Assembly: GCF_022808695.1 (NCBI RefSeq)
Contig: NZ_JAKZKW010000004.1
Coordinates: forward strand, 62,001 to 126,000
DNA from: Fundidesulfovibrio soli
GTDB taxonomy: Bacteria; Desulfobacterota; Desulfovibrionia; Desulfovibrionales; Desulfovibrionaceae
Direction of reading: 5' to 3'
Length of the DNA stretch: 64,000 nucleotides
The stretch's first letter is position 1, and every line of letters begins with the position of its first letter. The notes under the pieces were generated by a model. It was not told where the DNA came from, searched no databases, and saw only the letters and a program-made list of their open reading frames with translations. Positions 1 through 64,000 of this stretch are shown here, one piece after another. Both the position numbers and the translations under genes were made by a program.

Positions 1-875
1 ATCTTCTCCGCCCCCAGCCAGCGCAGGAAGCCGGGCAGCTCGGGCCAGTCCGTGAGGGCGGTGCCCACCAGACCGACCTTCTTGGGGCGCACCTGGGCCA
101 CGATATCCCGCAGGTCCTCCACTCGGGCCTGCCTGGGCGGACGATACACGTACCCTGCCGCGCAGAAGCGGCAGGCGTGGGGGCAGCCCCGGTTGACCTC
201 CAGGAGCAGGGTGTCCTTGAATTCGGCCTCGTTGCTCACGAAGCTGGAGCAGGCGGGGTCGGCCAGCACGCGCCCGCCCGGCGGCACCACGCGTCGCACG
301 GGCGTACGCGAAAGTCCTGGGACATACATGCCCGGCATCCCGGACAGTTCCCGCAGGACGTCGGCCTTGGGAGCCCCGGCCAGCACCATCGCCGCGGCGC
401 GCTCCAGAACCGGGATCAGCCCGGCCTCGGCCTCGCCCACGAACCAGGCGTCAAGTATGGGGGAAAGCGGCGCGGGGTTCAAAAAGGCCAGCGGCCCGCC
501 ACCCAGGAGAAGGGGGTAGCCGGACCGCTGGCTCGCAAGCGGGGGGATGCCTGAGGCCTCGAGGGCCAGGGCGAGAACCGCACCGTCCAGTTCGAAAGCC
601 AGTGAGAAGGCGGCCAGCGGGAAGGCGTCCAGAGGGGAGGACGTATCCTGCGACCGAGGAACGCTCTTCCCTGCGGAGAGGAAGAAACGCTCCATGACCA
701 GCCACGGGCTCTGTTCGGCCAGACGGTACACGGCCTGCCAACCCAGTGCGGACAACGCCGCGCGCACGGCGCCAGGGTAGGCGAGGGCCACCGGCAGCCT
801 GCCGCCGGGGTCCGGCAACACAGGCTCCTGGCCTCTGAAATAGACGGTGCGGTTCGCCGCGCCCTCCTTCGGCAC
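1..875 (-). CDS. Radical SAM protein (B12-binding-type), 3' part outside the window
   Basis: About 291 codons are visible, and the C-terminus lies beyond base 1. Near residues 231-238 the sequence CPHACRFC gives the CxxxCxxC motif that holds the 4Fe-4S cluster cleaving S-adenosylmethionine. It is preceded by LLLEVNRG, typical of the family. The N-terminal part contains FPLAAFSLAFELD and a following GIPPL, resembling the cobalamin-binding-like fold in front of many radical SAM domains (family knowledge). The substrate is unknown. I chose a GTG start at 875: a stop lies upstream in frame and there is no ATG. The ribosome site is weak and the start is uncertain. The gene follows ftsZ by about 210 bp on the same strand. 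Confidence 0.8.
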   Translation of the reverse strand, partial: MPKEGAANRTVYFRGQEPVLPDPGGRLPVALAYPGAVRAALSALGWQAVYRLAEQSPWLVMERFFLSAGKSVPRSQDTSSPLDAFPLAAFSLAFELDGAVLALALEASGIPPLASQRSGYPLLLGGGPLAFLNPAPLSPILDAWFVGEAEAGLIPVLERAAAMVLAGAPKADVLRELSGMPGMYVPGLSRTPVRRVVPPGGRVLADPACSSFVSNEAEFKDTLLLEVNRGCPHACRFCAAGYVYRPPRQARVEDLRDIVAQVRPKKVGLVGTALTDWPELPGFLRWLGAEK

Positions 876-1042
876 GCCTCTATCCGTGCCCGGCGGGGGG
901 GATCGTCCCCCGGGCCAAGCGGACAGCGAAGCGGCCTGAATGCCTCGACGTTCTCATAATCAGTTCCATGCCGGGCCGCGCGGGCCGTACCGGCACCCGC
1001 CGGATACGCCCGTCATCGCTGGCTGCGGGTCCGCCCCGCAAC

Positions 1043-1066
1043 CCGCCCTCCTGATCGGGAGGGCGG
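1043..1066 (-). terminator. Stem-loop behind ftsZ
   Basis: A perfect 9-bp inverted repeat (CCGCCCTCC, loop TGATCG, GGAGGGCGG) lies 22 bases past the ftsZ stop. No T-run follows on the minus strand, so it may be a weak terminator or a 3'-end stabiliser rather than a classical terminator. A second, imperfect GC-rich hairpin (about 888-915) sits just in front of the radical SAM start. Confidence 0.4.
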
Positions 1067-1088
1067 CCATGGCCCGGTGTCAGCGCGC

Positions 1089-2462
1089 CTAGTCCGCCTG
1101 CATGCGGATGAAGGCCGGCACCTCGAACTCGTCCTCGTCGAACACGAAGTCCTCCGAACCGGGCGAGTGGTTCCTGTACTGGGCGATGCCCGCCGAATCA
1201 GGTCCCTTGCGCCCCTTGCGCAGGTAGGCCGGGATGGTCAGGTCGCTGTGGGCGGCCAGGGCGCGCTCGGTGCGGCTGGCGGCCTGCTGCTGCGGGGGCA
1301 GGTCGCGGCGGGGGCGCAGCTCGTCGTGCCCGGCGTACGGCTGGTGCGCGGCCTGGTGAACAGGCTGCTGCCCGGCCTGATGCACGGGCTGGTGAACGGG
1401 CTGGGCGGCCCTGGGCTGGGGCGCGGGCTCCGCGTGCTGGGTCACCGCACCGGCCACGGCCGGGTGCACGCTGACCTTGGAGGCATGGGTGCGGCTCATC
1501 TCGGCGGCGCTCTCGATGCCCGTTGCGATCACGGTGATGCGGATCTCGTCCCCGGCGTTCTCGTCGAACACGGTGCCGAAGAAGACCTTGGCGTCCTCAT
1601 GCACGGCCTCGGTGATGGCGGAGGCGGCCTCGTCCACTTCCTCGATGGTCAGGTCGGGCGAGCAGGTGATGTTCATGAGCACGCCCTTGGCGCCGTCGAT
1701 GGTCACGTCCTCCAGCAGGGGGCTGGTGATGGCCTTCAGGGCGGCTTCCTTGGCGCGGTTCTCGCCGCGGGCGACGCCGAAGCCCATCATGGCCAGGCCC
1801 ATCTCGCTCATCACGGCCTTCACGTCGGCGAAGTCCAGGTTGATCAGGCCGGGGACCATGATCAGGTCCGAGATGCCCTTCACCGCGTAGTAGAGGATCT
1901 CGTCGGCCTTCTTGAGCATCTCGATGAAGGCGGCCTTCTTGGAGGCCATGGTCAGCAGGCGGTCGTTGGGGATGGTGATGATGGAGTCCACCTGCTCGCG
2001 CAGCAGCGCGATGCCGCGCTCGGCGGCGGCCATGCGCTTCTTGCCTTCGAAGAAGAACGGCTTGGTGACCACGCCCACGGTGAGGGCGCCCGCTTCCTTG
2101 GCGGCCTGGGCGATGACCGGGGCCGCGCCCGTGCCGGTGCCGCCGCCCATGCCGGCGGTGACGAAGACCATGTCCGCGTCGCAGATGGTCTTGCGGATCT
2201 GGTCGATGGATTCAAGCGCGGCGTCGCGGCCGCAGTCCGGGTTGGCGCCCGCGCCCAGGCCCTTGGTCAGCTTGTCGCCAAGCTGGATCTTGAACTCGGC
2301 CTTGGACTTGTTGAGCGCCTGGATGTCCGTGTTGGCGGTGATGAACGTCACGCCGCGCAGGGCCGAACAGATCATGTTGTTCACGGCGTTGCCGCCGCCA
2401 CCGCCTACCCCGACCACTTTGATGCGTGCGTTGGATTCGAAATCGATGTCGTAAATGTCCAT
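1089..2462 (-). CDS. ftsZ: Cell division protein FtsZ
   Basis: A 457-residue tubulin-like GTPase that polymerises into the Z-ring at mid-cell. The tubulin signature GGGTGTG is at residues 106-112, and the N-terminal [11 protein letters not shown] nucleotide-binding loop at about 20-30. The T7 region is recognisable around [11 protein letters not shown]. From about residue 318 a long disordered linker begins, unusually rich in His, Gln and Pro (PVHQ repeats). It leads to the conserved C-terminal peptide FEVPAFIR that binds FtsA. The ATG at 2462 is preceded by AAGGAGAGG. An upstream in-frame ATG is unlikely because this ribosome site would then be coding. It is the last division gene of the cluster, 62 bp after ftsA. 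Confidence 0.98.
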
Positions 2463-2524
2463 GTTCCCCTCTCCTTGCGATTGCAAAAGATCCCCCTGAA
2501 TGTTCATAAACCTGTCCCTCGTTT

Positions 2525-3757
2525 CTACTTCACATCCACGAACCATTTCCGCATGCGGCCGAGGATGCGATTGAACACTTTCTCGTCCGAGCGGATGCGG
2601 AAGCGCTTCTCCACGCCTTCCTTCTCCGCCCCGTACATGAGCAATCCGACCGCCGTGGCGTACATGGGGCTGTTCACCACGTCCTTGAGCCCTCCCACGC
2701 GCAGGGGAAAGCCTACGCGGGTGGGCAGGTTGAAGATCTGCTCCCCAAGCTCCTGAATGCCCTCGATGAGGGCCGTTCCGCCCGTGAGCACCACGCCGGC
2801 GGCGATGGCGTTCTTGAGCCCGGACTTGACCAGCTCCTGATCCACCAGGGCCAGCATCTCCTCGATGCGCGGCTCGCAGATCTCGGCCAGCACCTGGCGG
2901 GAGAGCCTGCGGGGCTCGCGGCCGCCCACGCTGATGACCTCGATCACCTCGTCCTTTCTCACCAGGTCGGAAAGGGCGCAGCCGTACTTGATCTTGATCT
3001 TCTCCGCGCTGGCCATGGGCGTGCGCAGGCCGAAGGCGATGTCGTTGGTCAGGTTGTTGCCGCCCAGGGCCAGCACCGAGGTGTGCTTGATGGAGTCGTT
3101 GGAGAACACGGCCAGGTCCGTGGTTCCGCCGCCCAGGTCCACCAGGGCCACCCCGATCTCGCGCTCCTCCTCGGTGAGCACCGCCTTGGAGGAGGCCAGG
3201 GCCTCCAGCACGATGTCCGCCACGTCCAGGCCGGCGCGGTGGCAGCTGCGAACGATGTTCTGGGCCGAGGTCACCGCGCCGGTGACGATGTGCACCTTCA
3301 CTTCCAGGCGCACGCCGGCCATGCCCAGCGGGTCGGCGATGCCGCGCTGGTCGTCCACGATGAATTCCTGCGGCAGGATGTGGATGACCTCGCGGTCCAG
3401 CGGGATGGCCACGGCCTTGGCCGCGTCCAGCACGCGCTCCACGTCCTTCTGGGTGACTTCGCCGCCCTTGACCGCGATGACTCCGTGGGAGTTGAAGCCC
3501 TTGATGTGGCTCCCGGCGATGCCCGCGTAGACCGTGCGGATCTCGCACCCGGCCATGAGCTCCGCCTCCTCCAGGGCTTTCTTGATGGAGGCCACGGTCT
3601 GTTCGATGTTGACCACCACGCCCTTGCGCAGCCCCGTGGAGGGCGCGGTTCCGATGCCGACGACATCCACGCCTTCCGCGGACAGTTCGCCCACCACCGC
3701 GCAGATCTTGGTGGTGCCGATATCCAATCCGACTATGAGTTCCGAAGACTTGGCCAT
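2525..3757 (-). CDS. ftsA: Cell division protein FtsA
   Basis: A 410-residue actin-like ATPase that tethers FtsZ to the membrane and recruits later division proteins. The phosphate-1 loop is [13 protein letters not shown] near the start, and [14 protein letters not shown] forms the second phosphate loop. The C-terminus [16 protein letters not shown] is an amphipathic helix of the kind that inserts into the inner membrane. Length is normal for the family. It sits 33 bp after ftsQ and 62 bp before ftsZ in the same transcript. Confidence 0.97.
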
Positions 3758-3790
3758 TTGGGGTCCCCCTCGCTCCTTGCTCGCGTGGTC

Positions 3791-4723
3791 TTAACCGTGC
3801 TTTTCCACCCACACCTTGTGGTTCTGGGCCGAGATGATCGCGACCTGGTCCAGCTCGCCGCGCTTCTGCAGGTTGCTCCAGACCAGCCCAAGGTGGGTGA
3901 GGTTGTTCTGCCAATCGTCCACGCCCACGCAGAGCAGGACGTTCCTATCCATGAGCCTGATCTCCAGGCCGTATCTCCACGAAAGTCTGATCCATGCCAC
4001 CTGCTCCAGGCCGAAGGGGCCTTTCTTGTCGGCCAGGGCCTGGCGCAACTGCTCCAGCAGGGGCAGATGCCGCTCCATGCCGGACTCCACCTCGACCTGG
4101 GGCAGGGAGACGAACTTGTCCGCCTGCACCTTGTCGATGATGCGGCCCTCGCCGTCGGCGTAGCAGAGGCTCTCCTCGTACTGCACCAGGTAGCTGGGCT
4201 CGCGCTCCGTGACGGAAATGCGCAGGGTGTCCGGCAGCACGCGCGTCACCTGGGCCGACTCGATCCAGGGGTTGCGCATCAGCAGGGACTCCACGTTCTC
4301 CATGTTCACGGCCAGCAGGTTCTGCCCCTGTGTCAGCTCCGCCTGGGCCACCACGTCCTCGCGGGACATGCGGTTGATGCCCGTGATCTGAAGGTCGCGG
4401 ATGGTGAAGTACTCGATGGTGGTCAGCCAGCGATACCCGGCCAGCAGGCCCACCGAAACCGCCACCATCAGCACGCAGGCCAGCACCAGGGTGCACAGCT
4501 TGGCGAACATGCCGCCCAGGAGCATGGCCTTGAAGCCCGCGCCGGACTTGCCGCGCGCCTTGTTGCCTTTGGCCTTGGCCAGGGTCAGGCGGCCTTCGCG
4601 GTTGGCCGTGCGGGATGCCGTGATCTTGGCGCGCGAGTCCTTGCCGCCACCGTAGGTGTGGGCGTTGCGGCTTCTGCTCGCGCCCAGGCCCAGGCGCGAT
4701 GTGGGTCGTGCGGCCACGCTCAC
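3791..4723 (-). CDS. ftsQ: Cell division protein FtsQ (POTRA domain)
   Basis: A 310-residue bitopic membrane protein. The basic N-terminal cytoplasmic segment (rich in R/K, about 65 residues) is followed by one transmembrane helix ([20 protein letters not shown]). Then comes a POTRA domain beginning [20 protein letters not shown] and an FtsQ beta domain. In the divisome it links early and late proteins through FtsL/FtsB. The start is the GTG at 4723, overlapping the murB stop as GTGA; a second GTG six bases further on is possible. The stretch upstream in this frame is murB read in the wrong frame. Confidence 0.93.
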
Positions 4724-5596
4724 TGCACCACCTTCACTTCCAGCTTCAGCTCCACGCCGAAATGTTCGAGGACCGCCTGGCTGGCCTGGTCGATGAGCTC
4801 CAGCGCCGCCATGGCCGTGCCCCTGCCGTCGTTCACCAGAAAATTCGCGTGCATGCCCGAGAAGCGCATCCCGCCCAGGGCCTTGCCCTTGAAGCCCAGC
4901 TCGTCGAGCATCTTCCCGGCGCTCGCGCCCGGGGGATTCTTGAACACGCAGCCGCAGGTGGCCGCGCTCACGGGCTGGGTGGCCTTCTTGCGGGCCAGCA
5001 CGTCGTCCATTGCCGCGCGCACCGCCTCGGGAGCCGCCTGGGTCAGGGCGTAGCGCGCCTCCAGCACCAGCCAGGGCTCGTCCAGGCCCAGGGGAGTGAA
5101 GCGGCGGTAGCCCGCCAGCCACTGCTCCGGCCCGATCCAGCGCAGGCCGCCCGACATGTCCCACACGCGCACGGCGTCCAGCAGTTCGGCGGTCTCGCGC
5201 CCGTAGCTGCCCGCGTTCATGGCCACGGCCCCGCCCACGGTGCCCGGGATGCCGGCCAACCCTTCCATACCGGAGAGGCCCTCACGCGCGGCCCAGCCCA
5301 GCAGCTTGGGCAGCATGAGCCCGCCCGGTGCCAGCACCAGCTCACGGCCGTCGGAGGAAAGCCCGGCGCGCACCGGGCTCCCCGCCTGGCCCAGGCTGAC
5401 GACCGCGATGTCCAGGTCGCCGTCCAGGGCCAGAAGATTGCTTCCCCACCCCAGCACGAAGGGCCTGCCCGCGTGCCGGGCCAGCTCGTCCCCGAGCAGG
5501 GCCGCGTCCTCCGGGGATTCCAGGAGGATCTCGGCCTGCGCGCGGCCGCCCACCCGCAGGGTGGTGCGCTCCGCGAAGCGGGGTCCGGGCTGGATC

Positions 5597-5607
<11 letters not shown>
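4720..5607 (-). CDS. murB: UDP-N-acetylenolpyruvoylglucosamine reductase MurB
   Basis: A 295-residue FAD enzyme that reduces UDP-GlcNAc-enolpyruvate to UDP-MurNAc with NADPH in the cytoplasm. The FAD-binding segment includes LGWGSNLL and [18 protein letters not shown]. The C-terminal block CGCVFKNP...[13 protein letters not shown] carries the Ser of the proton-donating site, and HANFLVN is also typical. The compact length suggests a type II MurB. Its start lies inside the last 11 bases of murC and its stop overlaps ftsQ. In many bacteria ddl follows murB here; it is absent. Confidence 0.96.
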
Positions 5608-7026
<1,419 letters not shown>

Positions 7027-7030
<4 letters not shown>

Positions 7031-8091
7031 GCCGCCAGCCGGGTGAGCTCGCGCGCGATCACCCCGGCGGCGTCCGGTTTGGCCTGGGCGCGCGCGGCGC
7101 GGCCCATGGCCAGAAGTTTGTTCTGGTCGCCCAGCAGCCCGAGGATTGTGCCGGCCAGGAGATCGGCCGTCAGGTCCTTCTCGTCGATGACCACCGCAGC
7201 GCCCTCGCGCTCCAGCCAGGAGGCGTTCACGCGCTGGTGGTCGTGGGTGGCGTGCGGGAAGGGCACCAGCAGCGAGGGTTTGCCCATGCAGGCCAGCTCG
7301 GCCAGGGTGGAGGCCCCGGCGCGGCCGATCACCAGGTCGGCCCAGGCGTAGGCCCCGGCCATGTCCGTGATGAAGGGCTCCACACGGACGCCCGCCTGCC
7401 CGCGATAGTGCTGCGAGAAGGACTCGTAGTCGGCGGAGCCGGTCTGGTGCCAGAGCTCCACCCCTTCAGCGGCCAAACGGGGCCAGGCCGTCACCATCAG
7501 CCGGTTGACGGCCCGGGCCCCTTGGCTGCCACCCAAGACAAGAACCCTTTTTGGCACCACCCGCGAGGGCTCCGTCTCGACGTATCCCGCGATTTCGGGG
7601 CGCACCGGGTTGCCCGTGACGAGCACCTTGGAGGCCGGGAAAGCGTGGGTTTCGTCGGGATAAGTCACCATCACCTTGTCCACCACCCGGCCAAGGAAAC
7701 GGTTCGTCACCCCGGGAACGCTGTTCTGTTCGTGCACGGCCGTAGGCACGCGCAGCATCCAGGCGGCCAGCACCGGGCAGAACCCGGCGTAGCCGCCGAA
7801 ACCGGCCACCACCTGCGGCCTGAAATCCCTGACGATGCCCAGCGCGGTGACCAGACTCCAGGCCATCCGCAGCATGGCGGGCACCGCCTTGAGGCCCCGG
7901 CCGAGCACGCCGCGCACGGCCAGTCCCCGGAAGCTCACGCCCGCCCTGCGGGCCAGATCGCCCTCGGGGCCTTCGCCGCCCACGAAGAGGATCTCCACGC
8001 CGGGGTGCATGGCCTTCAGCTCGGCCGCCACCGCCAGCGCGGGGAAGATGTGGCCGCCGGTGCCGCCCGTGGTAACGATGGCGCGCTTCAT
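7027..8091 (-). CDS. murG: UDP-GlcNAc transferase MurG (lipid II synthesis)
   Basis: A 354-residue GT28 glycosyltransferase that transfers GlcNAc from UDP-GlcNAc to lipid I at the inner face of the membrane, giving lipid II. The N-terminal glycine loop is [17 protein letters not shown] second loop is [10 protein letters not shown], and [12 protein letters not shown] opens the C-terminal domain. The donor-binding stretch is [24 protein letters not shown]. The ATG at 8091 overlaps the ftsW stop (ATGA) and follows GAGGAGG. Confidence 0.97.
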
Positions 8092-9239
8092 GCGGGTTTC
8101 CTCCTCGAGAGGTTCAGGAGGATGCCGACGCATAGGAAGCCGGAAATCAGGTTTGAGCCTCCGTAGGAGAGGAAGGGCATGGCCACGCCCTTGGGCGGCA
8201 CGCAGCCCATGACCACGGCCAGGTTCAGCAGGAAGCCGATGCCCAGCACCATGGCCATGCCGTAGGCGGTGAAGCGGTCGCGCAGGTCGTCCTGGGCCAG
8301 GGCGATGCGGAAGGAGCGCCACATGAGCACCCCGATCATGGCCAGGATCACGGAGACGCCGATGAAGCCCAGCTCCTCCCCGGTGACGGCCATGATGAAG
8401 TCCGTGTGCGCCTCGGGCAGGTAGAAGAGCTTCTGCTTGCCCGCGCCGAAGCCCACGCCCGTGATCTGCCCGGAGCCGAAGGCGAAGAAGGACTGCACCA
8501 GCTGGTAGCCCGTGCCCTGCGGGTCCTGGAAGGGGTCCAGGAAGGCGAACCAGCGCTTGAAGCGGTACGGCGAGTTGACCACCAGCAGCACGGCCGCGGC
8601 GGCGCCGAACAGGCCCGAGACCAGCAGGTAGATGATGCGGGTGCCGCCCACCAGGCTCATCAGGAAGAAGAGCATGCCCAGGAACACCGCGCCGCCGAAG
8701 TCCGGCTGGATGAGCAGCACCACGCCCAGGATGCCCGTGACCACCACCGGGGGGATGAAGCCCACGGAGAACGACTTCACCAGGGCCTGTTTGCTGGAGT
8801 AGAAATAGGCCAGGTAGAACACCAGCACCACCTTGGCCAGCTCCATGGGCTGGAGCAGCAGCGGCCCGATGTGCATCCAGCGCCTGGCCCCGCCCGCCTT
8901 GACCGAGAACGGCGGGATCATGGTCATGGCCAAGAGCGCCAGCACCATGAACAGCCAGAGGTACACCGGCCCGTAGAGGATCTTGCGCGGCAGCCAGGCC
9001 ACGAAGAACATCAGGCACACCCCGATGCCCAGGAAGATCGCCTGCTTCTTGAAGAAGAAATATTTGTCGTGGACCATGCGCTCCGCCATGATGCCGGAGG
9101 CCGAGAGCACCATGACCACGCCGAGCCCGGCCAGGGCCACGGCGAAGGCCACCAGCCACCAGTCGAAACCGGAGCGGGGCGCCGTGATGGCCGGGGCCGC
9201 GACATGGGCCTGGGAGTGGGCGTGGGCGTGTACGCTCAT
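8088..9239 (-). CDS. ftsW: Peptidoglycan glycosyltransferase FtsW
   Basis: A SEDS-family polytopic membrane protein of 383 residues with about ten hydrophobic segments. It polymerises lipid II at the septum together with the FtsI transpeptidase. Family marks are IQPDFGGAVFLG, the loop LDPFQDPQGTGYQ, and the C-terminal FLSYGGSNL. The N-terminus has an unusual His/Ala-rich stretch (HAHAHSQAH) before the first helix. The start overlaps the murD stop and the end overlaps murG. Confidence 0.97.
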   Translation of the reverse strand: MSVHAHAHSQAHVAAPAITAPRSGFDWWLVAFAVALAGLGVVMVLSASGIMAERMVHDKYFFFKKQAIFLGIGVCLMFFVAWLPRKILYGPVYLWLFMVLALLAMTMIPPFSVKAGGARRWMHIGPLLLQPMELAKVVLVFYLAYFYSSKQALVKSFSVGFIPPVVVTGILGVVLLIQPDFGGAVFLGMLFFLMSLVGGTRIIYLLVSGLFGAAAAVLLVVNSPYRFKRWFAFLDPFQDPQGTGYQLVQSFFAFGSGQITGVGFGAGKQKLFYLPEAHTDFIMAVTGEELGFIGVSVILAMIGVLMWRSFRIALAQDDLRDRFTAYGMAMVLGIGFLLNLAVVMGCVPPKGVAMPFLSYGGSNLISGFLCVGILLNLSRRKPA

Positions 9240-10552
9240 TGCCTGGCCTCCGTCTCGTCGGGCAGGCCGGCCATGATCCGGGCGAAGTCCTCGCCGCGGG
9301 CCTTGTAGCCGGAGTACAGGTCGAAGCTGGCCGTGGCCGGGGAGAGCAGGATCACGTCGCCCGGCTCGCTGTTCCGGTAGAGCCTGGTCACGGCGGCCTC
9401 AAGCGTGGGCTCCCAGAACAGGGGCAGCTGCCCGCTCCAGGCGGCCTCGAAAATCTCGCGGTTGGCTCCGAACAGCCCCACCTCCACCACGCGGCCCTTG
9501 AACAGCGGCAGCACGGCCTCCAGGTCGCCGCCCTTGAACACGCCCCCGGCCAGCAGGCGCACGGGGCGGTCGAAGCTCTGCACGGCTGCGCGCATGGCGT
9601 CCACGGTGGTGGCCTTGGAGTCGTCCACGAAGAGCACGCCGCCCTTCTCGCCCAGGCTCTCCAGGCGGTGGGCCAGGGGCTTGAACGCGGCCACGGCCGC
9701 CCGGGCCTGCTCCTCGGTCACGCCCATGGCCCTGCAGGCCAGCCAGGCGGCCTCCATGTTGGCCCTGTTGTGCGCGCCGGGCAGGTGGTTCTCCGGGAAG
9801 CGGGAAGTACCCGTGAAGTAGACGCGGCGGGCCTTGGTGAACTTGCGGGCCTCGAGCTCATCCTTCATCTCCAGCGGCAGCACGGCCAGGTCGTTCTCGG
9901 TCATGCGCGTGAAGAGGTTGAGCTTGGCCGTGAGGTATTCCTCGATGTCGGCGTGGAAATCCAGGTGATTGGCCGAGAAGTTGAGCAGCACGCCCACCTT
10001 GGGGCGGAAGCTCTTCACGTTCTGCAGCTGGAAGCTGGAGACCTCCAGCACGGCCACGTCGCAGGGCTCGCCCGAGAGCAGATGCTCGGAGAGGGGCGTG
10101 CCGATGTTGCCGCCCACGAACACCCGTCGCCCGGCGTGGCGCAGGATCTCGCCGATGAGCGTGGTCGTGGTGGTCTTCCCGTTGGTGCCGGTGACGGCCA
10201 CAATGGGGGCCTGGTTGAACCAGGAGGCCAGCTCCAGTTCGCTGAGCACCTGGGCGTCCGGGCAGGCCGCCAGGAACGCGGCGAGCTTGGCCACGGGCAC
10301 GCCGGGGGAGAGCACCACCATCTGGGCGCCCTCGAAGTCCTCGGGCTTGTGGGGTCCGAGCCGCAGCTCCACGCCCAGGCCTTCAAGCATGGCGCGGGCC
10401 CCGGCGTCCAGGGCCTCGGGGTTGCGGTCCAGCAGGCGGACGGCGGCGCCCAGCGCGGCCAACAGGCGGGCGGCGGCCACGCCGGACACGGCGGCTCCCA
10501 CCACCACGGCCTTGTGCCCGGCCAGCTGCGACTTGTGGATCAGCGCCTGCAT
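9236..10552 (-). CDS. murD: UDP-N-acetylmuramoylalanine--D-glutamate ligase MurD
   Basis: A 438-residue Mur ligase adding D-glutamate to UDP-MurNAc-L-Ala. The N-terminal domain opens with a dinucleotide-like GAAVSGVAAARLLAALGA. The ATP loop is [18 protein letters not shown], and SANHLDFH and the C-terminal VDDSKATTVDAM motif are typical. The ATG at 10552 lies 4 bp after mraY. The stop overlaps the ftsW start as ATGA. Confidence 0.97.
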   Translation of the reverse strand: MQALIHKSQLAGHKAVVVGAAVSGVAAARLLAALGAAVRLLDRNPEALDAGARAMLEGLGVELRLGPHKPEDFEGAQMVVLSPGVPVAKLAAFLAACPDAQVLSELELASWFNQAPIVAVTGTNGKTTTTTLIGEILRHAGRRVFVGGNIGTPLSEHLLSGEPCDVAVLEVSSFQLQNVKSFRPKVGVLLNFSANHLDFHADIEEYLTAKLNLFTRMTENDLAVLPLEMKDELEARKFTKARRVYFTGTSRFPENHLPGAHNRANMEAAWLACRAMGVTEEQARAAVAAFKPLAHRLESLGEKGGVLFVDDSKATTVDAMRAAVQSFDRPVRLLAGGVFKGGDLEAVLPLFKGRVVEVGLFGANREIFEAAWSGQLPLFWEPTLEAAVTRLYRNSEPGDVILLSPATASFDLYSGYKARGEDFARIMAGLPDETEARQ

Positions 10553-10556
10553 CCCG

Positions 10557-11633
10557 CTACCTCAGCTTCAGCGTGCTCAAGGCCACGAAGGCCAGGAGGA
10601 TGGAGAGTATCCAGAACCGGATGATGATCTTGGATTCCGGTATCCCCTTGAGTTCGAAATGATGGTGCAGCGGGGCCATGCGGAAGATGCGCTTGCCCCC
10701 CGAGAACTTGTAGTAGCCCACCTGCAGGATCACGGAGAGGGTCTCCAGCACGAAGACGCCGCCCACGATCATCAGGATGAACTCCTGCTTGCAGACCACG
10801 GCCACGAAGCCCAGCGCCCCGCCCAGGGCCAGGGAGCCCACGTCACCCATGAACACCTGCGCCGGGTAGGCGTTGAACCACAAAAACCCGAGCCCGGCCC
10901 CGGCCATGGCCGCGCAGAACACCGCGACCTCGCCCACGCCGGCAACGGGCAGCACCTGGAGGTAGCGCGCCATCTGCGCGTGGCCCGCCACGTAGACGAA
11001 CAGGGCGAACATGCCCGCCGCCACCACCGTGGGGCCGATTGCCAGGCCGTCGAGCCCGTCGGTGAGGTTCACGCCGTTGGAGGCCCCCACGATCACCAGC
11101 ACGGCGAAGGGCAGGTACCACCAGCCCAGGTCCGGCGAGAAGTTCTTGAAGAAGGGCACCTGGAGCTTGGTGGAGAAGTCGGGGTCCATGAGCAGCGCGC
11201 CCACGGCGATGCCGGCGATGACCAGCTGCCCGATGAGCTTGCCCCTGGCGGAAAGGCCCTTGTTGTTCTTCTTGACCACCTTCAGGTAGTCGTCGCCCAG
11301 GCCGATGAGCCCGAAGCCCACGAAGACCATGATGGCCATCCAGACGTTGGCGTTGGTCAGGTCCGCCCAGAGCAGGACCGAACCCAGGATGGAGGCGACC
11401 ATCAGCAGCCCGCCCATGGTGGGGGTTCCGGCCTTGCACTGGTGGGCCTTGACGTCCTCGTGGATGTACTGGCCGCACTTGATCTTGGTCAGCCAGCGGA
11501 TCATGCGCGGGCCGAACACGATGGAGATGATGAGAGCCGTGGCGAAAGCGTAGATGGCGCGGAACGTGATGTAGCGGAACACGTTCAGCACGGTCATCTG
11601 GGCGGCGAAGGGGACCAGCAGCCAGAAGATCAC
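10557..11633 (-). CDS. mraY: Phospho-MurNAc-pentapeptide transferase MraY
   Basis: A 358-residue polytopic enzyme that moves phospho-MurNAc-pentapeptide from UDP to undecaprenyl phosphate, making lipid I. The catalytic signatures are GLGDDYLKV (double Asp), [25 protein letters not shown] and the late HHHFELKG loop, all in the expected order. The start is GTG at 11633, overlapping the murF stop as GTGA. A purine-rich site (GGGGGGAAAG) precedes it. The longer reading frame upstream is murF out of frame. Confidence 0.97.
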
Positions 11634-13027
11634 TTGCTTTCCCCCCCGCGGGTTGCAAGAAAACGATCCAAGAACTCCTCCATGCGCTGGGAGCGCGAGC
11701 CCTTGAAGAGCACCGCTCCCTCGTCGATATCCATGTCGCGGGCCACGCCCTCGAAATCTTCCGCGGTCTCCACCGGCACGAAGCGCCCGGCGTAGCCAGC
11801 CGAACGCAGGCCGCGCTCCACATGCCCGGCCGCGCCGCCCTTGAACACAAGCAGGTCGCAACCGCCCCTGGCGATGCACTCGCCCAGGGCCTGGTGGGCC
11901 TGGTCGGCCTCGGGGCCAAGCTCGCCCATCTCGCCCAGCACCAGCACCAGCCGCCCGCCGCCCGCCAGGGACCTGGCGGACTCGATGGCCGCCGCCATGG
12001 ACAGGGGGTTGGCGTTGTAGGTGTCGTCGATGACGGCCAGCGGGCCCATGCGGCGCACATCGAAGCGTCGGCCGGGCAGCTCCGCGGCGGCGAGGCCCTC
12101 GGCGATCTGCCGGGCGTCCGCGCCCAGCACGCTGGCCGCGGCGGCGGCAGCCAGCACGTTCTCGGCCAGGTGGCCGCCGTGGCAGGAGAGCGCCACCTCC
12201 AGCTTGAGGCCCTGCAGGTTCAGGCGGTACAGGCCGCGCCCGTCCGGGTCGCAGCCGGTGAAGGAACAATAGTAGGGGGCCTCGCGGTCCCTGGTGGACA
12301 TGGCCTGCACGTCGTGGCGGATCTCCCTGGCGGCGGCCCACAGCTCGGGGTAGTCGCGGTTGGCCAGGGCCACCCCGCCGGGGCGCAGGAAGTGGAACAG
12401 CCCGGCCTTGGCCCGGCCCACGCCCTCGATGCTGCCCAGGCCTTCCAGGTGGGCGGGGCCGATGTTGTGCACCACGGCAACGTCGGGCTCGCAGATGGCC
12501 CCAAGCTCTTCCATGTCGCCGGGGCGGCTGATGCCCAGCTCCAGCACCCAGAGGCGGTGCTCTTCTCCGGCGGCCAGCATGGAGAGCGGCAGGCCCAGCT
12601 GGTTGTTGAAATTGCCAGGGTTCTTGATGGAGGAGGCCATGCGCGCGGCGATGGAGGCCAGCATCTCCTTGGCGGTGGTCTTGCCCGCCGAGCCCGAGAG
12701 CGCGGCCACCACGGCGCGGGTGCGCCTGCGCCAGTGGCGGGCCAGCAGGCCCATGGCCACCAGCACGTCGGGCACCTGGAGCACGGCCGCCCTGCCCTCC
12801 GCCTCGGTCAGCGGGCGGGAGGCCAGCAGCGCGCTCGCGCCGCGCTCCACGGCCTGGGCCGCGAAGTCGTGGCCGTCGGCACGCTCGCCCTTGAGGCAGC
12901 AGAACAGCGCCCCGGGGCGCGCCTGGCGGCTGTCGCTGGTCACGAGGTCGCACACGGCGTCCGCGAAGGGGCGGATGTCGGCCTCGGCCTGCACTGCGGC
13001 CATGATTTCGCCCAGGGTGAGCCTCAT
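11630..13027 (-). CDS. murF: UDP-MurNAc-tripeptide--D-alanyl-D-alanine ligase MurF
   Basis: A 465-residue ligase that attaches D-Ala-D-Ala to the muropeptide tripeptide. The N-terminal domain ends around [26 protein letters not shown] (split motif TSDSR and GERADGH). The ATP loop is [13 protein letters not shown], with [22 protein letters not shown] and [11 protein letters not shown] in family order. The ATG at 13027 overlaps the murE stop (ATGA). The D-Ala-D-Ala ligase that supplies its substrate is not encoded in this cluster. Confidence 0.97.
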
Positions 13028-14481
13028 GCCAGAAGCTCCTTGACCACCGCCACGTCGTTGAAGGGGTGCTTCACGTCGCCGATCTGCTGGTAGGTCTCGT
13101 GCCCCTTGCCCGCGATGAGCAGGGCGTCCGCCGGGGTGAGCAGCTCCAGGGCCATGGCGATGGCCTTGCGGCGGTCCGGGTGGGCGATGACCTGCCTGGC
13201 CCCGGACAGGCCGGGCATGGCGTCGTCCATGATGGCCTGGGGGTCTTCGTGGCGGGGATTGTCCGAGGTGAGCACGGCCACGTCGGACCAGTCCGCCACG
13301 GCCTTGGCCATAAGCGGGCGCTTGGTGCGGTCGCGGTCGCCGCCGCAGCCGAACACGGTGACGATCTTGCCGAAATCGAGCTTGCGCAGGGCCTTGAGCA
13401 CGTTGACCAGGGCGTCGGGGGTGTGGGCGTAGTCCACGTAGACGTTGAGGCCCCGGCAGTTGGGCACACGCTCGAGCCTGCCCGGCGCGCCGTGGCAGGT
13501 GGCCAGGCTCGCAAGCTGCTCGGGGGTGAAGCCGATGGCCAGGCACGCGCCCTGGGCGGCCAGCAGGTTGGAGGCGTTGTGCGCCCCGGCCAGGGGGGTG
13601 GAGAAACGCCAGGAGCCGCCGACGTAGCGCATCTCCAGTTCCATGCCGTGGGCCGTGTTGCTGAGGATCACACCCTGGAGCCAGCGCTTCGAGGCGCCCG
13701 CCCCGCCCAGGCCGTAGCCCAGGGCGTCGGGCATGCTGTCCAGGAGCCTGCGCCCGTAGGGGTCGTCGCCGTTGAGCACCGCGCCGGTGGAGCTTTTGAG
13801 GTAGGCCTCGAAGAGCCTGCGCTTGGCCTTGAAATAGGTCTCCATGTCCTGGTGGTAGTCCAGGTGGTCCTGGGTCACGTTGGTCAGGGCGGCGGCGTCG
13901 AAGGTCAGGCCCTCCAGGCGGCCCTGGTCCAGGGCGTGGCTGGATGCTTCCATCACCGCGCCGGTGACGCCAGCCTGGATCATGCGGCCCAGCATGGAGT
14001 GGATGGCCAGGCAGCCTGGGGTGGTTAGGTTGGCGGGCACTGACTCGCCGGGCCAGCGGTATTCCACCGTGGAGAGCACCCCGGGCTTGCCGCCTGCCGA
14101 GGCCATCACGTGCTCCACCAGGTAGGCGATGGTGGTCTTGCCGTTGGTGCCGGTGACCCCCACCAGGGGGAAGGGCAGCTTGGCGGTGCCGTTGAAGGCG
14201 GCAGCGAGCTGGCCCAGCGCCCGGCGGGGGTTGTCGGTGAGCACCAGCTCCGCCCGCGTGCATGCGGGGAAATTCTCGGCCGAGGCGGCCACCACGTAGC
14301 CCGCGCCCTTCTCCACGGCCATGGGCACGTAATCGGCGCCGTCCTGCGCCGCGCCGGGCACGGCAACGAACACGTCGCCGGGCTCCACCAGGCGGGAGTC
14401 CGTGCGGATGGGCAGCCCCGCAGCCACGCGGTTCAGGAGGTCCGCCCAGGCGGCTGTTTCGGGCTTGTCTGTGAAGCTCAT
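13024..14481 (-). CDS. murE: UDP-MurNAc-L-Ala-D-Glu--meso-diaminopimelate ligase MurE
   Basis: A 485-residue ligase adding the third amino acid of the stem peptide. The ATP loop is [15 protein letters not shown], followed by [22 protein letters not shown] and [10 protein letters not shown]. The motif DNPRHEDP near the C-terminus is the form associated with meso-diaminopimelate rather than lysine (family knowledge), as expected for a Gram-negative wall. The ATG at 14481 lies 2 bp after the ftsI stop. Confidence 0.97.
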
Positions 14482-14483
14482 TG

Positions 14484-16487
14484 TCAGGATGCCTTGGCCA
14501 GCCAGAGGGTGAAAGGTTCTTTCTCGACCGCGTTCCAGGGGGTCCCGGCCGCTGGGTTCTGCTTGCCCACCACCAGCCCGCTGCCCTTGAGCGAGGGCAC
14601 CACGCCCTTGGATGCCAGGATCTCGGAGGCCTTGCGCAGCGGCAGGCCCACCAGGTTGGGCACCTCGGCGCCGTTGACCGAAAGGTTCATGGGCGGGAAG
14701 GCCACTCCCAGCACCTCGGCCACGTCCGGGGCCGAGCCGGTGGGGCCCTGGGCCTGGGAACGGGCGGCCGGGGCCGGGCGCTGCTCCTGGGCCAGCTTCA
14801 CGGATTCGGGCATGCGGCCCAGGTAGGAGAGGCTCTTGATGGCCACTTCCCGCACGGCGGGCGCGGCGACCACGCCGCCATAATGGTTGGGCTCGGGTTC
14901 GTCCACCATGACGAGGATCATGTATTCCGGGTCCACGGCGGGGATGAAGCCCACGAAATCCGCCAGGTACTTGTCGCCGTAGCCGCCTGTGGCCTTGGCC
15001 TTCTGGGCGGTGCCGGTCTTGCCGCCGAGCTCCAGCCCGTCGATGTGCGCCTTGACGCCGGTGCCCTTCTCCTCCTCCACGACCTCGCGCATCATCTGCT
15101 GCACGGTCCTGGCGACCTGCGGGTCGAACACGCGGACTTCGGGCCAGTAGGCGTTGTCCTGCACGGGGTCGAGCACCAGCCGCAGGGGCTTGCGCACGCC
15201 GTTGTTGGCGACGATGTGGAAGGCCTGGGCCAGCTGCACCGGGGTGACGCCGATGCCCTGGCCGAAGGAGTTGGTGGCCAGGTCCAGCTTGCTCCAGGCC
15301 GAGAGGGGACGCAGCAGGCCCTTGGCCTCGCCGGGCAGGGGCAGGCCCGTGGGCTGGCCGAAGCCGACCTTCTCGAAGTAGGCGTGCAGCCGGGGCGCGC
15401 CCAGGTCCATGCCGATCTTTGCCGCGCCGATGTTGGAGGACCAGCGCAGGATCTTGTTCACTGGCAGCACGTCGTAGGGGTGGGTGTCGCGGATGGTGGC
15501 GATGTTATGGAAGTTCCACTGCCCCTTTTCGCAGTTGTACGTGGTCTCGGGGCGGACCACCTTCTCCTGCAGCGCGGCCGCGATCAGGATGGGCTTCATG
15601 GTGGAGCCGGGCTCCAGCACGTCCAAAGCCAGGCGGTTGCGCGCGGCCTTGGGGTCGGAGTCGGACCCGCCGTTGGGGTTGAAGAAGGGGTAGTTGGCCC
15701 AGGCCAGGATCTCCGCGCTCTTGACGTGCACCACGATACAGGTGCCGGCCTTGGCCTTGTTGTCCACCACGGCCTTGGCCAGGGCCTCCTCGGCGAAGAA
15801 CTGGATCTGGGAGTCGATGGAGAGGCGCACGTCCGCACCGTCGGCGTTGGCCATCTCGCGGCCCTGGGCGTCCAGGTAGAGCCTGCGGCCCGAGGCGTCG
15901 CGCTGGACCACGTACTTGGCCTTCTTGCCGGCGAGCTGGGGCTCGAAAAATTTCTCCAGGCCCTCAAGGCCCTGGTCGTCGTAGCCCACGAAGCCCAGCA
16001 GCTGCCCGGCCATCTGCTTGTTGGGGTAGGAGCGGCCGTACTCCGTGGCCAGGGTCACGCCGGGGATGTTCAGGGCCTTGACCTGCGCGGCGGCGCGGTC
16101 GTTCACGCGGCGGGCCAGGTACACGAAGTTGGAGTGGCTGGTGAGCTTGCGCAGGATGTCCTTAGGGGGCACGCCGAAGATCTTGGCCAGGGCGTTGGCG
16201 GCCTCCTCGGGGTTCTTGACCTCCTTGGGCACGGCGGAGACGGCCACGAACTCCACGGACTTGGCCAGCAGCTGGCCGTTGCGGTCCAGGATGACGCCGC
16301 GCTTGCCCCTGTCATACTCGGAGGCCATGTGCTGGCGCAGGGCCTGCTCCGCCAGCTGTGGCCCCTGCACGATCTGCAGGAAACCCGCCCGGACCCAGAG
16401 GCTGGCCCAGAACAAAAAGAACACGCCGCCAACGAACATGAGTCGCATGCGGCTGAAGTCGCGGATCTGTTTCTGTGCGCGGCTCAC
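14484..16487 (-). CDS. ftsI: Division transpeptidase FtsI/PBP3 with C-terminal PASTA domain
   Basis: A 667-residue class B penicillin-binding protein that cross-links septal peptidoglycan. One transmembrane helix lies near residues 15-32, followed by a PBP dimerisation domain. The transpeptidase domain has STMK at 295-298 (catalytic Ser295), SSN at 350-352 and KTG at 490-492. A single PASTA domain (about 602-664, beginning EVPNLVGLPLRKASEIL) follows. It is absent from E. coli FtsI but common in SpoVD/PBP2x-type enzymes. The GTG start at 16487 overlaps the ftsL stop (GTGA). Confidence 0.95.
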   Translation of the reverse strand: MSRAQKQIRDFSRMRLMFVGGVFFLFWASLWVRAGFLQIVQGPQLAEQALRQHMASEYDRGKRGVILDRNGQLLAKSVEFVAVSAVPKEVKNPEEAANALAKIFGVPPKDILRKLTSHSNFVYLARRVNDRAAAQVKALNIPGVTLATEYGRSYPNKQMAGQLLGFVGYDDQGLEGLEKFFEPQLAGKKAKYVVQRDASGRRLYLDAQGREMANADGADVRLSIDSQIQFFAEEALAKAVVDNKAKAGTCIVVHVKSAEILAWANYPFFNPNGGSDSDPKAARNRLALDVLEPGSTMKPILIAAALQEKVVRPETTYNCEKGQWNFHNIATIRDTHPYDVLPVNKILRWSSNIGAAKIGMDLGAPRLHAYFEKVGFGQPTGLPLPGEAKGLLRPLSAWSKLDLATNSFGQGIGVTPVQLAQAFHIVANNGVRKPLRLVLDPVQDNAYWPEVRVFDPQVARTVQQMMREVVEEEKGTGVKAHIDGLELGGKTGTAQKAKATGGYGDKYLADFVGFIPAVDPEYMILVMVDEPEPNHYGGVVAAPAVREVAIKSLSYLGRMPESVKLAQEQRPAPAARSQAQGPTGSAPDVAEVLGVAFPPMNLSVNGAEVPNLVGLPLRKASEILASKGVVPSLKGSGLVVGKQNPAAGTPWNAVEKEPFTLWLAKAS

Positions 16488-16939
16488 GTACTCTTCTTCC
16501 TCTTGGCGTCCTGCTCGGGGCCTGCGGGGCCGGCCACCTTGCTGCGGGGGGCCTTCTTCATCACCTTGGAGGGCGGGCAGTCCTCGGGCTTCTTCTTGGC
16601 GACCTTCTCCGGGGCCGGGGGAGCGGCCTTGATCACCGGGGAGGCCAGCTCCTCGCCGGCGGCGCCCAGGCGCCTGATCTGGCCGGGGCGGGCCTGGGTC
16701 AGGCCGTACTGGGAGGCCAGCACGCGCAGCCGCTCCGGGGTGAGCATGGTGTTGCGCTCCACCTCCAGCTTGGAGATGAGCGACTCCTGGGCCACGATCT
16801 CGGTCTGGAGGCGCTTGAGCTCGTAGGCCATGTCCACGCGCTCGATGTTCACCCAGGTCAAGCCCAGGCCCAGCGCCAGGAAGACGAGCACCGAAAAGGC
16901 CATGGTGATGGCCCATTCCTTGGTGACGCCGGTCTTCAC
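16484..16939 (-). CDS. ftsL: FtsL-like small division protein
   Basis: A 151-residue bitopic protein. A short cytoplasmic N-terminus is followed by one membrane helix (AFSVLVFLALGLGLTWV) and a periplasmic heptad-type coiled coil (VDMAYELKRLQTEIVAQESLISKLEVE, read as about residues 35-62). A Lys/Pro-rich tail of some 50 residues extends it beyond usual FtsL length. Recognition rests on position between rsmH and ftsI plus this topology, as the sequence is poorly conserved. GTG at 16939 overlaps the rsmH stop, and the end overlaps ftsI. Confidence 0.85.
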   Translation of the reverse strand: MKTGVTKEWAITMAFSVLVFLALGLGLTWVNIERVDMAYELKRLQTEIVAQESLISKLEVERNTMLTPERLRVLASQYGLTQARPGQIRRLGAAGEELASPVIKAAPPAPEKVAKKKPEDCPPSKVMKKAPRSKVAGPAGPEQDAKRKKST

Positions 16940-17901
16940 TTGGCCTCCTGGGCGGGCAGCCTTTCCGCCACGCGCAGCTTGGCGCTGCGGGCCCTTGGGT
17001 TGGCGGCGGCCTCCTCGGGGGAGGCCATGAGGGGCTTCTTGGTCAGGATGCGCAGACGTGGGGCGTGGCCGCAGGTGCACAGCGGCTGACGGGGCGGGCA
17101 CAGACAGCTGGAGGCTTCGCGCCGGAAGGCCTGCTTCACCAGGCGGTCTTCCAGGGAGTGGAAGGAGATGACGGCCACGCGGCCGCCGGGATGCAGGGAG
17201 TCCACGATCCTGTCCAGAAAATCCTTCAATTCGTCGAGTTCATGGTTCACGGCCATGCGCAGCGCCTGAAAGGTGCGCGTGGCTGGATGGTTGCGGGCGT
17301 TGGCCCTCCACTTGGGCGGGTAGGCCCGCTCCACCAGCTTGGCCAGCTCCAGGGTGGTCTCGATGGGCTTCCTGGCGCGCTCGGCCTCGATGGCCCGGGC
17401 GATGCGCCCGGCCTGGGGCTCCTCGCCGTATTCGCGGATGAGGTCGCGCAGGCGCTCGAAATTCCATTTGTTCACGATATTCGCGGCAGGCTCGGAGCCG
17501 TCGGCCACGCTCATGCGCATGTCCAGCGGGCCGTCGGCCACGAAGCTGAAGCCGCGTTCGGCCTCGTCCAGTTGGGGGGACGAAACGCCGACGTCGGCCA
17601 GGGCGGCGTCCACGCCGTCCCAGCCGATCTCTTCCAGGGCCTGGGGGAACTGCGAAAAGCGCATCTGCCGCGCCGTGACCTTGCCGGGGTAGCCCGACAG
17701 GTTCTCGGTGGCGCGGTTGATGGCGGATTCGTCGCGGTCCAGCCCCAGAATCTCCAAGTCGCCTCCCGTCCTGGCCAGCATGGCCAGGGAATGGCCGCCC
17801 AGCCCCAGGGTGGCGTCCAGGACGCGCATCCCGGGACGGAGGTTCAGGAGATCGCACACCTCCCGCACGAGGACGGGGGCGTGCCGGGGGTCGTGTTCCA
17901 C
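16936..17901 (-). CDS. rsmH: 16S rRNA (cytosine-1402-N4)-methyltransferase RsmH
   Basis: A 321-residue SAM-dependent enzyme that methylates C1402 of 16S rRNA. The opening HAPVLVREV, the SAM loop LDATLGLGGHSLAML, ADVGVSSPQLDEAERGFSF and GGRVAVISFHSLEDRLVK are diagnostic. The C-terminal Cys-rich CLCPPRQPLCTCG is typical. It starts 15 bp after the mraZ stop and overlaps ftsL. Confidence 0.97.
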   Translation of the reverse strand: MEHDPRHAPVLVREVCDLLNLRPGMRVLDATLGLGGHSLAMLARTGGDLEILGLDRDESAINRATENLSGYPGKVTARQMRFSQFPQALEEIGWDGVDAALADVGVSSPQLDEAERGFSFVADGPLDMRMSVADGSEPAANIVNKWNFERLRDLIREYGEEPQAGRIARAIEAERARKPIETTLELAKLVERAYPPKWRANARNHPATRTFQALRMAVNHELDELKDFLDRIVDSLHPGGRVAVISFHSLEDRLVKQAFRREASSCLCPPRQPLCTCGHAPRLRILTKKPLMASPEEAAANPRARSAKLRVAERLPAQEAK

Positions 17902-17916
17902 GATGTCCCCCGGTAT

Positions 17917-18372
17917 CTAGAGATGCAGCTCGAACCCGGCGTCCGCGAGGGTCGTCAGGTCGGCGTCGAGGTTGTCTTCGGTCTCCTTGCGCATGGACTC
18001 GAAGGTGGCTTTGTCCCAGATCTCGAATTTGTCCACCATGCCCGCCAGGATGCAGTCCTTGTCGAGCTTGGCATAGCTGCGTAAGTAGGGCGGCACGAGG
18101 ATGCGGCCCTGCTTGTCCAGCTCGACCTCAACCGCTCCGGCGATGATGAAGCGCTGGATTTTGCGCAGGGTGGTGTTGAGCACGTTGACGCGCTTGAAGC
18201 CCTCCTCGATGGAGGCCCACTGCGGAAGGGTGTAGCCGACCACGCAGCCGTCGAAGTTGGTGAGCATGAGCCTGCCCTCCGGGGAATGCCTGAAGACCTC
18301 CTCCCGGTAATCGGGAGGCAGCATCAGACGCCCCTTGGGGTCGAGATTTCGTTCGGAGTGTCCTCTGAACAT
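17917..18372 (-). CDS. mraZ: Transcriptional regulator MraZ
   Basis: A 151-residue DNA-binding protein with two SpoVT/AbrB-like halves, each carrying the DxxGRxxxP signature: LDPKGRLMLPPDYRE near the N-terminus and LDKQGRILVPPYLRS around residue 88. In E. coli MraZ binds direct repeats in front of its own gene and represses the dcw operon. Three such repeats are seen just upstream here. It is the first gene of the cluster. Confidence 0.96.
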   Translation of the reverse strand: MFRGHSERNLDPKGRLMLPPDYREEVFRHSPEGRLMLTNFDGCVVGYTLPQWASIEEGFKRVNVLNTTLRKIQRFIIAGAVEVELDKQGRILVPPYLRSYAKLDKDCILAGMVDKFEIWDKATFESMRKETEDNLDADLTTLADAGFELHL

Positions 18373-18392
18373 TCAGGCCCTCACACAACTCA

Positions 18393-18417
18393 CCACTTTT
18401 TACCACTCTCTTCCACT
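18393..18417 (-). promoter_or_regulatory. Three MraZ boxes
   Basis: On the minus strand AGTGG occurs three times at an exact 10-bp period (plus-strand CCACT at 18393, 18403 and 18413), with 5-bp spacers, ending 20 bp before the mraZ ATG. This 5+5 layout is that of known MraZ operators (TGGGN with 5-bp spacers in E. coli). The base change to GTGG is a variant. Confidence 0.8.
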
Positions 18418-18425
18418 TGCCTCTC

Positions 18426-18448
18426 AAACAATCCCCCCTTTATGTCAA
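18426..18448 (-). promoter_or_regulatory. Probable mraZ/dcw promoter
   Basis: A perfect TTGACA (-35) lies at 18448-18443 on the minus strand. The -10 region at the expected distance is poor (GAGAGG after 17 bp), so only the -35 is convincing. The MraZ boxes fall immediately downstream, as expected for a repressor site. Confidence 0.5.
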
Positions 18449-18860
18449 GTTAAAAGGAAAATTCTCAAAGCGTTGCTTCGCGCCGCTAACTATCGCAACA
18501 CCTCAACAACGCGTGATATTTGAAGAATCGGCGTTGAAGACCCCTCGGAAAGGGTCAAAAAACGTCCCCGGATGGTCCCACTCTGGGCAGGCGCCGATTC
18601 CCACCCGGAGGGGGCATCTCCCACTTCGGCGCGATTTTACCACCCGGACTCACTGCCGGGCTTCGGACGGGCCGCGCCGCGAACGGATGGGGGGAGAGAG
18701 GGTGGCCTGAGGGGCTGTCCGCGACACGCCGCGGACGCCGCGCCAGGCGCCCCGACCGTCGCAAAACCGGTTGTAATGCTTGTAATAGCGAACCGGGCAG
18801 GGTAGGTGTACCGGCAAGCCGAGGGATTATGCGCGGCGACCCACAACCCACCCTATCCAC
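18449..18860. other. Gene-free stretch between mraZ and the HD-GYP gene
   Basis: About 410 bp with no convincing gene. It holds a short perfect inverted repeat near 18717-18737 (GTCCGCG/CGCGGAC) and a direct repeat TTGTAAT near 18772-18787. Otherwise I see nothing. A promoter for the plus-strand HD-GYP gene should be here but none stands out. Confidence 0.4.
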
Positions 18861-19874
18861 ATGAGCGAGAAGCGCCTGAACAAAGAGATGGAGGATCTGG
18901 AAGAGGAATACTACCAGATCAGCCCGGACATTCTGCTCAGCTTCAACAAGTTCCGCCCTCCCCTGAACATCTTCAGGCTCAAGGAGGACGTCGTCCGGCT
19001 GGTACCTTTCTATAAGGTAGGGGAGCGCCTGAGCAAGGAGAAGGGGGAGGAGCTGGAGAACCTGGTCCAGCTGGGCCTCATCTTCGTCTCCCGGGCGGAC
19101 CACGCGGTCTACGTCAAGCACATCTCCTACCAGTTGGACCTGGTGCTCATGGACCGGCACCTCACCGAAAGCGAAACCGCCGACATCTTCCAGGCCGCCC
19201 TCACCCGGCGCATGGAGGAATTCATCGAGCAACCCGTGAAGGCCGTGGCCGACAAGCTCGTGGCCGACGTGCTGGTGCTCACCGAATACCTCTGGCAGGA
19301 TGTGAACCGGGGCAAGGCCATCTCGCGCCGGGTGCACGCCAAGCACACCCTGGCCAACCACTCGGTCAACTGCGGTTTCGTGGGCCTGCAGCTCTTCCTG
19401 CAGACCGCGCCCGACATCAAGCAGGACCCCAAAGGCCGCCAGGCCCTGGACCGGCTGGCCCTCGGCCTGTTCCTGCACGACGCGGGCATGAGCAAGATTC
19501 CAGCCTTCCTGCGCGAGAAAACCCAGACCATCACGTCCGAGGAGCGCCAGAAGCTCCTCAAGCACCCGCTGCTGGGCATGGAGATGCTGGCCAAGCTCGA
19601 CCTGCGCTTCCCCGAGGTGGAGCAGTGCGTGCTGCAACACCACGAACGCCTGGGCGGGACCGGCTACCCCCAGAAGCTCTCGGGCGGCGACCTGTCCATC
19701 CCGGGCCTGCTGACCGCCGTGGTGGATTCCTATTGCGCCATGATCACCGAGAGGCCCTACGCCAAGGCCATGCCCCCCAAGGCCGCCGCGGCCGCCCTGG
19801 GCGGGGACCCGAAATACGACCCGCGCTTCACCAAGCAGCTGGCCACCTACCTGATCAACACGAAGCAGATGTAG
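18861..19874 (+). CDS. HD-GYP domain protein (probable cyclic di-GMP phosphodiesterase)
   Basis: A 337-residue cytoplasmic protein. The N-terminal about 150 residues are uncharacterised. The HD-GYP domain shows His167, the HD pair 206-207, His235, the double His 260-261 and GTGYP at 266-270, so the metal ligands are present. The usual HDxGK is HDAGM here, losing the Lys. HD-GYP proteins hydrolyse c-di-GMP or related cyclic dinucleotides (family knowledge). Activity is inferred, and the Lys loss leaves doubt. No clear ribosome site precedes the ATG. The gene stands alone, divergent from mraZ. Confidence 0.8.
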   Translation: MSEKRLNKEMEDLEEEYYQISPDILLSFNKFRPPLNIFRLKEDVVRLVPFYKVGERLSKEKGEELENLVQLGLIFVSRADHAVYVKHISYQLDLVLMDRHLTESETADIFQAALTRRMEEFIEQPVKAVADKLVADVLVLTEYLWQDVNRGKAISRRVHAKHTLANHSVNCGFVGLQLFLQTAPDIKQDPKGRQALDRLALGLFLHDAGMSKIPAFLREKTQTITSEERQKLLKHPLLGMEMLAKLDLRFPEVEQCVLQHHERLGGTGYPQKLSGGDLSIPGLLTAVVDSYCAMITERPYAKAMPPKAAAAALGGDPKYDPRFTKQLATYLINTKQM

Positions 19875-19900
19875 CCGGCCGCCGAGCGTGCATATCAATC

Positions 19901-19948
19901 AAAAGCCCGGGCCGGGGATGTGCGCGCACATCCCCGGCCCGGGCTTTT
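19901..19948. terminator. 48-bp perfect palindrome, bidirectional terminator
   Basis: AAAAGCCCGGGCCGGGGATG... continues as a perfect inverted repeat centred at 19924/19925. The A-run on one side and T-run on the other allow termination of both converging genes (HD-GYP plus, CBS minus). The 24-bp arms are unusually long. Confidence 0.85.
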
Positions 19949-19992
19949 CAGCCACCCCAAGCCTGGGGAGCCGCCCTGAAATCAGTTTCGGA

Positions 19993-20475
19993 TCAGCCTT
20001 CCTGGGAGTCTTCCCAGTCGAGCTGCATGAACACGTCCTCGGCGGCGATCACGCCCAGCACCTTGCCGCCCTCAAGCACCACGGCCCAGCGCCTGCGGGT
20101 GGAGAGCATGGACTCCAGCACCACGGCCAGGGGGTCCTGCGGCTTGACCACGGGCAGGTCGCGCTCCACCACCTCTCCGGCCCTGCGGGAGAAGCACTTG
20201 CGGCAGACCGTACGGAACTTGGACTCGAAGTCCTGCCCCTGGGTCAGCTTCAGGGAGTCGTCCAGGGCGCACTGCTCGGTGTAGAGCAGCAGCCACCAGG
20301 CCGTCACAGCGCCCTTGAACTCCCCGTCTTCGGAGAGCACCACGGCGCAGGCCCTTTCAGGGTGATCCTTCATGGCCTTGCGCAGCCTGAGCGCACCCTC
20401 GCGCAGGCTGTCGCTCTCGCGGATGGTGATGAAATCGGTGCGCATGACGTCCCAGGCGCGTTCGCGTAACAGCAT
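19993..20475 (-). CDS. CBS-domain protein
   Basis: A 160-residue soluble protein made of a CBS pair. The first unit starts WDVMRTDFITIRESDSLREGALRL and the second is around LPVVKPQDPLAVVLESM...GVIAAEDV. CBS pairs bind adenosyl nucleotides and regulate partner domains, but here there is no partner domain. About 40 residues between the two units, including FRTVCRKCFSRR, are non-typical. The ATG at 20475 follows GAGGA; upstream in-frame ATGs lack a site. The true role is unknown. Confidence 0.8.
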   Translation of the reverse strand: MLLRERAWDVMRTDFITIRESDSLREGALRLRKAMKDHPERACAVVLSEDGEFKGAVTAWWLLLYTEQCALDDSLKLTQGQDFESKFRTVCRKCFSRRAGEVVERDLPVVKPQDPLAVVLESMLSTRRRWAVVLEGGKVLGVIAAEDVFMQLDWEDSQEG

Positions 20476-20575
20476 GGATGGTCCTCGTGGGGTTTGCCGC
20501 GCTTTACCAACGGCGTTGCTTTTTGTAATCTTAATTGGTTGGCGGCTCCTTGAAAAGCCCCAGGACCACCCCCCC

Positions 20576-21049
20576 GTGAAAAACCGCTTAGTCGTATCAA
20601 TCTCCGACATGAAGATCTCGCGCAGGCCGCGGGACATGCTTGTCACCCACTCGCTGGGCTCCTGCCTGGGCCTGGCGGCCTACGACCCCGCCGCGCGGGT
20701 GGGGGGGCTCATCCATTGCCTGCTTCCCCGCGCCGTTGGCCCCAACGTGGAGAACCCCTACATGTACGTCAACGTGGGGGTGCCGCTGATGATCCGCAAG
20801 CTGGCCTCCATGGGCTGCGCCAAGGAGGGCCTTGTTTTCAAGGCCGCTGGCTGCGGGCGGATGAATCTCATACAGAACCAGTTCGACACCGGCGCCCAGA
20901 ACATGGCCATGCTCGAATCGCTCTTCACTAGGAACGGCGTTGTCCTGGCGGCCCAGGACGTCGGGGGCACCATCCCCCGAACGCTCATGCTGGATGTGGA
21001 AACAGGCAAAGTGACCATCACATCTCAGGGACAGGAGTGGGAAATATGA
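20576..21049 (+). CDS. cheD: Chemoreceptor glutamine deamidase CheD
   Basis: A 157-residue protein that deamidates glutamines of chemoreceptors and, in some species, works with CheC. The catalytic triad is visible: Thr24, Cys30 (in SLGSCLGLAAYDP) and His47 (GGLIHCLLP), with the same spacing as T. maritima CheD T21/C27/H44. I chose the GTG at 20576 (AGGA upstream); the exact start is uncertain. It overlaps the HDOD gene as ATGA. No other chemotaxis gene is in the window. Confidence 0.88.
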   Translation: MKNRLVVSISDMKISRRPRDMLVTHSLGSCLGLAAYDPAARVGGLIHCLLPRAVGPNVENPYMYVNVGVPLMIRKLASMGCAKEGLVFKAAGCGRMNLIQNQFDTGAQNMAMLESLFTRNGVVLAAQDVGGTIPRTLMLDVETGKVTITSQGQEWEI

Positions 21050-21906
21050 CGTTGCGTGACCAGATCATCTCCCGCATGGAGCAGTTGCCCCAGATGCCCG
21101 CGCCAGTCATGCGGATCATGGCCTACCTCTCCAAACCCGACGCGGACCTTGGCGAACTGGCCACGGCCATCGAATACGACCCGGGGCTCACGGTGAACGT
21201 GCTGCGCATGGCGAACTCCAGCTTCTTCGGCGGCGCGGGCGGCATTACCACCGTGCGCGACGCCCTCTTCCGCCTGGGCACCCGCCGGGTGGTCCAGCTG
21301 GTGATCGCCTCGGGCGTGGCCCCCCGCACCCAGCCCGCGGTGGCGGGCTACAAGCTGAACGAGGGCGAGCTGCTGCGCCACAGCATCGCCGTGGGCACGG
21401 GCGCCGAGGTCCTCGCGCGGGAGCTGGGCCTGCGCGCGCCGGACTATACCTTCACAGCCGGGCTGCTGTGCACCATCGGCAAGATCGTGCTGGGCAAGTT
21501 CCTCGAGGTGGACGCGGACCAGCTGCTGGCCCTCTCCTACAACGAGAACATCCCCTTCGAGGAGGCCGAACGCAGGCTCCTGGGCATCGACCACGCCGAG
21601 CTTGGGGCCATGATGCTCAGGCGCTGGGAATTGCCCGCACCCATAGTCAACTGCGTGCGCTGGTACCTGGACCCCGCCGCGGCCCCGGCCGAGGAGCGCG
21701 ACGATGCCCTGGACCTGATCCACGTTGGCCACGTCATGGCCACCATGGCCGGCATCGGCCAGGGGCTCGAAGGCATGCGCTCCACCGTCTGCCAGGAGTG
21801 CTTCGATCGCCTGAAGCTCACCCAGGACGCCATGATCGCCTCCATGGCGCAGGTGGTCAACGCCCTGGCCGAGATCGAGGTCATCCTGTCAAGAACTGGG
21901 GCCTGA
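21046..21906 (+). CDS. HDOD-domain signalling protein
   Basis: A 286-residue protein with the HDOD fold, an HD-related domain without catalytic metal ligands, seen in bacterial signalling. Typical segments are LPQMPAPVMRIMAYLSKPDADL, DPGLTVNVLRMANSSFFG and VRDALFRLGTRRVVQLVI (each under 23 residues as split here by motif), plus a GLLCTIGKIVL stretch. ATG at 21046 overlaps the cheD stop and has AGGAG 8 nt upstream. Translational coupling to cheD suggests a joint role in taxis or surface signalling (inference). Confidence 0.85.
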   Translation: MTLRDQIISRMEQLPQMPAPVMRIMAYLSKPDADLGELATAIEYDPGLTVNVLRMANSSFFGGAGGITTVRDALFRLGTRRVVQLVIASGVAPRTQPAVAGYKLNEGELLRHSIAVGTGAEVLARELGLRAPDYTFTAGLLCTIGKIVLGKFLEVDADQLLALSYNENIPFEEAERRLLGIDHAELGAMMLRRWELPAPIVNCVRWYLDPAAAPAEERDDALDLIHVGHVMATMAGIGQGLEGMRSTVCQECFDRLKLTQDAMIASMAQVVNALAEIEVILSRTGA

Positions 21907-21919
21907 GCCGTCAGGCGCC

Positions 21920-22915
21920 CTACCCGGCCACGGCCCGCAGGACGCCCGAGTCGTTGGGCCCCCTGAAGTCGAGCCGGGTCACGTCCGTGAAGCCCGCCGC
22001 CGCCAGCATGGCCCGCAGCTGCCCCTCGCTGTAGGACTGCCCGCCCTGCGTGCCCAGCAGCATGTTCAGCGAGAACAGCGCCGGAAACAGGGGGCCGTCC
22101 ATGGCGTCGTCCAGCAGGAACTCGTGGATGAACAGCAGCCCGCCGGGCCTGAGCGCCCGCGCCGCCTTGGCGATGATCGTCCCGCACTCCTCCGGGGTCT
22201 GGGCGTGCAGGATCTGCGAGAGCCAGGCCACGTCGAATCCGCCGGGAATCTCATCTTCCAGATAATCCCCCGCGACGAAACCCACCCGGTCCCCAACGCC
22301 GTGGCGGGCGGCCACCTCCCGCGCGAAGGCCTCCGAGGTGGGCAGGTCGTACACGGTGGCCCTGAGCCCCGGGTTGGCCAGGCAGAAGTGCGCCGCGTAG
22401 GTGCCGGGGCCGCCGCCAAGGTCCAGCAGCGTGGCCGCGCCGCCCAGGTCCAGGCTTTTGGCCAGGCCCGGGGCGATTGCCGAGGCCAGGTTGTACATGC
22501 CCATCAGGAAGTCCTCGCGCCCTTCCTCCTTTGCGGAGTCTGAGCGGCGGATGGGCATGCCCGTGCGGACCGCCTCGGGCAGCCTGGCCCAGGAGGCCAT
22601 CAGACGGTGGTGGTGGCGGATGATGAAGCCGATGTAGTCCGGAGAGGACTTCACCAGGTACCGCGCCGCCGCGCCTTGCAGAGAGTAGGCCTCTGCGTCC
22701 TTGTCCAGCAGCCCCATGGCGCACAGCGCGTCCAGGAGCATGCCCAGGGCCCGGGCGTCGCAACCCAGGCGGGCGGCGAGGGGGGCGGCGGCCAGAGGGC
22801 CTTCCGCCAGTGGGCTGAACACGTCGAGCATGGCCCCGGCGTGCAGGGCGCAGGTCTGCCAGTAGCACCCCGAGGCCTGCAGCAGGTCGCCCGGGCTGGT
22901 GTCGGAAAAGGCCAT
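21920..22915 (-). CDS. SAM-dependent O-methyltransferase (family 2 type)
   Basis: A 331-residue protein. The N-terminal about 100 residues form a winged-helix dimerisation domain (ALHAGAMLDVFSPLAEGPL, LGMLLDALCAMGLL). The C-terminal domain binds SAM through LLDLGGGPGTYAAHF (motif I) and has GGLLFIHEFLLDD and the late GGQSYSEGQLRAML typical of O-methyltransferases that act on hydroxylated aromatics or acyl ketones. The substrate cannot be told. The ATG at 22915 follows GGAGG by 7 nt. It is convergent with the HDOD gene (13 bp). Confidence 0.85.
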   Translation of the reverse strand: MAFSDTSPGDLLQASGCYWQTCALHAGAMLDVFSPLAEGPLAAAPLAARLGCDARALGMLLDALCAMGLLDKDAEAYSLQGAAARYLVKSSPDYIGFIIRHHHRLMASWARLPEAVRTGMPIRRSDSAKEEGREDFLMGMYNLASAIAPGLAKSLDLGGAATLLDLGGGPGTYAAHFCLANPGLRATVYDLPTSEAFAREVAARHGVGDRVGFVAGDYLEDEIPGGFDVAWLSQILHAQTPEECGTIIAKAARALRPGGLLFIHEFLLDDAMDGPLFPALFSLNMLLGTQGGQSYSEGQLRAMLAAAGFTDVTRLDFRGPNDSGVLRAVAG

Positions 22916-23007
22916 GTGTTGCCTCCATTTCACCCTGGGGGGAACTTCGTCGGCGGGTCCTGACATGACGGCGGGGGGCCAGGCCCCCCGCCGGATCGAA
23001 ACCTCGT

Positions 23008-23385
23008 CTATTTCGCGGGAACCAGTTCCTTGCCGCAGGCGCACTTTCCGGGACTCTGGCTGACGTAGTTGCAGTCGCAACCCGCCCCGCAGCCACAGAC
23101 ATACTTTCCGGTCATGGGGAACGTCTCCTCCTCGCCCTTGACCTTGAAAATGGCATTGTCTCCTTCGATCCTGAGCACCTTCGACGGCACCATCTCCTTG
23201 TTGCACGTGCATTTCGCCGGTTTCATGGACATCGATTTGCAAGGACACGACGAGCCGCATCCGCACACGTAAACCGTATCGCCGACCTTCAGCGCAGGCT
23301 TCTGGCTTTCCGGCGCCGCCGCGAAAACGACCGTTGCCAAGGACATCAGGAAGATGACCGCCAGGCATGATACCAATTTTTTCAC
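23008..23385 (-). CDS. Secreted 12-cysteine tandem-repeat protein
   Basis: A 125-residue protein with a Sec signal peptide (MKKLVSCLAVIFLMSLATVV, cleavage near FA-AAP). The mature chain has two copies of one module, at about 38-70 and 94-125: YVCGCGxxCxC, then about nine residues, KCxC, KExVPxK. Each copy has six cysteines in the same spacing; a hydrophilic stretch (RIEGDNAIFKVKGEEE) separates them. This is not a family I can name. Dense CxC pairs suggest periplasmic soft-metal (Cu, Hg, Zn) binding or disulfide-rich packing (inference). GTG start with GGAGG upstream, and a good promoter. Confidence 0.75.
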   Translation of the reverse strand: MKKLVSCLAVIFLMSLATVVFAAAPESQKPALKVGDTVYVCGCGSSCPCKSMSMKPAKCTCNKEMVPSKVLRIEGDNAIFKVKGEEETFPMTGKYVCGCGAGCDCNYVSQSPGKCACGKELVPAK

Positions 23386-23454
23386 TTCGCACCTCCGGCT
23401 TGTTGGGGTTACCGGGCACGCCGACGCATCAGGACCTATTATTCATCATAAAAC

Positions 23455-23482
23455 TTTATCTTCGCCCAAGTCGAATTGTCAA
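23455..23482 (-). promoter_or_regulatory. Promoter of the 12-cysteine protein
   Basis: Perfect TTGACA at 23482-23477 and GATAAA at 23460-23455 on the minus strand, 16 bp apart. The region is locally AT-rich and lies about 70 bp in front of the GTG start. Confidence 0.6.
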
Positions 23483-23847
23483 CAGCACAGCGTGCCGTAG
23501 CGTTCCCGTTGCGTGCCAACCCGTTCCGCACCCAACATGCCGCATTATGGGGGAATCGCTCAAAACCGCACGGCGAATCAGCCGGGGCCGCAGGCGCCCC
23601 GCCCTCATGGCCTAGAGAACGGGCATCACGACCCGGCCCGCCCGCAGCCTCCAAATTCCCGACAGACTGAGTTGATTATTCGATTCGAGTTCACTACAGA
23701 ATAGACCAAAGCTCCATTAGGAACCGGCGGAGCAGCAATCTTGCGGTGCGCGGCCCGGCTTGCTGCGTTCTGCCCCTCCCCCGGGGACATTGCCTGGGGG
23801 GATCAGGGCGGCCCGAAAACAACACCCGACAGCACGGAGGAGCGGAG
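23483..23847. other. Gene-free stretch with a weak plus-strand promoter
   Basis: About 365 bp between divergent genes. TTGATT at 23672-23677 and TACAGA at 23695-23700, 17 bp apart, could serve the metallophosphoesterase gene. No conserved RNA or small gene was recognised in the rest. Confidence 0.35.
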
Positions 23848-24735
23848 ATGACCATGAACAGACGCGGCTTCATCAAAACCGCCGGAGTGGGCGGCGCGCT
23901 GCTGCTCACCTACCCCGGGAGCGGCGTCCTCGCTGCCGCAGGCGCGGATCAGGGCTTCAGCTTCGTGCAGTTCGCGGACACCCACGTGGGCTACGCCAAC
24001 CCCTCCGTCAACCCCGACGCCTCGGTGAGCCTGCGGAAGGGCGTGGACTGGGTGAACGCCATGACCCCCCCGCCGGACTTCGTGGTCTTCACCGGGGACC
24101 TGACCCACACCACGGACGACCCGCTGGAGCGCAGGCGCCGCTTGACCGAGTTCAAGCGCATCGCCGGCGGCCTCAAAGTCAAGTCGGTGTACTTCCTGCC
24201 GGGCGAGCACGACGCCGCGCTGGATTGGGGCGAGGCCTACAAGGAGATCCTGGGCAAGACCCACTACATGTTCCAGCACAAGGGCGTGCACTTCCTGGCC
24301 GTCGACAACGTCTCGGACCCGGCTGGCAGCGTGGGCGAGGCGCAACTGGCCTGGATCGCGGCGGAGCTCGCCCGCATCCCCAAGACCGACCCGCTGGTGG
24401 TGCTGACCCACAGGCCGCTCTTCGACCTCCTCCCCGAATGGGACTGGGCCACCAAGGACTCAGCCAAGGTGCTTGCCCTGTTGGAATCCCACCCCCACGT
24501 GACCGTGCTGTACGGGCACATCCACCAGGAGCACCACCAGCAGACCGGGCACATCGGCCAGCACGCGGGCATGAGCACGGCCTACCTGCTGCCCGCCCCC
24601 GGCTCGGTGCCCAAGAAGGCCCCCGTGCCCTGGGACGCCTCCGCGCCCTACAAGGGCATGGGCGCGAGGACCGTGCAGGCCGGCGTGACCAAGCCCGTCC
24701 CGACGTTCACCGAAAAGCCCATGGCGGGCATGTAG
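23848..24735 (+). CDS. Tat-exported metallophosphoesterase
   Basis: A 295-residue protein with a twin-arginine signal (NRRGFIKTAG, Arg5-Arg6) and a hydrophobic stretch, so it is probably folded with metals before export to the periplasm. Calcineurin-type metal motifs follow: DTH at 44-46, GDLTH at 83-87, GEHD at 119-122, TH at 187-188 and GHIH at 223-226. The third motif is normally GNHD; here Asn is replaced by Glu, unusual at a metal-bridging position. The substrate is unknown. ATG at 23848 (GGAGGAGCGG upstream); a second ATG two codons later is possible. The CuA cupredoxin gene follows at 2 bp. Confidence 0.85.
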   Translation: MTMNRRGFIKTAGVGGALLLTYPGSGVLAAAGADQGFSFVQFADTHVGYANPSVNPDASVSLRKGVDWVNAMTPPPDFVVFTGDLTHTTDDPLERRRRLTEFKRIAGGLKVKSVYFLPGEHDAALDWGEAYKEILGKTHYMFQHKGVHFLAVDNVSDPAGSVGEAQLAWIAAELARIPKTDPLVVLTHRPLFDLLPEWDWATKDSAKVLALLESHPHVTVLYGHIHQEHHQQTGHIGQHAGMSTAYLLPAPGSVPKKAPVPWDASAPYKGMGARTVQAGVTKPVPTFTEKPMAGM

Positions 24736-24737
24736 CC

Positions 24738-25106
24738 GTGCGGCGGCCATCCCTGCTGCGTTGTGCGGCGGCGCTGCTGCTGGCGTTCTGGGCCGCGCTG
24801 CCCGCCAGCCCCGCCTGGGCCCAGGGGACGGAGGAGGTGGTGCGGATCACCGCCAAGAGGTTCGACTTCGCCCCCGCCGAGATCGTGTTGACCAAGGGCA
24901 GGCCAGTGGTGCTGGAGCTGACCAGCGCGGACAGGCTCCACGGGTTCAAGTGCCCCGCCCTGGGCATCCGTGTGGATGTGGAGCCGGGCAAGGTGACGCG
25001 CGTGCCCCTGACGCCGGACAAGGCCGGGAGCTTCCCCTTCGTCTGCGACGTGTTCTGCGGCGAGGGGCACGACGAGATGTCCGGGGTGATCGTGGTCAAA
25101 GAGTGA
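24738..25106 (+). CDS. Secreted single-domain CuA cupredoxin
   Basis: A 122-residue protein: a Sec signal peptide (hydrophobic residues about 8-27, ending PAWAQ), then one cupredoxin domain. His68, Cys103, Cys107, His111 and Met114 reproduce the CuA ligand set and spacing of cytochrome oxidase subunit II (His161, Cys196, Cys200, His204, Met207): 35, 4, 4 and 3. It therefore probably binds a dinuclear copper electron-transfer centre in the periplasm. No membrane hairpin and no oxidase subunit I lie nearby. GTG start 2 bp after the metallophosphoesterase stop, with no strong ribosome site, so coupling is likely. Confidence 0.82.
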   Translation: MRRPSLLRCAAALLLAFWAALPASPAWAQGTEEVVRITAKRFDFAPAEIVLTKGRPVVLELTSADRLHGFKCPALGIRVDVEPGKVTRVPLTPDKAGSFPFVCDVFCGEGHDEMSGVIVVKE

Positions 25107-25119
25107 GGAGCCCAGGGAG

Positions 25120-26376
25120 CTAGTCGAAGTCGGCCAGCAGCGCGCCCACGTGCACCTGCCCGAACAGCACCCAGGAGGAGTACTTGCTGCGGATGCGCCA
25201 CAGGCCCTGCTGCAGCTGGTCCGAGGCGATGCCGTTGCGCAGGGCGGTGTAGGCTTCCAGGAAGGCGGCCAGGGAGTCGCAGACCTTGAGCAGATCGCCG
25301 TCCTTGGGGTCGTACTGGTCGGCGTTGTAGAAGGCCTGCAGTTCGTTCGCGCTCACCCGCTGCACTTCGCCGTCCAGGGTGGCGCAGGCCTGGAACTCCG
25401 AACCCACCGAGAGCCCCAGGAAGAAGGAGAGCCTGTCCACTAGGTCGGGGAAGCCGCCCCGGCGCAGCGGCTCCAGGATCACGCGCTCCAGCTCCAGCTC
25501 CTCGTATTCCTTGATGAGGTCGCCGATGGTCTCAACGGACTGCTTCACCGGGGAGATGATGTCGCGCGTGAGCAGCTCGGGCAGGTCGTGGAAGAGGCCG
25601 CCGAAGAAGTTGTTCTGGGCCCTGGCCGGGCAGGCCCCGATGGAGAGCGAGAAGAAGTAGGCGTAGCAGGCCACGATGAACATGTGCCCGAGCACCGAGG
25701 TCTCGGGGATGCGCGGCGTCTGGGACCAGCGCTTCTGGAAGCGCAGCTGCCCGCAGACCTGCGCGAAGTGCCCCACCGGGGTGCGGCCCTGGCCGAAGAG
25801 CCCCTCCAGCAGGTCGGAGACGCCCGCCAGGTCGGCGTTCTTCTTCAGGCCGTTGCGGAAGGATTCCTCGATGTCCATGAGTTCGGTGTCCTGCCGGTTC
25901 ATGGACTTGATGAGGTTGTACTCCCAGCCGCTGGCGTAAAGGTGGGCGGCGCTGAGGATGCGCCTGTCCAGCGAGTCCTCCTCGGTGGAGCGCAGATACG
26001 CCTGGAGCCGGTCCCAGAAGGGCTCGCCCAAACTGCGCACGCGGGGCTCCAGTTCGGAGAAGACCCAGTCGGTAAGCTGGCGGTAGTGGGCGGGGTTGGC
26101 CTTGATGCGGTAGAAAATGGGCGGCTTGATGTCGGTGATGATCAGGCGGTAGAGGTAGTCGAAGATGCCGCCCTCCACTATGCGCGCGCCAAGCTCCACG
26201 CGCTCCTCGGCGGGCATGCCGCGCGTGTTGAGCAGAAAGAGCACCCAGGCCACCATCATCTTGTGGGCCTGCTTGTCCACCTCCATGAGCTCGGTCGGCC
26301 GGAGCTTGTCGTTCCAGCGCTGCATGGAGGAGCCGGTGAAGATAAGCTGCAGGAGGGACTTGCGCACGTTTGACAT
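25120..26376 (-). CDS. HD-domain phosphohydrolase-like protein
   Basis: A 418-residue cytoplasmic protein. The segment SVLGHMFIVACYAYFFSL and, about 25 residues later, GLFHDLPELLTRDIISPVK carry the H...HD pattern of HD hydrolases, closest to the YfbR/5'-deoxynucleotidase group. The N-terminal 200 residues and C-terminal 120 residues have no recognised domain. The substrate is unknown. ATG at 26376 has a distant AAGGA. It is convergent with the cupredoxin (13 bp) and divergent from rplM. Confidence 0.75.
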   Translation of the reverse strand: MSNVRKSLLQLIFTGSSMQRWNDKLRPTELMEVDKQAHKMMVAWVLFLLNTRGMPAEERVELGARIVEGGIFDYLYRLIITDIKPPIFYRIKANPAHYRQLTDWVFSELEPRVRSLGEPFWDRLQAYLRSTEEDSLDRRILSAAHLYASGWEYNLIKSMNRQDTELMDIEESFRNGLKKNADLAGVSDLLEGLFGQGRTPVGHFAQVCGQLRFQKRWSQTPRIPETSVLGHMFIVACYAYFFSLSIGACPARAQNNFFGGLFHDLPELLTRDIISPVKQSVETIGDLIKEYEELELERVILEPLRRGGFPDLVDRLSFFLGLSVGSEFQACATLDGEVQRVSANELQAFYNADQYDPKDGDLLKVCDSLAAFLEAYTALRNGIASDQLQQGLWRIRSKYSSWVLFGQVHVGALLADFD

Positions 26377-26444
26377 AGGATGTAGGTATCCTTCCCCCGC
26401 GGAAAGCTCAAGGCGGGAAAATCGAATAAAAGCCGTATTGGGTG

Positions 26445-26473
26445 TTGACACGGACGACGCAACTCCGTAAAGG
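26445..26473 (+). promoter_or_regulatory. rplM-rpsI promoter
   Basis: Perfect TTGACA at 26445-26450, a 17-bp spacer and TAAAGG at 26468-26473, about 35 bp before the rplM start. The -10 is only half-matched. Confidence 0.6.
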
Positions 26474-26508
26474 ACTCGTCTTCCCAGTCGCATGGAGGAC
26501 ATTTCGTC

Positions 26509-26934
26509 ATGAAGACATATAGCCCGAGCAGCAAAGAAATCACCCGTGATTGGGTGATCGTGGACGCCTCCGAACAGGTGCTTGGCCGTTTGGCCAGCAT
26601 GATCGCGGGCCGTCTGCGCGGCAAGCACAAACCCGAATTCGCCCCCCACATGGACGCGGGTGACTTCGTTGTCGTGGTCAACTGTGAAAAGGTGCAGGTG
26701 ACCGGCCGCAAGCTCGACCAGAAGATGTACTACCGCCACAGCGGCTGGATCGGGGGCCTGAAAGAGACTGTCCTGAAGGACATGATGGCCACCAAGCCCG
26801 ACCAGGTGCTGATCAAGGCCGTCAAGGGCATGCTTCCCAAGAACCGTCTGGGCCGCGCCATGCTCAAGAAGCTGAAGGTCTACGCCGGCAGCGAGCATCC
26901 CCACACCGCCCAGCAGCCCAAGCCCCTGGCCTAA
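26509..26934 (+). CDS. rplM: 50S ribosomal protein L13
   Basis: A 141-residue protein of the large subunit. The family opening [20 protein letters not shown], the block [19 protein letters not shown], and [20 protein letters not shown] near the end (split motifs) are diagnostic. The ATG follows GGAGG. It is the first gene of the usual rplM-rpsI pair, 15 bp before rpsI. Confidence 0.98.
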
Positions 26935-26949
26935 TTCACGGAGCAGAAC

Positions 26950-27342
26950 ATGAGCACCGACTTCTTCTACGGAACCGGCCGCCGGAAAACCGCCGTCGCC
27001 CGCACCCGCCTCGTCCCCGGCAACGGCCAGATCACAGTCAACGGCCGCGCCATCGATGAGTACTTCCCCCGCAGCGTGCTGCAGGGCATCATCCGTCAGC
27101 CCTTCGCCCTGACCAAGACCCTGGGCAAGTTCGACGTGAACGCCACCCTGGACGGCGGCGGCATGTCCGGCCAGGCCGAGGCTCTGCGCCACGGCATCTC
27201 CCGCGCCCTGCTGCAGGTCGACGCCGAGTTGCGCCCCGTGCTGAAAAAGGCCGGCCTGCTCACCCGCGACGCCCGCTCCAAGGAGCGTAAGAAGTACGGC
27301 CAGCGCGGCGCCCGCGCCAGGTTCCAGTACTCCAAGCGTTAA
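26950..27342 (+). CDS. rpsI: 30S ribosomal protein S9
   Basis: A 130-residue small-subunit protein. The N-terminal [16 protein letters not shown] and the highly basic C-terminal tail ending RARFQYSKR, which reaches toward P-site tRNA, identify it. A strong terminator follows 25 bp after the stop, closing the two-gene operon. Confidence 0.98.
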
Positions 27343-27366
27343 TCGCTGGGGTCCATCGGATCACCA

Positions 27367-27396
27367 AGGGCTGCTCCTCCTGGAGCAGCCCTTTTT
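27367..27396 (+). terminator. rpsI terminator
   Basis: Perfect 11-bp stem AGGGCTGCTCC / GGAGCAGCCCT with a TCCT loop, directly followed by TTTT. A classical intrinsic terminator. Confidence 0.92.
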
Positions 27397-27471
27397 GTGC
27401 TGCTGTTTCCACAGCGCCCGCGCTTCTCTTCCTCCCCGCATCACGCTACAACCTTCCGGACAGGAGGGCCC

Positions 27472-28773
27472 ATGGCATCCGACAAACCCACCCCCAAGCT
27501 CGTCTTCGCGGACAAGGCCGGCAACATTTATGACCACCCCGAGCTGGACATGCTCGTGCGGCGCGGCGACCAGCTTGGCCTGCCCCGCCCCGACGAGCTG
27601 ACCCCCCTGCCCCCCGAGAGCGAGCTGTTCCTGCTGCCCGGGCGCTCAGCCCTGGGCTTCGACCCCGAATCCGGCGAGGTGGAGGAGATGGAGGAGCTGG
27701 CCGTGGCCGCCTTCGTCTCCCCGGGGCACACGGTCTCGGGCGTCACGGCCTACAAGGCGCGCCCAGGCGCGCCGGTGCTGCCGCTCTTCGCCTACGCCGC
27801 CGTGGGCTTCGCGGCCGGGCGCTTCTACGTCTGCGCCAAGCGCGTGGACCAGGACCAGCGCCAGGTGTTCAGCTCCGTGAAGAAGGACAGGATCACCAAA
27901 GGCGCGCGGATGCTCATGTCCCGCTTCCCCAAGAACCGCCTGCTGGGCCACCTCTCCAACTGCGCCCTGAACTACTGCTGCCCCGCGGCGCGCAACCTGG
28001 CCCTGGGCCGCTTCGAGGCCCCGCTGCCCACCTCCCAGGCCTGCAACGCCCGCTGCGTGGGCTGCCTGAGCCTGCAGGACGAGAGCAGCGGCTTCCCCTC
28101 CACCCAGAACCGCATCACCTTCCGCCCCACCCCGCAGGAGGTGGCCGAGGTGATGGCCGTGCACTCCGAGCGCGAGCCGCGCCCCATCCTGAGCTTCGGC
28201 CAGGGTTGCGAGGGTGAGCCCCTGACCGAGGCTCCCCTGCTGGCGGAAGCCACGCGCCTGTACCGGGCCGGGGGCGGCAAGGGCACGGTGAACGTGAACA
28301 CCAACGGCAGCCGCCCCGAGGTGGTGGAGGAGCTCAAGGCCGCCGGGTTCGATTCCATGCGCGTGAGCATGGTCAGCGCGCGCAAGCCCCTCTACGAGGC
28401 CTACACCCGGCCCCAGGGCTACGCCTTCGAGCAGGTGGCCGAGACCGTGGCCCGCGCCAAGCAGGCCGGGTTGTGGGTGAGCCTGAACTTTCTGTACCAC
28501 CCCGGGGTCAGCGACACCGAGGATGAACTGGAGGCCCTGGGCGCGCTCATCGAGGGCAGCCGCGCCGACTTCGTGCAGCTGCGCAACCTGAACCTGGACC
28601 CGGACGTATACAAGGGCGTGGTTACGGACAGCGGGGTGGGCTACGGGGCGAGCATGGGGCTGGCGCACTTCATGAAGCGGCTGCGCAAGCGCTGCCCGTG
28701 GCTCAAGTTCGGGTATTTCAACCCGTACCTTGTGGATGGGAAAATGCCGGGGTCGGAGCCCGCCGCCGGATAA
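27472..28773 (+). CDS. Radical SAM protein with extra upstream cysteine motif
   Basis: A 433-residue protein. The CxxxCxxC cluster is Cys191, Cys195, Cys198 (CNARCVGC), followed by the glycine-rich ILSFGQGCEGEPL and VNVNTNGSRPE typical of radical SAM barrels. The first about 150 residues match nothing I recognise. A further SNCALNYCC (Cys164, 169, 170) just before the radical SAM motif could ligate a second cluster. Product unknown. The ATG at 27472 follows AGGAGG. It stands alone between the ribosomal operon and the convergent GIY-YIG gene. Confidence 0.85.
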   Translation: MASDKPTPKLVFADKAGNIYDHPELDMLVRRGDQLGLPRPDELTPLPPESELFLLPGRSALGFDPESGEVEEMEELAVAAFVSPGHTVSGVTAYKARPGAPVLPLFAYAAVGFAAGRFYVCAKRVDQDQRQVFSSVKKDRITKGARMLMSRFPKNRLLGHLSNCALNYCCPAARNLALGRFEAPLPTSQACNARCVGCLSLQDESSGFPSTQNRITFRPTPQEVAEVMAVHSEREPRPILSFGQGCEGEPLTEAPLLAEATRLYRAGGGKGTVNVNTNGSRPEVVEELKAAGFDSMRVSMVSARKPLYEAYTRPQGYAFEQVAETVARAKQAGLWVSLNFLYHPGVSDTEDELEALGALIEGSRADFVQLRNLNLDPDVYKGVVTDSGVGYGASMGLAHFMKRLRKRCPWLKFGYFNPYLVDGKMPGSEPAAG

Positions 28774-28788
28774 GGGTCAGGGCGGGCA

Positions 28789-29064
28789 TCACCCGGACGT
28801 CTCCGCCGCCGGGACGCCCCGTGTGAAGAAGGCGAGCTTGTCGGCCCGCCGCATGCGCTTGACGCGCAGCTCCAGGCGCAGGGCCTCGGCCCTGTCCGAC
28901 GCGGGAACGGCGGCAACCAGCTCCACGGGCCTGCGGGACATGGTGTACTTCGCCCCGCCCGCGCGCAGCCCGTTGTGCTCGGCCAGCCTGCGCTCCACGT
29001 CGCGGGTGACGCCGCAGTAGAGCGTCCCGTCCGAGCAGCGCAGCAGATAGACGGCCCAGTCCAT
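28789..29064 (-). CDS. GIY-YIG domain protein (YhbQ/UPF0213-like)
   Basis: A 91-residue protein consisting of a single GIY-YIG nuclease domain: WAVYLLRCSDGTLYCGVTRDVERRLAEHN holds the paired tyrosines and the Arg-His of the active site (split at YLL and YCG), followed by SRRPVELV. Such stand-alone proteins may act on DNA or RNA ends; the cellular role is not settled. The ATG at 29064 has GGGAGA upstream. Confidence 0.85.
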   Translation of the reverse strand: MDWAVYLLRCSDGTLYCGVTRDVERRLAEHNGLRAGGAKYTMSRRPVELVAAVPASDRAEALRLELRVKRMRRADKLAFFTRGVPAAETSG

Positions 29065-29120
29065 CGGGTTCACTCTCCCACTGAATTGCACAAGCGGCGC
29101 GGGGCCGCTCCATCATATCA

Positions 29121-29155
29121 AAAAGCCCCCGGCTCTCAGGGAACCGGGGGCTTTT
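29121..29155 (-). terminator. purM terminator
   Basis: 12-bp stem AAAAGCCCCCGG / CCGGGGGCTTTT around an 11-nt loop, 22 bp beyond the purM stop. T-run on the minus strand. Confidence 0.85.
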
Positions 29156-29177
29156 CAATTCATGCGAGGTCAGGCGT

Positions 29178-30248
29178 TCAGCACGCGCCGCCTTCCGCAG
29201 GCACCTCGACCACCACGCGCTCGGAGTCAGGCCCAGCCAGCTTGACGATCTCGCCGATCTTCCAGGCCTGCTCGTGCAGGGCCTTGAGCCGGTTGAGCAC
29301 GTCTTCCTCCAGGGCCTTGTCCACGACCATGACGTAGCCGACGCCGCAGTTGAAGGTCTGGAGCATCTCGCCCCAGCTCAGGCCGCCGGCCTCCTTGAGC
29401 CACTTGAACACGGGGGCCACGTGCCAGCCGGCCATGTTCAGGTGTGCGGCCACGCCGCGCGGCAGGATGCGGGGGATGTTCTCGTAGAAGCCGCCGCCCG
29501 TGATGTGGCACATGCCCTTGACCGGGAAATCCCGCAGGATGTTCAGCACGGACTTCACATAGATGCGCGTGGGGGCCAGCAGGGCCTCGGCCACGGTCTG
29601 TGAAGCGCCGGGCAGCAGGTCCGCGCCCGTGAGGCCGCTCTCGGCCAGCACCTTGCGGATCAGCGAGTAGCCGTTGGAGTGCGGCCCGGAGGAGGTGATG
29701 CCGATGACCGAATCCCCGATGCCGATGGAGGAGCCGTCCACGATCTTGGCGTTGTCCACTATGCCCACGCAGAAACCCGCCAGGTCGTAGTGGCCGGGGG
29801 GGTAGAAATCGGGCATCTCGGCGGTCTCGCCGCCCAGCAGGGCGCATCCCGCCTCGGAGCAGCCGTGGGCAACGCCCTTGATCACGCGCTCGGCAACAGC
29901 CACGTCGAGCTTGCCGGTGGCGAAATAGTCGAGGAAGAAAAGGGGCTTGGCGCCTTGCACCAGGATGTCGTTGACGCTCATGGCCACAAGGTCGATACCC
30001 ACGGTGGAGTGGCCCTCGAACTCGAAGGAGAGCAGCAGCTTGGTGCCCACGCCGTCGGTGGAGGAAACGAGGACCGGCTCCTCCATGTTCTGAAGATCGA
30101 GTTTGAAAAGGCCGCCGAAACCGCCTATATCGGTGATGACACCCTTGTTGAACGTAGCTTGGGCCAGGGGTTTGATGCGGTCCACCAGATTCGAGGCGGC
30201 GACGATATCAACCCCGGCGCGGCGGTAGGCCTCGGCGCGGTCGCTCAT
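29178..30248 (-). CDS. purM: Phosphoribosylformylglycinamidine cyclo-ligase PurM
   Basis: A 356-residue enzyme that closes FGAM to AIR with ATP in purine synthesis. Family motifs appear in order: VLVSSTDGVGTKLLL, DLVAMSVNDILVQGAKPLFFLDY (split), LGGETAEMPDFY, ITSSGPHSNGYSLIRK and HITGGGFYENIPRILP. Length is normal. AAGGAG lies about 10 nt before the ATG. Single-gene unit with its own terminator, divergent from the next gene. Confidence 0.97.
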   Translation of the reverse strand: MSDRAEAYRRAGVDIVAASNLVDRIKPLAQATFNKGVITDIGGFGGLFKLDLQNMEEPVLVSSTDGVGTKLLLSFEFEGHSTVGIDLVAMSVNDILVQGAKPLFFLDYFATGKLDVAVAERVIKGVAHGCSEAGCALLGGETAEMPDFYPPGHYDLAGFCVGIVDNAKIVDGSSIGIGDSVIGITSSGPHSNGYSLIRKVLAESGLTGADLLPGASQTVAEALLAPTRIYVKSVLNILRDFPVKGMCHITGGGFYENIPRILPRGVAAHLNMAGWHVAPVFKWLKEAGGLSWGEMLQTFNCGVGYVMVVDKALEEDVLNRLKALHEQAWKIGEIVKLAGPDSERVVVEVPAEGGAC

Positions 30249-30320
30249 GTCTGGAAAGCTCCTTTGCTCGTGATTGGCCTACCCTAAGCCTTCCGCCCCT
30301 GAAATTCAAGGAGGCGTTGC

Positions 30321-30680
30321 ATGTTGCCGATGACAACCCCATCCCCCGGGCTCGCGGCCCGAACCATCACCCTCTGGCTGGCGCTCGCCGTCCTGCCGGC
30401 CCTCCACGGCCTCCCGCCCGCCTTCGCGCAGGGGGACGACGCCGGGGACCGCCCGCCCTCGACTTTCTCCACCTCGGACCAGCTGCGCATCGGCCAGGAC
30501 GAACAGGGCGACAGCGTGATGAGCATCCCGCGCAATGCCCCCGCCCAGGACCAGGCCCCCCAGGTGGGGCCGATCTATGTCTATCCCCAGGTGAACACGC
30601 AGCCCTACGGCTACCTGCCGCCGGGGCAGCAGCAGCCCCGCCCCAACCCCAACCCGGCGCCAAGAGGACGGCCACAATGA
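30321..30680 (+). CDS. Small secreted Pro/Gln-rich protein
   Basis: A 119-residue protein with a signal peptide (hydrophobic TLWLALAVLPALHGLPPAFA, cleavage near AQG). The mature part is low-complexity, rich in Asp, Pro and Gln (YGYLPPGQQQPRPNPNPAP). No family recognised. AAGGAGG lies 6 nt before the ATG. The stop overlaps the AmrS-like gene as ATGA, so the two are co-translated. Confidence 0.65.
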   Translation: MLPMTTPSPGLAARTITLWLALAVLPALHGLPPAFAQGDDAGDRPPSTFSTSDQLRIGQDEQGDSVMSIPRNAPAQDQAPQVGPIYVYPQVNTQPYGYLPPGQQQPRPNPNPAPRGRPQ

Positions 30681-31705
30681 ACGCCACACACCCCGCCTCG
30701 CTCTGGAAGCCCATGGACGACGGCCGCGTGCACTGCAACCTGTGCTGCCACTTCTGCATCATCGCTCCAGGCGAGCGGGGCCTCTGCGGGGTGCGCACGA
30801 ACAAGGACGGGGAACTGTTGACGCTGGTCTACGGCCTGGTGGCCGCTCTGAACATCGACCCGGTGGAAAAAAAGCCCCTCTACCACTTCCTCCCCGGCAC
30901 AACCACGCTCTCCTTCGGCACCCCGGGCTGCAACCTGCGCTGCAGCTTCTGCCAGAACCACACGCTCTCGCAGCCGCCGCGCCACGGCTCGGCCATCAAG
31001 GGCCAGCCGGCCGAGCCCATGGCCCTTGCGGAGACCGCGCTCGATTCGGGGTGCAAGTCCGTCTCGTACACGTATTCCGAGCCCACCATATTTTTCGAGT
31101 TCGCGCGCGACACCGCCGTGGAGGCCAAGAAGCTCGGCTTGGCGAACATCCTGGTCTCCAACGGGTTCATGAGCCCGGCCTGCCTGGACGAACTGGGGCC
31201 CCTGGTGGACGCCGCCAACATCGACCTCAAGGCTTTCACCCCGGCCTTCTACGACACCGTCTGCGGAGGCAAGCTGGAGCCCGTGAAGAAGAACCTCGTG
31301 CGGATGCGCAAGCTGGGCTGGTGGCTCGAAGTCACCACCCTGATCATCCCGGGGCTCAACGACACCCCCGAGGAGCTCGGAAACCTGGCCCGCTTCATCG
31401 CCGAAGAGCTGGGCCCGCATACCCCCTGGCACATCTCCCGGTTCCACCCGGATTTCATGATGCCGAGCACCCCGCCCACTCCGCCCTCCACCATGGAGAA
31501 CGCCTGGGACGTGGGCAGGCAGGCTGGGCTGGAGTACGTCTACATCGGCAACATGCCCGCGGGCTCCCACAACAACACGGTCTGCCACTCCTGCGGCAAG
31601 ACGCTGCTGGAGCGCCGTGGCTTCTCCGTGGCGATGGTCGCGCTGGAGAACGGCCGCTGCAATGCGTGCGGGGCCACCGTGCCGGGCAGATTCGGCCTGG
31701 CCTGA
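30677..31705 (+). CDS. amrS: AmmeMemoRadiSam-type radical SAM protein (AmrS)
   Basis: A 342-residue protein. An N-terminal cysteine block (CNLCCHFC...GLCGVR, residues 20-40) precedes the radical SAM motif CNLRCSFC (Cys85, 89, 92). Downstream are SYTYSEPTIFFEF, NIDLKAF and PWHISRFHPDF, all typical of AmrS/PflA-like activases. A C-terminal ribbon-like pair (CHSCG ... CNACG) follows. AmrS normally occurs with AmrA and AmrB; neither is adjacent. Function is not settled in the literature I know. Confidence 0.85.
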   Translation: MNATHPASLWKPMDDGRVHCNLCCHFCIIAPGERGLCGVRTNKDGELLTLVYGLVAALNIDPVEKKPLYHFLPGTTTLSFGTPGCNLRCSFCQNHTLSQPPRHGSAIKGQPAEPMALAETALDSGCKSVSYTYSEPTIFFEFARDTAVEAKKLGLANILVSNGFMSPACLDELGPLVDAANIDLKAFTPAFYDTVCGGKLEPVKKNLVRMRKLGWWLEVTTLIIPGLNDTPEELGNLARFIAEELGPHTPWHISRFHPDFMMPSTPPTPPSTMENAWDVGRQAGLEYVYIGNMPAGSHNNTVCHSCGKTLLERRGFSVAMVALENGRCNACGATVPGRFGLA

Positions 31706-31793
31706 GCGCGCCCTGAGCGCCCGTGGATGAAAAGATGTTCATAAACCGTTGCGCGCCTTGCTCCATTTCCTGGGGCCTGTTAGACGCTTGACC

Positions 31794-32309
31794 ATGACAA
31801 ATGATGAAGGTTGCGGTGTTTCCTCCTCCGCCACCTGTTTGAAGCCATCCTCCTTGTCGTTTGCGTGGGCCGCAAAAGCCCTGATTCTTGGCCTCCTCCT
31901 CCTTCCGGGATGTGCCAAGAAGACAGCCTGCCTGGTGGAGCAAGACCCTGCCACCCTGTCTTGCTCCCCCAACAGGCTTTTCGCCCTTCCCCAGAAAACC
32001 AACACCCTCGACGTCACTGCCATGGCCTATTCGGCCAAGAGCGTGGCCGGTTCCTCCCGGGCCAAGCCCCGGGCCGCCAACGGCACGCTGCTCACCGACG
32101 ACGTCAACGCCATCGCCGTCTCGCCCGACCTGCTTGAAAGCCACGGCCTGCGCCTCGACCAGAAGATCCGTCTGAAGGGCCTGGGCGAGTTCGTGGTCAT
32201 GGACCTGATGAATCCCAGGCACACCAAGACCATCGACATCTACTTCGGCAGCAACCACGCCGGCGCCCTGCGGTGGGGCAAGCGCGAGCTGACCATCTCC
32301 TGGGAATAG
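31794..32309 (+). CDS. 3D-domain lipoprotein
   Basis: A 171-residue protein. A long N-terminus leads to a hydrophobic stretch ending LLLLPGC, a usable lipobox. The C-terminal about 95 residues (TAMAYSAKSVAG ... DVNAIAVSPDL ... GEFVVMDLM ... TIDIYFG) form a 3D (double-psi beta-barrel) domain named for three conserved Asp residues, related to the catalytic core of MltA lytic transglycosylases. A cell-wall role is inferred. The ATG at 31794 has no clear ribosome site. Confidence 0.75.
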   Translation: MTNDEGCGVSSSATCLKPSSLSFAWAAKALILGLLLLPGCAKKTACLVEQDPATLSCSPNRLFALPQKTNTLDVTAMAYSAKSVAGSSRAKPRAANGTLLTDDVNAIAVSPDLLESHGLRLDQKIRLKGLGEFVVMDLMNPRHTKTIDIYFGSNHAGALRWGKRELTISWE

Positions 32310-32493
32310 TTCCCTCCGCCCCGCGCCGCCCCGTGCGGGATGGCCGACACCTCGAGCCCCCCAACGCATCATTGCGACGCTCTCCGGGTTGCGGGTCCGT
32401 CCTCGCGGGATGGCCAACCCTGCGCGACCCTTGACGTATGACTGCGCTCATGCCTAGTGTACGCTACATTCGTAATATCAAGACTGTGCCGCG

Positions 32494-33720
32494 ATGCTTA
32501 AAAAGGTGCGCATCTTCGACCTCCAGGTCGGCATGTATGTCGTCGATACAGGGCTCTCCTGGCTCGACCATCCCTATCTTTACGCTGAGGAAGGCCCGAT
32601 CACGTCCGAAGAACATATTCGGGAGGTGCGCGCCGGAGGCTTTGCCGAGGCTTTCATAGAGACCGACAAGAACCTGCACAACGAGGCGTCGGCCCGCATC
32701 TACGACAGGACAGCCATCGAGAAGGCTGTCAACGAGGCACTGCGCGAAGGCGCCGGAAGCTTCCGCTGCAACAAGAACACTGTCCTTGCGGAGGAGTTGC
32801 AGGTGGCCATGGCCGTGCAGGGCAAGGCGCTGGCCGCCCTGGGCCGGGCCATGGAGGCCGTGGCCGCGGGCGCACCCATCGACCCCGGGCCGTGCCTCGA
32901 ATCCGCCCGTGATATCGCGGCATCCGTCACCCGCAACCGCGACGCCCTCATCTGCCTGACCAAGCACCACGACGCGGGCAGCTACTCCGTGCGCCACGGG
33001 GTGGGCGTGGCCGTGGCGGCCGCCGCCTTCGGCGACTCCCTGGGCCTCTCGCGCAACCAGGTGACCGACCTGACCGTGGCCGGACTGCTGCACGACGTGG
33101 GCAAGGCCCTGACCCCGAGCGACCTGCTGGACAAGCCGGCCAAGCTCACCGACGAGGAGTACGCCAGGCTCAAGCGCCACCCCATGGAGAGCTGCTCCGT
33201 CATCTCCGGCTGCATGACCCTGCCCGAGCATGTGCTGCGCGGCATCGCGGAGCACCACGAGCGTCACGACGGCTCCGGCTACCCCCAGGGGCTCAAAGGG
33301 GCGGAGCAGTGCTTCCACGGCAGGCTGCTGGCCATCACCGACGTGTTCGACGCCCTGACCCAGGCCCGCCCCTACCGGGAGCGGCTCCTGCCGGACAGGG
33401 CGCTCTCCGTCATGTACTCCACGCGCGAGAAGGATTTCGGCCAGGCCCTGCTGGACCGCTTCATCAAGTGCCTGGGCATCTACCCCGCGGGCAGCCTGGT
33501 GCGCCTGAGCACCGGCGAGCACGCCGTGGTCTGCCAGTCCAACCCGGATACGCCCCTGCGCCCCAAGATCACCGTGGTCTTCGACCAGGACATGACCCCC
33601 ATCCACCCCGTGAGCATGGACCTCTCCGGCAAGGACGGCCCCGCCCCCGCAACGCCCGTGAACATCGTGGGCATCGTCGACCCGAGGCCCCACGGCATCA
33701 GCGCCCGCCATCTGCTCTAG
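32494..33720 (+). CDS. HD-GYP phosphodiesterase with DUF3391-type N-terminus
   Basis: A 408-residue cytoplasmic protein. The N-terminus (KVRIFDLQVGMYVVDTGLSW, with HPYLY and GFAEAFIET) is the DUF3391-like module often found before HD-GYP domains. The catalytic part is fully canonical: YSVRHGVG, LLHDVGK, HPMESC and HHERHDGSGYP, followed by ITDVFDALT. Hydrolysis of c-di-GMP is expected. Unlike the 18861 protein, the HDxGK lysine is kept. A possible -35 (TTGACG near 32431) lies upstream. Confidence 0.9.
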   Translation: MLKKVRIFDLQVGMYVVDTGLSWLDHPYLYAEEGPITSEEHIREVRAGGFAEAFIETDKNLHNEASARIYDRTAIEKAVNEALREGAGSFRCNKNTVLAEELQVAMAVQGKALAALGRAMEAVAAGAPIDPGPCLESARDIAASVTRNRDALICLTKHHDAGSYSVRHGVGVAVAAAAFGDSLGLSRNQVTDLTVAGLLHDVGKALTPSDLLDKPAKLTDEEYARLKRHPMESCSVISGCMTLPEHVLRGIAEHHERHDGSGYPQGLKGAEQCFHGRLLAITDVFDALTQARPYRERLLPDRALSVMYSTREKDFGQALLDRFIKCLGIYPAGSLVRLSTGEHAVVCQSNPDTPLRPKITVVFDQDMTPIHPVSMDLSGKDGPAPATPVNIVGIVDPRPHGISARHLL

Positions 33721-33756
33721 CCCGGCGCGGAGCCAAATCCCCAAGGAGCACACGGC

Positions 33757-34443
33757 ATGGCCAAGAACGACGCGTCCGCCGAAGAACGCAACAAAATCAT
33801 CGCGGAGCTGACCTCCCGCTTCACCTGGCCCATCGAAGAGGAGTTCATGCGGGAGCTCTTCGAGGTCATCTCGGACCCGGTGCGGCGAAAGCACGTGGTG
33901 TGCTGGCCGCGCGAGTCCTCCGGCCAGACGCCGGGCTTCGGGCGCTACCTGCACGAGATGGCCCACGCCCTGCTGGCCGAGCAGGTCCACCCCCAGTTCT
34001 CGCACCCCAGCTTCGCCCCCGGCACGGACCCAAACCTGCGAAACGCCTACCGCCCGCTCTTCGACGCCGCCCTGGATTGGTACGTCCAGGCCGTGCTCAT
34101 GGAGATCGCCCCCAAAGCCCAGGGGGAGGACATCGACGCACGCTTCAAGCAATCGGCCTCCATCCTGCGCCAGGGCGGCGCCCTGCCCAGCCTGGAGTTC
34201 GTGCTGGATACCGGCCTGGCCCTGGCCTCCTTCCGCCACTGGCGGGGGCTTGAGGTGGATGCCCCCGGCAAGCTGGGCCAGATCGTCGAGAGCTTCGTCC
34301 GCACGGACCCCCGCAAGCCGACCCTCTTCGGGATGCACGGGCTGGTGCGCTCCCTCATGGCCGTTTTCGGCTCCCACCACACGGGCCTCGTGCACGACAA
34401 AGACTTCGAGCGCTGGCGCATCGACCCGGTGAAGAAAAGCTGA
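33757..34443 (+). CDS. Hypothetical protein with an HExxH motif
   Basis: A 228-residue soluble protein of no family I recognise. YLHEMAHALLAEQ (His66, Glu67, His70) matches the HExxH zinc-metallopeptidase motif on a predicted helix, and acidic residues follow 40-50 residues later (ALDWYVQAVLME). It has no signal peptide. The motif may be chance. AAGGAG lies 11 nt before the ATG. It follows the HD-GYP gene by 36 bp on the same strand and may share its transcript. Confidence 0.65.
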   Translation: MAKNDASAEERNKIIAELTSRFTWPIEEEFMRELFEVISDPVRRKHVVCWPRESSGQTPGFGRYLHEMAHALLAEQVHPQFSHPSFAPGTDPNLRNAYRPLFDAALDWYVQAVLMEIAPKAQGEDIDARFKQSASILRQGGALPSLEFVLDTGLALASFRHWRGLEVDAPGKLGQIVESFVRTDPRKPTLFGMHGLVRSLMAVFGSHHTGLVHDKDFERWRIDPVKKS

Positions 34444-34659
34444 TCCCCCCGCGCGGCAGGCGGTCAGGCCTGAGCTTTGGCCCGCTGCATTCGACCGCCC
34501 CCCCGCGCGCGGCAGGCGGGCCTCCCGGGCGTCCGGTACCATCGCCGGCCTCCAGGGGGCTCCGCGGCCGAATTGCCCGGCAATCATTCCCAAATGCTCC
34601 GGGAAATGTTACAGTCATCCCGACTGACCAGCCACCACATTGCGCCCAGGAACCCATGC

Positions 34660-37503
<2,844 letters not shown>

Positions 37504-37525
37504 GGTGCAGGGGGTGAAATTTCCT

Positions 37526-37577
37526 CGGGGAGGCGCTGCCTCCCCGAACCCCTCCGGCAGGGGAGTGACTCCCCTGC
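37526..37577 (-). repeat. Two-hairpin palindromic repeat, copy A (minus orientation)
   Basis: Two hairpins: 37526-37546 (CGGGGAGGC GCT GCCTCCCCG) and 37557-37577 (GCAGGGGAGT G ACTCCCCTGC). Read on the minus strand the order is CAGGGG hairpin, CCGG-AGGGGTTC linker, GGGG hairpin: the same architecture as copies B and C, in inverted orientation to copy B. Confidence 0.75.
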
Positions 37578-37630
37578 ACCCCCAATCGCTTCGCACTCAA
37601 GCGCGACACTATCATCCGGGGCCGATAACA

Positions 37631-37663
37631 AAAAACCGGGAAGGCGAAGCCTTCCCGGTTTTT
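37631..37663. terminator. Bidirectional terminator between kinase and permease genes
   Basis: Perfect 15-bp stem AAAAACCGGGAAGGC / GCCTTCCCGGTTTTT with a GAA loop. The A- and T-runs serve both converging genes. It sits exactly between repeat copies A and B. Confidence 0.92.
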
Positions 37664-37674
37664 AATTGCGGGGT

Positions 37675-37717
37675 CCAGGGGGATCATCCCCCTGGCGGGG
37701 TTCGGGGCGGAGCCCCG
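37675..37717 (+). repeat. Two-hairpin palindromic repeat, copy B
   Basis: Hairpin 1 at 37675-37695 (CCAGGGGGAT C ATCCCCCTGG) and hairpin 2 at 37703-37717 (CGGGGC GGA GCCCCG), joined by CGGGGTT. Nearly identical to copy C at 45458. The second hairpin is the first unit of the tandem array that follows. Confidence 0.8.
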
Positions 37718-37861
37718 TATCCTGTAAACAATCCCGCTCTCTGGCGGAGTTCGGGCGGAGCCCAGTATCCTGCAAACAATCCCGCTCTCTGGCGGGCGCG
37801 GCCGGAGTCCGGTATCCTGCGAACAATCCCGCTCTCAGGCGGAGTTCGGGGCAGCGCCCCG
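37694..37861 (+). repeat. 48-bp imperfect tandem repeat, about 3.5 copies
   Basis: Units at 37694-37742 (49 bp), 37743-37790 (48), 37791-37837 (47) and a partial one from 37838. Each starts GGCGG, holds a small hairpin, then TATCCTG(T/C)(A/G)AACAATCCCGCTCTC. The hairpin arms differ between units (GGGGC/GCCCC, GGGC/GCCC, CCGGA/TCCGG, GGGGC/GCCCC) yet always pair. It is non-coding, 17 bp before the permease stop. Confidence 0.85.
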
Positions 37862-37878
37862 CCTTGCCGAAATCTCTC

Positions 37879-39102
37879 TTACTCCTTCCCCCGCAGCACC
37901 TGGAGCACCTCCACGTTGGCGGCCTGCCAGGCCGGGTAGGCCCCCGCGGCGATGCCCAACAGCGCCGACCCGGCAAGGGCCTGGGCGATGAGCCAGCCGT
38001 CGTAGACGTAGGGGAAGCCGCCCAGCGAATAGACCAGCGTCAGCAGGCCCAAGGCTGCGGCCACGCCGGCCGCGCCCCCGGCGGCGCTCATCATGCCGGA
38101 TTCCAGCAGGAACTGGCGCATGATGTCGACCCTGCGCGCGCCCATGGCCCGGCGCACGCCGATCTCCAGCCGCCTGGCCCGCACCAGCAGGATCATGATG
38201 GAGAGGATGCCCAGCCCCCCCACCGCGAAGGAGAGCGTGGAGCTGATGATGCCCAGCACCTCCACCAGGTCCAGGGCCTGCTGCTTGAGCTGCATGGTGT
38301 CCTCGGCGGTGAGCACGGAGAAGTCCTCCTTCTTGCCGCCGGTGATATTGTGGCGCAGGCGCATGATCTCCGTGGCGGCCGTCTTGGTGCGCGCGAAGTC
38401 CGTGCCGTCGGCCATCTGCATGAACACCCCCGTGACCCAGGTCTGGTTGGCCATACGCCGCATGTAGGTGGAGAGCGGGACGAAGATCTGCTCGTCCTGG
38501 TCGGTGCCGGAGATGTCCGCGCCCTTCTCCTCCATGACGCCCACCACGACCAGTCCGGCCTTGAAGATGTAGACGACCTCGCCCACGGCCTTTTGCGGGT
38601 CGCCGAAGAGGCGCTGGGCGATCTTGAGCCCCAGCACCACCACCTTGGCGCGCTCGTTCTCCTCCTGCCAGGTGTAGAAGCGCCCAAGCTCCGGCTGGAA
38701 GGAGCGCACGGCCGGGTAGTCCGGCCAGGCGGCCACCAGCTGGGCCTGCACCGTGGTGTTGCCCTTGCGGATGGGCACCGTGCGCAGCACCAGGGGCACG
38801 GCCTTGACCACCCCCGGCAGCGAGCGGATCAGGGCCTGGGCGTCCTCAAGGGCGAAGGTGTTGGCCCCGCCGGGCGTGCGGGCCGCCCCGCCCCGCGTGA
38901 AGCGCACCTGCCCGGCCATCACGGCGAAGAGGTTGGGGCCGAGCTTCTCCACCTCGATCTCGGCCTGGCGCAGCATGGCCTTGGAGACGTGCCGCACCCC
39001 CGTGAGGGCCAGCGCGCCAAGAAAAACGCCCAGCATGGCCAAGGCCGTACGCAGCTTGTGCGTGGCCAGGGCCTGCAGGGCGATTTTTAAACTCAGGAGC
39101 AT
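37879..39102 (-). CDS. MacB/FtsX-type ABC transporter permease
   Basis: A 407-residue membrane protein with MacB topology. A first helix near residues 15-35 (TALAMLGVFLGALALTG) is followed by a large periplasmic MacB-PCD domain (about 40-265), and three helices at the C-terminus around SFAVGGLGILSIMILLVRARRLEIGVRRAMGA (split motif EIGVRRAMGA). Such permeases work with a separate ATPase and often a periplasmic adaptor; neither is encoded next to it. It begins 16 bp after the FmdE-fusion gene, so it belongs to that operon. Confidence 0.88.
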   Translation of the reverse strand: MLLSLKIALQALATHKLRTALAMLGVFLGALALTGVRHVSKAMLRQAEIEVEKLGPNLFAVMAGQVRFTRGGAARTPGGANTFALEDAQALIRSLPGVVKAVPLVLRTVPIRKGNTTVQAQLVAAWPDYPAVRSFQPELGRFYTWQEENERAKVVVLGLKIAQRLFGDPQKAVGEVVYIFKAGLVVVGVMEEKGADISGTDQDEQIFVPLSTYMRRMANQTWVTGVFMQMADGTDFARTKTAATEIMRLRHNITGGKKEDFSVLTAEDTMQLKQQALDLVEVLGIISSTLSFAVGGLGILSIMILLVRARRLEIGVRRAMGARRVDIMRQFLLESGMMSAAGGAAGVAAALGLLTLVYSLGGFPYVYDGWLIAQALAGSALLGIAAGAYPAWQAANVEVLQVLRGKE

Positions 39103-39118
39103 GTCGCTCCCATAGCGT

Positions 39119-40744
39119 CTACTTGCCGAACGGGCAATGCGGGAAGACGCAGCGCGCGCAATTCATGCAGAAGCCGCCGTGGCCCAGCGCCGCCAGGTCC
39201 GTCCGGGTGATCTCCTGCCCGGCCAGCACGCGCGGCAGCAGGATGTCCAGGCTGGTGACCTGATGGAACAGCGCGCATGCGGGCACCCCGATCACCGGCA
39301 CGGTTCCGGCCCTGGCCAGCAGCAGCATGTTGCCGGGAAGCACGGGCATGCCGAACAGCTCGCCGCTCACGCCCGCGTCCTGAAGGCCCTTGCGGGTCAA
39401 GTCGCCGGGGTCCACGCTCATGCCCGCCGTGGTCAGGATCAGGTCGCAGCCATTTTGGAGCAGCTCGCGCGCGCCCGCGGCGATGGCCTCGGCGTCGTCC
39501 GGGGCGAAACGCACCTCGGCGAGCTCCGAGCCCAGGGCCTGAAGCTTGGCGGCGAGCACGGGGGCGAACTTGTCCTCGATGAGGCCCGTGAACACCTCGG
39601 TGCCGGTGATGAGCGCCCCGGCGCGCACGCGGCGCAGGGGGGCCACGTCCAGCAGCAGCGACCCGGAGCACAGGGCCAGGGCCTTGTCCAGCACGGCGCG
39701 GTCCAGGTGCAGGGGGATGGCCCGCACACCGCCCACGGCCTCCCCGGCCTTGACCAGGCTGCCGTGGTGGCGCACGGAGAGGGCCACGTCCGCCAGGGCG
39801 TTCAGGGCCTGCAGGCGCTCCACGTTCACGGTGAACAGGCCGTCGCGGGCGGCCAGCAGGGTGATCTTGCCCTCGCGCGGCGGGCCTGCGGGCTCCAGCG
39901 CGCCGCCCTGGCACAGCGCCTCGGACAGGGCCGTGGCGGCGGCGTCCTCGTGGACGAACCCTGTGCCGGGGGTGCCTTCGTCCTCCACGAAAACTTCCAT
40001 GCGGCCCATGCGCTGCAGGCGGCAGAGGTCGCCGGAGGTGATGGTCTGGCCCCGCAGGAAGCTGGCCTCCTTGGAGACGCCGGGCTGGACCTCGGTCATG
40101 TCGTGCAGGGCGCGCCTGCCCACGGCCTCGTCCACTGGCACGGCGCGGGGCCTGGGCGCGGCCTCGGCACGCAGCACGGGCGAGCCGCCCAGGCAGCCCT
40201 TGCACAGCCCGCCGTGCTTGGCCGGATAGGCCTCCCCGCAGGCCGGGCAGACGGCTATGACGCCCTTGTGGTTCTTGCCCAGGTACGCGGCGGAGACCCG
40301 CGCCGGCCGCACCGTGAGGATGGACTCGCCGGCCTCGAAGATCTCGTCCTCCAGGGCCTTGGTGTCCTGCTCGGCCTTGGGTATGCGCTTGAGGAACCAG
40401 CCCGCGATCTCGGGATAGGGTCCCAGAAGCGCCGGGTCCACGTGGGCGCGGAAGCCCTCGCCGGTGTACTTGTCGTACAGCGTCAGGGCGTAGCGGCCCA
40501 GGTCCAGCACGCGCAGCCAGCCGTTGCCCACGGTGCAGGGAGTGAAGAGCTGCACCGCGTCCGGTAGGCAGGATGTGGTCTCGCAGGCGGCCTCGAAGAG
40601 CGTGCCCTCGGGCAGCCTGCGCCGCGCGGCGTCCACCATGAACCCGCCCACCAGCAGGCCGGGGGCGGCATAGTTGTGAAACCAGGTGATGCGCTCCACG
40701 TATTCAGCGCGGCTGAGGCCGCAGACCCGCCTATCCCGCGGCAT
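39119..40744 (-). CDS. FmdE-domain / molybdopterin-binding (MoCF) fusion protein
   Basis: A 541-residue protein. The N-terminal about 170 residues resemble FmdE of the formylmethanofuran dehydrogenase operon (WFHNYAAPGLLVGGFMVDAA, ACETTSCLPDAVQ). A zinc-ribbon CPACG...CKGC follows near 195. The C-terminal part from about 355 is a MoaB/MoeA-like molybdopterin-binding domain (GALITGTEVFTGL, LILTTAGMSVDPGD, MPVLPGNMLL). A cysteine-rich tail CMNCARCVFPHC ends it and could hold an Fe-S cluster. A role in molybdenum/tungsten cofactor handling is inferred. Its first 14 bases overlap the ModE-like gene. Confidence 0.85.
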   Translation of the reverse strand: MPRDRRVCGLSRAEYVERITWFHNYAAPGLLVGGFMVDAARRRLPEGTLFEAACETTSCLPDAVQLFTPCTVGNGWLRVLDLGRYALTLYDKYTGEGFRAHVDPALLGPYPEIAGWFLKRIPKAEQDTKALEDEIFEAGESILTVRPARVSAAYLGKNHKGVIAVCPACGEAYPAKHGGLCKGCLGGSPVLRAEAAPRPRAVPVDEAVGRRALHDMTEVQPGVSKEASFLRGQTITSGDLCRLQRMGRMEVFVEDEGTPGTGFVHEDAAATALSEALCQGGALEPAGPPREGKITLLAARDGLFTVNVERLQALNALADVALSVRHHGSLVKAGEAVGGVRAIPLHLDRAVLDKALALCSGSLLLDVAPLRRVRAGALITGTEVFTGLIEDKFAPVLAAKLQALGSELAEVRFAPDDAEAIAAGARELLQNGCDLILTTAGMSVDPGDLTRKGLQDAGVSGELFGMPVLPGNMLLLARAGTVPVIGVPACALFHQVTSLDILLPRVLAGQEITRTDLAALGHGGFCMNCARCVFPHCPFGK

Positions 40745-41117
40745 CGCGCTTCTTCTCCTTGGGCTGGAAGGGTTCCACCGGCCAGGGGAAGGTCTCCCGG
40801 GCGCGGGCCAGGGCGTAGCGCTCCACGTCGTCGTGCCAGGCCTTGAAATCGACGGTCAGGCGCTTGCCCAGGGCGGTGAGCACGAAGCCCTTGTTGCCCG
40901 GGGTCTTCTCCACCAGGGGTTCGCCCACGATGGCCTCGCTGGCCTTGAGCCTGCCCCAGGCCGCCCGGTAGGACATGCCCATCACCTGGGCCGCCTTGTT
41001 GAGCGAGCCCGTCTCCTCGATGCGCATCAGCAGCTCCGCCCTGCCAAGGCCCAAGAGCATCCCCTCGGGGACCTCAAGCCAGGTGTGCAGGCGCAGCACG
41101 GCGTAGGGTGCGTCCAT
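40731..41117 (-). CDS. ModE-like winged-helix regulator without molybdate domain
   Basis: A 128-residue protein with the LysR-type winged helix of ModE N-termini: RAELLMRIEETGSLNKAAQVMGMSYRAAW followed by GNKGFVLTALGKRL (split motifs). Full-length ModE has C-terminal TOBE domains that bind molybdate. They are missing here, so sensing must lie elsewhere or be absent. It heads the operon with the FmdE/MoCF fusion and the permease. A palindrome in front of it is a likely operator. ATG follows AAGGAAAAGG. Confidence 0.85.
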   Translation of the reverse strand: MDAPYAVLRLHTWLEVPEGMLLGLGRAELLMRIEETGSLNKAAQVMGMSYRAAWGRLKASEAIVGEPLVEKTPGNKGFVLTALGKRLTVDFKAWHDDVERYALARARETFPWPVEPFQPKEKKRDAAG

Positions 41118-41143
41118 GGATCACCTTTTCCTTACAAAGCATG

Positions 41144-41161
41144 TATGCTAGGGCTAACATA
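41144..41161. promoter_or_regulatory. Candidate operator of the ModE-like regulator
   Basis: TATGCTA-GGGC-TAACATA is a 7-4-7 inverted repeat with one mismatch, 27 bp in front of the regulator ATG, in the divergent region shared with the MATE gene. Autoregulation is inferred. Confidence 0.5.
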
Positions 41162-41275
41162 ACAGAAATGGCGGCACAAGACCATCGCCCCCCGAAGCCC
41201 GTGCGTTCATCACCTCGCGCCGGGGCGCGATCCCCCATTGACCACGCGCCCGCGCTTACGTAGGCCTTGAATCCC

Positions 41276-42646
41276 GTGAACATCGACACTTCCCGCCCCT
41301 ACCTCTCCATCTGGCGGCTCACCTGGCCGCAGATCCTGATGATGGTCTTCAACTTCCTCATCGGGGTGGCGGACGTGGCCGTGTGCGGCCGGATCGGCCG
41401 GGAGGCCCAGGCGGCCATGGGCCTGGTGGCCCAGGCCCTGTTCATCTTCCTCACGGTGGCCATCGCGGTGTCCAACGGCTCGGTGGCGGCGCTCTCCCAG
41501 TCGCTGGGGGCGGGCAAGTTCGGGCGCGCCGCGCGTTACGGCGGGCTGTGCCTGGTCTCCGGGGCGGCGCTGGGCTTACTGGCCCAGGCCGGGGGCCTGG
41601 CCTGGCGCGACGGATTCCTGGCGCTGCTGAACGTCCCCGCGCCCATGCTCGGCCCGACCAGGGAAATCCTCACCGTGTTCCTCTGGCTTTTGCCCATCAA
41701 CTACCTGTTCATCATCACCAGCGCGGTGCTGCGCGCCCACAAGCTGGTCATGGCCCCGCTGTACTCCATGGGCCTGGTCTGCCTCGTGAACGCCTGGCTG
41801 GACCTGGGCCTGGGCCTGGGGCGCTTCGGCCTGCCGGACATGGGCTACATCGGCGTGGCCTGGAGCACCTTCGCCTCTGTCACCGGCGGGCTGGCGCTCA
41901 ACCTCTGGCTCATGCGCCGCGCGGGGCTGCTGCGGGCCTCCATGATCCCGCCGCTGCGCTGGGTGCGCCGGGCCTGGTACTACATGGCCAAGGTGGCCAT
42001 TCCCTCGGGGCTGATGCAGGTGGTCTGGCATTCGGGGTACATGGTGCTGCTGGCCGTCATCGGCGGGCTGCCCTCCGGCGGGGTGGAGGCCCTGGCGGGC
42101 TTCGCGGCCGGGGCGCGCATCGAGTCCGGGGTGTTCCTGCCCGCCTTCGCTTTCAACCTCACGGCCTCCATCATGGTGGGGCACTCCCTTGGCGCGGGCG
42201 ACCCGGCCGAGGCCAAGCGCATGGGCTTTCGCATCTGGCTGCTGGGCACGGGGCTGATGAGCCTGCTGGCCCTTTGCCTGTGGCCCTTCCTGCCCTTCCT
42301 CTCCGCGGCCATGGCCCCGGACCCCGTGGTCGCGGCTGAAACCGTCTCCTACCTGCGCTACAACCTGGTGGCCGCGCCCTTCAGCTGCACCAGCATGATC
42401 CTGGCCGGAGCTTTGACCGGGGCCGGGGCCACGGTGTACAACCTCGTGGTGTTCGCCGTATCCATCTGGTGCGTGCGCCTCCCCGTGGCCTGGTGGCTGG
42501 GCTGGAGGGCCTGGGGCACCGCCGACGGCGTGTGGCTCTCCATGCTCGTATCGCAGATGTTCCAGGCCTCGGCCCTCATCGCCGTCTACCAGGTGAAGAA
42601 CTGGGCCAGGTTCGCCATGACAAAATCCAGGAGTTTCCGTGAATAG
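41276..42646 (+). CDS. MATE-family efflux transporter
   Basis: About 456 residues with twelve hydrophobic segments in two similar halves, as in MATE multidrug/cation antiporters. Typical are WPQILMMVFNFLIGVADVAVCGRIG (first helix), VSNGSVAALSQSLGAGK and, in the second half, FNLTASIMVGHSLGAGDPAEAKR. The substrate is unknown. I chose the GTG at 41276; a TTG nine bases earlier is also open. It overlaps the following gene by 8 bp. Confidence 0.88.
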   Translation: MNIDTSRPYLSIWRLTWPQILMMVFNFLIGVADVAVCGRIGREAQAAMGLVAQALFIFLTVAIAVSNGSVAALSQSLGAGKFGRAARYGGLCLVSGAALGLLAQAGGLAWRDGFLALLNVPAPMLGPTREILTVFLWLLPINYLFIITSAVLRAHKLVMAPLYSMGLVCLVNAWLDLGLGLGRFGLPDMGYIGVAWSTFASVTGGLALNLWLMRRAGLLRASMIPPLRWVRRAWYYMAKVAIPSGLMQVVWHSGYMVLLAVIGGLPSGGVEALAGFAAGARIESGVFLPAFAFNLTASIMVGHSLGAGDPAEAKRMGFRIWLLGTGLMSLLALCLWPFLPFLSAAMAPDPVVAAETVSYLRYNLVAAPFSCTSMILAGALTGAGATVYNLVVFAVSIWCVRLPVAWWLGWRAWGTADGVWLSMLVSQMFQASALIAVYQVKNWARFAMTKSRSFRE

Positions 42647-43520
42647 GCCTTACGTCTCCCTCTCCCTCGACAGGCGGGAGGACTACCTCGCCCGCCTTGC
42701 GGGCTGCCCCCAGCGCACCTCCGACTACTCCTTCGCCAACCTCTGGGGCTGGTGCGAGGAGTACGGCCTGGAGTGGTCATTCGGCGACTCCCACGTGTGG
42801 CTCCGCCAGACCCGCCCCGAGACCGTCTACTGGGCGCCCATCGCCCCCTGGCGCGACGTGGACTGGAGCCGCTGCCCCACCCTGGCCCAGGGCGGCGCCT
42901 TCACCCGCGTGCCCGAGGCCCTGGCCGAGATCTGGGCCGACGCCATGCCCGGGCGCGTCCACGCGCAGGAGGCCCGCGAGCACTGGGACTACGTGTACTC
43001 CGTGCCCGAGCTGGTGGCCCTCTCCGGCAACCGCTTCCACAAGAAGAAGAACCTGCTTGCGCAGTTCATGAAGTCCTACGACTACGACTACCGCCCCCTC
43101 TCCGCCGACTGCATCGAGGAGGTGCTCCAGATGCAGCTGGAGTGGTGCCAGTGGCGCGAGGCCGAGTGCGACGCCACCCTGAGGGCCGAGAACATGGCCA
43201 TCGCCCGCGTCGTCAAGGACTGGGACCGCCTGCCCAACCTGTTGGGCGGGGCCATCCGGGTGGAGGGCCGCATGATCGCCTACACCGTGGCCGAGGCCCT
43301 GGACGACTCCATGCTCGTGATCCATTTCGAGAAGGGCCACACCGCGTTCAAGGGCGTGTACCAGGCCGTGAACCAGATGTTCCTGGAGCACCTGGACCGC
43401 GAATACGCCTACGTGAACCGCGAGCAGGACCTGGGCGACGAAGGCCTGCGCAAGGCCAAGATGAGTTACAACCCAACGATGTTTTTGAAGAAATTCACCG
43501 TGACCGTGGACCCGGCCTAA
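42639..43520 (+). CDS. DUF2156 / phosphatidylglycerol lysyltransferase-like protein
   Basis: A 293-residue soluble protein with the double-GNAT fold of DUF2156: SDYSFANLWGWCEEYGLEW near the start, then FHKKKNLLAQFMKSYDYDYRPL (split at KNLL), and GVYQAVNQMFLEHL...YVNREQDLGDEGLRKAKMSYNP at the end. Related domains transfer aminoacyl groups to lipids, but this short form lacks the membrane part. GTG start lies inside the MATE gene end, so the two are co-translated. Confidence 0.85.
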   Translation: MNRPYVSLSLDRREDYLARLAGCPQRTSDYSFANLWGWCEEYGLEWSFGDSHVWLRQTRPETVYWAPIAPWRDVDWSRCPTLAQGGAFTRVPEALAEIWADAMPGRVHAQEAREHWDYVYSVPELVALSGNRFHKKKNLLAQFMKSYDYDYRPLSADCIEEVLQMQLEWCQWREAECDATLRAENMAIARVVKDWDRLPNLLGGAIRVEGRMIAYTVAEALDDSMLVIHFEKGHTAFKGVYQAVNQMFLEHLDREYAYVNREQDLGDEGLRKAKMSYNPTMFLKKFTVTVDPA

Positions 43521-43611
43521 GGGTGCCCGCGGCGGCAACATGAACGCGGTTTCAGTAGCCAACCGCCCGCAGTGGCGTTACAAGCTGCGAGTTTCTCATA
43601 GGAGGATTGTA

Positions 43612-44091
43612 ATGAAGCACGTTACCAGGCTGGTTCTGTTCGCCTTCGCCCTGCAACTGCTGGTCGCCTGCGCTCCTGACGGCCAGATCACCAAGCGCGA
43701 CGTGGGCATGGTCGCGGGCGGCGCTGCCGGCGGCGTGGCAGGCGGAGCCATCGGCGGCAACGACCCTGCCGGGCGGGTGATGGGCACCATCGCGGGCGTC
43801 ATCATCGGCGCGGCCGTGGGCGGATATCTGGGCAGCCTCTGGGACGACTACGACCGCAAGCAGGCGGCCTACGCCCTGGAGAACAGCCCCGACCGCCGCC
43901 AGACCCAGTGGCAGAACCCCAACACCAACCGCCAGGCGTCCATCACGCCCGAGCGCACCTATTACGAGCCCAGCGGAACCCCCTGCCGCGAGTTCACCCA
44001 GTCCATCTACATCGACGGCAGGAAGGAAACCGGCCGGGGCACGGCCTGCCGCCAGCCCGACGGCACCTGGCGCATCATGAACAGCCAGTAG
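43612..44091 (+). CDS. Glycine-zipper surface-antigen lipoprotein
   Basis: A 159-residue outer-membrane-type lipoprotein. The signal ends in LLVACAPDG (lipobox LVAC). A glycine-zipper stretch follows (AGGAAGGVAGGAIGGND and AGVIIGAAVGGYLGSLW), then a domain with CREFTQSIYIDGRKETGRGTACRQPDGTW as in the 17-kDa rickettsial surface antigen family (split motif CREFTQ, TACRQPDGTWRI). ATG at 43612 has AGGAGG upstream, so upstream in-frame ATGs are rejected. Confidence 0.85.
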   Translation: MKHVTRLVLFAFALQLLVACAPDGQITKRDVGMVAGGAAGGVAGGAIGGNDPAGRVMGTIAGVIIGAAVGGYLGSLWDDYDRKQAAYALENSPDRRQTQWQNPNTNRQASITPERTYYEPSGTPCREFTQSIYIDGRKETGRGTACRQPDGTWRIMNSQ

Positions 44092-44154
44092 GACAACCTT
44101 CCCGGCGCGCCGGACGCCCGTCCGGCGCGCCATCTTTCTGAAAATTCCGTCCGC

Positions 44155-44373
44155 TCAGGGCTTGGCCGCCGGCCCTTCCTTGCCTGTCAGGTGGTTCATG
44201 GCGTAGCCGCCCTGGTAGACCTCCCCCGTCTTCGTATCCAGCACGAACTCCAGCTCGCCGTCCCGGAAATAGGCGTAGCGCCCCACGTCGCGGCCCTCCG
44301 CGTACACGAGCAGCAGCATGGCCAGCAGCACCAGGGCGGCGGCCTTGAAGATCATATCCAGTTTACCATCCAT
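44155..44373 (-). CDS. Small single-helix membrane protein
   Basis: A 72-residue protein with one transmembrane segment (MIFKAAALVLLAMLLLVYA) followed by about 45 residues including YFRDGELEFVLDTKTGEVY. No family recognised. The ATG at 44373 has GGAGGA 8 nt upstream; in-frame ATGs at 44400 and 44409 lack a site. Confidence 0.6.
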   Translation of the reverse strand: MDGKLDMIFKAAALVLLAMLLLVYAEGRDVGRYAYFRDGELEFVLDTKTGEVYQGGYAMNHLTGKEGPAAKP

Positions 44374-44437
44374 CGGCGTATCCTCCGTTGTGGGTTCCAT
44401 GTTCCCCATGGGCTTGCCGCGTCAAGGCCGGTGGTGG

Positions 44438-44465
44438 TTGCAGGGCTTTTCGATTTGTGTATGAT
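44438..44465 (+). promoter_or_regulatory. Promoter of the RHH-like regulator gene
   Basis: TTGCAG at 44438-44443, 16-bp spacer, TATGAT at 44460-44465. A perfect palindrome starts at the last base of the -10. Confidence 0.65.
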
Positions 44466-44485
44466 CCGTACAAATTCTGTACGGA
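44465..44485. promoter_or_regulatory. Palindromic operator at the start of transcription
   Basis: TCCGTAC-AAATTCT-GTACGGA: a perfect 7-7-7 inverted repeat covering the expected transcription start, 15 bp before the RHH-like gene. Its position suggests repression, most simply by that small protein (inference). Confidence 0.65.
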
Positions 44486-44500
44486 ATTTGAGAGGAACCC

Positions 44501-44776
44501 ATGTCTATCTTCAAGAATGATCGCGAAACAAAACGCATGATTTTCAATGTTTATGTCGATGTTGCCGAGCGGCTGGACAGGGCTCGCGAGGCATCTCGTT
44601 CGTTCGACAAGCGCCTCGATGTGGATACGTGCATCAACAAGGCCCTCGAAAAATTCCTGCACAAGGCCGAGAAAAAGCTCGAAGAGATGCAGCGCGACAA
44701 CAAGGACAGGCCGCGCCGCGCCGCCACCCCGTCCACGGAGCCCGGCCAGGACCCCACCCCAGACCCGGCCGCCTGA
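44501..44776 (+). CDS. Small ribbon-helix-helix-like regulator
   Basis: A 91-residue protein. RMIFNVYVDVAERLDRA then LDVDTCINKALEKFLHKA fits a short beta strand plus two helices, as in CopG/Arc-type ribbon-helix-helix DNA-binding proteins, followed by a Lys/Glu helix and a Pro-rich tail. Recognition is by pattern only. A perfect palindrome lies in its own promoter, which supports a DNA-binding role. GAGAGG precedes the ATG. The amphi-Trp gene follows at 24 bp. Confidence 0.6.
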   Translation: MSIFKNDRETKRMIFNVYVDVAERLDRAREASRSFDKRLDVDTCINKALEKFLHKAEKKLEEMQRDNKDRPRRAATPSTEPGQDPTPDPAA

Positions 44777-44800
44777 AGCGGCCCGACACAGGAGCACCCC

Positions 44801-45286
44801 ATGAGCAAAGCCAGCATCGCCATCTCCGGCGTCACGGACCCCCAAGCCCTGGCCCAGATCCTCTCGGACCTCGCCGGGAGCCTGCGGGCGGGCACCATCT
44901 GCCTGCGCAAGGGCGCGGAGTACGTCACGCTCAAGCCATCCACGCGCATGGATTTCGAGATCGAGGCCGCCATCAAGAAGGGCAAGCAGAAGTTCAGCTT
45001 GGAGGTGAAGTGGGAGGAGGTGCCGGAGCAGGTTCCCGCGAGCGAGTTCACCATCAGCCCCACTGAGCCGACCGCGCCTGATGCGGCCCCCGAGGGGCCC
45101 TGCGAACCGGGCGAGGCCGTCCTGGCCGCCCCGCCCGCCGAGGAGCCCAAGCCGGAGAAGCACCGCAAGGACGGCAAGAAGGCCGTGAAGAACAAAGAGA
45201 AGAAACACGACAAGAAGCACGGGAAGAAGCCCGAAGAGGCTCCCAAAACCGATGAAGACGGCGAGGCAAAACCTGTGGAGCAGTAG
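44801..45286 (+). CDS. Amphi-Trp domain protein
   Basis: A 161-residue protein. The segment GTICLRKGAEYVTLKPSTRM and QKFSLEVKWEE matches the short amphi-Trp domain, which is of unknown function. The C-terminal half is a low-complexity, strongly charged tail (Lys/Glu/Pro; KEKKHDKKHGKKPEE) that may bind nucleic acid or polyanions. Second gene of the unit with the RHH-like regulator, closed by a hairpin. Confidence 0.75.
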   Translation: MSKASIAISGVTDPQALAQILSDLAGSLRAGTICLRKGAEYVTLKPSTRMDFEIEAAIKKGKQKFSLEVKWEEVPEQVPASEFTISPTEPTAPDAAPEGPCEPGEAVLAAPPAEEPKPEKHRKDGKKAVKNKEKKHDKKHGKKPEEAPKTDEDGEAKPVEQ

Positions 45287-45312
45287 CCTCGCCGTGGCCT
45301 GCCCAGAATCAA

Positions 45313-45336
45313 AAAGGGGGCCGTGGGGCCCCCTTT
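45313..45336 (+). terminator. Terminator behind the amphi-Trp gene
   Basis: Perfect 10-bp stem AAAGGGGGCC / GGCCCCCTTT with a GTGG loop, 26 bp after the stop. The T-run is only three long. Confidence 0.75.
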
Positions 45337-45457
45337 CGCGTATTCGCCGTGCGGGTCGAACCCCGCGCCAAACCGTATCCAATCCGGTTGCTCCGATCGC
45401 GCATTACCGCCCCGGGCATGACGCCTGAAACTCGCCCCCCGCGTCCCGTTTGCGGGT

Positions 45458-45500
45458 CCAGGGGGCCACGCCCCCTGGCGGTGTGCGGGGCGGAGCCCCG
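45458..45500 (+). repeat. Two-hairpin palindromic repeat, copy C
   Basis: Hairpin 1 at 45458-45478 (CCAGGGGGC CAC GCCCCCTGG) and hairpin 2 at 45486-45500 (CGGGGC GGA GCCCCG), preceded by GCGGGT. Hairpin 2 is identical to copy B, and the loop of hairpin 1 differs. It lies between the convergent amphi-Trp and NifA-type genes. Confidence 0.8.
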
Positions 45501-45534
45501 CGTCTTGGCAATTCTGCCCCCTTGCGGCTCCTGG

Positions 45535-47091
<1,557 letters not shown>

Positions 47092-47230
47092 TGCGATTCC
47101 GGGAAAAAATGGAGACGGCGGCCGCCCAGCGCGGCCATGCCTGTGCCCCCGTACTAACTACAAAAATGTATGCTTGCAATCCCCCAAATGCGTCATAGTC
47201 AGGCTGGCGCGGGAGTCGAGCAAATTAACT

Positions 47231-47260
47231 AAAAAGCCCGGCAGCTTACGCTGCCGGACT
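47231..47260 (-). terminator. Terminator behind the olsF-like gene
   Basis: 8-bp perfect core CCGGCAGC / GCTGCCGG with a TTAC loop, extended by two pairs. On the minus strand it is followed by TTTTT. It lies 29 bp past the olsF-like stop. Confidence 0.85.
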
Positions 47261-47288
47261 CAGAATTATTTTTTTACGAAAACGTTAA

Positions 47289-49112
47289 TCACGCGCTGCG
47301 CTTGAATCCGCCGTCGTCGTGGAAGGCCAGGAAGCCCGCCAGACCTTCCTTGCCGAGGTAGCGCTCCAGCTGCTTGCGTTCGGTGTGGAGCAGGTCCACC
47401 ACGATGAGTCCGTCCAGGGCGTCGCTGAAGCCCGGGTCCACGTTGAAGGCCAGTATCTTGCCGCCAAGCTTGAGATATTGGCGCAGGAGCACCGGGATGC
47501 CCTTGCGGTCGCGCTCGGCCGCGCTGACCAGCTCGGAGAGGCGCTCCACGTCGTCCACCAGGGTCCTGGCCGCGCGCTTCAGCCAGCCCGGGGCCTTGAG
47601 CGGCTTGCGGGGCTTCACGAAGCGGGAGAGGTCCGGCTTCTGCCCGCAGGATTCGAAATACCCGGCGATGAGCTGGCGGGATGAAGCCTGATACTCGTTG
47701 GTGATGCTCACCGGGCCGAAGAGGCGGCGGTACCTGGGCTCGCGGGCCACCACCGTGCCGATGCCCTTCCAGAGCAGCAGCAGGGCGTTGTAGCTTTTCT
47801 GGTATTCGACGCGCACGAAGGAGCGCCCCATCTCCAAGGCCGGGCCGAGCTCGTGCAGGAAGCGCGGCTTGAGCCTGAACAGTGTGCCCACGTACAGCCC
47901 GGCGGGGCCGCGCTCCGCAAGTATTTCGTCCGTGCGGCCCAGGCGGTACGCGCCCACCACCTCGCGCTCCTTCACGTTCCAGATGAACACGTGGGAGTAG
48001 AACGCGTCGAAGGAGTCCAAGTCGCAGGAGGAGCCTGTGCCCTCGCCCACCTTGCGGAAGGTGGCCTCGCGCAGCCGCCCGATCTCCTTGAGCACCAGGG
48101 GGATGTCCTTGGAGCGGGCCTCGTACACGCGGAAGCCGCCGCTCTCCAGGAGCAGGGACGCCTCGGGCAGGCGCGCCACCTCGGCCTCCATGAGCGAGGA
48201 GTCCTGCGGGGCGATGAGGGCCTCCTGGCGGCTGATGGAGCGCACCGGGAAGCTCCTGAAGGGGCTCTTGCGCGCCTCGCCGCCGCCGAGCATCTCGGTG
48301 TGCAGGCGCAGGTAGTCGGCGGCCTGCTTGTCGGAGAGCTCCTCCAGGCGCGCTGGCGCTATGGGCTGGCCCACGCGCACCTCCACGGTGGTGCGGGCCT
48401 TGTTCACGAACTCGCGGGGCAGCAGCATGGTGCGCAGCTTGGGGTGCACCAGCCCGGCCAGGTGGAACATGGCCCCGTTGGCCCCGGCGAAGTGCACGGG
48501 CACCACCGTGGCCCCGCAGGCCTTGATGATCCTGGCGATGGAGGGGCTCCAGCTGGGTTCTGCCACCCTGCCCTCGCGCACGTTGAAGTGGGCCACCTCG
48601 CCCGCCGGGAACACGCCCAGGGCCGCGCCGTCGCGCAGCCAGGCGATGCTCTCGCGCAGGGGGGCAATGTTGCGCCCCAGGGAGTTCTCCGTGCCGAAGG
48701 GGTCCACCAGGATGAACAGCTCGCGCAGCTCCCGGATGCGGCCCAACAGGTGGTTGGCCATGATCTTGGCGTCGGGGCGCACGCGGTTGAGCATCTCGGC
48801 CAGGAAGATGCCCTCCAGCCCGCCGAAGGGGTGGTTGGCCACCGCCATCACGGGGCCGCTGGCGGGGATGCGGGCCAGGTCCTCGCTTAAGACGTTGCAC
48901 TTGAAGCCGAAGGCGTCGACCAGGCCGCGCAGGAAGTCCATACCCGTGGCCTGGGCGGGGATGCGGCTGTAGCTGCGGGAAAGCTGGTCCAGGCCCAGGG
49001 CCTTGGCGATGGGTTTGCCCGCCAGGCGCAGCACGGTGCGCGCAAGGGGATGGCGGACGTTGTCCTCGAGGCGGAATATGTCGTTGCGGGATTGGTCGGA
49101 GCGTGGATGCAT
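47289..49112 (-). CDS. PlsC-GNAT fusion, OlsF-like ornithine-lipid synthase
   Basis: A 607-residue two-domain protein. The N-terminal acyltransferase (PlsC type) has NHPFGGLEG (His94) and FPAGE at 168-172. The C-terminal half from about 325 is an OlsB-like GNAT N-acyltransferase (RLREATFRKVGEGTG, DLDSFDAFYSHVFIWN, EVVGAYRLG). In OlsF of Serratia the two halves acylate ornithine and then lyso-ornithine lipid to make phosphorus-free membrane lipids (family knowledge). Assignment to ornithine is by architecture. At the acidic position after His94 this protein has Glu100 where Asp is usual. GGAGG lies 5 nt before the ATG. Confidence 0.8.
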   Translation of the reverse strand: MHPRSDQSRNDIFRLEDNVRHPLARTVLRLAGKPIAKALGLDQLSRSYSRIPAQATGMDFLRGLVDAFGFKCNVLSEDLARIPASGPVMAVANHPFGGLEGIFLAEMLNRVRPDAKIMANHLLGRIRELRELFILVDPFGTENSLGRNIAPLRESIAWLRDGAALGVFPAGEVAHFNVREGRVAEPSWSPSIARIIKACGATVVPVHFAGANGAMFHLAGLVHPKLRTMLLPREFVNKARTTVEVRVGQPIAPARLEELSDKQAADYLRLHTEMLGGGEARKSPFRSFPVRSISRQEALIAPQDSSLMEAEVARLPEASLLLESGGFRVYEARSKDIPLVLKEIGRLREATFRKVGEGTGSSCDLDSFDAFYSHVFIWNVKEREVVGAYRLGRTDEILAERGPAGLYVGTLFRLKPRFLHELGPALEMGRSFVRVEYQKSYNALLLLWKGIGTVVAREPRYRRLFGPVSITNEYQASSRQLIAGYFESCGQKPDLSRFVKPRKPLKAPGWLKRAARTLVDDVERLSELVSAAERDRKGIPVLLRQYLKLGGKILAFNVDPGFSDALDGLIVVDLLHTERKQLERYLGKEGLAGFLAFHDDGGFKRSA

Positions 49113-49232
49113 GGCTGCCTCCGGTAGGTGGAATACCGATAGGCAGTGCTAGCGCGGCCGTGTTTCGGGGGTGTGGTGCTTGTGTGACCGTTCGCGCCCT
49201 TCAGGTTGCGAACATGTGCCGGGGGGCGCGGC

Positions 49233-50702
49233 TTAACCGCCGAAGCGCTCGATCTTCTGCTTGTAGGCCCGCACGCCTTCGGCGATACCCTGGGCCAGGC
49301 CTTCGAGGTATTTCTCGTTGCGCAGGCGGGCGGCCTCGGCAGGGTTGGTGATGTAGCCCACCTCCACCAGTATGGCGGGCATCTTGGCCCCAAGCAGCAC
49401 GTAGAACGGGGCCTCGTGCAGCCCCCTGTCCCGCGTGGAGCCGCCCCGTTTGGCCTGGCTGAGGGCCGAGGCGTGGGCCGCGCGGGCGAAATCGCGCGAC
49501 TCGGTCAATTTGGAGGCGTGCATGAGCTCGTCCAGAATCTTCTGCATGTCCGAGATGCGTCTGGGGTCCACGGAGTTCTCCCGCGCGGCCACCCGCACCT
49601 CGTCGGGCGTGGAGGCCAGGTTCAGGGAGTAGGTCTCCAGGCCGGAGGAGCCGGAATCGCCGTGGGCGTTGCAGTGGATGGAGACGAACAGGTCGGCCTT
49701 CCTGGCGTTGGCCATGGCGGTGCGCCCCTCCAGGGAGACGAACTTGTCCTGCGTGCGGGTGTAGAGCACCTCGAAGCCCATCTTCTCGAGCTTCCCGCCA
49801 AGCAGCTTGGCGATGCGCAGGTTCACGTCCTTCTCCACCAGACCGCCCGCGCCGTGGGCTCCGGGGTCCTTGCCGCCGTGGCCGGCGTCCACCATGACGC
49901 GGCGCACGGTGAGGCCCAGCTGCTCCACCAGCTGCCGGGCCATCCTCTTGCGCCCCGGAGTTGCCAGCAGAGGGACCGCCTCGCCGGGTGCGGCCTCCTG
50001 AACGGCGGCTTCGGGCGCTGCCTGAGCCTTGGCCTTGCCCTTCGGCTGCGCCTGGGGTTCGGCGGATTTGCCCCCGGCGGCCTTGTCCTCCGCGGCGCGG
50101 GCCTTGGCGGACTGGCCCTGCACGTCCACGATGATGCGGTAGGGATTCTCCAGCACGAACACCTGCTGGCTCTTGAGGTTCTCGACCTCAACCACCAGCC
50201 GGGTCACGCCGGGCTTGTAGGGGGCCAGGCGCACCTTGCGGGCCACGTCGCCGCGCACGTCGAAGCGGCCGGGCACGCCGGGCTTGATGCGGGTGTCGTC
50301 CAGATCGACGTAGAGGCGGCGCAGCCCGTCCTTGGAGGCCTCGGGCGGCAGCAGCTGCCAGTGGTGCTGCACCTCGCCCCCGAGCACCACCGCGATGCGG
50401 GAGTAGTCCTTGCCGGACCAGATCTGCACGTCCGTGACGGGGGTAAGCTTGGGCGCCGAGGCGGGCTTGGCCTGCTTGGAATCCTTGGCTTGCTTCGAGG
50501 ACTTCGCGGCCTTGTCGGCCTTGCTGGGCTTGGCGGATTTGGCGGATGGAGTCTGCCCGGACGCCTTGGCCGCATCCTGGGCGGAGGCGGCCAAGGCAAG
50601 CCCCCGCCCGGTCCACGACCCCGCGCACAGGCCCAGCGCGGCCAGCAGAAACGCCAGCAGCAGCGGGCGCGCGGCGAGAGCCGCCGGACGGATCACCCGC
50701 AC
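49233..50702 (-). CDS. amiC: N-acetylmuramoyl-L-alanine amidase with AMIN domain
   Basis: A 489-residue periplasmic enzyme that cuts the bond between MurNAc and L-Ala during cell separation. A signal peptide is followed by a Lys/Ala/Ser-rich linker, then an AMIN targeting domain (about 88-195) and an Amidase_3 domain. Zinc ligands are seen in DAGHGGKDPGAHG and SIHCNAHGD, and the catalytic Glu in ILVEVGYITNP. GTG start 10 bp after the glmS stop. The symbol is by similarity of architecture; AmiA/B/C cannot be separated. Confidence 0.92.
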   Translation of the reverse strand: MRVIRPAALAARPLLLAFLLAALGLCAGSWTGRGLALAASAQDAAKASGQTPSAKSAKPSKADKAAKSSKQAKDSKQAKPASAPKLTPVTDVQIWSGKDYSRIAVVLGGEVQHHWQLLPPEASKDGLRRLYVDLDDTRIKPGVPGRFDVRGDVARKVRLAPYKPGVTRLVVEVENLKSQQVFVLENPYRIIVDVQGQSAKARAAEDKAAGGKSAEPQAQPKGKAKAQAAPEAAVQEAAPGEAVPLLATPGRKRMARQLVEQLGLTVRRVMVDAGHGGKDPGAHGAGGLVEKDVNLRIAKLLGGKLEKMGFEVLYTRTQDKFVSLEGRTAMANARKADLFVSIHCNAHGDSGSSGLETYSLNLASTPDEVRVAARENSVDPRRISDMQKILDELMHASKLTESRDFARAAHASALSQAKRGGSTRDRGLHEAPFYVLLGAKMPAILVEVGYITNPAEAARLRNEKYLEGLAQGIAEGVRAYKQKIERFGG

Positions 50703-50712
50703 CCCGCCGCCC

Positions 50713-52536
<1,824 letters not shown>

Positions 52537-52598
52537 GGATGATCCTTCTGTGTCGGGGTGGAAAAACTACCCGCCAGTTCCAGTAATCGACGGAAGTG

Positions 52599-53198
52599 TC
52601 AAGAGCGGGCGAACCCGGCCCAGTCCTCGAGCAGGGAGCGCAGGGCGCGGCCCCGGTGGCTGCGGGCGTTCTTCTGCTCCGCGCTCATCTCGGCGGCTGT
52701 GAGGCCCAGCTCCGCGTCGATGAACAGCGGGTCGTAACCGAAGCCCCCGGAACCTTTGGGCGCGAATCCCACGCGGCCTTCCCAGGCGCCAAGCGCCGTG
52801 AGCTCGCGTCCGTCCGGGCGGCTGGCCACGATGGCGGAGACGAAGCGGCAGGCCCTTCGGCCCTCGGGCACGTCGGCCAGGGCCGCCAGCAGCTTCTCGT
52901 TGTTGGAGGCGTCCGTGGCCCCTTCGCCGGAGTAGCGCGCCGAGCGCACCCCGGGGTCGCCGCCCAGGGCGTCCACCACCAGGCCGGAGTCGTCGGCCAG
53001 GGCGATGAGCCCTGTGGCCTGGCTCACGGCCTCGGCCTTGATGCGGGCGTTGGCCTCGAAAGTGTCGCCCGTCTCCTCGATCTCGCCGATCTGGGGGAAG
53101 CGGTCCAGGCCCAGAACCTCCACGTCCATTCCGGCCATCATGGCCTGCAGCTCGCGCACCTTGCCCTGGTTGCGCGTGGCCAGCACCACCTGCGTCAT
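52599..53198 (-). CDS. rdgB: XTP/dITP pyrophosphatase RdgB (HAM1)
   Basis: A 199-residue housecleaning enzyme that removes dITP, XTP and similar deaminated nucleotides. Diagnostic segments are VVLATRNQGKVRELQ, DTFEANARIKAEA, ADDSGLVVDALGG, RSARYSGEGATD and GGFGYDPLF. The ATG at 53198 overlaps the histidine-kinase stop as ATGA, and glmS follows 62 bp later. Confidence 0.96.
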   Translation of the reverse strand: MTQVVLATRNQGKVRELQAMMAGMDVEVLGLDRFPQIGEIEETGDTFEANARIKAEAVSQATGLIALADDSGLVVDALGGDPGVRSARYSGEGATDASNNEKLLAALADVPEGRRACRFVSAIVASRPDGRELTALGAWEGRVGFAPKGSGGFGYDPLFIDAELGLTAAEMSAEQKNARSHRGRALRSLLEDWAGFARS

Positions 53199-54391
53199 CC
53201 GTTCCCCCCGTTGTTGTCCGAGCCGCCGCGCCAGATGCCGTCGTGGCGCGGGGCGGCGTAGGATTCCAGATTTTCTTCCACCGCGGCGTCCACCGGCGGC
53301 ATCACCAGGCGCACCACGGTGCCCCGGCCCACCTCGCTCTCCAGCTCCACCGCGCCGCCCAGCTCGTCGAGTATCTTGCGGGTCATGGCCAGGCCAAGGC
53401 CGGAGCCCTTGTCCTTGGTGGAGAAGAAGGGGTTGAACACCTGGTCCAGGTGTTCGGGCAGGATGCCCTTGCCCGTGTCCGCCAGCTCCATGACCACCTG
53501 CCCCCTGCGCAGATAGCAGCGCAAGGTCAGCTCGCCGCCCTCGGGCATGGCCTCCATGGAGTTCTTGACCATGTTGATCAGGCACTGCTTGATGAGGTCC
53601 GGGTCGCCCTTGACCAGGGGCAGGCCCGAATCCACCTCCACGCGCACGGCGATGTCCTGCTTCTGGCAGCCCAGGGCCATGAGCCCCATGGTCTGCTCGG
53701 CGGTGGCCGCCACGTCGATCTGCCCGTCCGCGCCCTGGGTGGGGCGGGCGAAATTGAGCAGGCTCTTCAAAATCTTGTCCAGGCGGTTGGACTCCTCCAG
53801 GATGATGGAGACCTTGCCCCGGGCGCGCTCGTCCAGGTTGCCGGAGCGCAGCAGGGAATTGGCGAAGCCCGCGATGGCGAAGAGCGGATTCCTGATCTCG
53901 TGGGCCACGTAGGTGGACAGCTCGCCCACGGCGGCCAGCTTCTCGGACTGCTGCAGGCGGCGCTCCATGTAGGTGCGCTGGGTGATGTCGCGGCGCAGGA
54001 GCACCACGTGGGAGAGCTTCCCCGCCGTGTCCATCACCGGGTAGGTGTAGACCCTAAAGGTGTGCATGCGCCCCTCGGCGTCCACCACGGTCTGCACCTG
54101 CTCGCTCTTGCCGCCTGTGCGCACGCTCTCCCAGAGGGCGGGGTCATCCTTGGCCTCGCACACGCCCTGGAAGCCGCTCAGCGCCTCGCGGCAGGCCTTG
54201 CCCAGGAAGTTCCGCCGGGTGCCGCCCAGGCGCTCCAGCACAGCGCGGTTGACCTCCACCACGCAGCCGCTCGAATCCAGCACCACGATGTCGTCGGGTA
54301 TCTGGTCGATGACCGAGGTCAGCAGGCTCGGCTCGCTGAGCAGGGCATCGGCGCACACGTCCGCTACCGGGCGGATGGGGTCGTCGGTCAT
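53195..54391 (-). CDS. PAS-domain sensor histidine kinase, soluble
   Basis: A 398-residue kinase without membrane segments. A PAS domain (about 20-140; IPDDIVVLDSSGCVVEVNRA) is followed by HisKA with His164 (YVAHEIRNPLFAIAGF) and an HATPase (NMVKNSMEAM, DTGKGI, GSGLGLAM). No response regulator is adjacent. The start overlaps the mscS-like gene and the end overlaps rdgB, so it is embedded in this operon. Confidence 0.9.
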   Translation of the reverse strand: MTDDPIRPVADVCADALLSEPSLLTSVIDQIPDDIVVLDSSGCVVEVNRAVLERLGGTRRNFLGKACREALSGFQGVCEAKDDPALWESVRTGGKSEQVQTVVDAEGRMHTFRVYTYPVMDTAGKLSHVVLLRRDITQRTYMERRLQQSEKLAAVGELSTYVAHEIRNPLFAIAGFANSLLRSGNLDERARGKVSIILEESNRLDKILKSLLNFARPTQGADGQIDVAATAEQTMGLMALGCQKQDIAVRVEVDSGLPLVKGDPDLIKQCLINMVKNSMEAMPEGGELTLRCYLRRGQVVMELADTGKGILPEHLDQVFNPFFSTKDKGSGLGLAMTRKILDELGGAVELESEVGRGTVVRLVMPPVDAAVEENLESYAAPRHDGIWRGGSDNNGGNG

Positions 54392-57000
54392 GTCCGTCCT
54401 CCGTCTTTTTCCGGGCCCAGGGGAAGGGACTCTTCATCCCTGCCGGCGATTTTCACGGTCACGTCGCGCTGCGGGAAGGGGATCTCCACGCCGTGCTCCC
54501 GGAAGGCGCGGTCCACGGCTAGGTGGATGTCGGAGCTGGTCCTGGCGGCATTGTCCAGGTCGTTGACCCAGTAGGCCAGGCGGAAGTTGAGGGAGGAATC
54601 CGCGAAGGCCATGAAGAACACGACGGGCTTGGGCTCGGCCAGCACGTTGGGGTGGGAGCTGGCCGCCTCCAGCAGCAGCTCCTGCACCAGGGCCGTGTCC
54701 GAGCCGTAGGCCACGCCCAATTCAAGCAGGCGGCGCACGCGGCGGTCCTTGTGGGACCAGTTGGTGATCTTCTGGGCGATCAGGTCCGAGTTGGGCACGA
54801 ACAGGGTGGCGTTGTCGAAGGTCTGCACCACGGTGTTGCGGATGTTCACCCGCTGCACCGTGCCCCAGAGGTCGCCGATCTGGAGCACGTCGCCCGCCTG
54901 GACGCTGCGCCCGAAGAGCAGGATCAGGCCGGAGATGAAGTTGTTGATGATGTTCTGCAGGCCGAAGCCGATACCCACGGAGAGGCCGCCCGCCACCACC
55001 GCCAGGCTGGTGAAGTTGGCCCCGGCCAGGCGCAGGGCTATGAGCACGTAGAGGCCCCAGACCACGTAGGTGGAGATGGTCTCCAGGAGGTTCAGCACCC
55101 CGCGCTCCAGGTCCGGCCGGCGGGCGGGCAGCTCGGCGATGAGCCTGTCCGCCACGCGGGTGGCCGCGCGGGCCAGGTAGAACCCGATGAACATCAGGGC
55201 CAGGCGGCCCAGGTCCAGGCTGAAGCCTTCGGCCCCCACGTCCGAGCTCACGGCGGAGAGGAACACGCTGCTGCCCCCCATGGCCAGGGACAGCCAGAAC
55301 AGGAAGCAGCCCGCCATGGCGATGACCGTCGACGGCAGGGCCAGCCCCCCCGCGAAGGACTTGAGCACTTCACCCGTGAAGTCCGCCGAGGGCCGGGCCA
55401 CCAGCCTGCCCACCAGCCCGTAGAGCGCGAGCCCCGCCTGCAGCAGCACCAGGGCCATGAACCAACCCTCGGCCGCCAGCATGGTCAGGTTCACCCAGCC
55501 GAAGAGCGCGGGCAGGCACAGCAGCGGATAGAGCCAGCCGCCCGCCCCGGCCAGGCGCGACACCGCGTCGGCCCCGCGCCCGCGCGCACTCCTGCGCACC
55601 AGCCACCCGGCCGCGAACAGGGCCAGCACCCAGGCCCCGCCCCTGAAGGCGTCCGGCAGCCAGGGCATCTGCAGGAGCACGGCCAGGGTGAACATGCCCC
55701 AGGCCAGGCCCACGGGATTTCGCGGCGCGCGGGCCTTGGCGGGCTTGGCCGCAGGCTCGGTTTTCGCCGCTGCGGACGGCACGGCGGCCGGTGCGGCGGA
55801 TGCTTCGGCGGCGGGTTCTGTTGCGGCGTCGGATGCAGCCGGGTTCGTCACGTCCGCGCAGGCCATGTCCGGCTGCTGCTCCGCGAGTTCGGGCCCGGCC
55901 GGAACGGCGTCGCCGCCCTGCTCCGCTCCGGGTTTGGCGGCCGGCGCGACGAGGCCGCCGCAGCGCAGCAGGTGCAGGAACCAGGCGACCCCCAGCACGC
56001 CCCGGGAGATCAGCACCTCGGCCAGGGCCCCGGTCTCGGCGCGCACCAGCACGTAGCCCGCGCCCGAGGTGGCCCAGAGCACGCCCACGCCCGCGCCGAT
56101 CCAGGCCAGGCTGCCCAGCGGCCTGCCCGCCCTGAAGCCGCCGTAACGCTTCTCCAGCCGCTTGAGCGCCACGGCCGCGCCGCCCACCAGCACCACCATG
56201 AGGCCCAGGAGGCGGGTGAGCAGGTCCTTGGTGCGGCCGTCGCCCGCGTCGAAGAGGTTGGCGAAGGTGGCCACGTAGCGCGGCAGGTTGCCCATGTGCT
56301 GGATGGCCTCCTGCCAGGCTCCCAGGGAGAGCAGGCTCTTGCCGGAGGCGAAGTAGTAGTCCTTCCAGGCCCTGGGGATGCGCTCCTTGACGGTCTGGAC
56401 GGAGCGCCCGATGCCCGCCGTGAGGTCGCGCGTGGGGTTGAGGCCCTGGTCCAGCACGGTCTTCACGCGGCCAAGCTTGTTCTTGAGCTTGCGCAGGTCG
56501 CCCAGGAAATCGTTGAGGGATTTGGTCAGCTCCGGCGATGGCCCATCGGCCGCCTGCTGCGAGAACTCGGCGTCCAGCTCGCCCAGGCGCTCCTGGAAGC
56601 GCTTGAGGTCGGCGTCAGCCTTCTGGAAGGGCTGGGTCACGGCCTCCACGCGGGCCTGCAGGATGTCCAGCCCGGCCAGCACGGCGCGCAGCTCCATGGG
56701 GTTGCTGCCGGACACGCGCCCGAGCACCATGAGCTCGTCGAGCTTTTTGCGCAGGGAGGCGAGATCCTGCCGGGTCTGCTTGACCATGCCGGGCAGCGTC
56801 TGGGAGACGCCGTCCACGTATTCGATCTGGTACTGCAGCTCCTCGTAGTTGCGCTGGAGCATGAGCTTCCAGCTCTCGCCCTCCTCGGCGTGGGCGGCGG
56901 AGCTGGCGAAAAGCGGCGCCGCGGCGAGCAGCGCGAACAGGGCGGCTATCAGAAGGCGCGGCCGCAGGCCGCGGCCGCGCAGGGCGGAAGTCATGGGCAT
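54388..57000 (-). CDS. Large MscS/MscK-type mechanosensitive channel
   Basis: An 870-residue protein. A signal peptide (residues 1-38) is followed by a periplasmic coiled-coil-rich domain to about residue 270 (TLPGMVKQTRQDLASLRKKLDELM, split at LRKKLDEL). About ten membrane helices follow, interrupted by a cytoplasmic or periplasmic Ala/Pro/Glu-rich low-complexity loop near 370-425. The C-terminal MscS core has VVAGGLSVGIGFGLQNIINN (pore helix) and GRSVQAGDVLQIGDLWGTVQ. Such channels release solutes under osmotic stress. First gene of the operon leading to amiC. Confidence 0.9.
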   Translation of the reverse strand: MPMTSALRGRGLRPRLLIAALFALLAAAPLFASSAAHAEEGESWKLMLQRNYEELQYQIEYVDGVSQTLPGMVKQTRQDLASLRKKLDELMVLGRVSGSNPMELRAVLAGLDILQARVEAVTQPFQKADADLKRFQERLGELDAEFSQQAADGPSPELTKSLNDFLGDLRKLKNKLGRVKTVLDQGLNPTRDLTAGIGRSVQTVKERIPRAWKDYYFASGKSLLSLGAWQEAIQHMGNLPRYVATFANLFDAGDGRTKDLLTRLLGLMVVLVGGAAVALKRLEKRYGGFRAGRPLGSLAWIGAGVGVLWATSGAGYVLVRAETGALAEVLISRGVLGVAWFLHLLRCGGLVAPAAKPGAEQGGDAVPAGPELAEQQPDMACADVTNPAASDAATEPAAEASAAPAAVPSAAAKTEPAAKPAKARAPRNPVGLAWGMFTLAVLLQMPWLPDAFRGGAWVLALFAAGWLVRRSARGRGADAVSRLAGAGGWLYPLLCLPALFGWVNLTMLAAEGWFMALVLLQAGLALYGLVGRLVARPSADFTGEVLKSFAGGLALPSTVIAMAGCFLFWLSLAMGGSSVFLSAVSSDVGAEGFSLDLGRLALMFIGFYLARAATRVADRLIAELPARRPDLERGVLNLLETISTYVVWGLYVLIALRLAGANFTSLAVVAGGLSVGIGFGLQNIINNFISGLILLFGRSVQAGDVLQIGDLWGTVQRVNIRNTVVQTFDNATLFVPNSDLIAQKITNWSHKDRRVRRLLELGVAYGSDTALVQELLLEAASSHPNVLAEPKPVVFFMAFADSSLNFRLAYWVNDLDNAARTSSDIHLAVDRAFREHGVEIPFPQRDVTVKIAGRDEESLPLGPEKDGGRT

Positions 57001-57155
57001 GTACTGATCTCCAAAGCCGGGCGCGGGTCGTTTCCCCTGCGCCTCTCATTCTTATTTAGCGGGTTCCGGGCGCGATATCAATGTGGACCGCCCGCGGCGC
57101 GTCCCCTCCCGCTTCGCGCCTCGCTTTTTGGCGCGCTCACTGCTAGAAGGCCCGC

Positions 57156-58454
57156 ATGGCCGACACGATTCCCGTCTACACGATCTCCCTTGGCTGCCCC
57201 AAGAACCTGGTGGACACCGAGTTCCTGCTGGGCGGCCTGCCCGGGCGCGCCCGCCCGGTGGACCGTCCCGAGGACGCCGCCCTGGTGCTGGTGAACACCT
57301 GCGGCTTCATCCGCCCCGCTGTGGAGGAGTCCGTCTCCGAAATCCTCGACGCGGCCGAAGCCATCGCCAACCTCTCGCCCAGGCCGCTGCTGGCCGTGGC
57401 GGGCTGCCTGGTGAGCCGCTACGGCGGTGAGCTGGCCCAGTCCATGCCCGAGGTGGACCTCTGGCTCACCACCCACGAGCTGCCGGACTGGCCCGCCAAG
57501 ATCGCCCTGGCCATGGGCCGGGCCGCCGCCGGGACCCCCGCGCGCATCCACTCCAGCCCGCCCGGGTACGCCTACCTCAAGGTCAGCGAGGGCTGCCGCC
57601 ACAAGTGCCGCTTCTGCACCATCCCGTCCATCCGTGGCACGCTCAAGAGCACGCCCGTGGCCGAGCTGGCCCGCGAGGCCGAAAATATTCTCTCCACCGG
57701 CCGCAAGGAGCTCATCCTGGTGGCCCAGGACCTTACCGCCTTCGGGCACGACCTGGACCCCAAGCAGGACCTTCGCGCCCTGCTGGAGGCCCTGCTGCCC
57801 CTCTCCGGCCTGGAGCGGCTGCGCCTGCTCTACCTCTACCCCGCCGGGCTGACCCCTGAGCTGCTGGACTTCCTCAAGGACGCCGGGCCGCCCTTCGTGC
57901 CCTACTTCGACATCCCCCTGCAGCACGCCCACCCTGACATCCTGCGCTCCATGGGCCGCCCCTTCGCCAAGGACCCAAGGCGCGTCATCGACTTGGTGCG
58001 CTCCCGCTTCCCCGAGGCGGCCATCCGCACCAGCCTCATCGTGGGCTACCCGGGCGAGACGCGCACCCATTTCAACTTCCTGCTCAACTTCGTGCGGGAG
58101 GTGCGCTTCCAGCACCTGGGCGTGTTCGCCTATCAGCGGGAAGAGGGCACCCCGGCCGCGGCCATGCCCGGCCAGGTTGGCGCTAAGACCAGCCAGGGCC
58201 GCAAGGATGCAATCATGGCCGCGCAGGCCGAAATATCGGAGGAGTGGCTTTCCGGGTTCGAGAACATGAGTTTGGATGTGCTGGTGGACGCCCCCCACCC
58301 CGAGTGGCCCGGGCTGCACGTTGGGCGCACCTGGTTCCAGGCCCCGGAGATCGACGGCGTGACCTATGTTTCAGGGCCTGGGGTCAAGCCCGGAGCCATG
58401 GTCAAGGCCCTGATCGAGGAAGCCAAGACCTACGACTTGGTGGCCCTGGCCTGA
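57156..58454 (+). CDS. rimO: Ribosomal protein S12 methylthiotransferase RimO
   Basis: A 432-residue radical SAM enzyme that attaches a methylthio group to an Asp of ribosomal protein S12. The N-terminal cluster cysteines are Cys14 (SLGCPKN), Cys49 (NTCGFI) and Cys84 (AGCLVSRY). The radical SAM cluster is Cys147, 151, 154 (GCRHKCRFC). The block PYFDIPLQHAHPDILRSM and a C-terminal TRAM-like domain complete it. Gene is divergent from mscS and convergent with the HAD gene. Confidence 0.95.
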   Translation: MADTIPVYTISLGCPKNLVDTEFLLGGLPGRARPVDRPEDAALVLVNTCGFIRPAVEESVSEILDAAEAIANLSPRPLLAVAGCLVSRYGGELAQSMPEVDLWLTTHELPDWPAKIALAMGRAAAGTPARIHSSPPGYAYLKVSEGCRHKCRFCTIPSIRGTLKSTPVAELAREAENILSTGRKELILVAQDLTAFGHDLDPKQDLRALLEALLPLSGLERLRLLYLYPAGLTPELLDFLKDAGPPFVPYFDIPLQHAHPDILRSMGRPFAKDPRRVIDLVRSRFPEAAIRTSLIVGYPGETRTHFNFLLNFVREVRFQHLGVFAYQREEGTPAAAMPGQVGAKTSQGRKDAIMAAQAEISEEWLSGFENMSLDVLVDAPHPEWPGLHVGRTWFQAPEIDGVTYVSGPGVKPGAMVKALIEEAKTYDLVALA

Positions 58455-58477
58455 CAGCCGGGAAGAGCCTCCGGCGG

Positions 58478-58500
58478 CCAGAGGGTCTTCGACCCTCTGG
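58478..58500 (-). repeat. Palindromic repeat, copy D (diverged, minus orientation)
   Basis: Hairpin CCAGAGGGTC TTC GACCCTCTGG, followed by ACTCCC and preceded by CCGGCGG. On the minus strand this reads GTCCAGAGGG...CCCTCTGG-CCGCCGG, matching the first hairpin and linker of copies B and C. It lies between the convergent rimO and HAD genes. Confidence 0.65.
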
Positions 58501-58541
58501 ACTCCCTTATAGTTTCGCGTCCTGATCGGCCCAGCTTCGCG

Positions 58542-59210
58542 TTAGATCCAGCCTTCGGCGGCGAGGCGCTCCACCAGCTCCCCGGCGTGCGCGGCAAGGA
58601 AATCCGGCCCTGTGTCGGCAAGAGTCCTTACGTCGGTCTCACCGCTGGCCACGGCCGCCGCGAAGGCACCCGCCCGGCGCGCGGTAAGCACGTCCAGCGG
58701 GTGGTCCCCCACCATCAGGGCCGCCTCCGGCCCCACGCCGAGCCCGCCGAGCGCGGCCAGCAGGTGCGCCGGGTCGGGCTTCACGGCGTCCACGTCCTCA
58801 CGGGTGAGCAGCACGGAGAGATACTCCCCGGCGTCCGGGAACACTGTCGCCACCGAAGCGCGCGTGTTGCGCGTGATCACCGCCGGGGCCACACCCACCC
58901 GCCTGAGCGCCGTCAGAATGGGCCGGGTGAACCCGAACAGGCTCGTGCGCGATGCGGCCTCGGCCTCCATCTCCTCGATGATGGCGAGCGCCGCCCGTCT
59001 GAAGTGCCCCGCAGGGTCCGCTTCCATGCTCCCGGCCAGCCGCTCTATCCATTCCAGGGCGGGCAGATGGCCCGGCTCGGCCCTGCCGCAGGGGTAGCCA
59101 GCCCCCAGGTCCCCGATGCGCCGCTTCATGAGCGCGAAATCGAGCGCGGGCCTTGCCAGCGTCCCGTCGAAATCGAACACCACCGCGCGCAGGCGTGTCA
59201 CCTTCTCCAT
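58542..59210 (-). CDS. HAD-superfamily phosphatase
   Basis: A 222-residue soluble enzyme. VVFDFDGTLARP supplies the nucleophile Asp and general acid Asp. AVITRNTRAS is motif II, and VKPDPAHLL with MVGDHPLDVLTARRAGA is motifs III-IV. A helical cap lies between residues 20 and 85, as in phosphoglycolate phosphatase-like members. The substrate is unknown. Divergent from the flavoprotein gene. Confidence 0.85.
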   Translation of the reverse strand: MEKVTRLRAVVFDFDGTLARPALDFALMKRRIGDLGAGYPCGRAEPGHLPALEWIERLAGSMEADPAGHFRRAALAIIEEMEAEAASRTSLFGFTRPILTALRRVGVAPAVITRNTRASVATVFPDAGEYLSVLLTREDVDAVKPDPAHLLAALGGLGVGPEAALMVGDHPLDVLTARRAGAFAAAVASGETDVRTLADTGPDFLAAHAGELVERLAAEGWI

Positions 59211-59261
59211 CGTTGCCTCCCGCAGCGCAACCGGGTATCAGGAGGCCCTCCTGGGGGCAAG

Positions 59262-60443
59262 ATGACACACTACGACGTTCTCATCGCCGGGGCCGGTCCC
59301 GCCGGGACGGCCGCCGCCGCCGTGCTCGCCCGCGCGGGCGCATCCGTTCTGCTGCTCGACCGCAAGACCTTCCCGCGCGACAAGCTCTGCGCCGGGCTCT
59401 TCACCTGGAAAACCGTGCGCACCCTGGGCCGCGTGTTCGGCGCCACGGCCGAGGAGCTGGTCGCGAACGGCGTCATCAACCACGTCAGCCACGAATACCG
59501 CATCCGCCACCGCGAGATGATCCTCTCCGGCGGGAAGCTGGTCTACCCCTTCCACTTCGTGGACCGCCGCGTGTTCGACGCCTGGTGCCTGGAGCAGGCC
59601 GTCGCCGCCGGAGCCGAGGTGGTGCAGGGCGAGGGCGTGGACTGGGTGGACCCCGCGCGCGGCCTGGTGCGCACTTCCGCCGGTCGGGAGCTGACCGCCG
59701 GGCACATCATAGGCGCGGACGGTGCCCTGAGCACCGTGCGCACCTTCTGCGGCATCGAACCGGAGCTGTGGCGCACCGAGCAGGGCATGGGCCTTGAGAT
59801 CTACCTGGAGCGCGGCTGGATCAAGAAGCAGCCCAGACTGCATGAGGACATCCTGGCCGATTTCCCCACCATCTACTCCGGTTTCGTGCACGCCGGGTAC
59901 GGCTGGGTCTTCCCGCACGCCGACCGGGTGATCCTGGGCATCGGCGGCCTGTACCGGGCCAACCGCGCGGGCGAGTTCCGCCACGCCCTGGCCGACTTTC
60001 TGAATTTCCTGGGCATCCCCGAAGGCCACGGCCTGCCCGTCAAGGGGCACCCCCTGCCCTACGGCAACTGGCTGGAGCGGCCTCACGCCGGTCGCGTGCT
60101 CCTGGCCGGTGATGCGGGCGGCATGGTGGAGCCCTTCTTCGGCGAAGGCATCCACTACGCCCTGCACACCGGGGAACTGGCGGCCAAGGCCGCGCTGGCC
60201 GCGAAGGGCGACGGCGCGTCGGCTGGCGCGCACTACGTGCGGGCGCTCAAGCGCACCGTATTCACGGAGCTGGCCTGGTCAAAGCATCTGCGCCGGCTGC
60301 TCTACTTCTTCGTGCGCAACGGGGCGCTGCTGCCCGTGCGCGGCTTCCTGGGCGGGGGCGGCACGAGGCTGCAGGAGATGGTGCACGGCATGCGCTCCTT
60401 CAAGCTGCTGCGCGACATCCGCGAACAGCACCCGGAGAGCTGA
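59262..60443 (+). CDS. FAD-dependent geranylgeranyl-reductase-type oxidoreductase
   Basis: A 393-residue flavoprotein. The N-terminal dinucleotide fold is VLIAGAGPAGTAAAAVLARAG. DKLCAGLFTWKT, IIGADGALSTVR and VLLAGDAGGMVEPFFGEGIHYAL are typical of the geranylgeranyl reductase/ChlP-like group that saturates isoprenoid chains (for example in menaquinone or lipid synthesis). The actual substrate is not known. The ATG at 59262 lies close behind GGAGG, with a GGGGGCAAG spacer. Confidence 0.85.
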   Translation: MTHYDVLIAGAGPAGTAAAAVLARAGASVLLLDRKTFPRDKLCAGLFTWKTVRTLGRVFGATAEELVANGVINHVSHEYRIRHREMILSGGKLVYPFHFVDRRVFDAWCLEQAVAAGAEVVQGEGVDWVDPARGLVRTSAGRELTAGHIIGADGALSTVRTFCGIEPELWRTEQGMGLEIYLERGWIKKQPRLHEDILADFPTIYSGFVHAGYGWVFPHADRVILGIGGLYRANRAGEFRHALADFLNFLGIPEGHGLPVKGHPLPYGNWLERPHAGRVLLAGDAGGMVEPFFGEGIHYALHTGELAAKAALAAKGDGASAGAHYVRALKRTVFTELAWSKHLRRLLYFFVRNGALLPVRGFLGGGGTRLQEMVHGMRSFKLLRDIREQHPES

Positions 60444-60583
60444 AGCAAGGCTCGTCTCCATACGCTGACTCGGTTGCGCGACGCGGTTAAGACGGCTCCT
60501 CCTGGTGCGGCGGTCGCGGGCAACTGCCCCCTGCGAGGTGCTGTGAGATGCCCCCAGCCCCGCTCTCATTCTGACAATCAAAA

Positions 60584-60614
60584 AAGAGCCGTGGTCCCCG
60601 GGACCACGGCTCTT
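60584..60614. terminator. Bidirectional terminator
   Basis: 15-bp perfect inverted repeat starting AAGAGCCGTGGTCCC with almost no loop, flanked by an A-run and a T-rich side. It serves the converging flavoprotein (plus) and AhpD-like (minus) genes. Confidence 0.85.
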
Positions 60615-60635
60615 CTTTTACATACGAAACTTGGT

Positions 60636-61151
60636 CTAGCGGATGAAGGCCTTGAACAGCACCGAGGAGGCCACCATGTTAGCCGCTGCCGAGCAGGCAT
60701 CCAGGATGTCGGCGTCGCTGAAGCCCAGGGCGTGCAGGGCCTCCACCTCCTTTTGGGTGACCGAGGCGGGCTCGTCCACCACCTTGTGCACGAACCGCAA
60801 TAGCTTCTCCTCCTCCTTGTCCAGCCCGGCGGCCGTGGGGTCGCACTCCAGCCTGCGGATGCGCTCGTCCTCCAGGCCCATGCGGCTGAGAATCCCACGG
60901 TTGAACACCTCGCAAGCCGTGTGACCCACCTTGGCCGCCACGCTGTAGCGCAGCGCGGTGAAGAACTCGGGCGAAAGCCGCTTGTGGTTGCGGAAATAAT
61001 CGATCACCTGCAGGTGCCGCTCCATGAGACCCGGGCTTGCGCTCATGAGCTGCAGGGTTTTGGGCACGCCGATCTCCGGCGGGAACTTGGCGTACAGGTC
61101 GGCGATCAAGCCGGTGGCGGCTTCCGGGGCAACGGTTTCGAGCATGAACAT
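60636..61151 (-). CDS. AhpD-like / carboxymuconolactone decarboxylase-fold protein
   Basis: A 171-residue all-helical protein of the AhpD-like superfamily: EIGVPKTLQLMSASPGLMERHL, then RYSVAAKVGHTACEVFNRGIL (split at VGHTACEV). Active AhpD peroxidases have a CxxC pair at this place; here only one Cys remains, so peroxidase activity is doubtful. A second Cys (ILDACSAAANM) lies near the end. AGGAGG is 7 nt before the ATG. Follows tetR by 55 bp, with a TetR-type operator in the gap. Confidence 0.75.
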   Translation of the reverse strand: MFMLETVAPEAATGLIADLYAKFPPEIGVPKTLQLMSASPGLMERHLQVIDYFRNHKRLSPEFFTALRYSVAAKVGHTACEVFNRGILSRMGLEDERIRRLECDPTAAGLDKEEEKLLRFVHKVVDEPASVTQKEVEALHALGFSDADILDACSAAANMVASSVLFKAFIR

Positions 61152-61167
61152 GGGATGCCTCCTAGTA

Positions 61168-61184
61168 TTAGACCGGTCGGTTAG
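61168..61184. promoter_or_regulatory. Candidate TetR operator in front of the AhpD-like gene
   Basis: TTAGACCGGTCGGTTAG shares the 11-mer TAGACCGGTCG with the site in front of tetR. It lies 17 bp before the AhpD-like ATG and overlaps a TAATAC that could be a -10. Confidence 0.6.
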
Positions 61185-61205
61185 TTGGTTCTCCAAAAAC
61201 AAACG

Positions 61206-61784
61206 CTACACGAGCAGCCTGTCGAAAACAACGGACACGAAGCGCTCCAGCGCTTCGGGACCGGCGTCAGCCTTCATGCGCAGCAGCGACCCTTCCCAGG
61301 CGTCCACGATGAAGGCTGCCGTGGCTGCGGGGTCCAGCCCCTGGGGCAGCTGCCCTTCCCGGGCGGCCTCATCCAGCAGCGAACGGACCATGGCCGTGAG
61401 CCCGTCCAGGGCCTTGCGCAGCCGCTCCCGAAGGGGGGCGGAGAGAGAACTCATCTCCTGCGCGAGGCCGCCAATGGGGCAGCCCAGGGCGTAGCCCGAG
61501 TCCTCCTTCGGCTTCATCCGCGCCAGGAACAACGCCCGCAGTCGCTCAAGCGGCGGCACGGAGGCGTCTGCGAGCACAGGCTCCCAACCGGAGCGCACGG
61601 ACTCGCAGTAGTGTTCCACAAGGGCCAGGCCCAGGGCTTCCTTGGAGGGGAAGTAGAAGTAGAAGGAGCCCTTGGGCACCTTGGCAGCTTCCACGATCTC
61701 CTTGATGCCGGTGGCGGTGTAGCCCTGCTTGTGGATCAGCTGCGCTGCTGCTTCGATGATCTCCTGGCGGGTGTCGCGCTTCAT
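61206..61784 (-). CDS. TetR-family repressor
   Basis: A 192-residue regulator. The N-terminal helix-turn-helix is RQEIIEAAAQLIHKQGYTATGIKEIVEAAKVPKGSFYFYFPSKEAL (core GIKEIVEAAKVPKGSFYFYF). The C-terminal domain (from about residue 60) binds an unknown ligand; GCPIGGLAQEMS is typical of a TetR subgroup. I chose the ATG at 61784. An upstream ATG at 61823 would place the operator and -10 inside the gene. No ribosome site precedes 61784, and the promoter predicts transcription starting at about this base, so the mRNA may be leaderless. Confidence 0.88.
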   Translation of the reverse strand: MKRDTRQEIIEAAAQLIHKQGYTATGIKEIVEAAKVPKGSFYFYFPSKEALGLALVEHYCESVRSGWEPVLADASVPPLERLRALFLARMKPKEDSGYALGCPIGGLAQEMSSLSAPLRERLRKALDGLTAMVRSLLDEAAREGQLPQGLDPAATAAFIVDAWEGSLLRMKADAGPEALERFVSVVFDRLLV

Positions 61785-61791
61785 GCGGAGC

Positions 61792-61820
61792 TTAATAGAC
61801 CGGTCGTCTATGCGGGTCAA
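61792..61820 (-). promoter_or_regulatory. tetR promoter
   Basis: TTGACC at 61820-61815, exactly 17 bp, then TATTAA at 61797-61792 on the minus strand. Transcription should start near 61785, adjacent to the ATG. Confidence 0.75.
61795..61811. promoter_or_regulatory. TetR operator inside the tetR promoter
   Basis: ATAGAC-CGGTC-GTCTAT, a perfect 6-5-6 inverted repeat filling the promoter spacer and touching the -10. Autorepression is the simplest reading. Confidence 0.75.
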
Positions 61821-61845
61821 CATCTTTCCGCTTGAGAAAAGGAAA

Positions 61846-61871
61846 CGGGCTCAGGCGTGCGCCGGAGCCCG
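61846..61871 (-). terminator. Peroxiredoxin terminator
   Basis: 7-bp stem CGGGCTC / GAGCCCG around a 12-nt loop, then a T-rich stretch (TTTCCTTTT) on the minus strand, 32 bp beyond the stop. Confidence 0.6.
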
Positions 61872-61903
61872 CAAGGGTTCACCGAGAGGGCGTGATCGTC
61901 GCG

Positions 61904-62551
61904 TTAGCCGTTCAGGGCCTCGTAGACCTTGCCGACCATCTTCTCAGAGGGGGTCAGGGTCTTTCCGCCCGGGGTCCATTTGGCGGGGCAGGCCTCGGCC
62001 GGGTGGTCGATCAGGTAGAGGTTGGCCTCGATCTTGCGCTGGAGCTCGTCGGCGTTGCGCCCGACGTTGTAGAAGTTGACCTCGGAGGAGACCAGCACCC
62101 CGTCCGGGTTGATGATGAAGGTGCCGCGCAGGGCCAGGCCCGTATCATGGTCGTAGACGCCGAAGTAGCGAGAGATCTTGCCGGTGGGGTCTGCCACCAT
62201 CTTGTAGCGGACGTTCTCCAGCAGGCGCTCGCTGCCCTTCCAGGCCATGTGCGTGAACTTGGTGTCCGTGGAGACGGAGAGCACCTCGACCCCGGCCTCT
62301 TTGAGCCCGGGATGCTTCACGGCCAGGTCAGCCAACTCGGTGGGGCAGACGAAGGTGAAGTCGGCCGGGTAGAAGAACAGCACGGTCCATTTCTTATCCG
62401 CCCGGAGCTTCTCCAGGCTGATCTCGCCGAAGAAGCCCTCCTCAGGGTCATACACCTCGGCGGTGAAGTCGGCCACGGGCTTGCCCACATGGGCGTGTTC
62501 GCAACCGGAGTGGCTATGTTCGTGGGAGTGGGTAGTGTTTTCGCAGCTCAT
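61904..62551 (-). CDS. 2-Cys peroxiredoxin (AhpC/TSA type) with His-rich N-terminus
   Basis: A 215-residue peroxide-reducing enzyme. The peroxidatic Cys69 lies in YPADFTFVCPTE and the resolving Cys188 in EACPAKW, so it is a typical 2-Cys type. The N-terminal 22 residues (CENTTHSHEHSHSGCEHAH) hold six His and two Cys not needed for catalysis and may bind metal. AGGAGG precedes the ATG. An AT-rich palindrome upstream resembles PerR/Fur sites. No reductase gene (ahpF, trxB) is adjacent. Confidence 0.92.
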   Translation of the reverse strand: MSCENTTHSHEHSHSGCEHAHVGKPVADFTAEVYDPEEGFFGEISLEKLRADKKWTVLFFYPADFTFVCPTELADLAVKHPGLKEAGVEVLSVSTDTKFTHMAWKGSERLLENVRYKMVADPTGKISRYFGVYDHDTGLALRGTFIINPDGVLVSSEVNFYNVGRNADELQRKIEANLYLIDHPAEACPAKWTPGGKTLTPSEKMVGKVYEALNG

Positions 62552-62578
62552 GGGAGCCTCCTATGATGCTGTATGTTT

Positions 62579-62597
62579 AATAAGAATTGTTCTTATT
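62579..62597. promoter_or_regulatory. PerR/Fur-like operator of the peroxiredoxin gene
   Basis: AATAAGAA-TTG-TTCTTATT, a perfect 8-3-8 palindrome in an AT-rich patch 28 bp before the ATG, overlapping a TATTAA -10-like sequence on the minus strand. Size, symmetry and base content fit Fur-family sites; peroxide control by PerR is inferred from the gene served. Confidence 0.6.
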
Positions 62598-62747
62598 CGG
62601 TTCGATCATACACATTTTCCCAGAAATTACATCCCCCGGAACCATTATTTTTCCTCAAGGATGAAATTTGTTCTGAACCGACCCCTTTTAGCCCGTTTTT
62701 GTCGGCATATTTCGTGAGTGTCGGCCCTGGGCTTGCGATCCCCATGA

Positions 62748-62781
62748 AAAAGGCCCCTCCGGCGCGAACCGGGGGGCCTTT
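62748..62781 (-). terminator. Terminator behind the LysM lipoprotein gene
   Basis: Stem AAAGGCCCC(T)CCGG / CCGGGGGGCCTTT with a CGCGAA loop and one bulge, followed on the minus strand by a T-run. It lies 32 bp beyond the stop. Confidence 0.85.
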
Positions 62782-62812
62782 GGAACCAATCAGCCAGTGA
62801 TTCGACGCGAAC

Positions 62813-63622
62813 CTAACGCCAGGCCCGCTTCTTGCCTGAGTAGCTGAAGATCTCGCGCATGGACTCCTGCTTCACCTCTTCCTGGGTGGAGGCCAGGGCC
62901 GCCTGGGCGGTGTTGCCGTAGGTGCGGTGCATCTCCAACTGGTAGGTGATGTGGCCCACATAGGGGGTGTCGTCGTAATCCACGCGCTTGACCTCGGTCT
63001 GCATGGTATCGATCAGGATCACCCCGTAGCTGGCCACGTAGCGCCCGTCCTCCTGCTTCACTTCCTTGCGGTCCTTGTGGGACTGGGAGAGCGCGGCGGA
63101 CTTCTGCAGCCACTTGGCGGCGTAGTCGTGGAACTCCACCTTGATCTTCTCGTAGGTGGCGTCGTCATCCATCTTCACGGGCTTCTTCTTGCCCTTCTCC
63201 AGGGCCGTGGCGGACTCGATGCCGTACGGATCGGACTTGGAGCCCTTGCCCTTGCCCGCCTTGGGTTCGGCCGGCTCCTTGGAGACAGGCTCCTTGCCGG
63301 CGGCCAGAGGTGTGGGCGTAGCCGGGGCGGCGGTCTTGCCGGGGATGGTCAGCACCATGCCGGGCTTCACGTCCTTGGCGCTCTTGAGGTTGTTGCCCAC
63401 GAGCACGATGGAGGCGGGCACGCCGTACTTCTTGGCGATGGCGGCCACGGTGTCGCCCTTCTTGACCGTGTGGGTCAACGGCGGGGGCGGCGGTGGCGGG
63501 GGCGGCGGTGTCGGCTCGGGCTTGATCTCGACCACAGGGGCTGGCTGGGGCTTTTCGCCCATCATCGAGCAGCCGGACAACGCCAGGCAGAAAGCCAAGG
63601 CAGGGACAATTATCTTGTTCAT
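62813..63622 (-). CDS. LysM-domain lipoprotein
   Basis: A 269-residue envelope protein. The signal ends LALSGCSMM (lipobox LSGC), followed by a run of ten prolines after KPEPT. A LysM peptidoglycan-binding domain (THTVKKGDTVAAIAKKYGV ... GMVLTIPG) lies at about 50-95. A charged linker and a C-terminal domain of about 110 residues with no recognised family follow (AKWLQKSAALSQSHKDRKEV). GGAGGGAGC lies before the ATG. Downstream of an OmpA-family gene, separated by a terminator. Confidence 0.85.
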   Translation of the reverse strand: MNKIIVPALAFCLALSGCSMMGEKPQPAPVVEIKPEPTPPPPPPPPPPLTHTVKKGDTVAAIAKKYGVPASIVLVGNNLKSAKDVKPGMVLTIPGKTAAPATPTPLAAGKEPVSKEPAEPKAGKGKGSKSDPYGIESATALEKGKKKPVKMDDDATYEKIKVEFHDYAAKWLQKSAALSQSHKDRKEVKQEDGRYVASYGVILIDTMQTEVKRVDYDDTPYVGHITYQLEMHRTYGNTAQAALASTQEEVKQESMREIFSYSGKKRAWR

Positions 63623-63634
63623 GGCGCTCCCTCC

Positions 63635-63678
63635 AAAAAAAAAGAACCAGGCGGAACCTAACGGCTCCGCCTGGTTTT
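63635..63678 (-). terminator. OmpA-family gene terminator
   Basis: 11-bp stem AACCAGGCGGA / TCCGCCTGGTT with a 10-nt loop, then a long T-run on the minus strand (nine A on the plus strand). It lies 21 bp beyond the stop. Confidence 0.88.
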
Positions 63679-63698
63679 GTCACGAGGCTAGATGGAGG

Positions 63699-64000
63699 TT
63701 AGTTCGACTTGAACTTGATCTCCACGCGGCGGTTCATCTTGCGGCCTTCGGCGGTCTTGTTGTCGTAGCGGGGGTTGGCCTTGCCGAAGCCGACGGCGGT
63801 GATGCGGCCAGCGTCCACGCCCTTCTTCACGAAGTAGGCCTTCACGGAGTTGGCGCGGCGCAGGGACAGAGCCATGTTGTACTTCTCGGAGCCCACGGAG
63901 TCGGTGTGGCCTTCGAGGATCACGGCCAGGTTGGGCTTGGACTTGATGATGGCGACGCCTTCGTCAAGAACGGGGATGAATTCCTTCTTGATGTTGTACT
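63699..64000 (-). CDS. OmpA-family protein, C-terminal domain only (5' part outside the window)
   Basis: About 100 residues are visible, running off base 64000. ILEGHTDSVGSEKYNMALS, LRRANSVKAYFVKKGVD, ITAVGFGKANPRYDN and GRKMNRRVEIKF form the OmpA C-terminal peptidoglycan-binding domain, including the Asp and Arg that hold diaminopimelate. The N-terminal part (beta-barrel, lipoprotein or other) cannot be seen, so Pal and OmpA-type proteins are both possible. Confidence 0.9.
   Translation of the reverse strand, partial: YNIKKEFIPVLDEGVAIIKSKPNLAVILEGHTDSVGSEKYNMALSLRRANSVKAYFVKKGVDAGRITAVGFGKANPRYDNKTAEGRKMNRRVEIKFKSN

Follow-up and report, generated by a model that had tools for sequence, protein, structure and literature searches.

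In the periplasm of Fundidesulfovibrio soli, a dinuclear-copper electron carrier of the CuA type would serve as the dedicated redox partner of an enzyme having the metallophosphoesterase (MPE) fold, the gene of which lies immediately upstream of its own. We regard this reading, which draws on sequences, gene contexts and structural models, as moderately probable. The gene concerned is carried by a 64,000-nucleotide stretch of DNA that was analysed as a whole and is hereafter called the window. The CuA domain itself is of a known kind; its use here would be new. To our knowledge, CuA centres have hardly been described outside terminal oxidases, N2O reductase and PmoD. A search of open PMC papers, subscription papers and preprints being outside its scope, returned no description of an MPE-CuA pair. 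The elements of the window to be considered are as follows.

23008-23385, − strand: cysteine-rich exported protein, which contains two repeats CGCGxxCxC...CxCxKE(M/L)VP and is encoded divergently from the MPE-CuA pair
23848..24735, + strand: calcineurin-like metallophosphoesterase (MPE) with a putative Tat signal, partner gene, 295 residues (from PF00149, pairing and fold)
24202..24213, + strand: MPE motif III, reading G-E-H-D (E120) where G-N-H-D/E is usual (from alignment)
24738..25106, + strand: CuA-type cupredoxin, 122 residues, GTG start 2 bases past the stop of the upstream gene
24738..24821, + strand: probable signal peptide of the cupredoxin, residues 1-28, ...AWA/Q, cleavage site judged by eye
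24939..24941, + strand: codon of H68, first CuA ligand (from ORF translation and alignment)
25044..25079, + strand: ligand loop C103-D-V-F-C107-G-E-G-H111-D-E-M114 (from ORF translation and alignment)

The preliminary description of this DNA had presented the cupredoxin as a secreted protein made of a single domain, without membrane anchor, in which five ligands would follow the CuA spacing of oxidase subunit II. Translation of the open reading frame confirms the ligands: H68, C103, C107, H111 and M114 are separated by 35, 4, 4 and 3 residues, which makes an exact Hx34Cx3Cx3Hx2M motif. The designation of this pattern as a "Hx34Cx3Cx3Hx2M CuA motif" is found in an excerpt of PMC6189053. The secreted, anchorless architecture likewise agrees with the probable signal peptide, judged by eye, and with the partial match to TIGR02866. 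Two Pfam families are matched over their cut-offs, Cupredoxin_1 with 54.5 bits and COX2 with 43.1 bits, and, as far as sequence comparison goes, the match is far beyond chance. The best sequence relatives in the PDB are the CuA domains of Thermus ba3 oxidase (2lln, E 6.5e-16), with the five ligands aligned. The protein is predicted to bind copper. A scan of the whole window for tRNAs found none, and the promoter scan of positions 23380-25200 gave no match on the + strand.

An AlphaFold2 model of the cupredoxin, built with 39 aligned relatives, has pLDDT values of 94-98 per ten-residue block from residue 31 onward. A low-confidence helix covers residues 9-18; the signal peptide is followed by one domain, and the chain terminates with its final beta strand. 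The comparison of a predicted structure with CuA domains, which had been proposed as a check, gives Z 15.7 with 2cua (rmsd 1.3 over 94 residues, 36% identity) and Z 15.0 with 1ehk. Cupredoxins that are not of the CuA type tie with these values, namely E. coli bo3 subunit II (Z 16.0) and 4hcf (Z 15.8). Since they do, the fold alone is not proof and the CuA assignment rests on the ligands.

How strictly these ligands are kept was read from an alignment of 69 sequences, made up of the window protein, four loci from Desulfovibrionaceae and, out of the 69 loci of the genome_contigs scan, 64; L034, L036 and L047, duplicates of L029, L031 and L032, were left out, as were L100 and L102, which have no CuA match. 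The ligand conservation among close homologues on which the preliminary description had staked its interpretation was found, the His/Cys/Cys/His/Met set being shared without change by the window protein and the four homologues from Desulfovibrionaceae. In the full alignment, D104 and G108 are invariant and Phe106 is nearly so (68/69), within a ligand loop of the form C-D-x-F-C-G. An extra cysteine, Cys72, is common to the window protein and all four of its close homologues, and is found in 25 of the 69 rows. Position 68 is occupied by His in 53 rows, Met in 14 and Glu in one, with a gap in one; the Glu and gap rows correspond to the weak matches L101 and L099. A fifteenth Met68 variant is carried by a plasmid record of Cupriavidus (L135). 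On the MPE tree described below, the Met68 variants correspond to four changes, of which at least two are forced by well-supported branches, and the exchange of His for Met may therefore have occurred more than once. The presence of Met in place of H68 may alter the copper site. It could even be imagined that the CuA-like domain plays a structural part or has degenerated, and forms no CuA centre, in which case the pair would consist of a plain secreted phosphoesterase and an accessory protein. The loss of H68 to Met in those 14 relatives favours such a view; the complete invariance of C103, C107, H111 and M114 (69/69) argues against it, and we hold it to be very unlikely.

The gene had also been described as stand-alone. 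This does not hold: it belongs to a conserved two-gene unit with the upstream MPE, of which natural fusions exist. Among the 69 loci of the genome_contigs scan, 65 carry a CuA orthologue at phmmer E<1e-15, and the scan loci span Desulfovibrionaceae, other Deltaproteobacteria, Myxococcales, Nitrospirae, Phycisphaerales, and beta-, gamma- and alphaproteobacteria. The survey of genomic neighbours, which had been suggested as a check, shows an MPE directly upstream and on the same strand in 62 of these 65 loci, so that the gene is no orphan. The two frames mostly overlap by 4 bases or are separated by 0-14 bases, two wider gaps measuring 33 and 155 bases; strongly negative gaps are an artefact of over-long ORF starts. 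Three loci (L044, L048 and L053) encode a single full-length MPE-CuA protein, the fusions occurring in records of Myxococcales and Phycisphaerales. At L045, the CuA domain is in frame with only the C-terminal part of an MPE, and L098 is an abnormal fusion from which part of the cupredoxin is missing. The pairing of the MPE and CuA genes is well shown. Together with the fusions, it suggests an enzyme that needs electron transfer.

Surveys closer to the host lead to the same picture. A protein search of 99 related genomes gave CuA matches at E<1e-35 in the window genome, G001, G005, G011 and G028, all five with an adjacent MPE; weaker matches sit in longer frames, and the two that were read (window genome and G001) are CoxB. 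In the class, a CuA orthologue (E<=1e-30) occurs in 5 of 199 genomes, the window's own included, always with an adjacent MPE. In the phylum, it occurs (E<1e-40) in 5 of 345 genomes, four of which have an adjacent MPE, the exception being G128. The distribution of the pair is wide but patchy. The protein had been called unusual: it is indeed rare in its lineage, as the class survey indicates, while a CuA site outside oxidases and NosZ has a precedent in PmoD (excerpt of PMC6189053). The nearest named relative is that of Fundidesulfovibrio agrisoli (L034), with 74% identity, from which it may be inferred that the host is probably a sulfate reducer of that genus. MPE and CuA distances are correlated (Mantel r 0.337, 0/999 permutations as high, n=57, with L045, L059, L062, L069, L085, L095, L098, L099 and L101 left out), a modest value in which shared descent may have a part.

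Two further observations came out of these surveys. In Methylovulum miyakonense, two CuA genes (L067 and L086) lie about 18 kb apart on one contig, with an MPE beside one only. In addition, four weaker matches of the phylum survey (L107, L108, L113 and L119) are short proteins with a CuA-like C...C...H..M loop; a GEHD phosphoesterase frame was sought in their flanks and none was found. On the basis of their loop, they are candidates for further oxidase-free CuA proteins.

The partner enzyme matches the Metallophos family PF00149 with 47.8 bits, the cut-off being 21.5. Its Tat signal is a prediction from sequence: the Pfam TAT_signal score stays under the cut-off (19 versus 22.7 bits), the twin arginine is present in 58 of the 58 MPE rows covering the signal, and two relatives pass TIGR01409. 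The Asp/His metal ligands D44, H46, D84, H188, H224 and H226 do not vary in any of the 60-63 rows covering them. Motif III is where the family departs from the usual pattern. In classical metallophosphoesterases, this motif reads GNHD/E. Here, a glutamate replaces the metal-binding asparagine, just ahead of the catalytic His, in 62 of 62 relatives, 61 having GEHD and one (L072:7016-7912, the sole MPE of this kind) GEND; the aligned residue is Asn in Rv0805. As a control, 25 PF00149 proteins from four genomes were considered, three of the four having been picked because they hold a GEHD protein: 17 have GNHD or GNHE, one has GNND, three have GEHD and four are unreadable, which makes Asn present in 18 of the 21 readable ones. 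A motif scan of the 1.5-kb flanks located a redox neighbour beside all three GEHD proteins; around the remaining 22, its sole finds were two CxxCH frames of non-coding appearance. Besides the metal ligands, W198 is conserved in 63/63 rows of CuA-linked MPEs, and it also occurs within the WNFWT(D/E)D motif of the twelve rows linked to CCP/MauG proteins.

The fold of the MPE was examined in a model of the fusion L048 (mean pLDDT 84), built from four fusion rows, among which L045 is partial, and 24 MPE rows. The domains are confident and the list of PDB comparisons is filled by phosphoesterases: GpdQ (2zo9) gives Z 28.2, Rv0805 Z 25-26 (26.2 for 3ib7), and pig purple acid phosphatase Z ~22. Since the classical hydrolytic ligands other than the asparagine are conserved, plain hydrolysis by the MPE is possible, and this intact set of hydrolase ligands is a second point in favour of the simple phosphoesterase considered above.

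What argues most for a redox function is the company of the MPE outside the CuA loci. Relatives of the enzyme with 31-37% identity are accompanied by other electron carriers. Plasmid records with an MPE relative were examined in 8 of 17 cases. A type-1-like cupredoxin precedes the MPE on one Mycobacteroides plasmid (L136) and two Streptomyces plasmids, follows it in Caballeronia and forms one protein with it in Gemmatirosa; these amicyanin/plastocyanin-like proteins thus accompany MPE relatives at five loci, one of them fused. In the two cases submitted to NCBIfam, the best score was obtained with amicyanin, under its cut-off. On the Mycobacteroides plasmid, a Rieske protein and a sigma factor stand alongside the cupredoxin and the MPE, and a molybdopterin oxidoreductase (PF00174, L136:1-1044) lies upstream of the sigma-Rieske-cupredoxin-MPE cluster.

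In the phylum survey, MPE relatives (E<=1e-40) were found in 18 of 341 genomes. Four are with CuA, twelve stand between a di-haem cytochrome of the CCP_MauG type and a mono-haem cytochrome, and two have no redox neighbour within 1.5 kb. Pfam was applied to three of the di-haem proteins, all of which matched CCP_MauG, and to two of the small cytochromes, which were of the SoxA/TsdA type; the others were assigned by CxxCH motifs. Two more cases, in the genomes to which Sulfuriferula (L050) and a gammaproteobacterial MAG (L068) led, bring this arrangement to 14 loci in total. Beside the MPE relatives L138, L141, L159 and L160, no carrier was found in the stretch read; a gene annotated "cytochrome c assembly protein" lies upstream of that of L141, and no GEHD was seen in L159. 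A quick tree of 81 rows cut to their MPE part, which came with long-branch warnings and from which the broken or partial MPEs L059, L095, L069, L085 and L045 were left out, shows strong clustering of the partner types (10 changes for 8 labels, the shuffled mean being 33.4). Of the carrier-less relatives, L138 falls within the CCP/MauG clade and L141 within that of the type-1 partners. One-electron transfer is what these unrelated carriers share, and this is the main argument for the view that the MPE would exchange electrons, copper supply not being the point. It may be added that type-1 copper or haem proteins would hardly take the place of a merely structural subunit, which further weighs against a degenerate CuA domain.

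A role in copper handling has nevertheless to be weighed. The cupredoxin would bind, sense or deliver copper, and the MPE would be a copper-stress or copper-loaded enzyme. The copper-binding fold agrees with this, and so does the cysteine-rich exported protein encoded beside the pair, which is possibly metal-binding. Its homologues lie near the pair in L029/L034, from the same genus, and at one Nitrospirae locus (L054), and it has a sub-threshold match to the model of the copper metallothionein MymT. The regulatory genes can be read in the same sense: an ECF sigma factor is found within 3.5 kb in 35 of the 65 CuA loci, in several orientations, and a zinc-finger anti-sigma factor in 34, nine of the 30 loci devoid of sigma factor being stretches shorter than 7 kb. 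ECF sigma/anti-sigma genes often serve stress responses. The pair of the window has no ECF sigma factor beside it, the sole match in the genome being weak (E 7.9e-5) and on another contig, and the literature search for a numbered ECF group to which the sigma factor might belong gave nothing. Against copper handling stands the replacement of the copper protein by haem proteins in 12 of the 18 MPE matches of the phylum, electron transfer being their common trait. Moreover, a CuA ligand set that is kept in its entirety suggests that the site serves redox chemistry and not copper transfer. We therefore judge copper handling quite unlikely.

A further possibility is that the CuA protein is a general periplasmic carrier, shuttling electrons between c-type cytochromes or to the cell's own haem-copper oxidase, and that the MPE is merely co-expressed with it. 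The CuA gene has no adjacent MPE in L038, L074 and L086 (3 of 65 loci), nor in the phylum genome G128 (1.5-kb flanks), and CuA can consequently serve elsewhere. In 8 of 65 loci, a c-type haem protein adjoins the pair on the same strand or, at L085, is fused to CuA; this suggests that the far end of the electron chain is a cytochrome. The preliminary description had envisaged an unrecognised redox partner: a probable one can be named from context, the MPE, with c-type haem proteins as the other neighbours just mentioned. It had also stated that no haem-copper oxidase was present, which is true of the neighbourhood only, since COX1 and CoxB lie close together on contig C1 of this genome and a second COX1 on C8. 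Genome-wide, COX2 matches (E<=0.001) are limited to the cupredoxin gene and C1:131894. No NosZ scores over the family cut-off anywhere in the genome, in agreement with the earlier remark that none is nearby. Because the genome matches lie elsewhere or fail the cut-off, the oxidase subunits COX1 and COX2 (cupredoxin aside) and NosZ are absent from the window. The presence of the oxidases in the genome is compatible with a general carrier. On the other hand, the window holds no oxidase gene, the order MPE then CuA is near-obligate, and the fusions of Myxococcales and Phycisphaerales, the independent type-1 fusion of Gemmatirosa and the carriers beside most other MPE relatives all point to a specific partnership. 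A general carrier thus appears unlikely.

Some loci deserve mention here for themselves. At L085:328-1113, downstream of an MPE, CuA is followed by a C-terminal CxxCH stretch, probably a natural CuA-cytochrome c fusion, the haem part of which scores under the Pfam cut-off. At L074, the CuA orthologue without MPE precedes a gene with ten CxxCH motifs. In the genome of the window itself (G000:C1:793958-798860), a CCP_MauG-family match lies within 5 kb of a weak match to the NosZ/CuA region (L221, L222). Finally, four CuA loci have neighbours that we take to be DsrE-like.

Coming back to a dedicated redox partnership, several steps may be envisaged. The di-metal site of the MPE, with Glu at the position of the usual Asn ligand, would be redox-active and probably iron-containing. 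The CuA centre would exchange single electrons with this site, and would itself equilibrate with periplasmic c-type cytochromes. We infer such a transfer between the two proteins. In the simplest case, CuA would keep the MPE reduced and active, by a redox priming or gating comparable to that of purple acid phosphatases. In these enzymes, the Fe(III)Fe(II) form is active and the Fe(III)Fe(III) form inactive. It is equally possible that the MPE fold carries out an oxidation, the electrons of which CuA would drain. Among beta-, gamma- and alphaproteobacteria, many would probably induce the unit through the ECF sigma/anti-sigma pair. The CCP/MauG neighbours and the conserved W198 recall, by analogy, the MauG-type modification of tryptophan. 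More tentatively, and with the odds rather against it, a new class of periplasmic redox enzymes built on the MPE fold may be imagined, in which the GEHD site and the tryptophan would perform or require one-electron chemistry and to which carriers of several kinds (CuA, type-1-like, CCP/MauG) would have been recruited, some of them by fusion.

If the partnership is real, a canonical CuA protein devoted to an enzyme of phosphoesterase fold would represent a new job for the CuA centre. Furthermore, with an MPE family that has electron carriers nearly everywhere it was looked at, a fold deemed hydrolytic would have a redox-dependent branch. The natural fusions and the Met variants make both questions, the role of CuA and the redox character of the MPE, directly testable on soluble proteins.

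The comparison with known systems helps to delineate the pair. The cupredoxin resembles the CuA domain of Thermus ba3 oxidase (2cua/1ehk) by its fold and its full ligand motif, from which its family differs by the invariant Asp104, the near-invariant Phe106 and the natural His-to-Met variants of the first ligand. Unlike an oxidase subunit II, it has neither transmembrane anchor nor oxidase operon and is paired with an MPE. Its identification as cytochrome c oxidase subunit II was rejected, no COX1 accompanying the gene (those of the genome being on contigs C1 and C8), and so was that as CoxB or an oxidase fragment, TIGR02866 giving 61.5 bits for a cut-off of 147.7, over positions 119-192 of 202 only. 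The protein also resembles the CuA domain of NosZ, since it aligns with the C-terminal region of NCBIfam TIGR04246 (E 1.8e-14); a nitrous oxide reductase or a fragment of NosZ was discarded, the catalytic domain being absent and the score 52.9 bits for a cut-off of 625.

PmoD is a periplasmic non-oxidase protein reported to form a CuA site, for which it uses other ligands; according to an excerpt of PMC6189053, this site belongs to a homodimer, and the protein has a transmembrane helix and goes with methane or ammonia monooxygenase. Unlike PmoD/AmoD as presented in that excerpt, the cupredoxin has the canonical motif on one chain and no C-terminal transmembrane helix.

As for regulation, the RpoE4 regulon of S. 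meliloti comprises, according to PMC3511301, the sulfite oxidase SorT, a cytochrome c and pseudoazurin. The likeness, an ECF sigma/anti-sigma pair next to a periplasmic redox unit that includes a cupredoxin, is an analogy only. The Moco oxidoreductase of L136 and the DsrE-like genes are suggestive of a link to sulfite oxidation as in RpoE4; this was not retained, the word "phosphoesterase" having 0 matches in the text of PMC3511301. On the enzyme side, finally, the MPE is close to GpdQ, Rv0805 and the purple acid phosphatases by its fold and its Asp/His metal ligands, and is set apart from them by the glutamate of GEHD, the conserved W198, the putative Tat signal and the coupling to genes of electron carriers.
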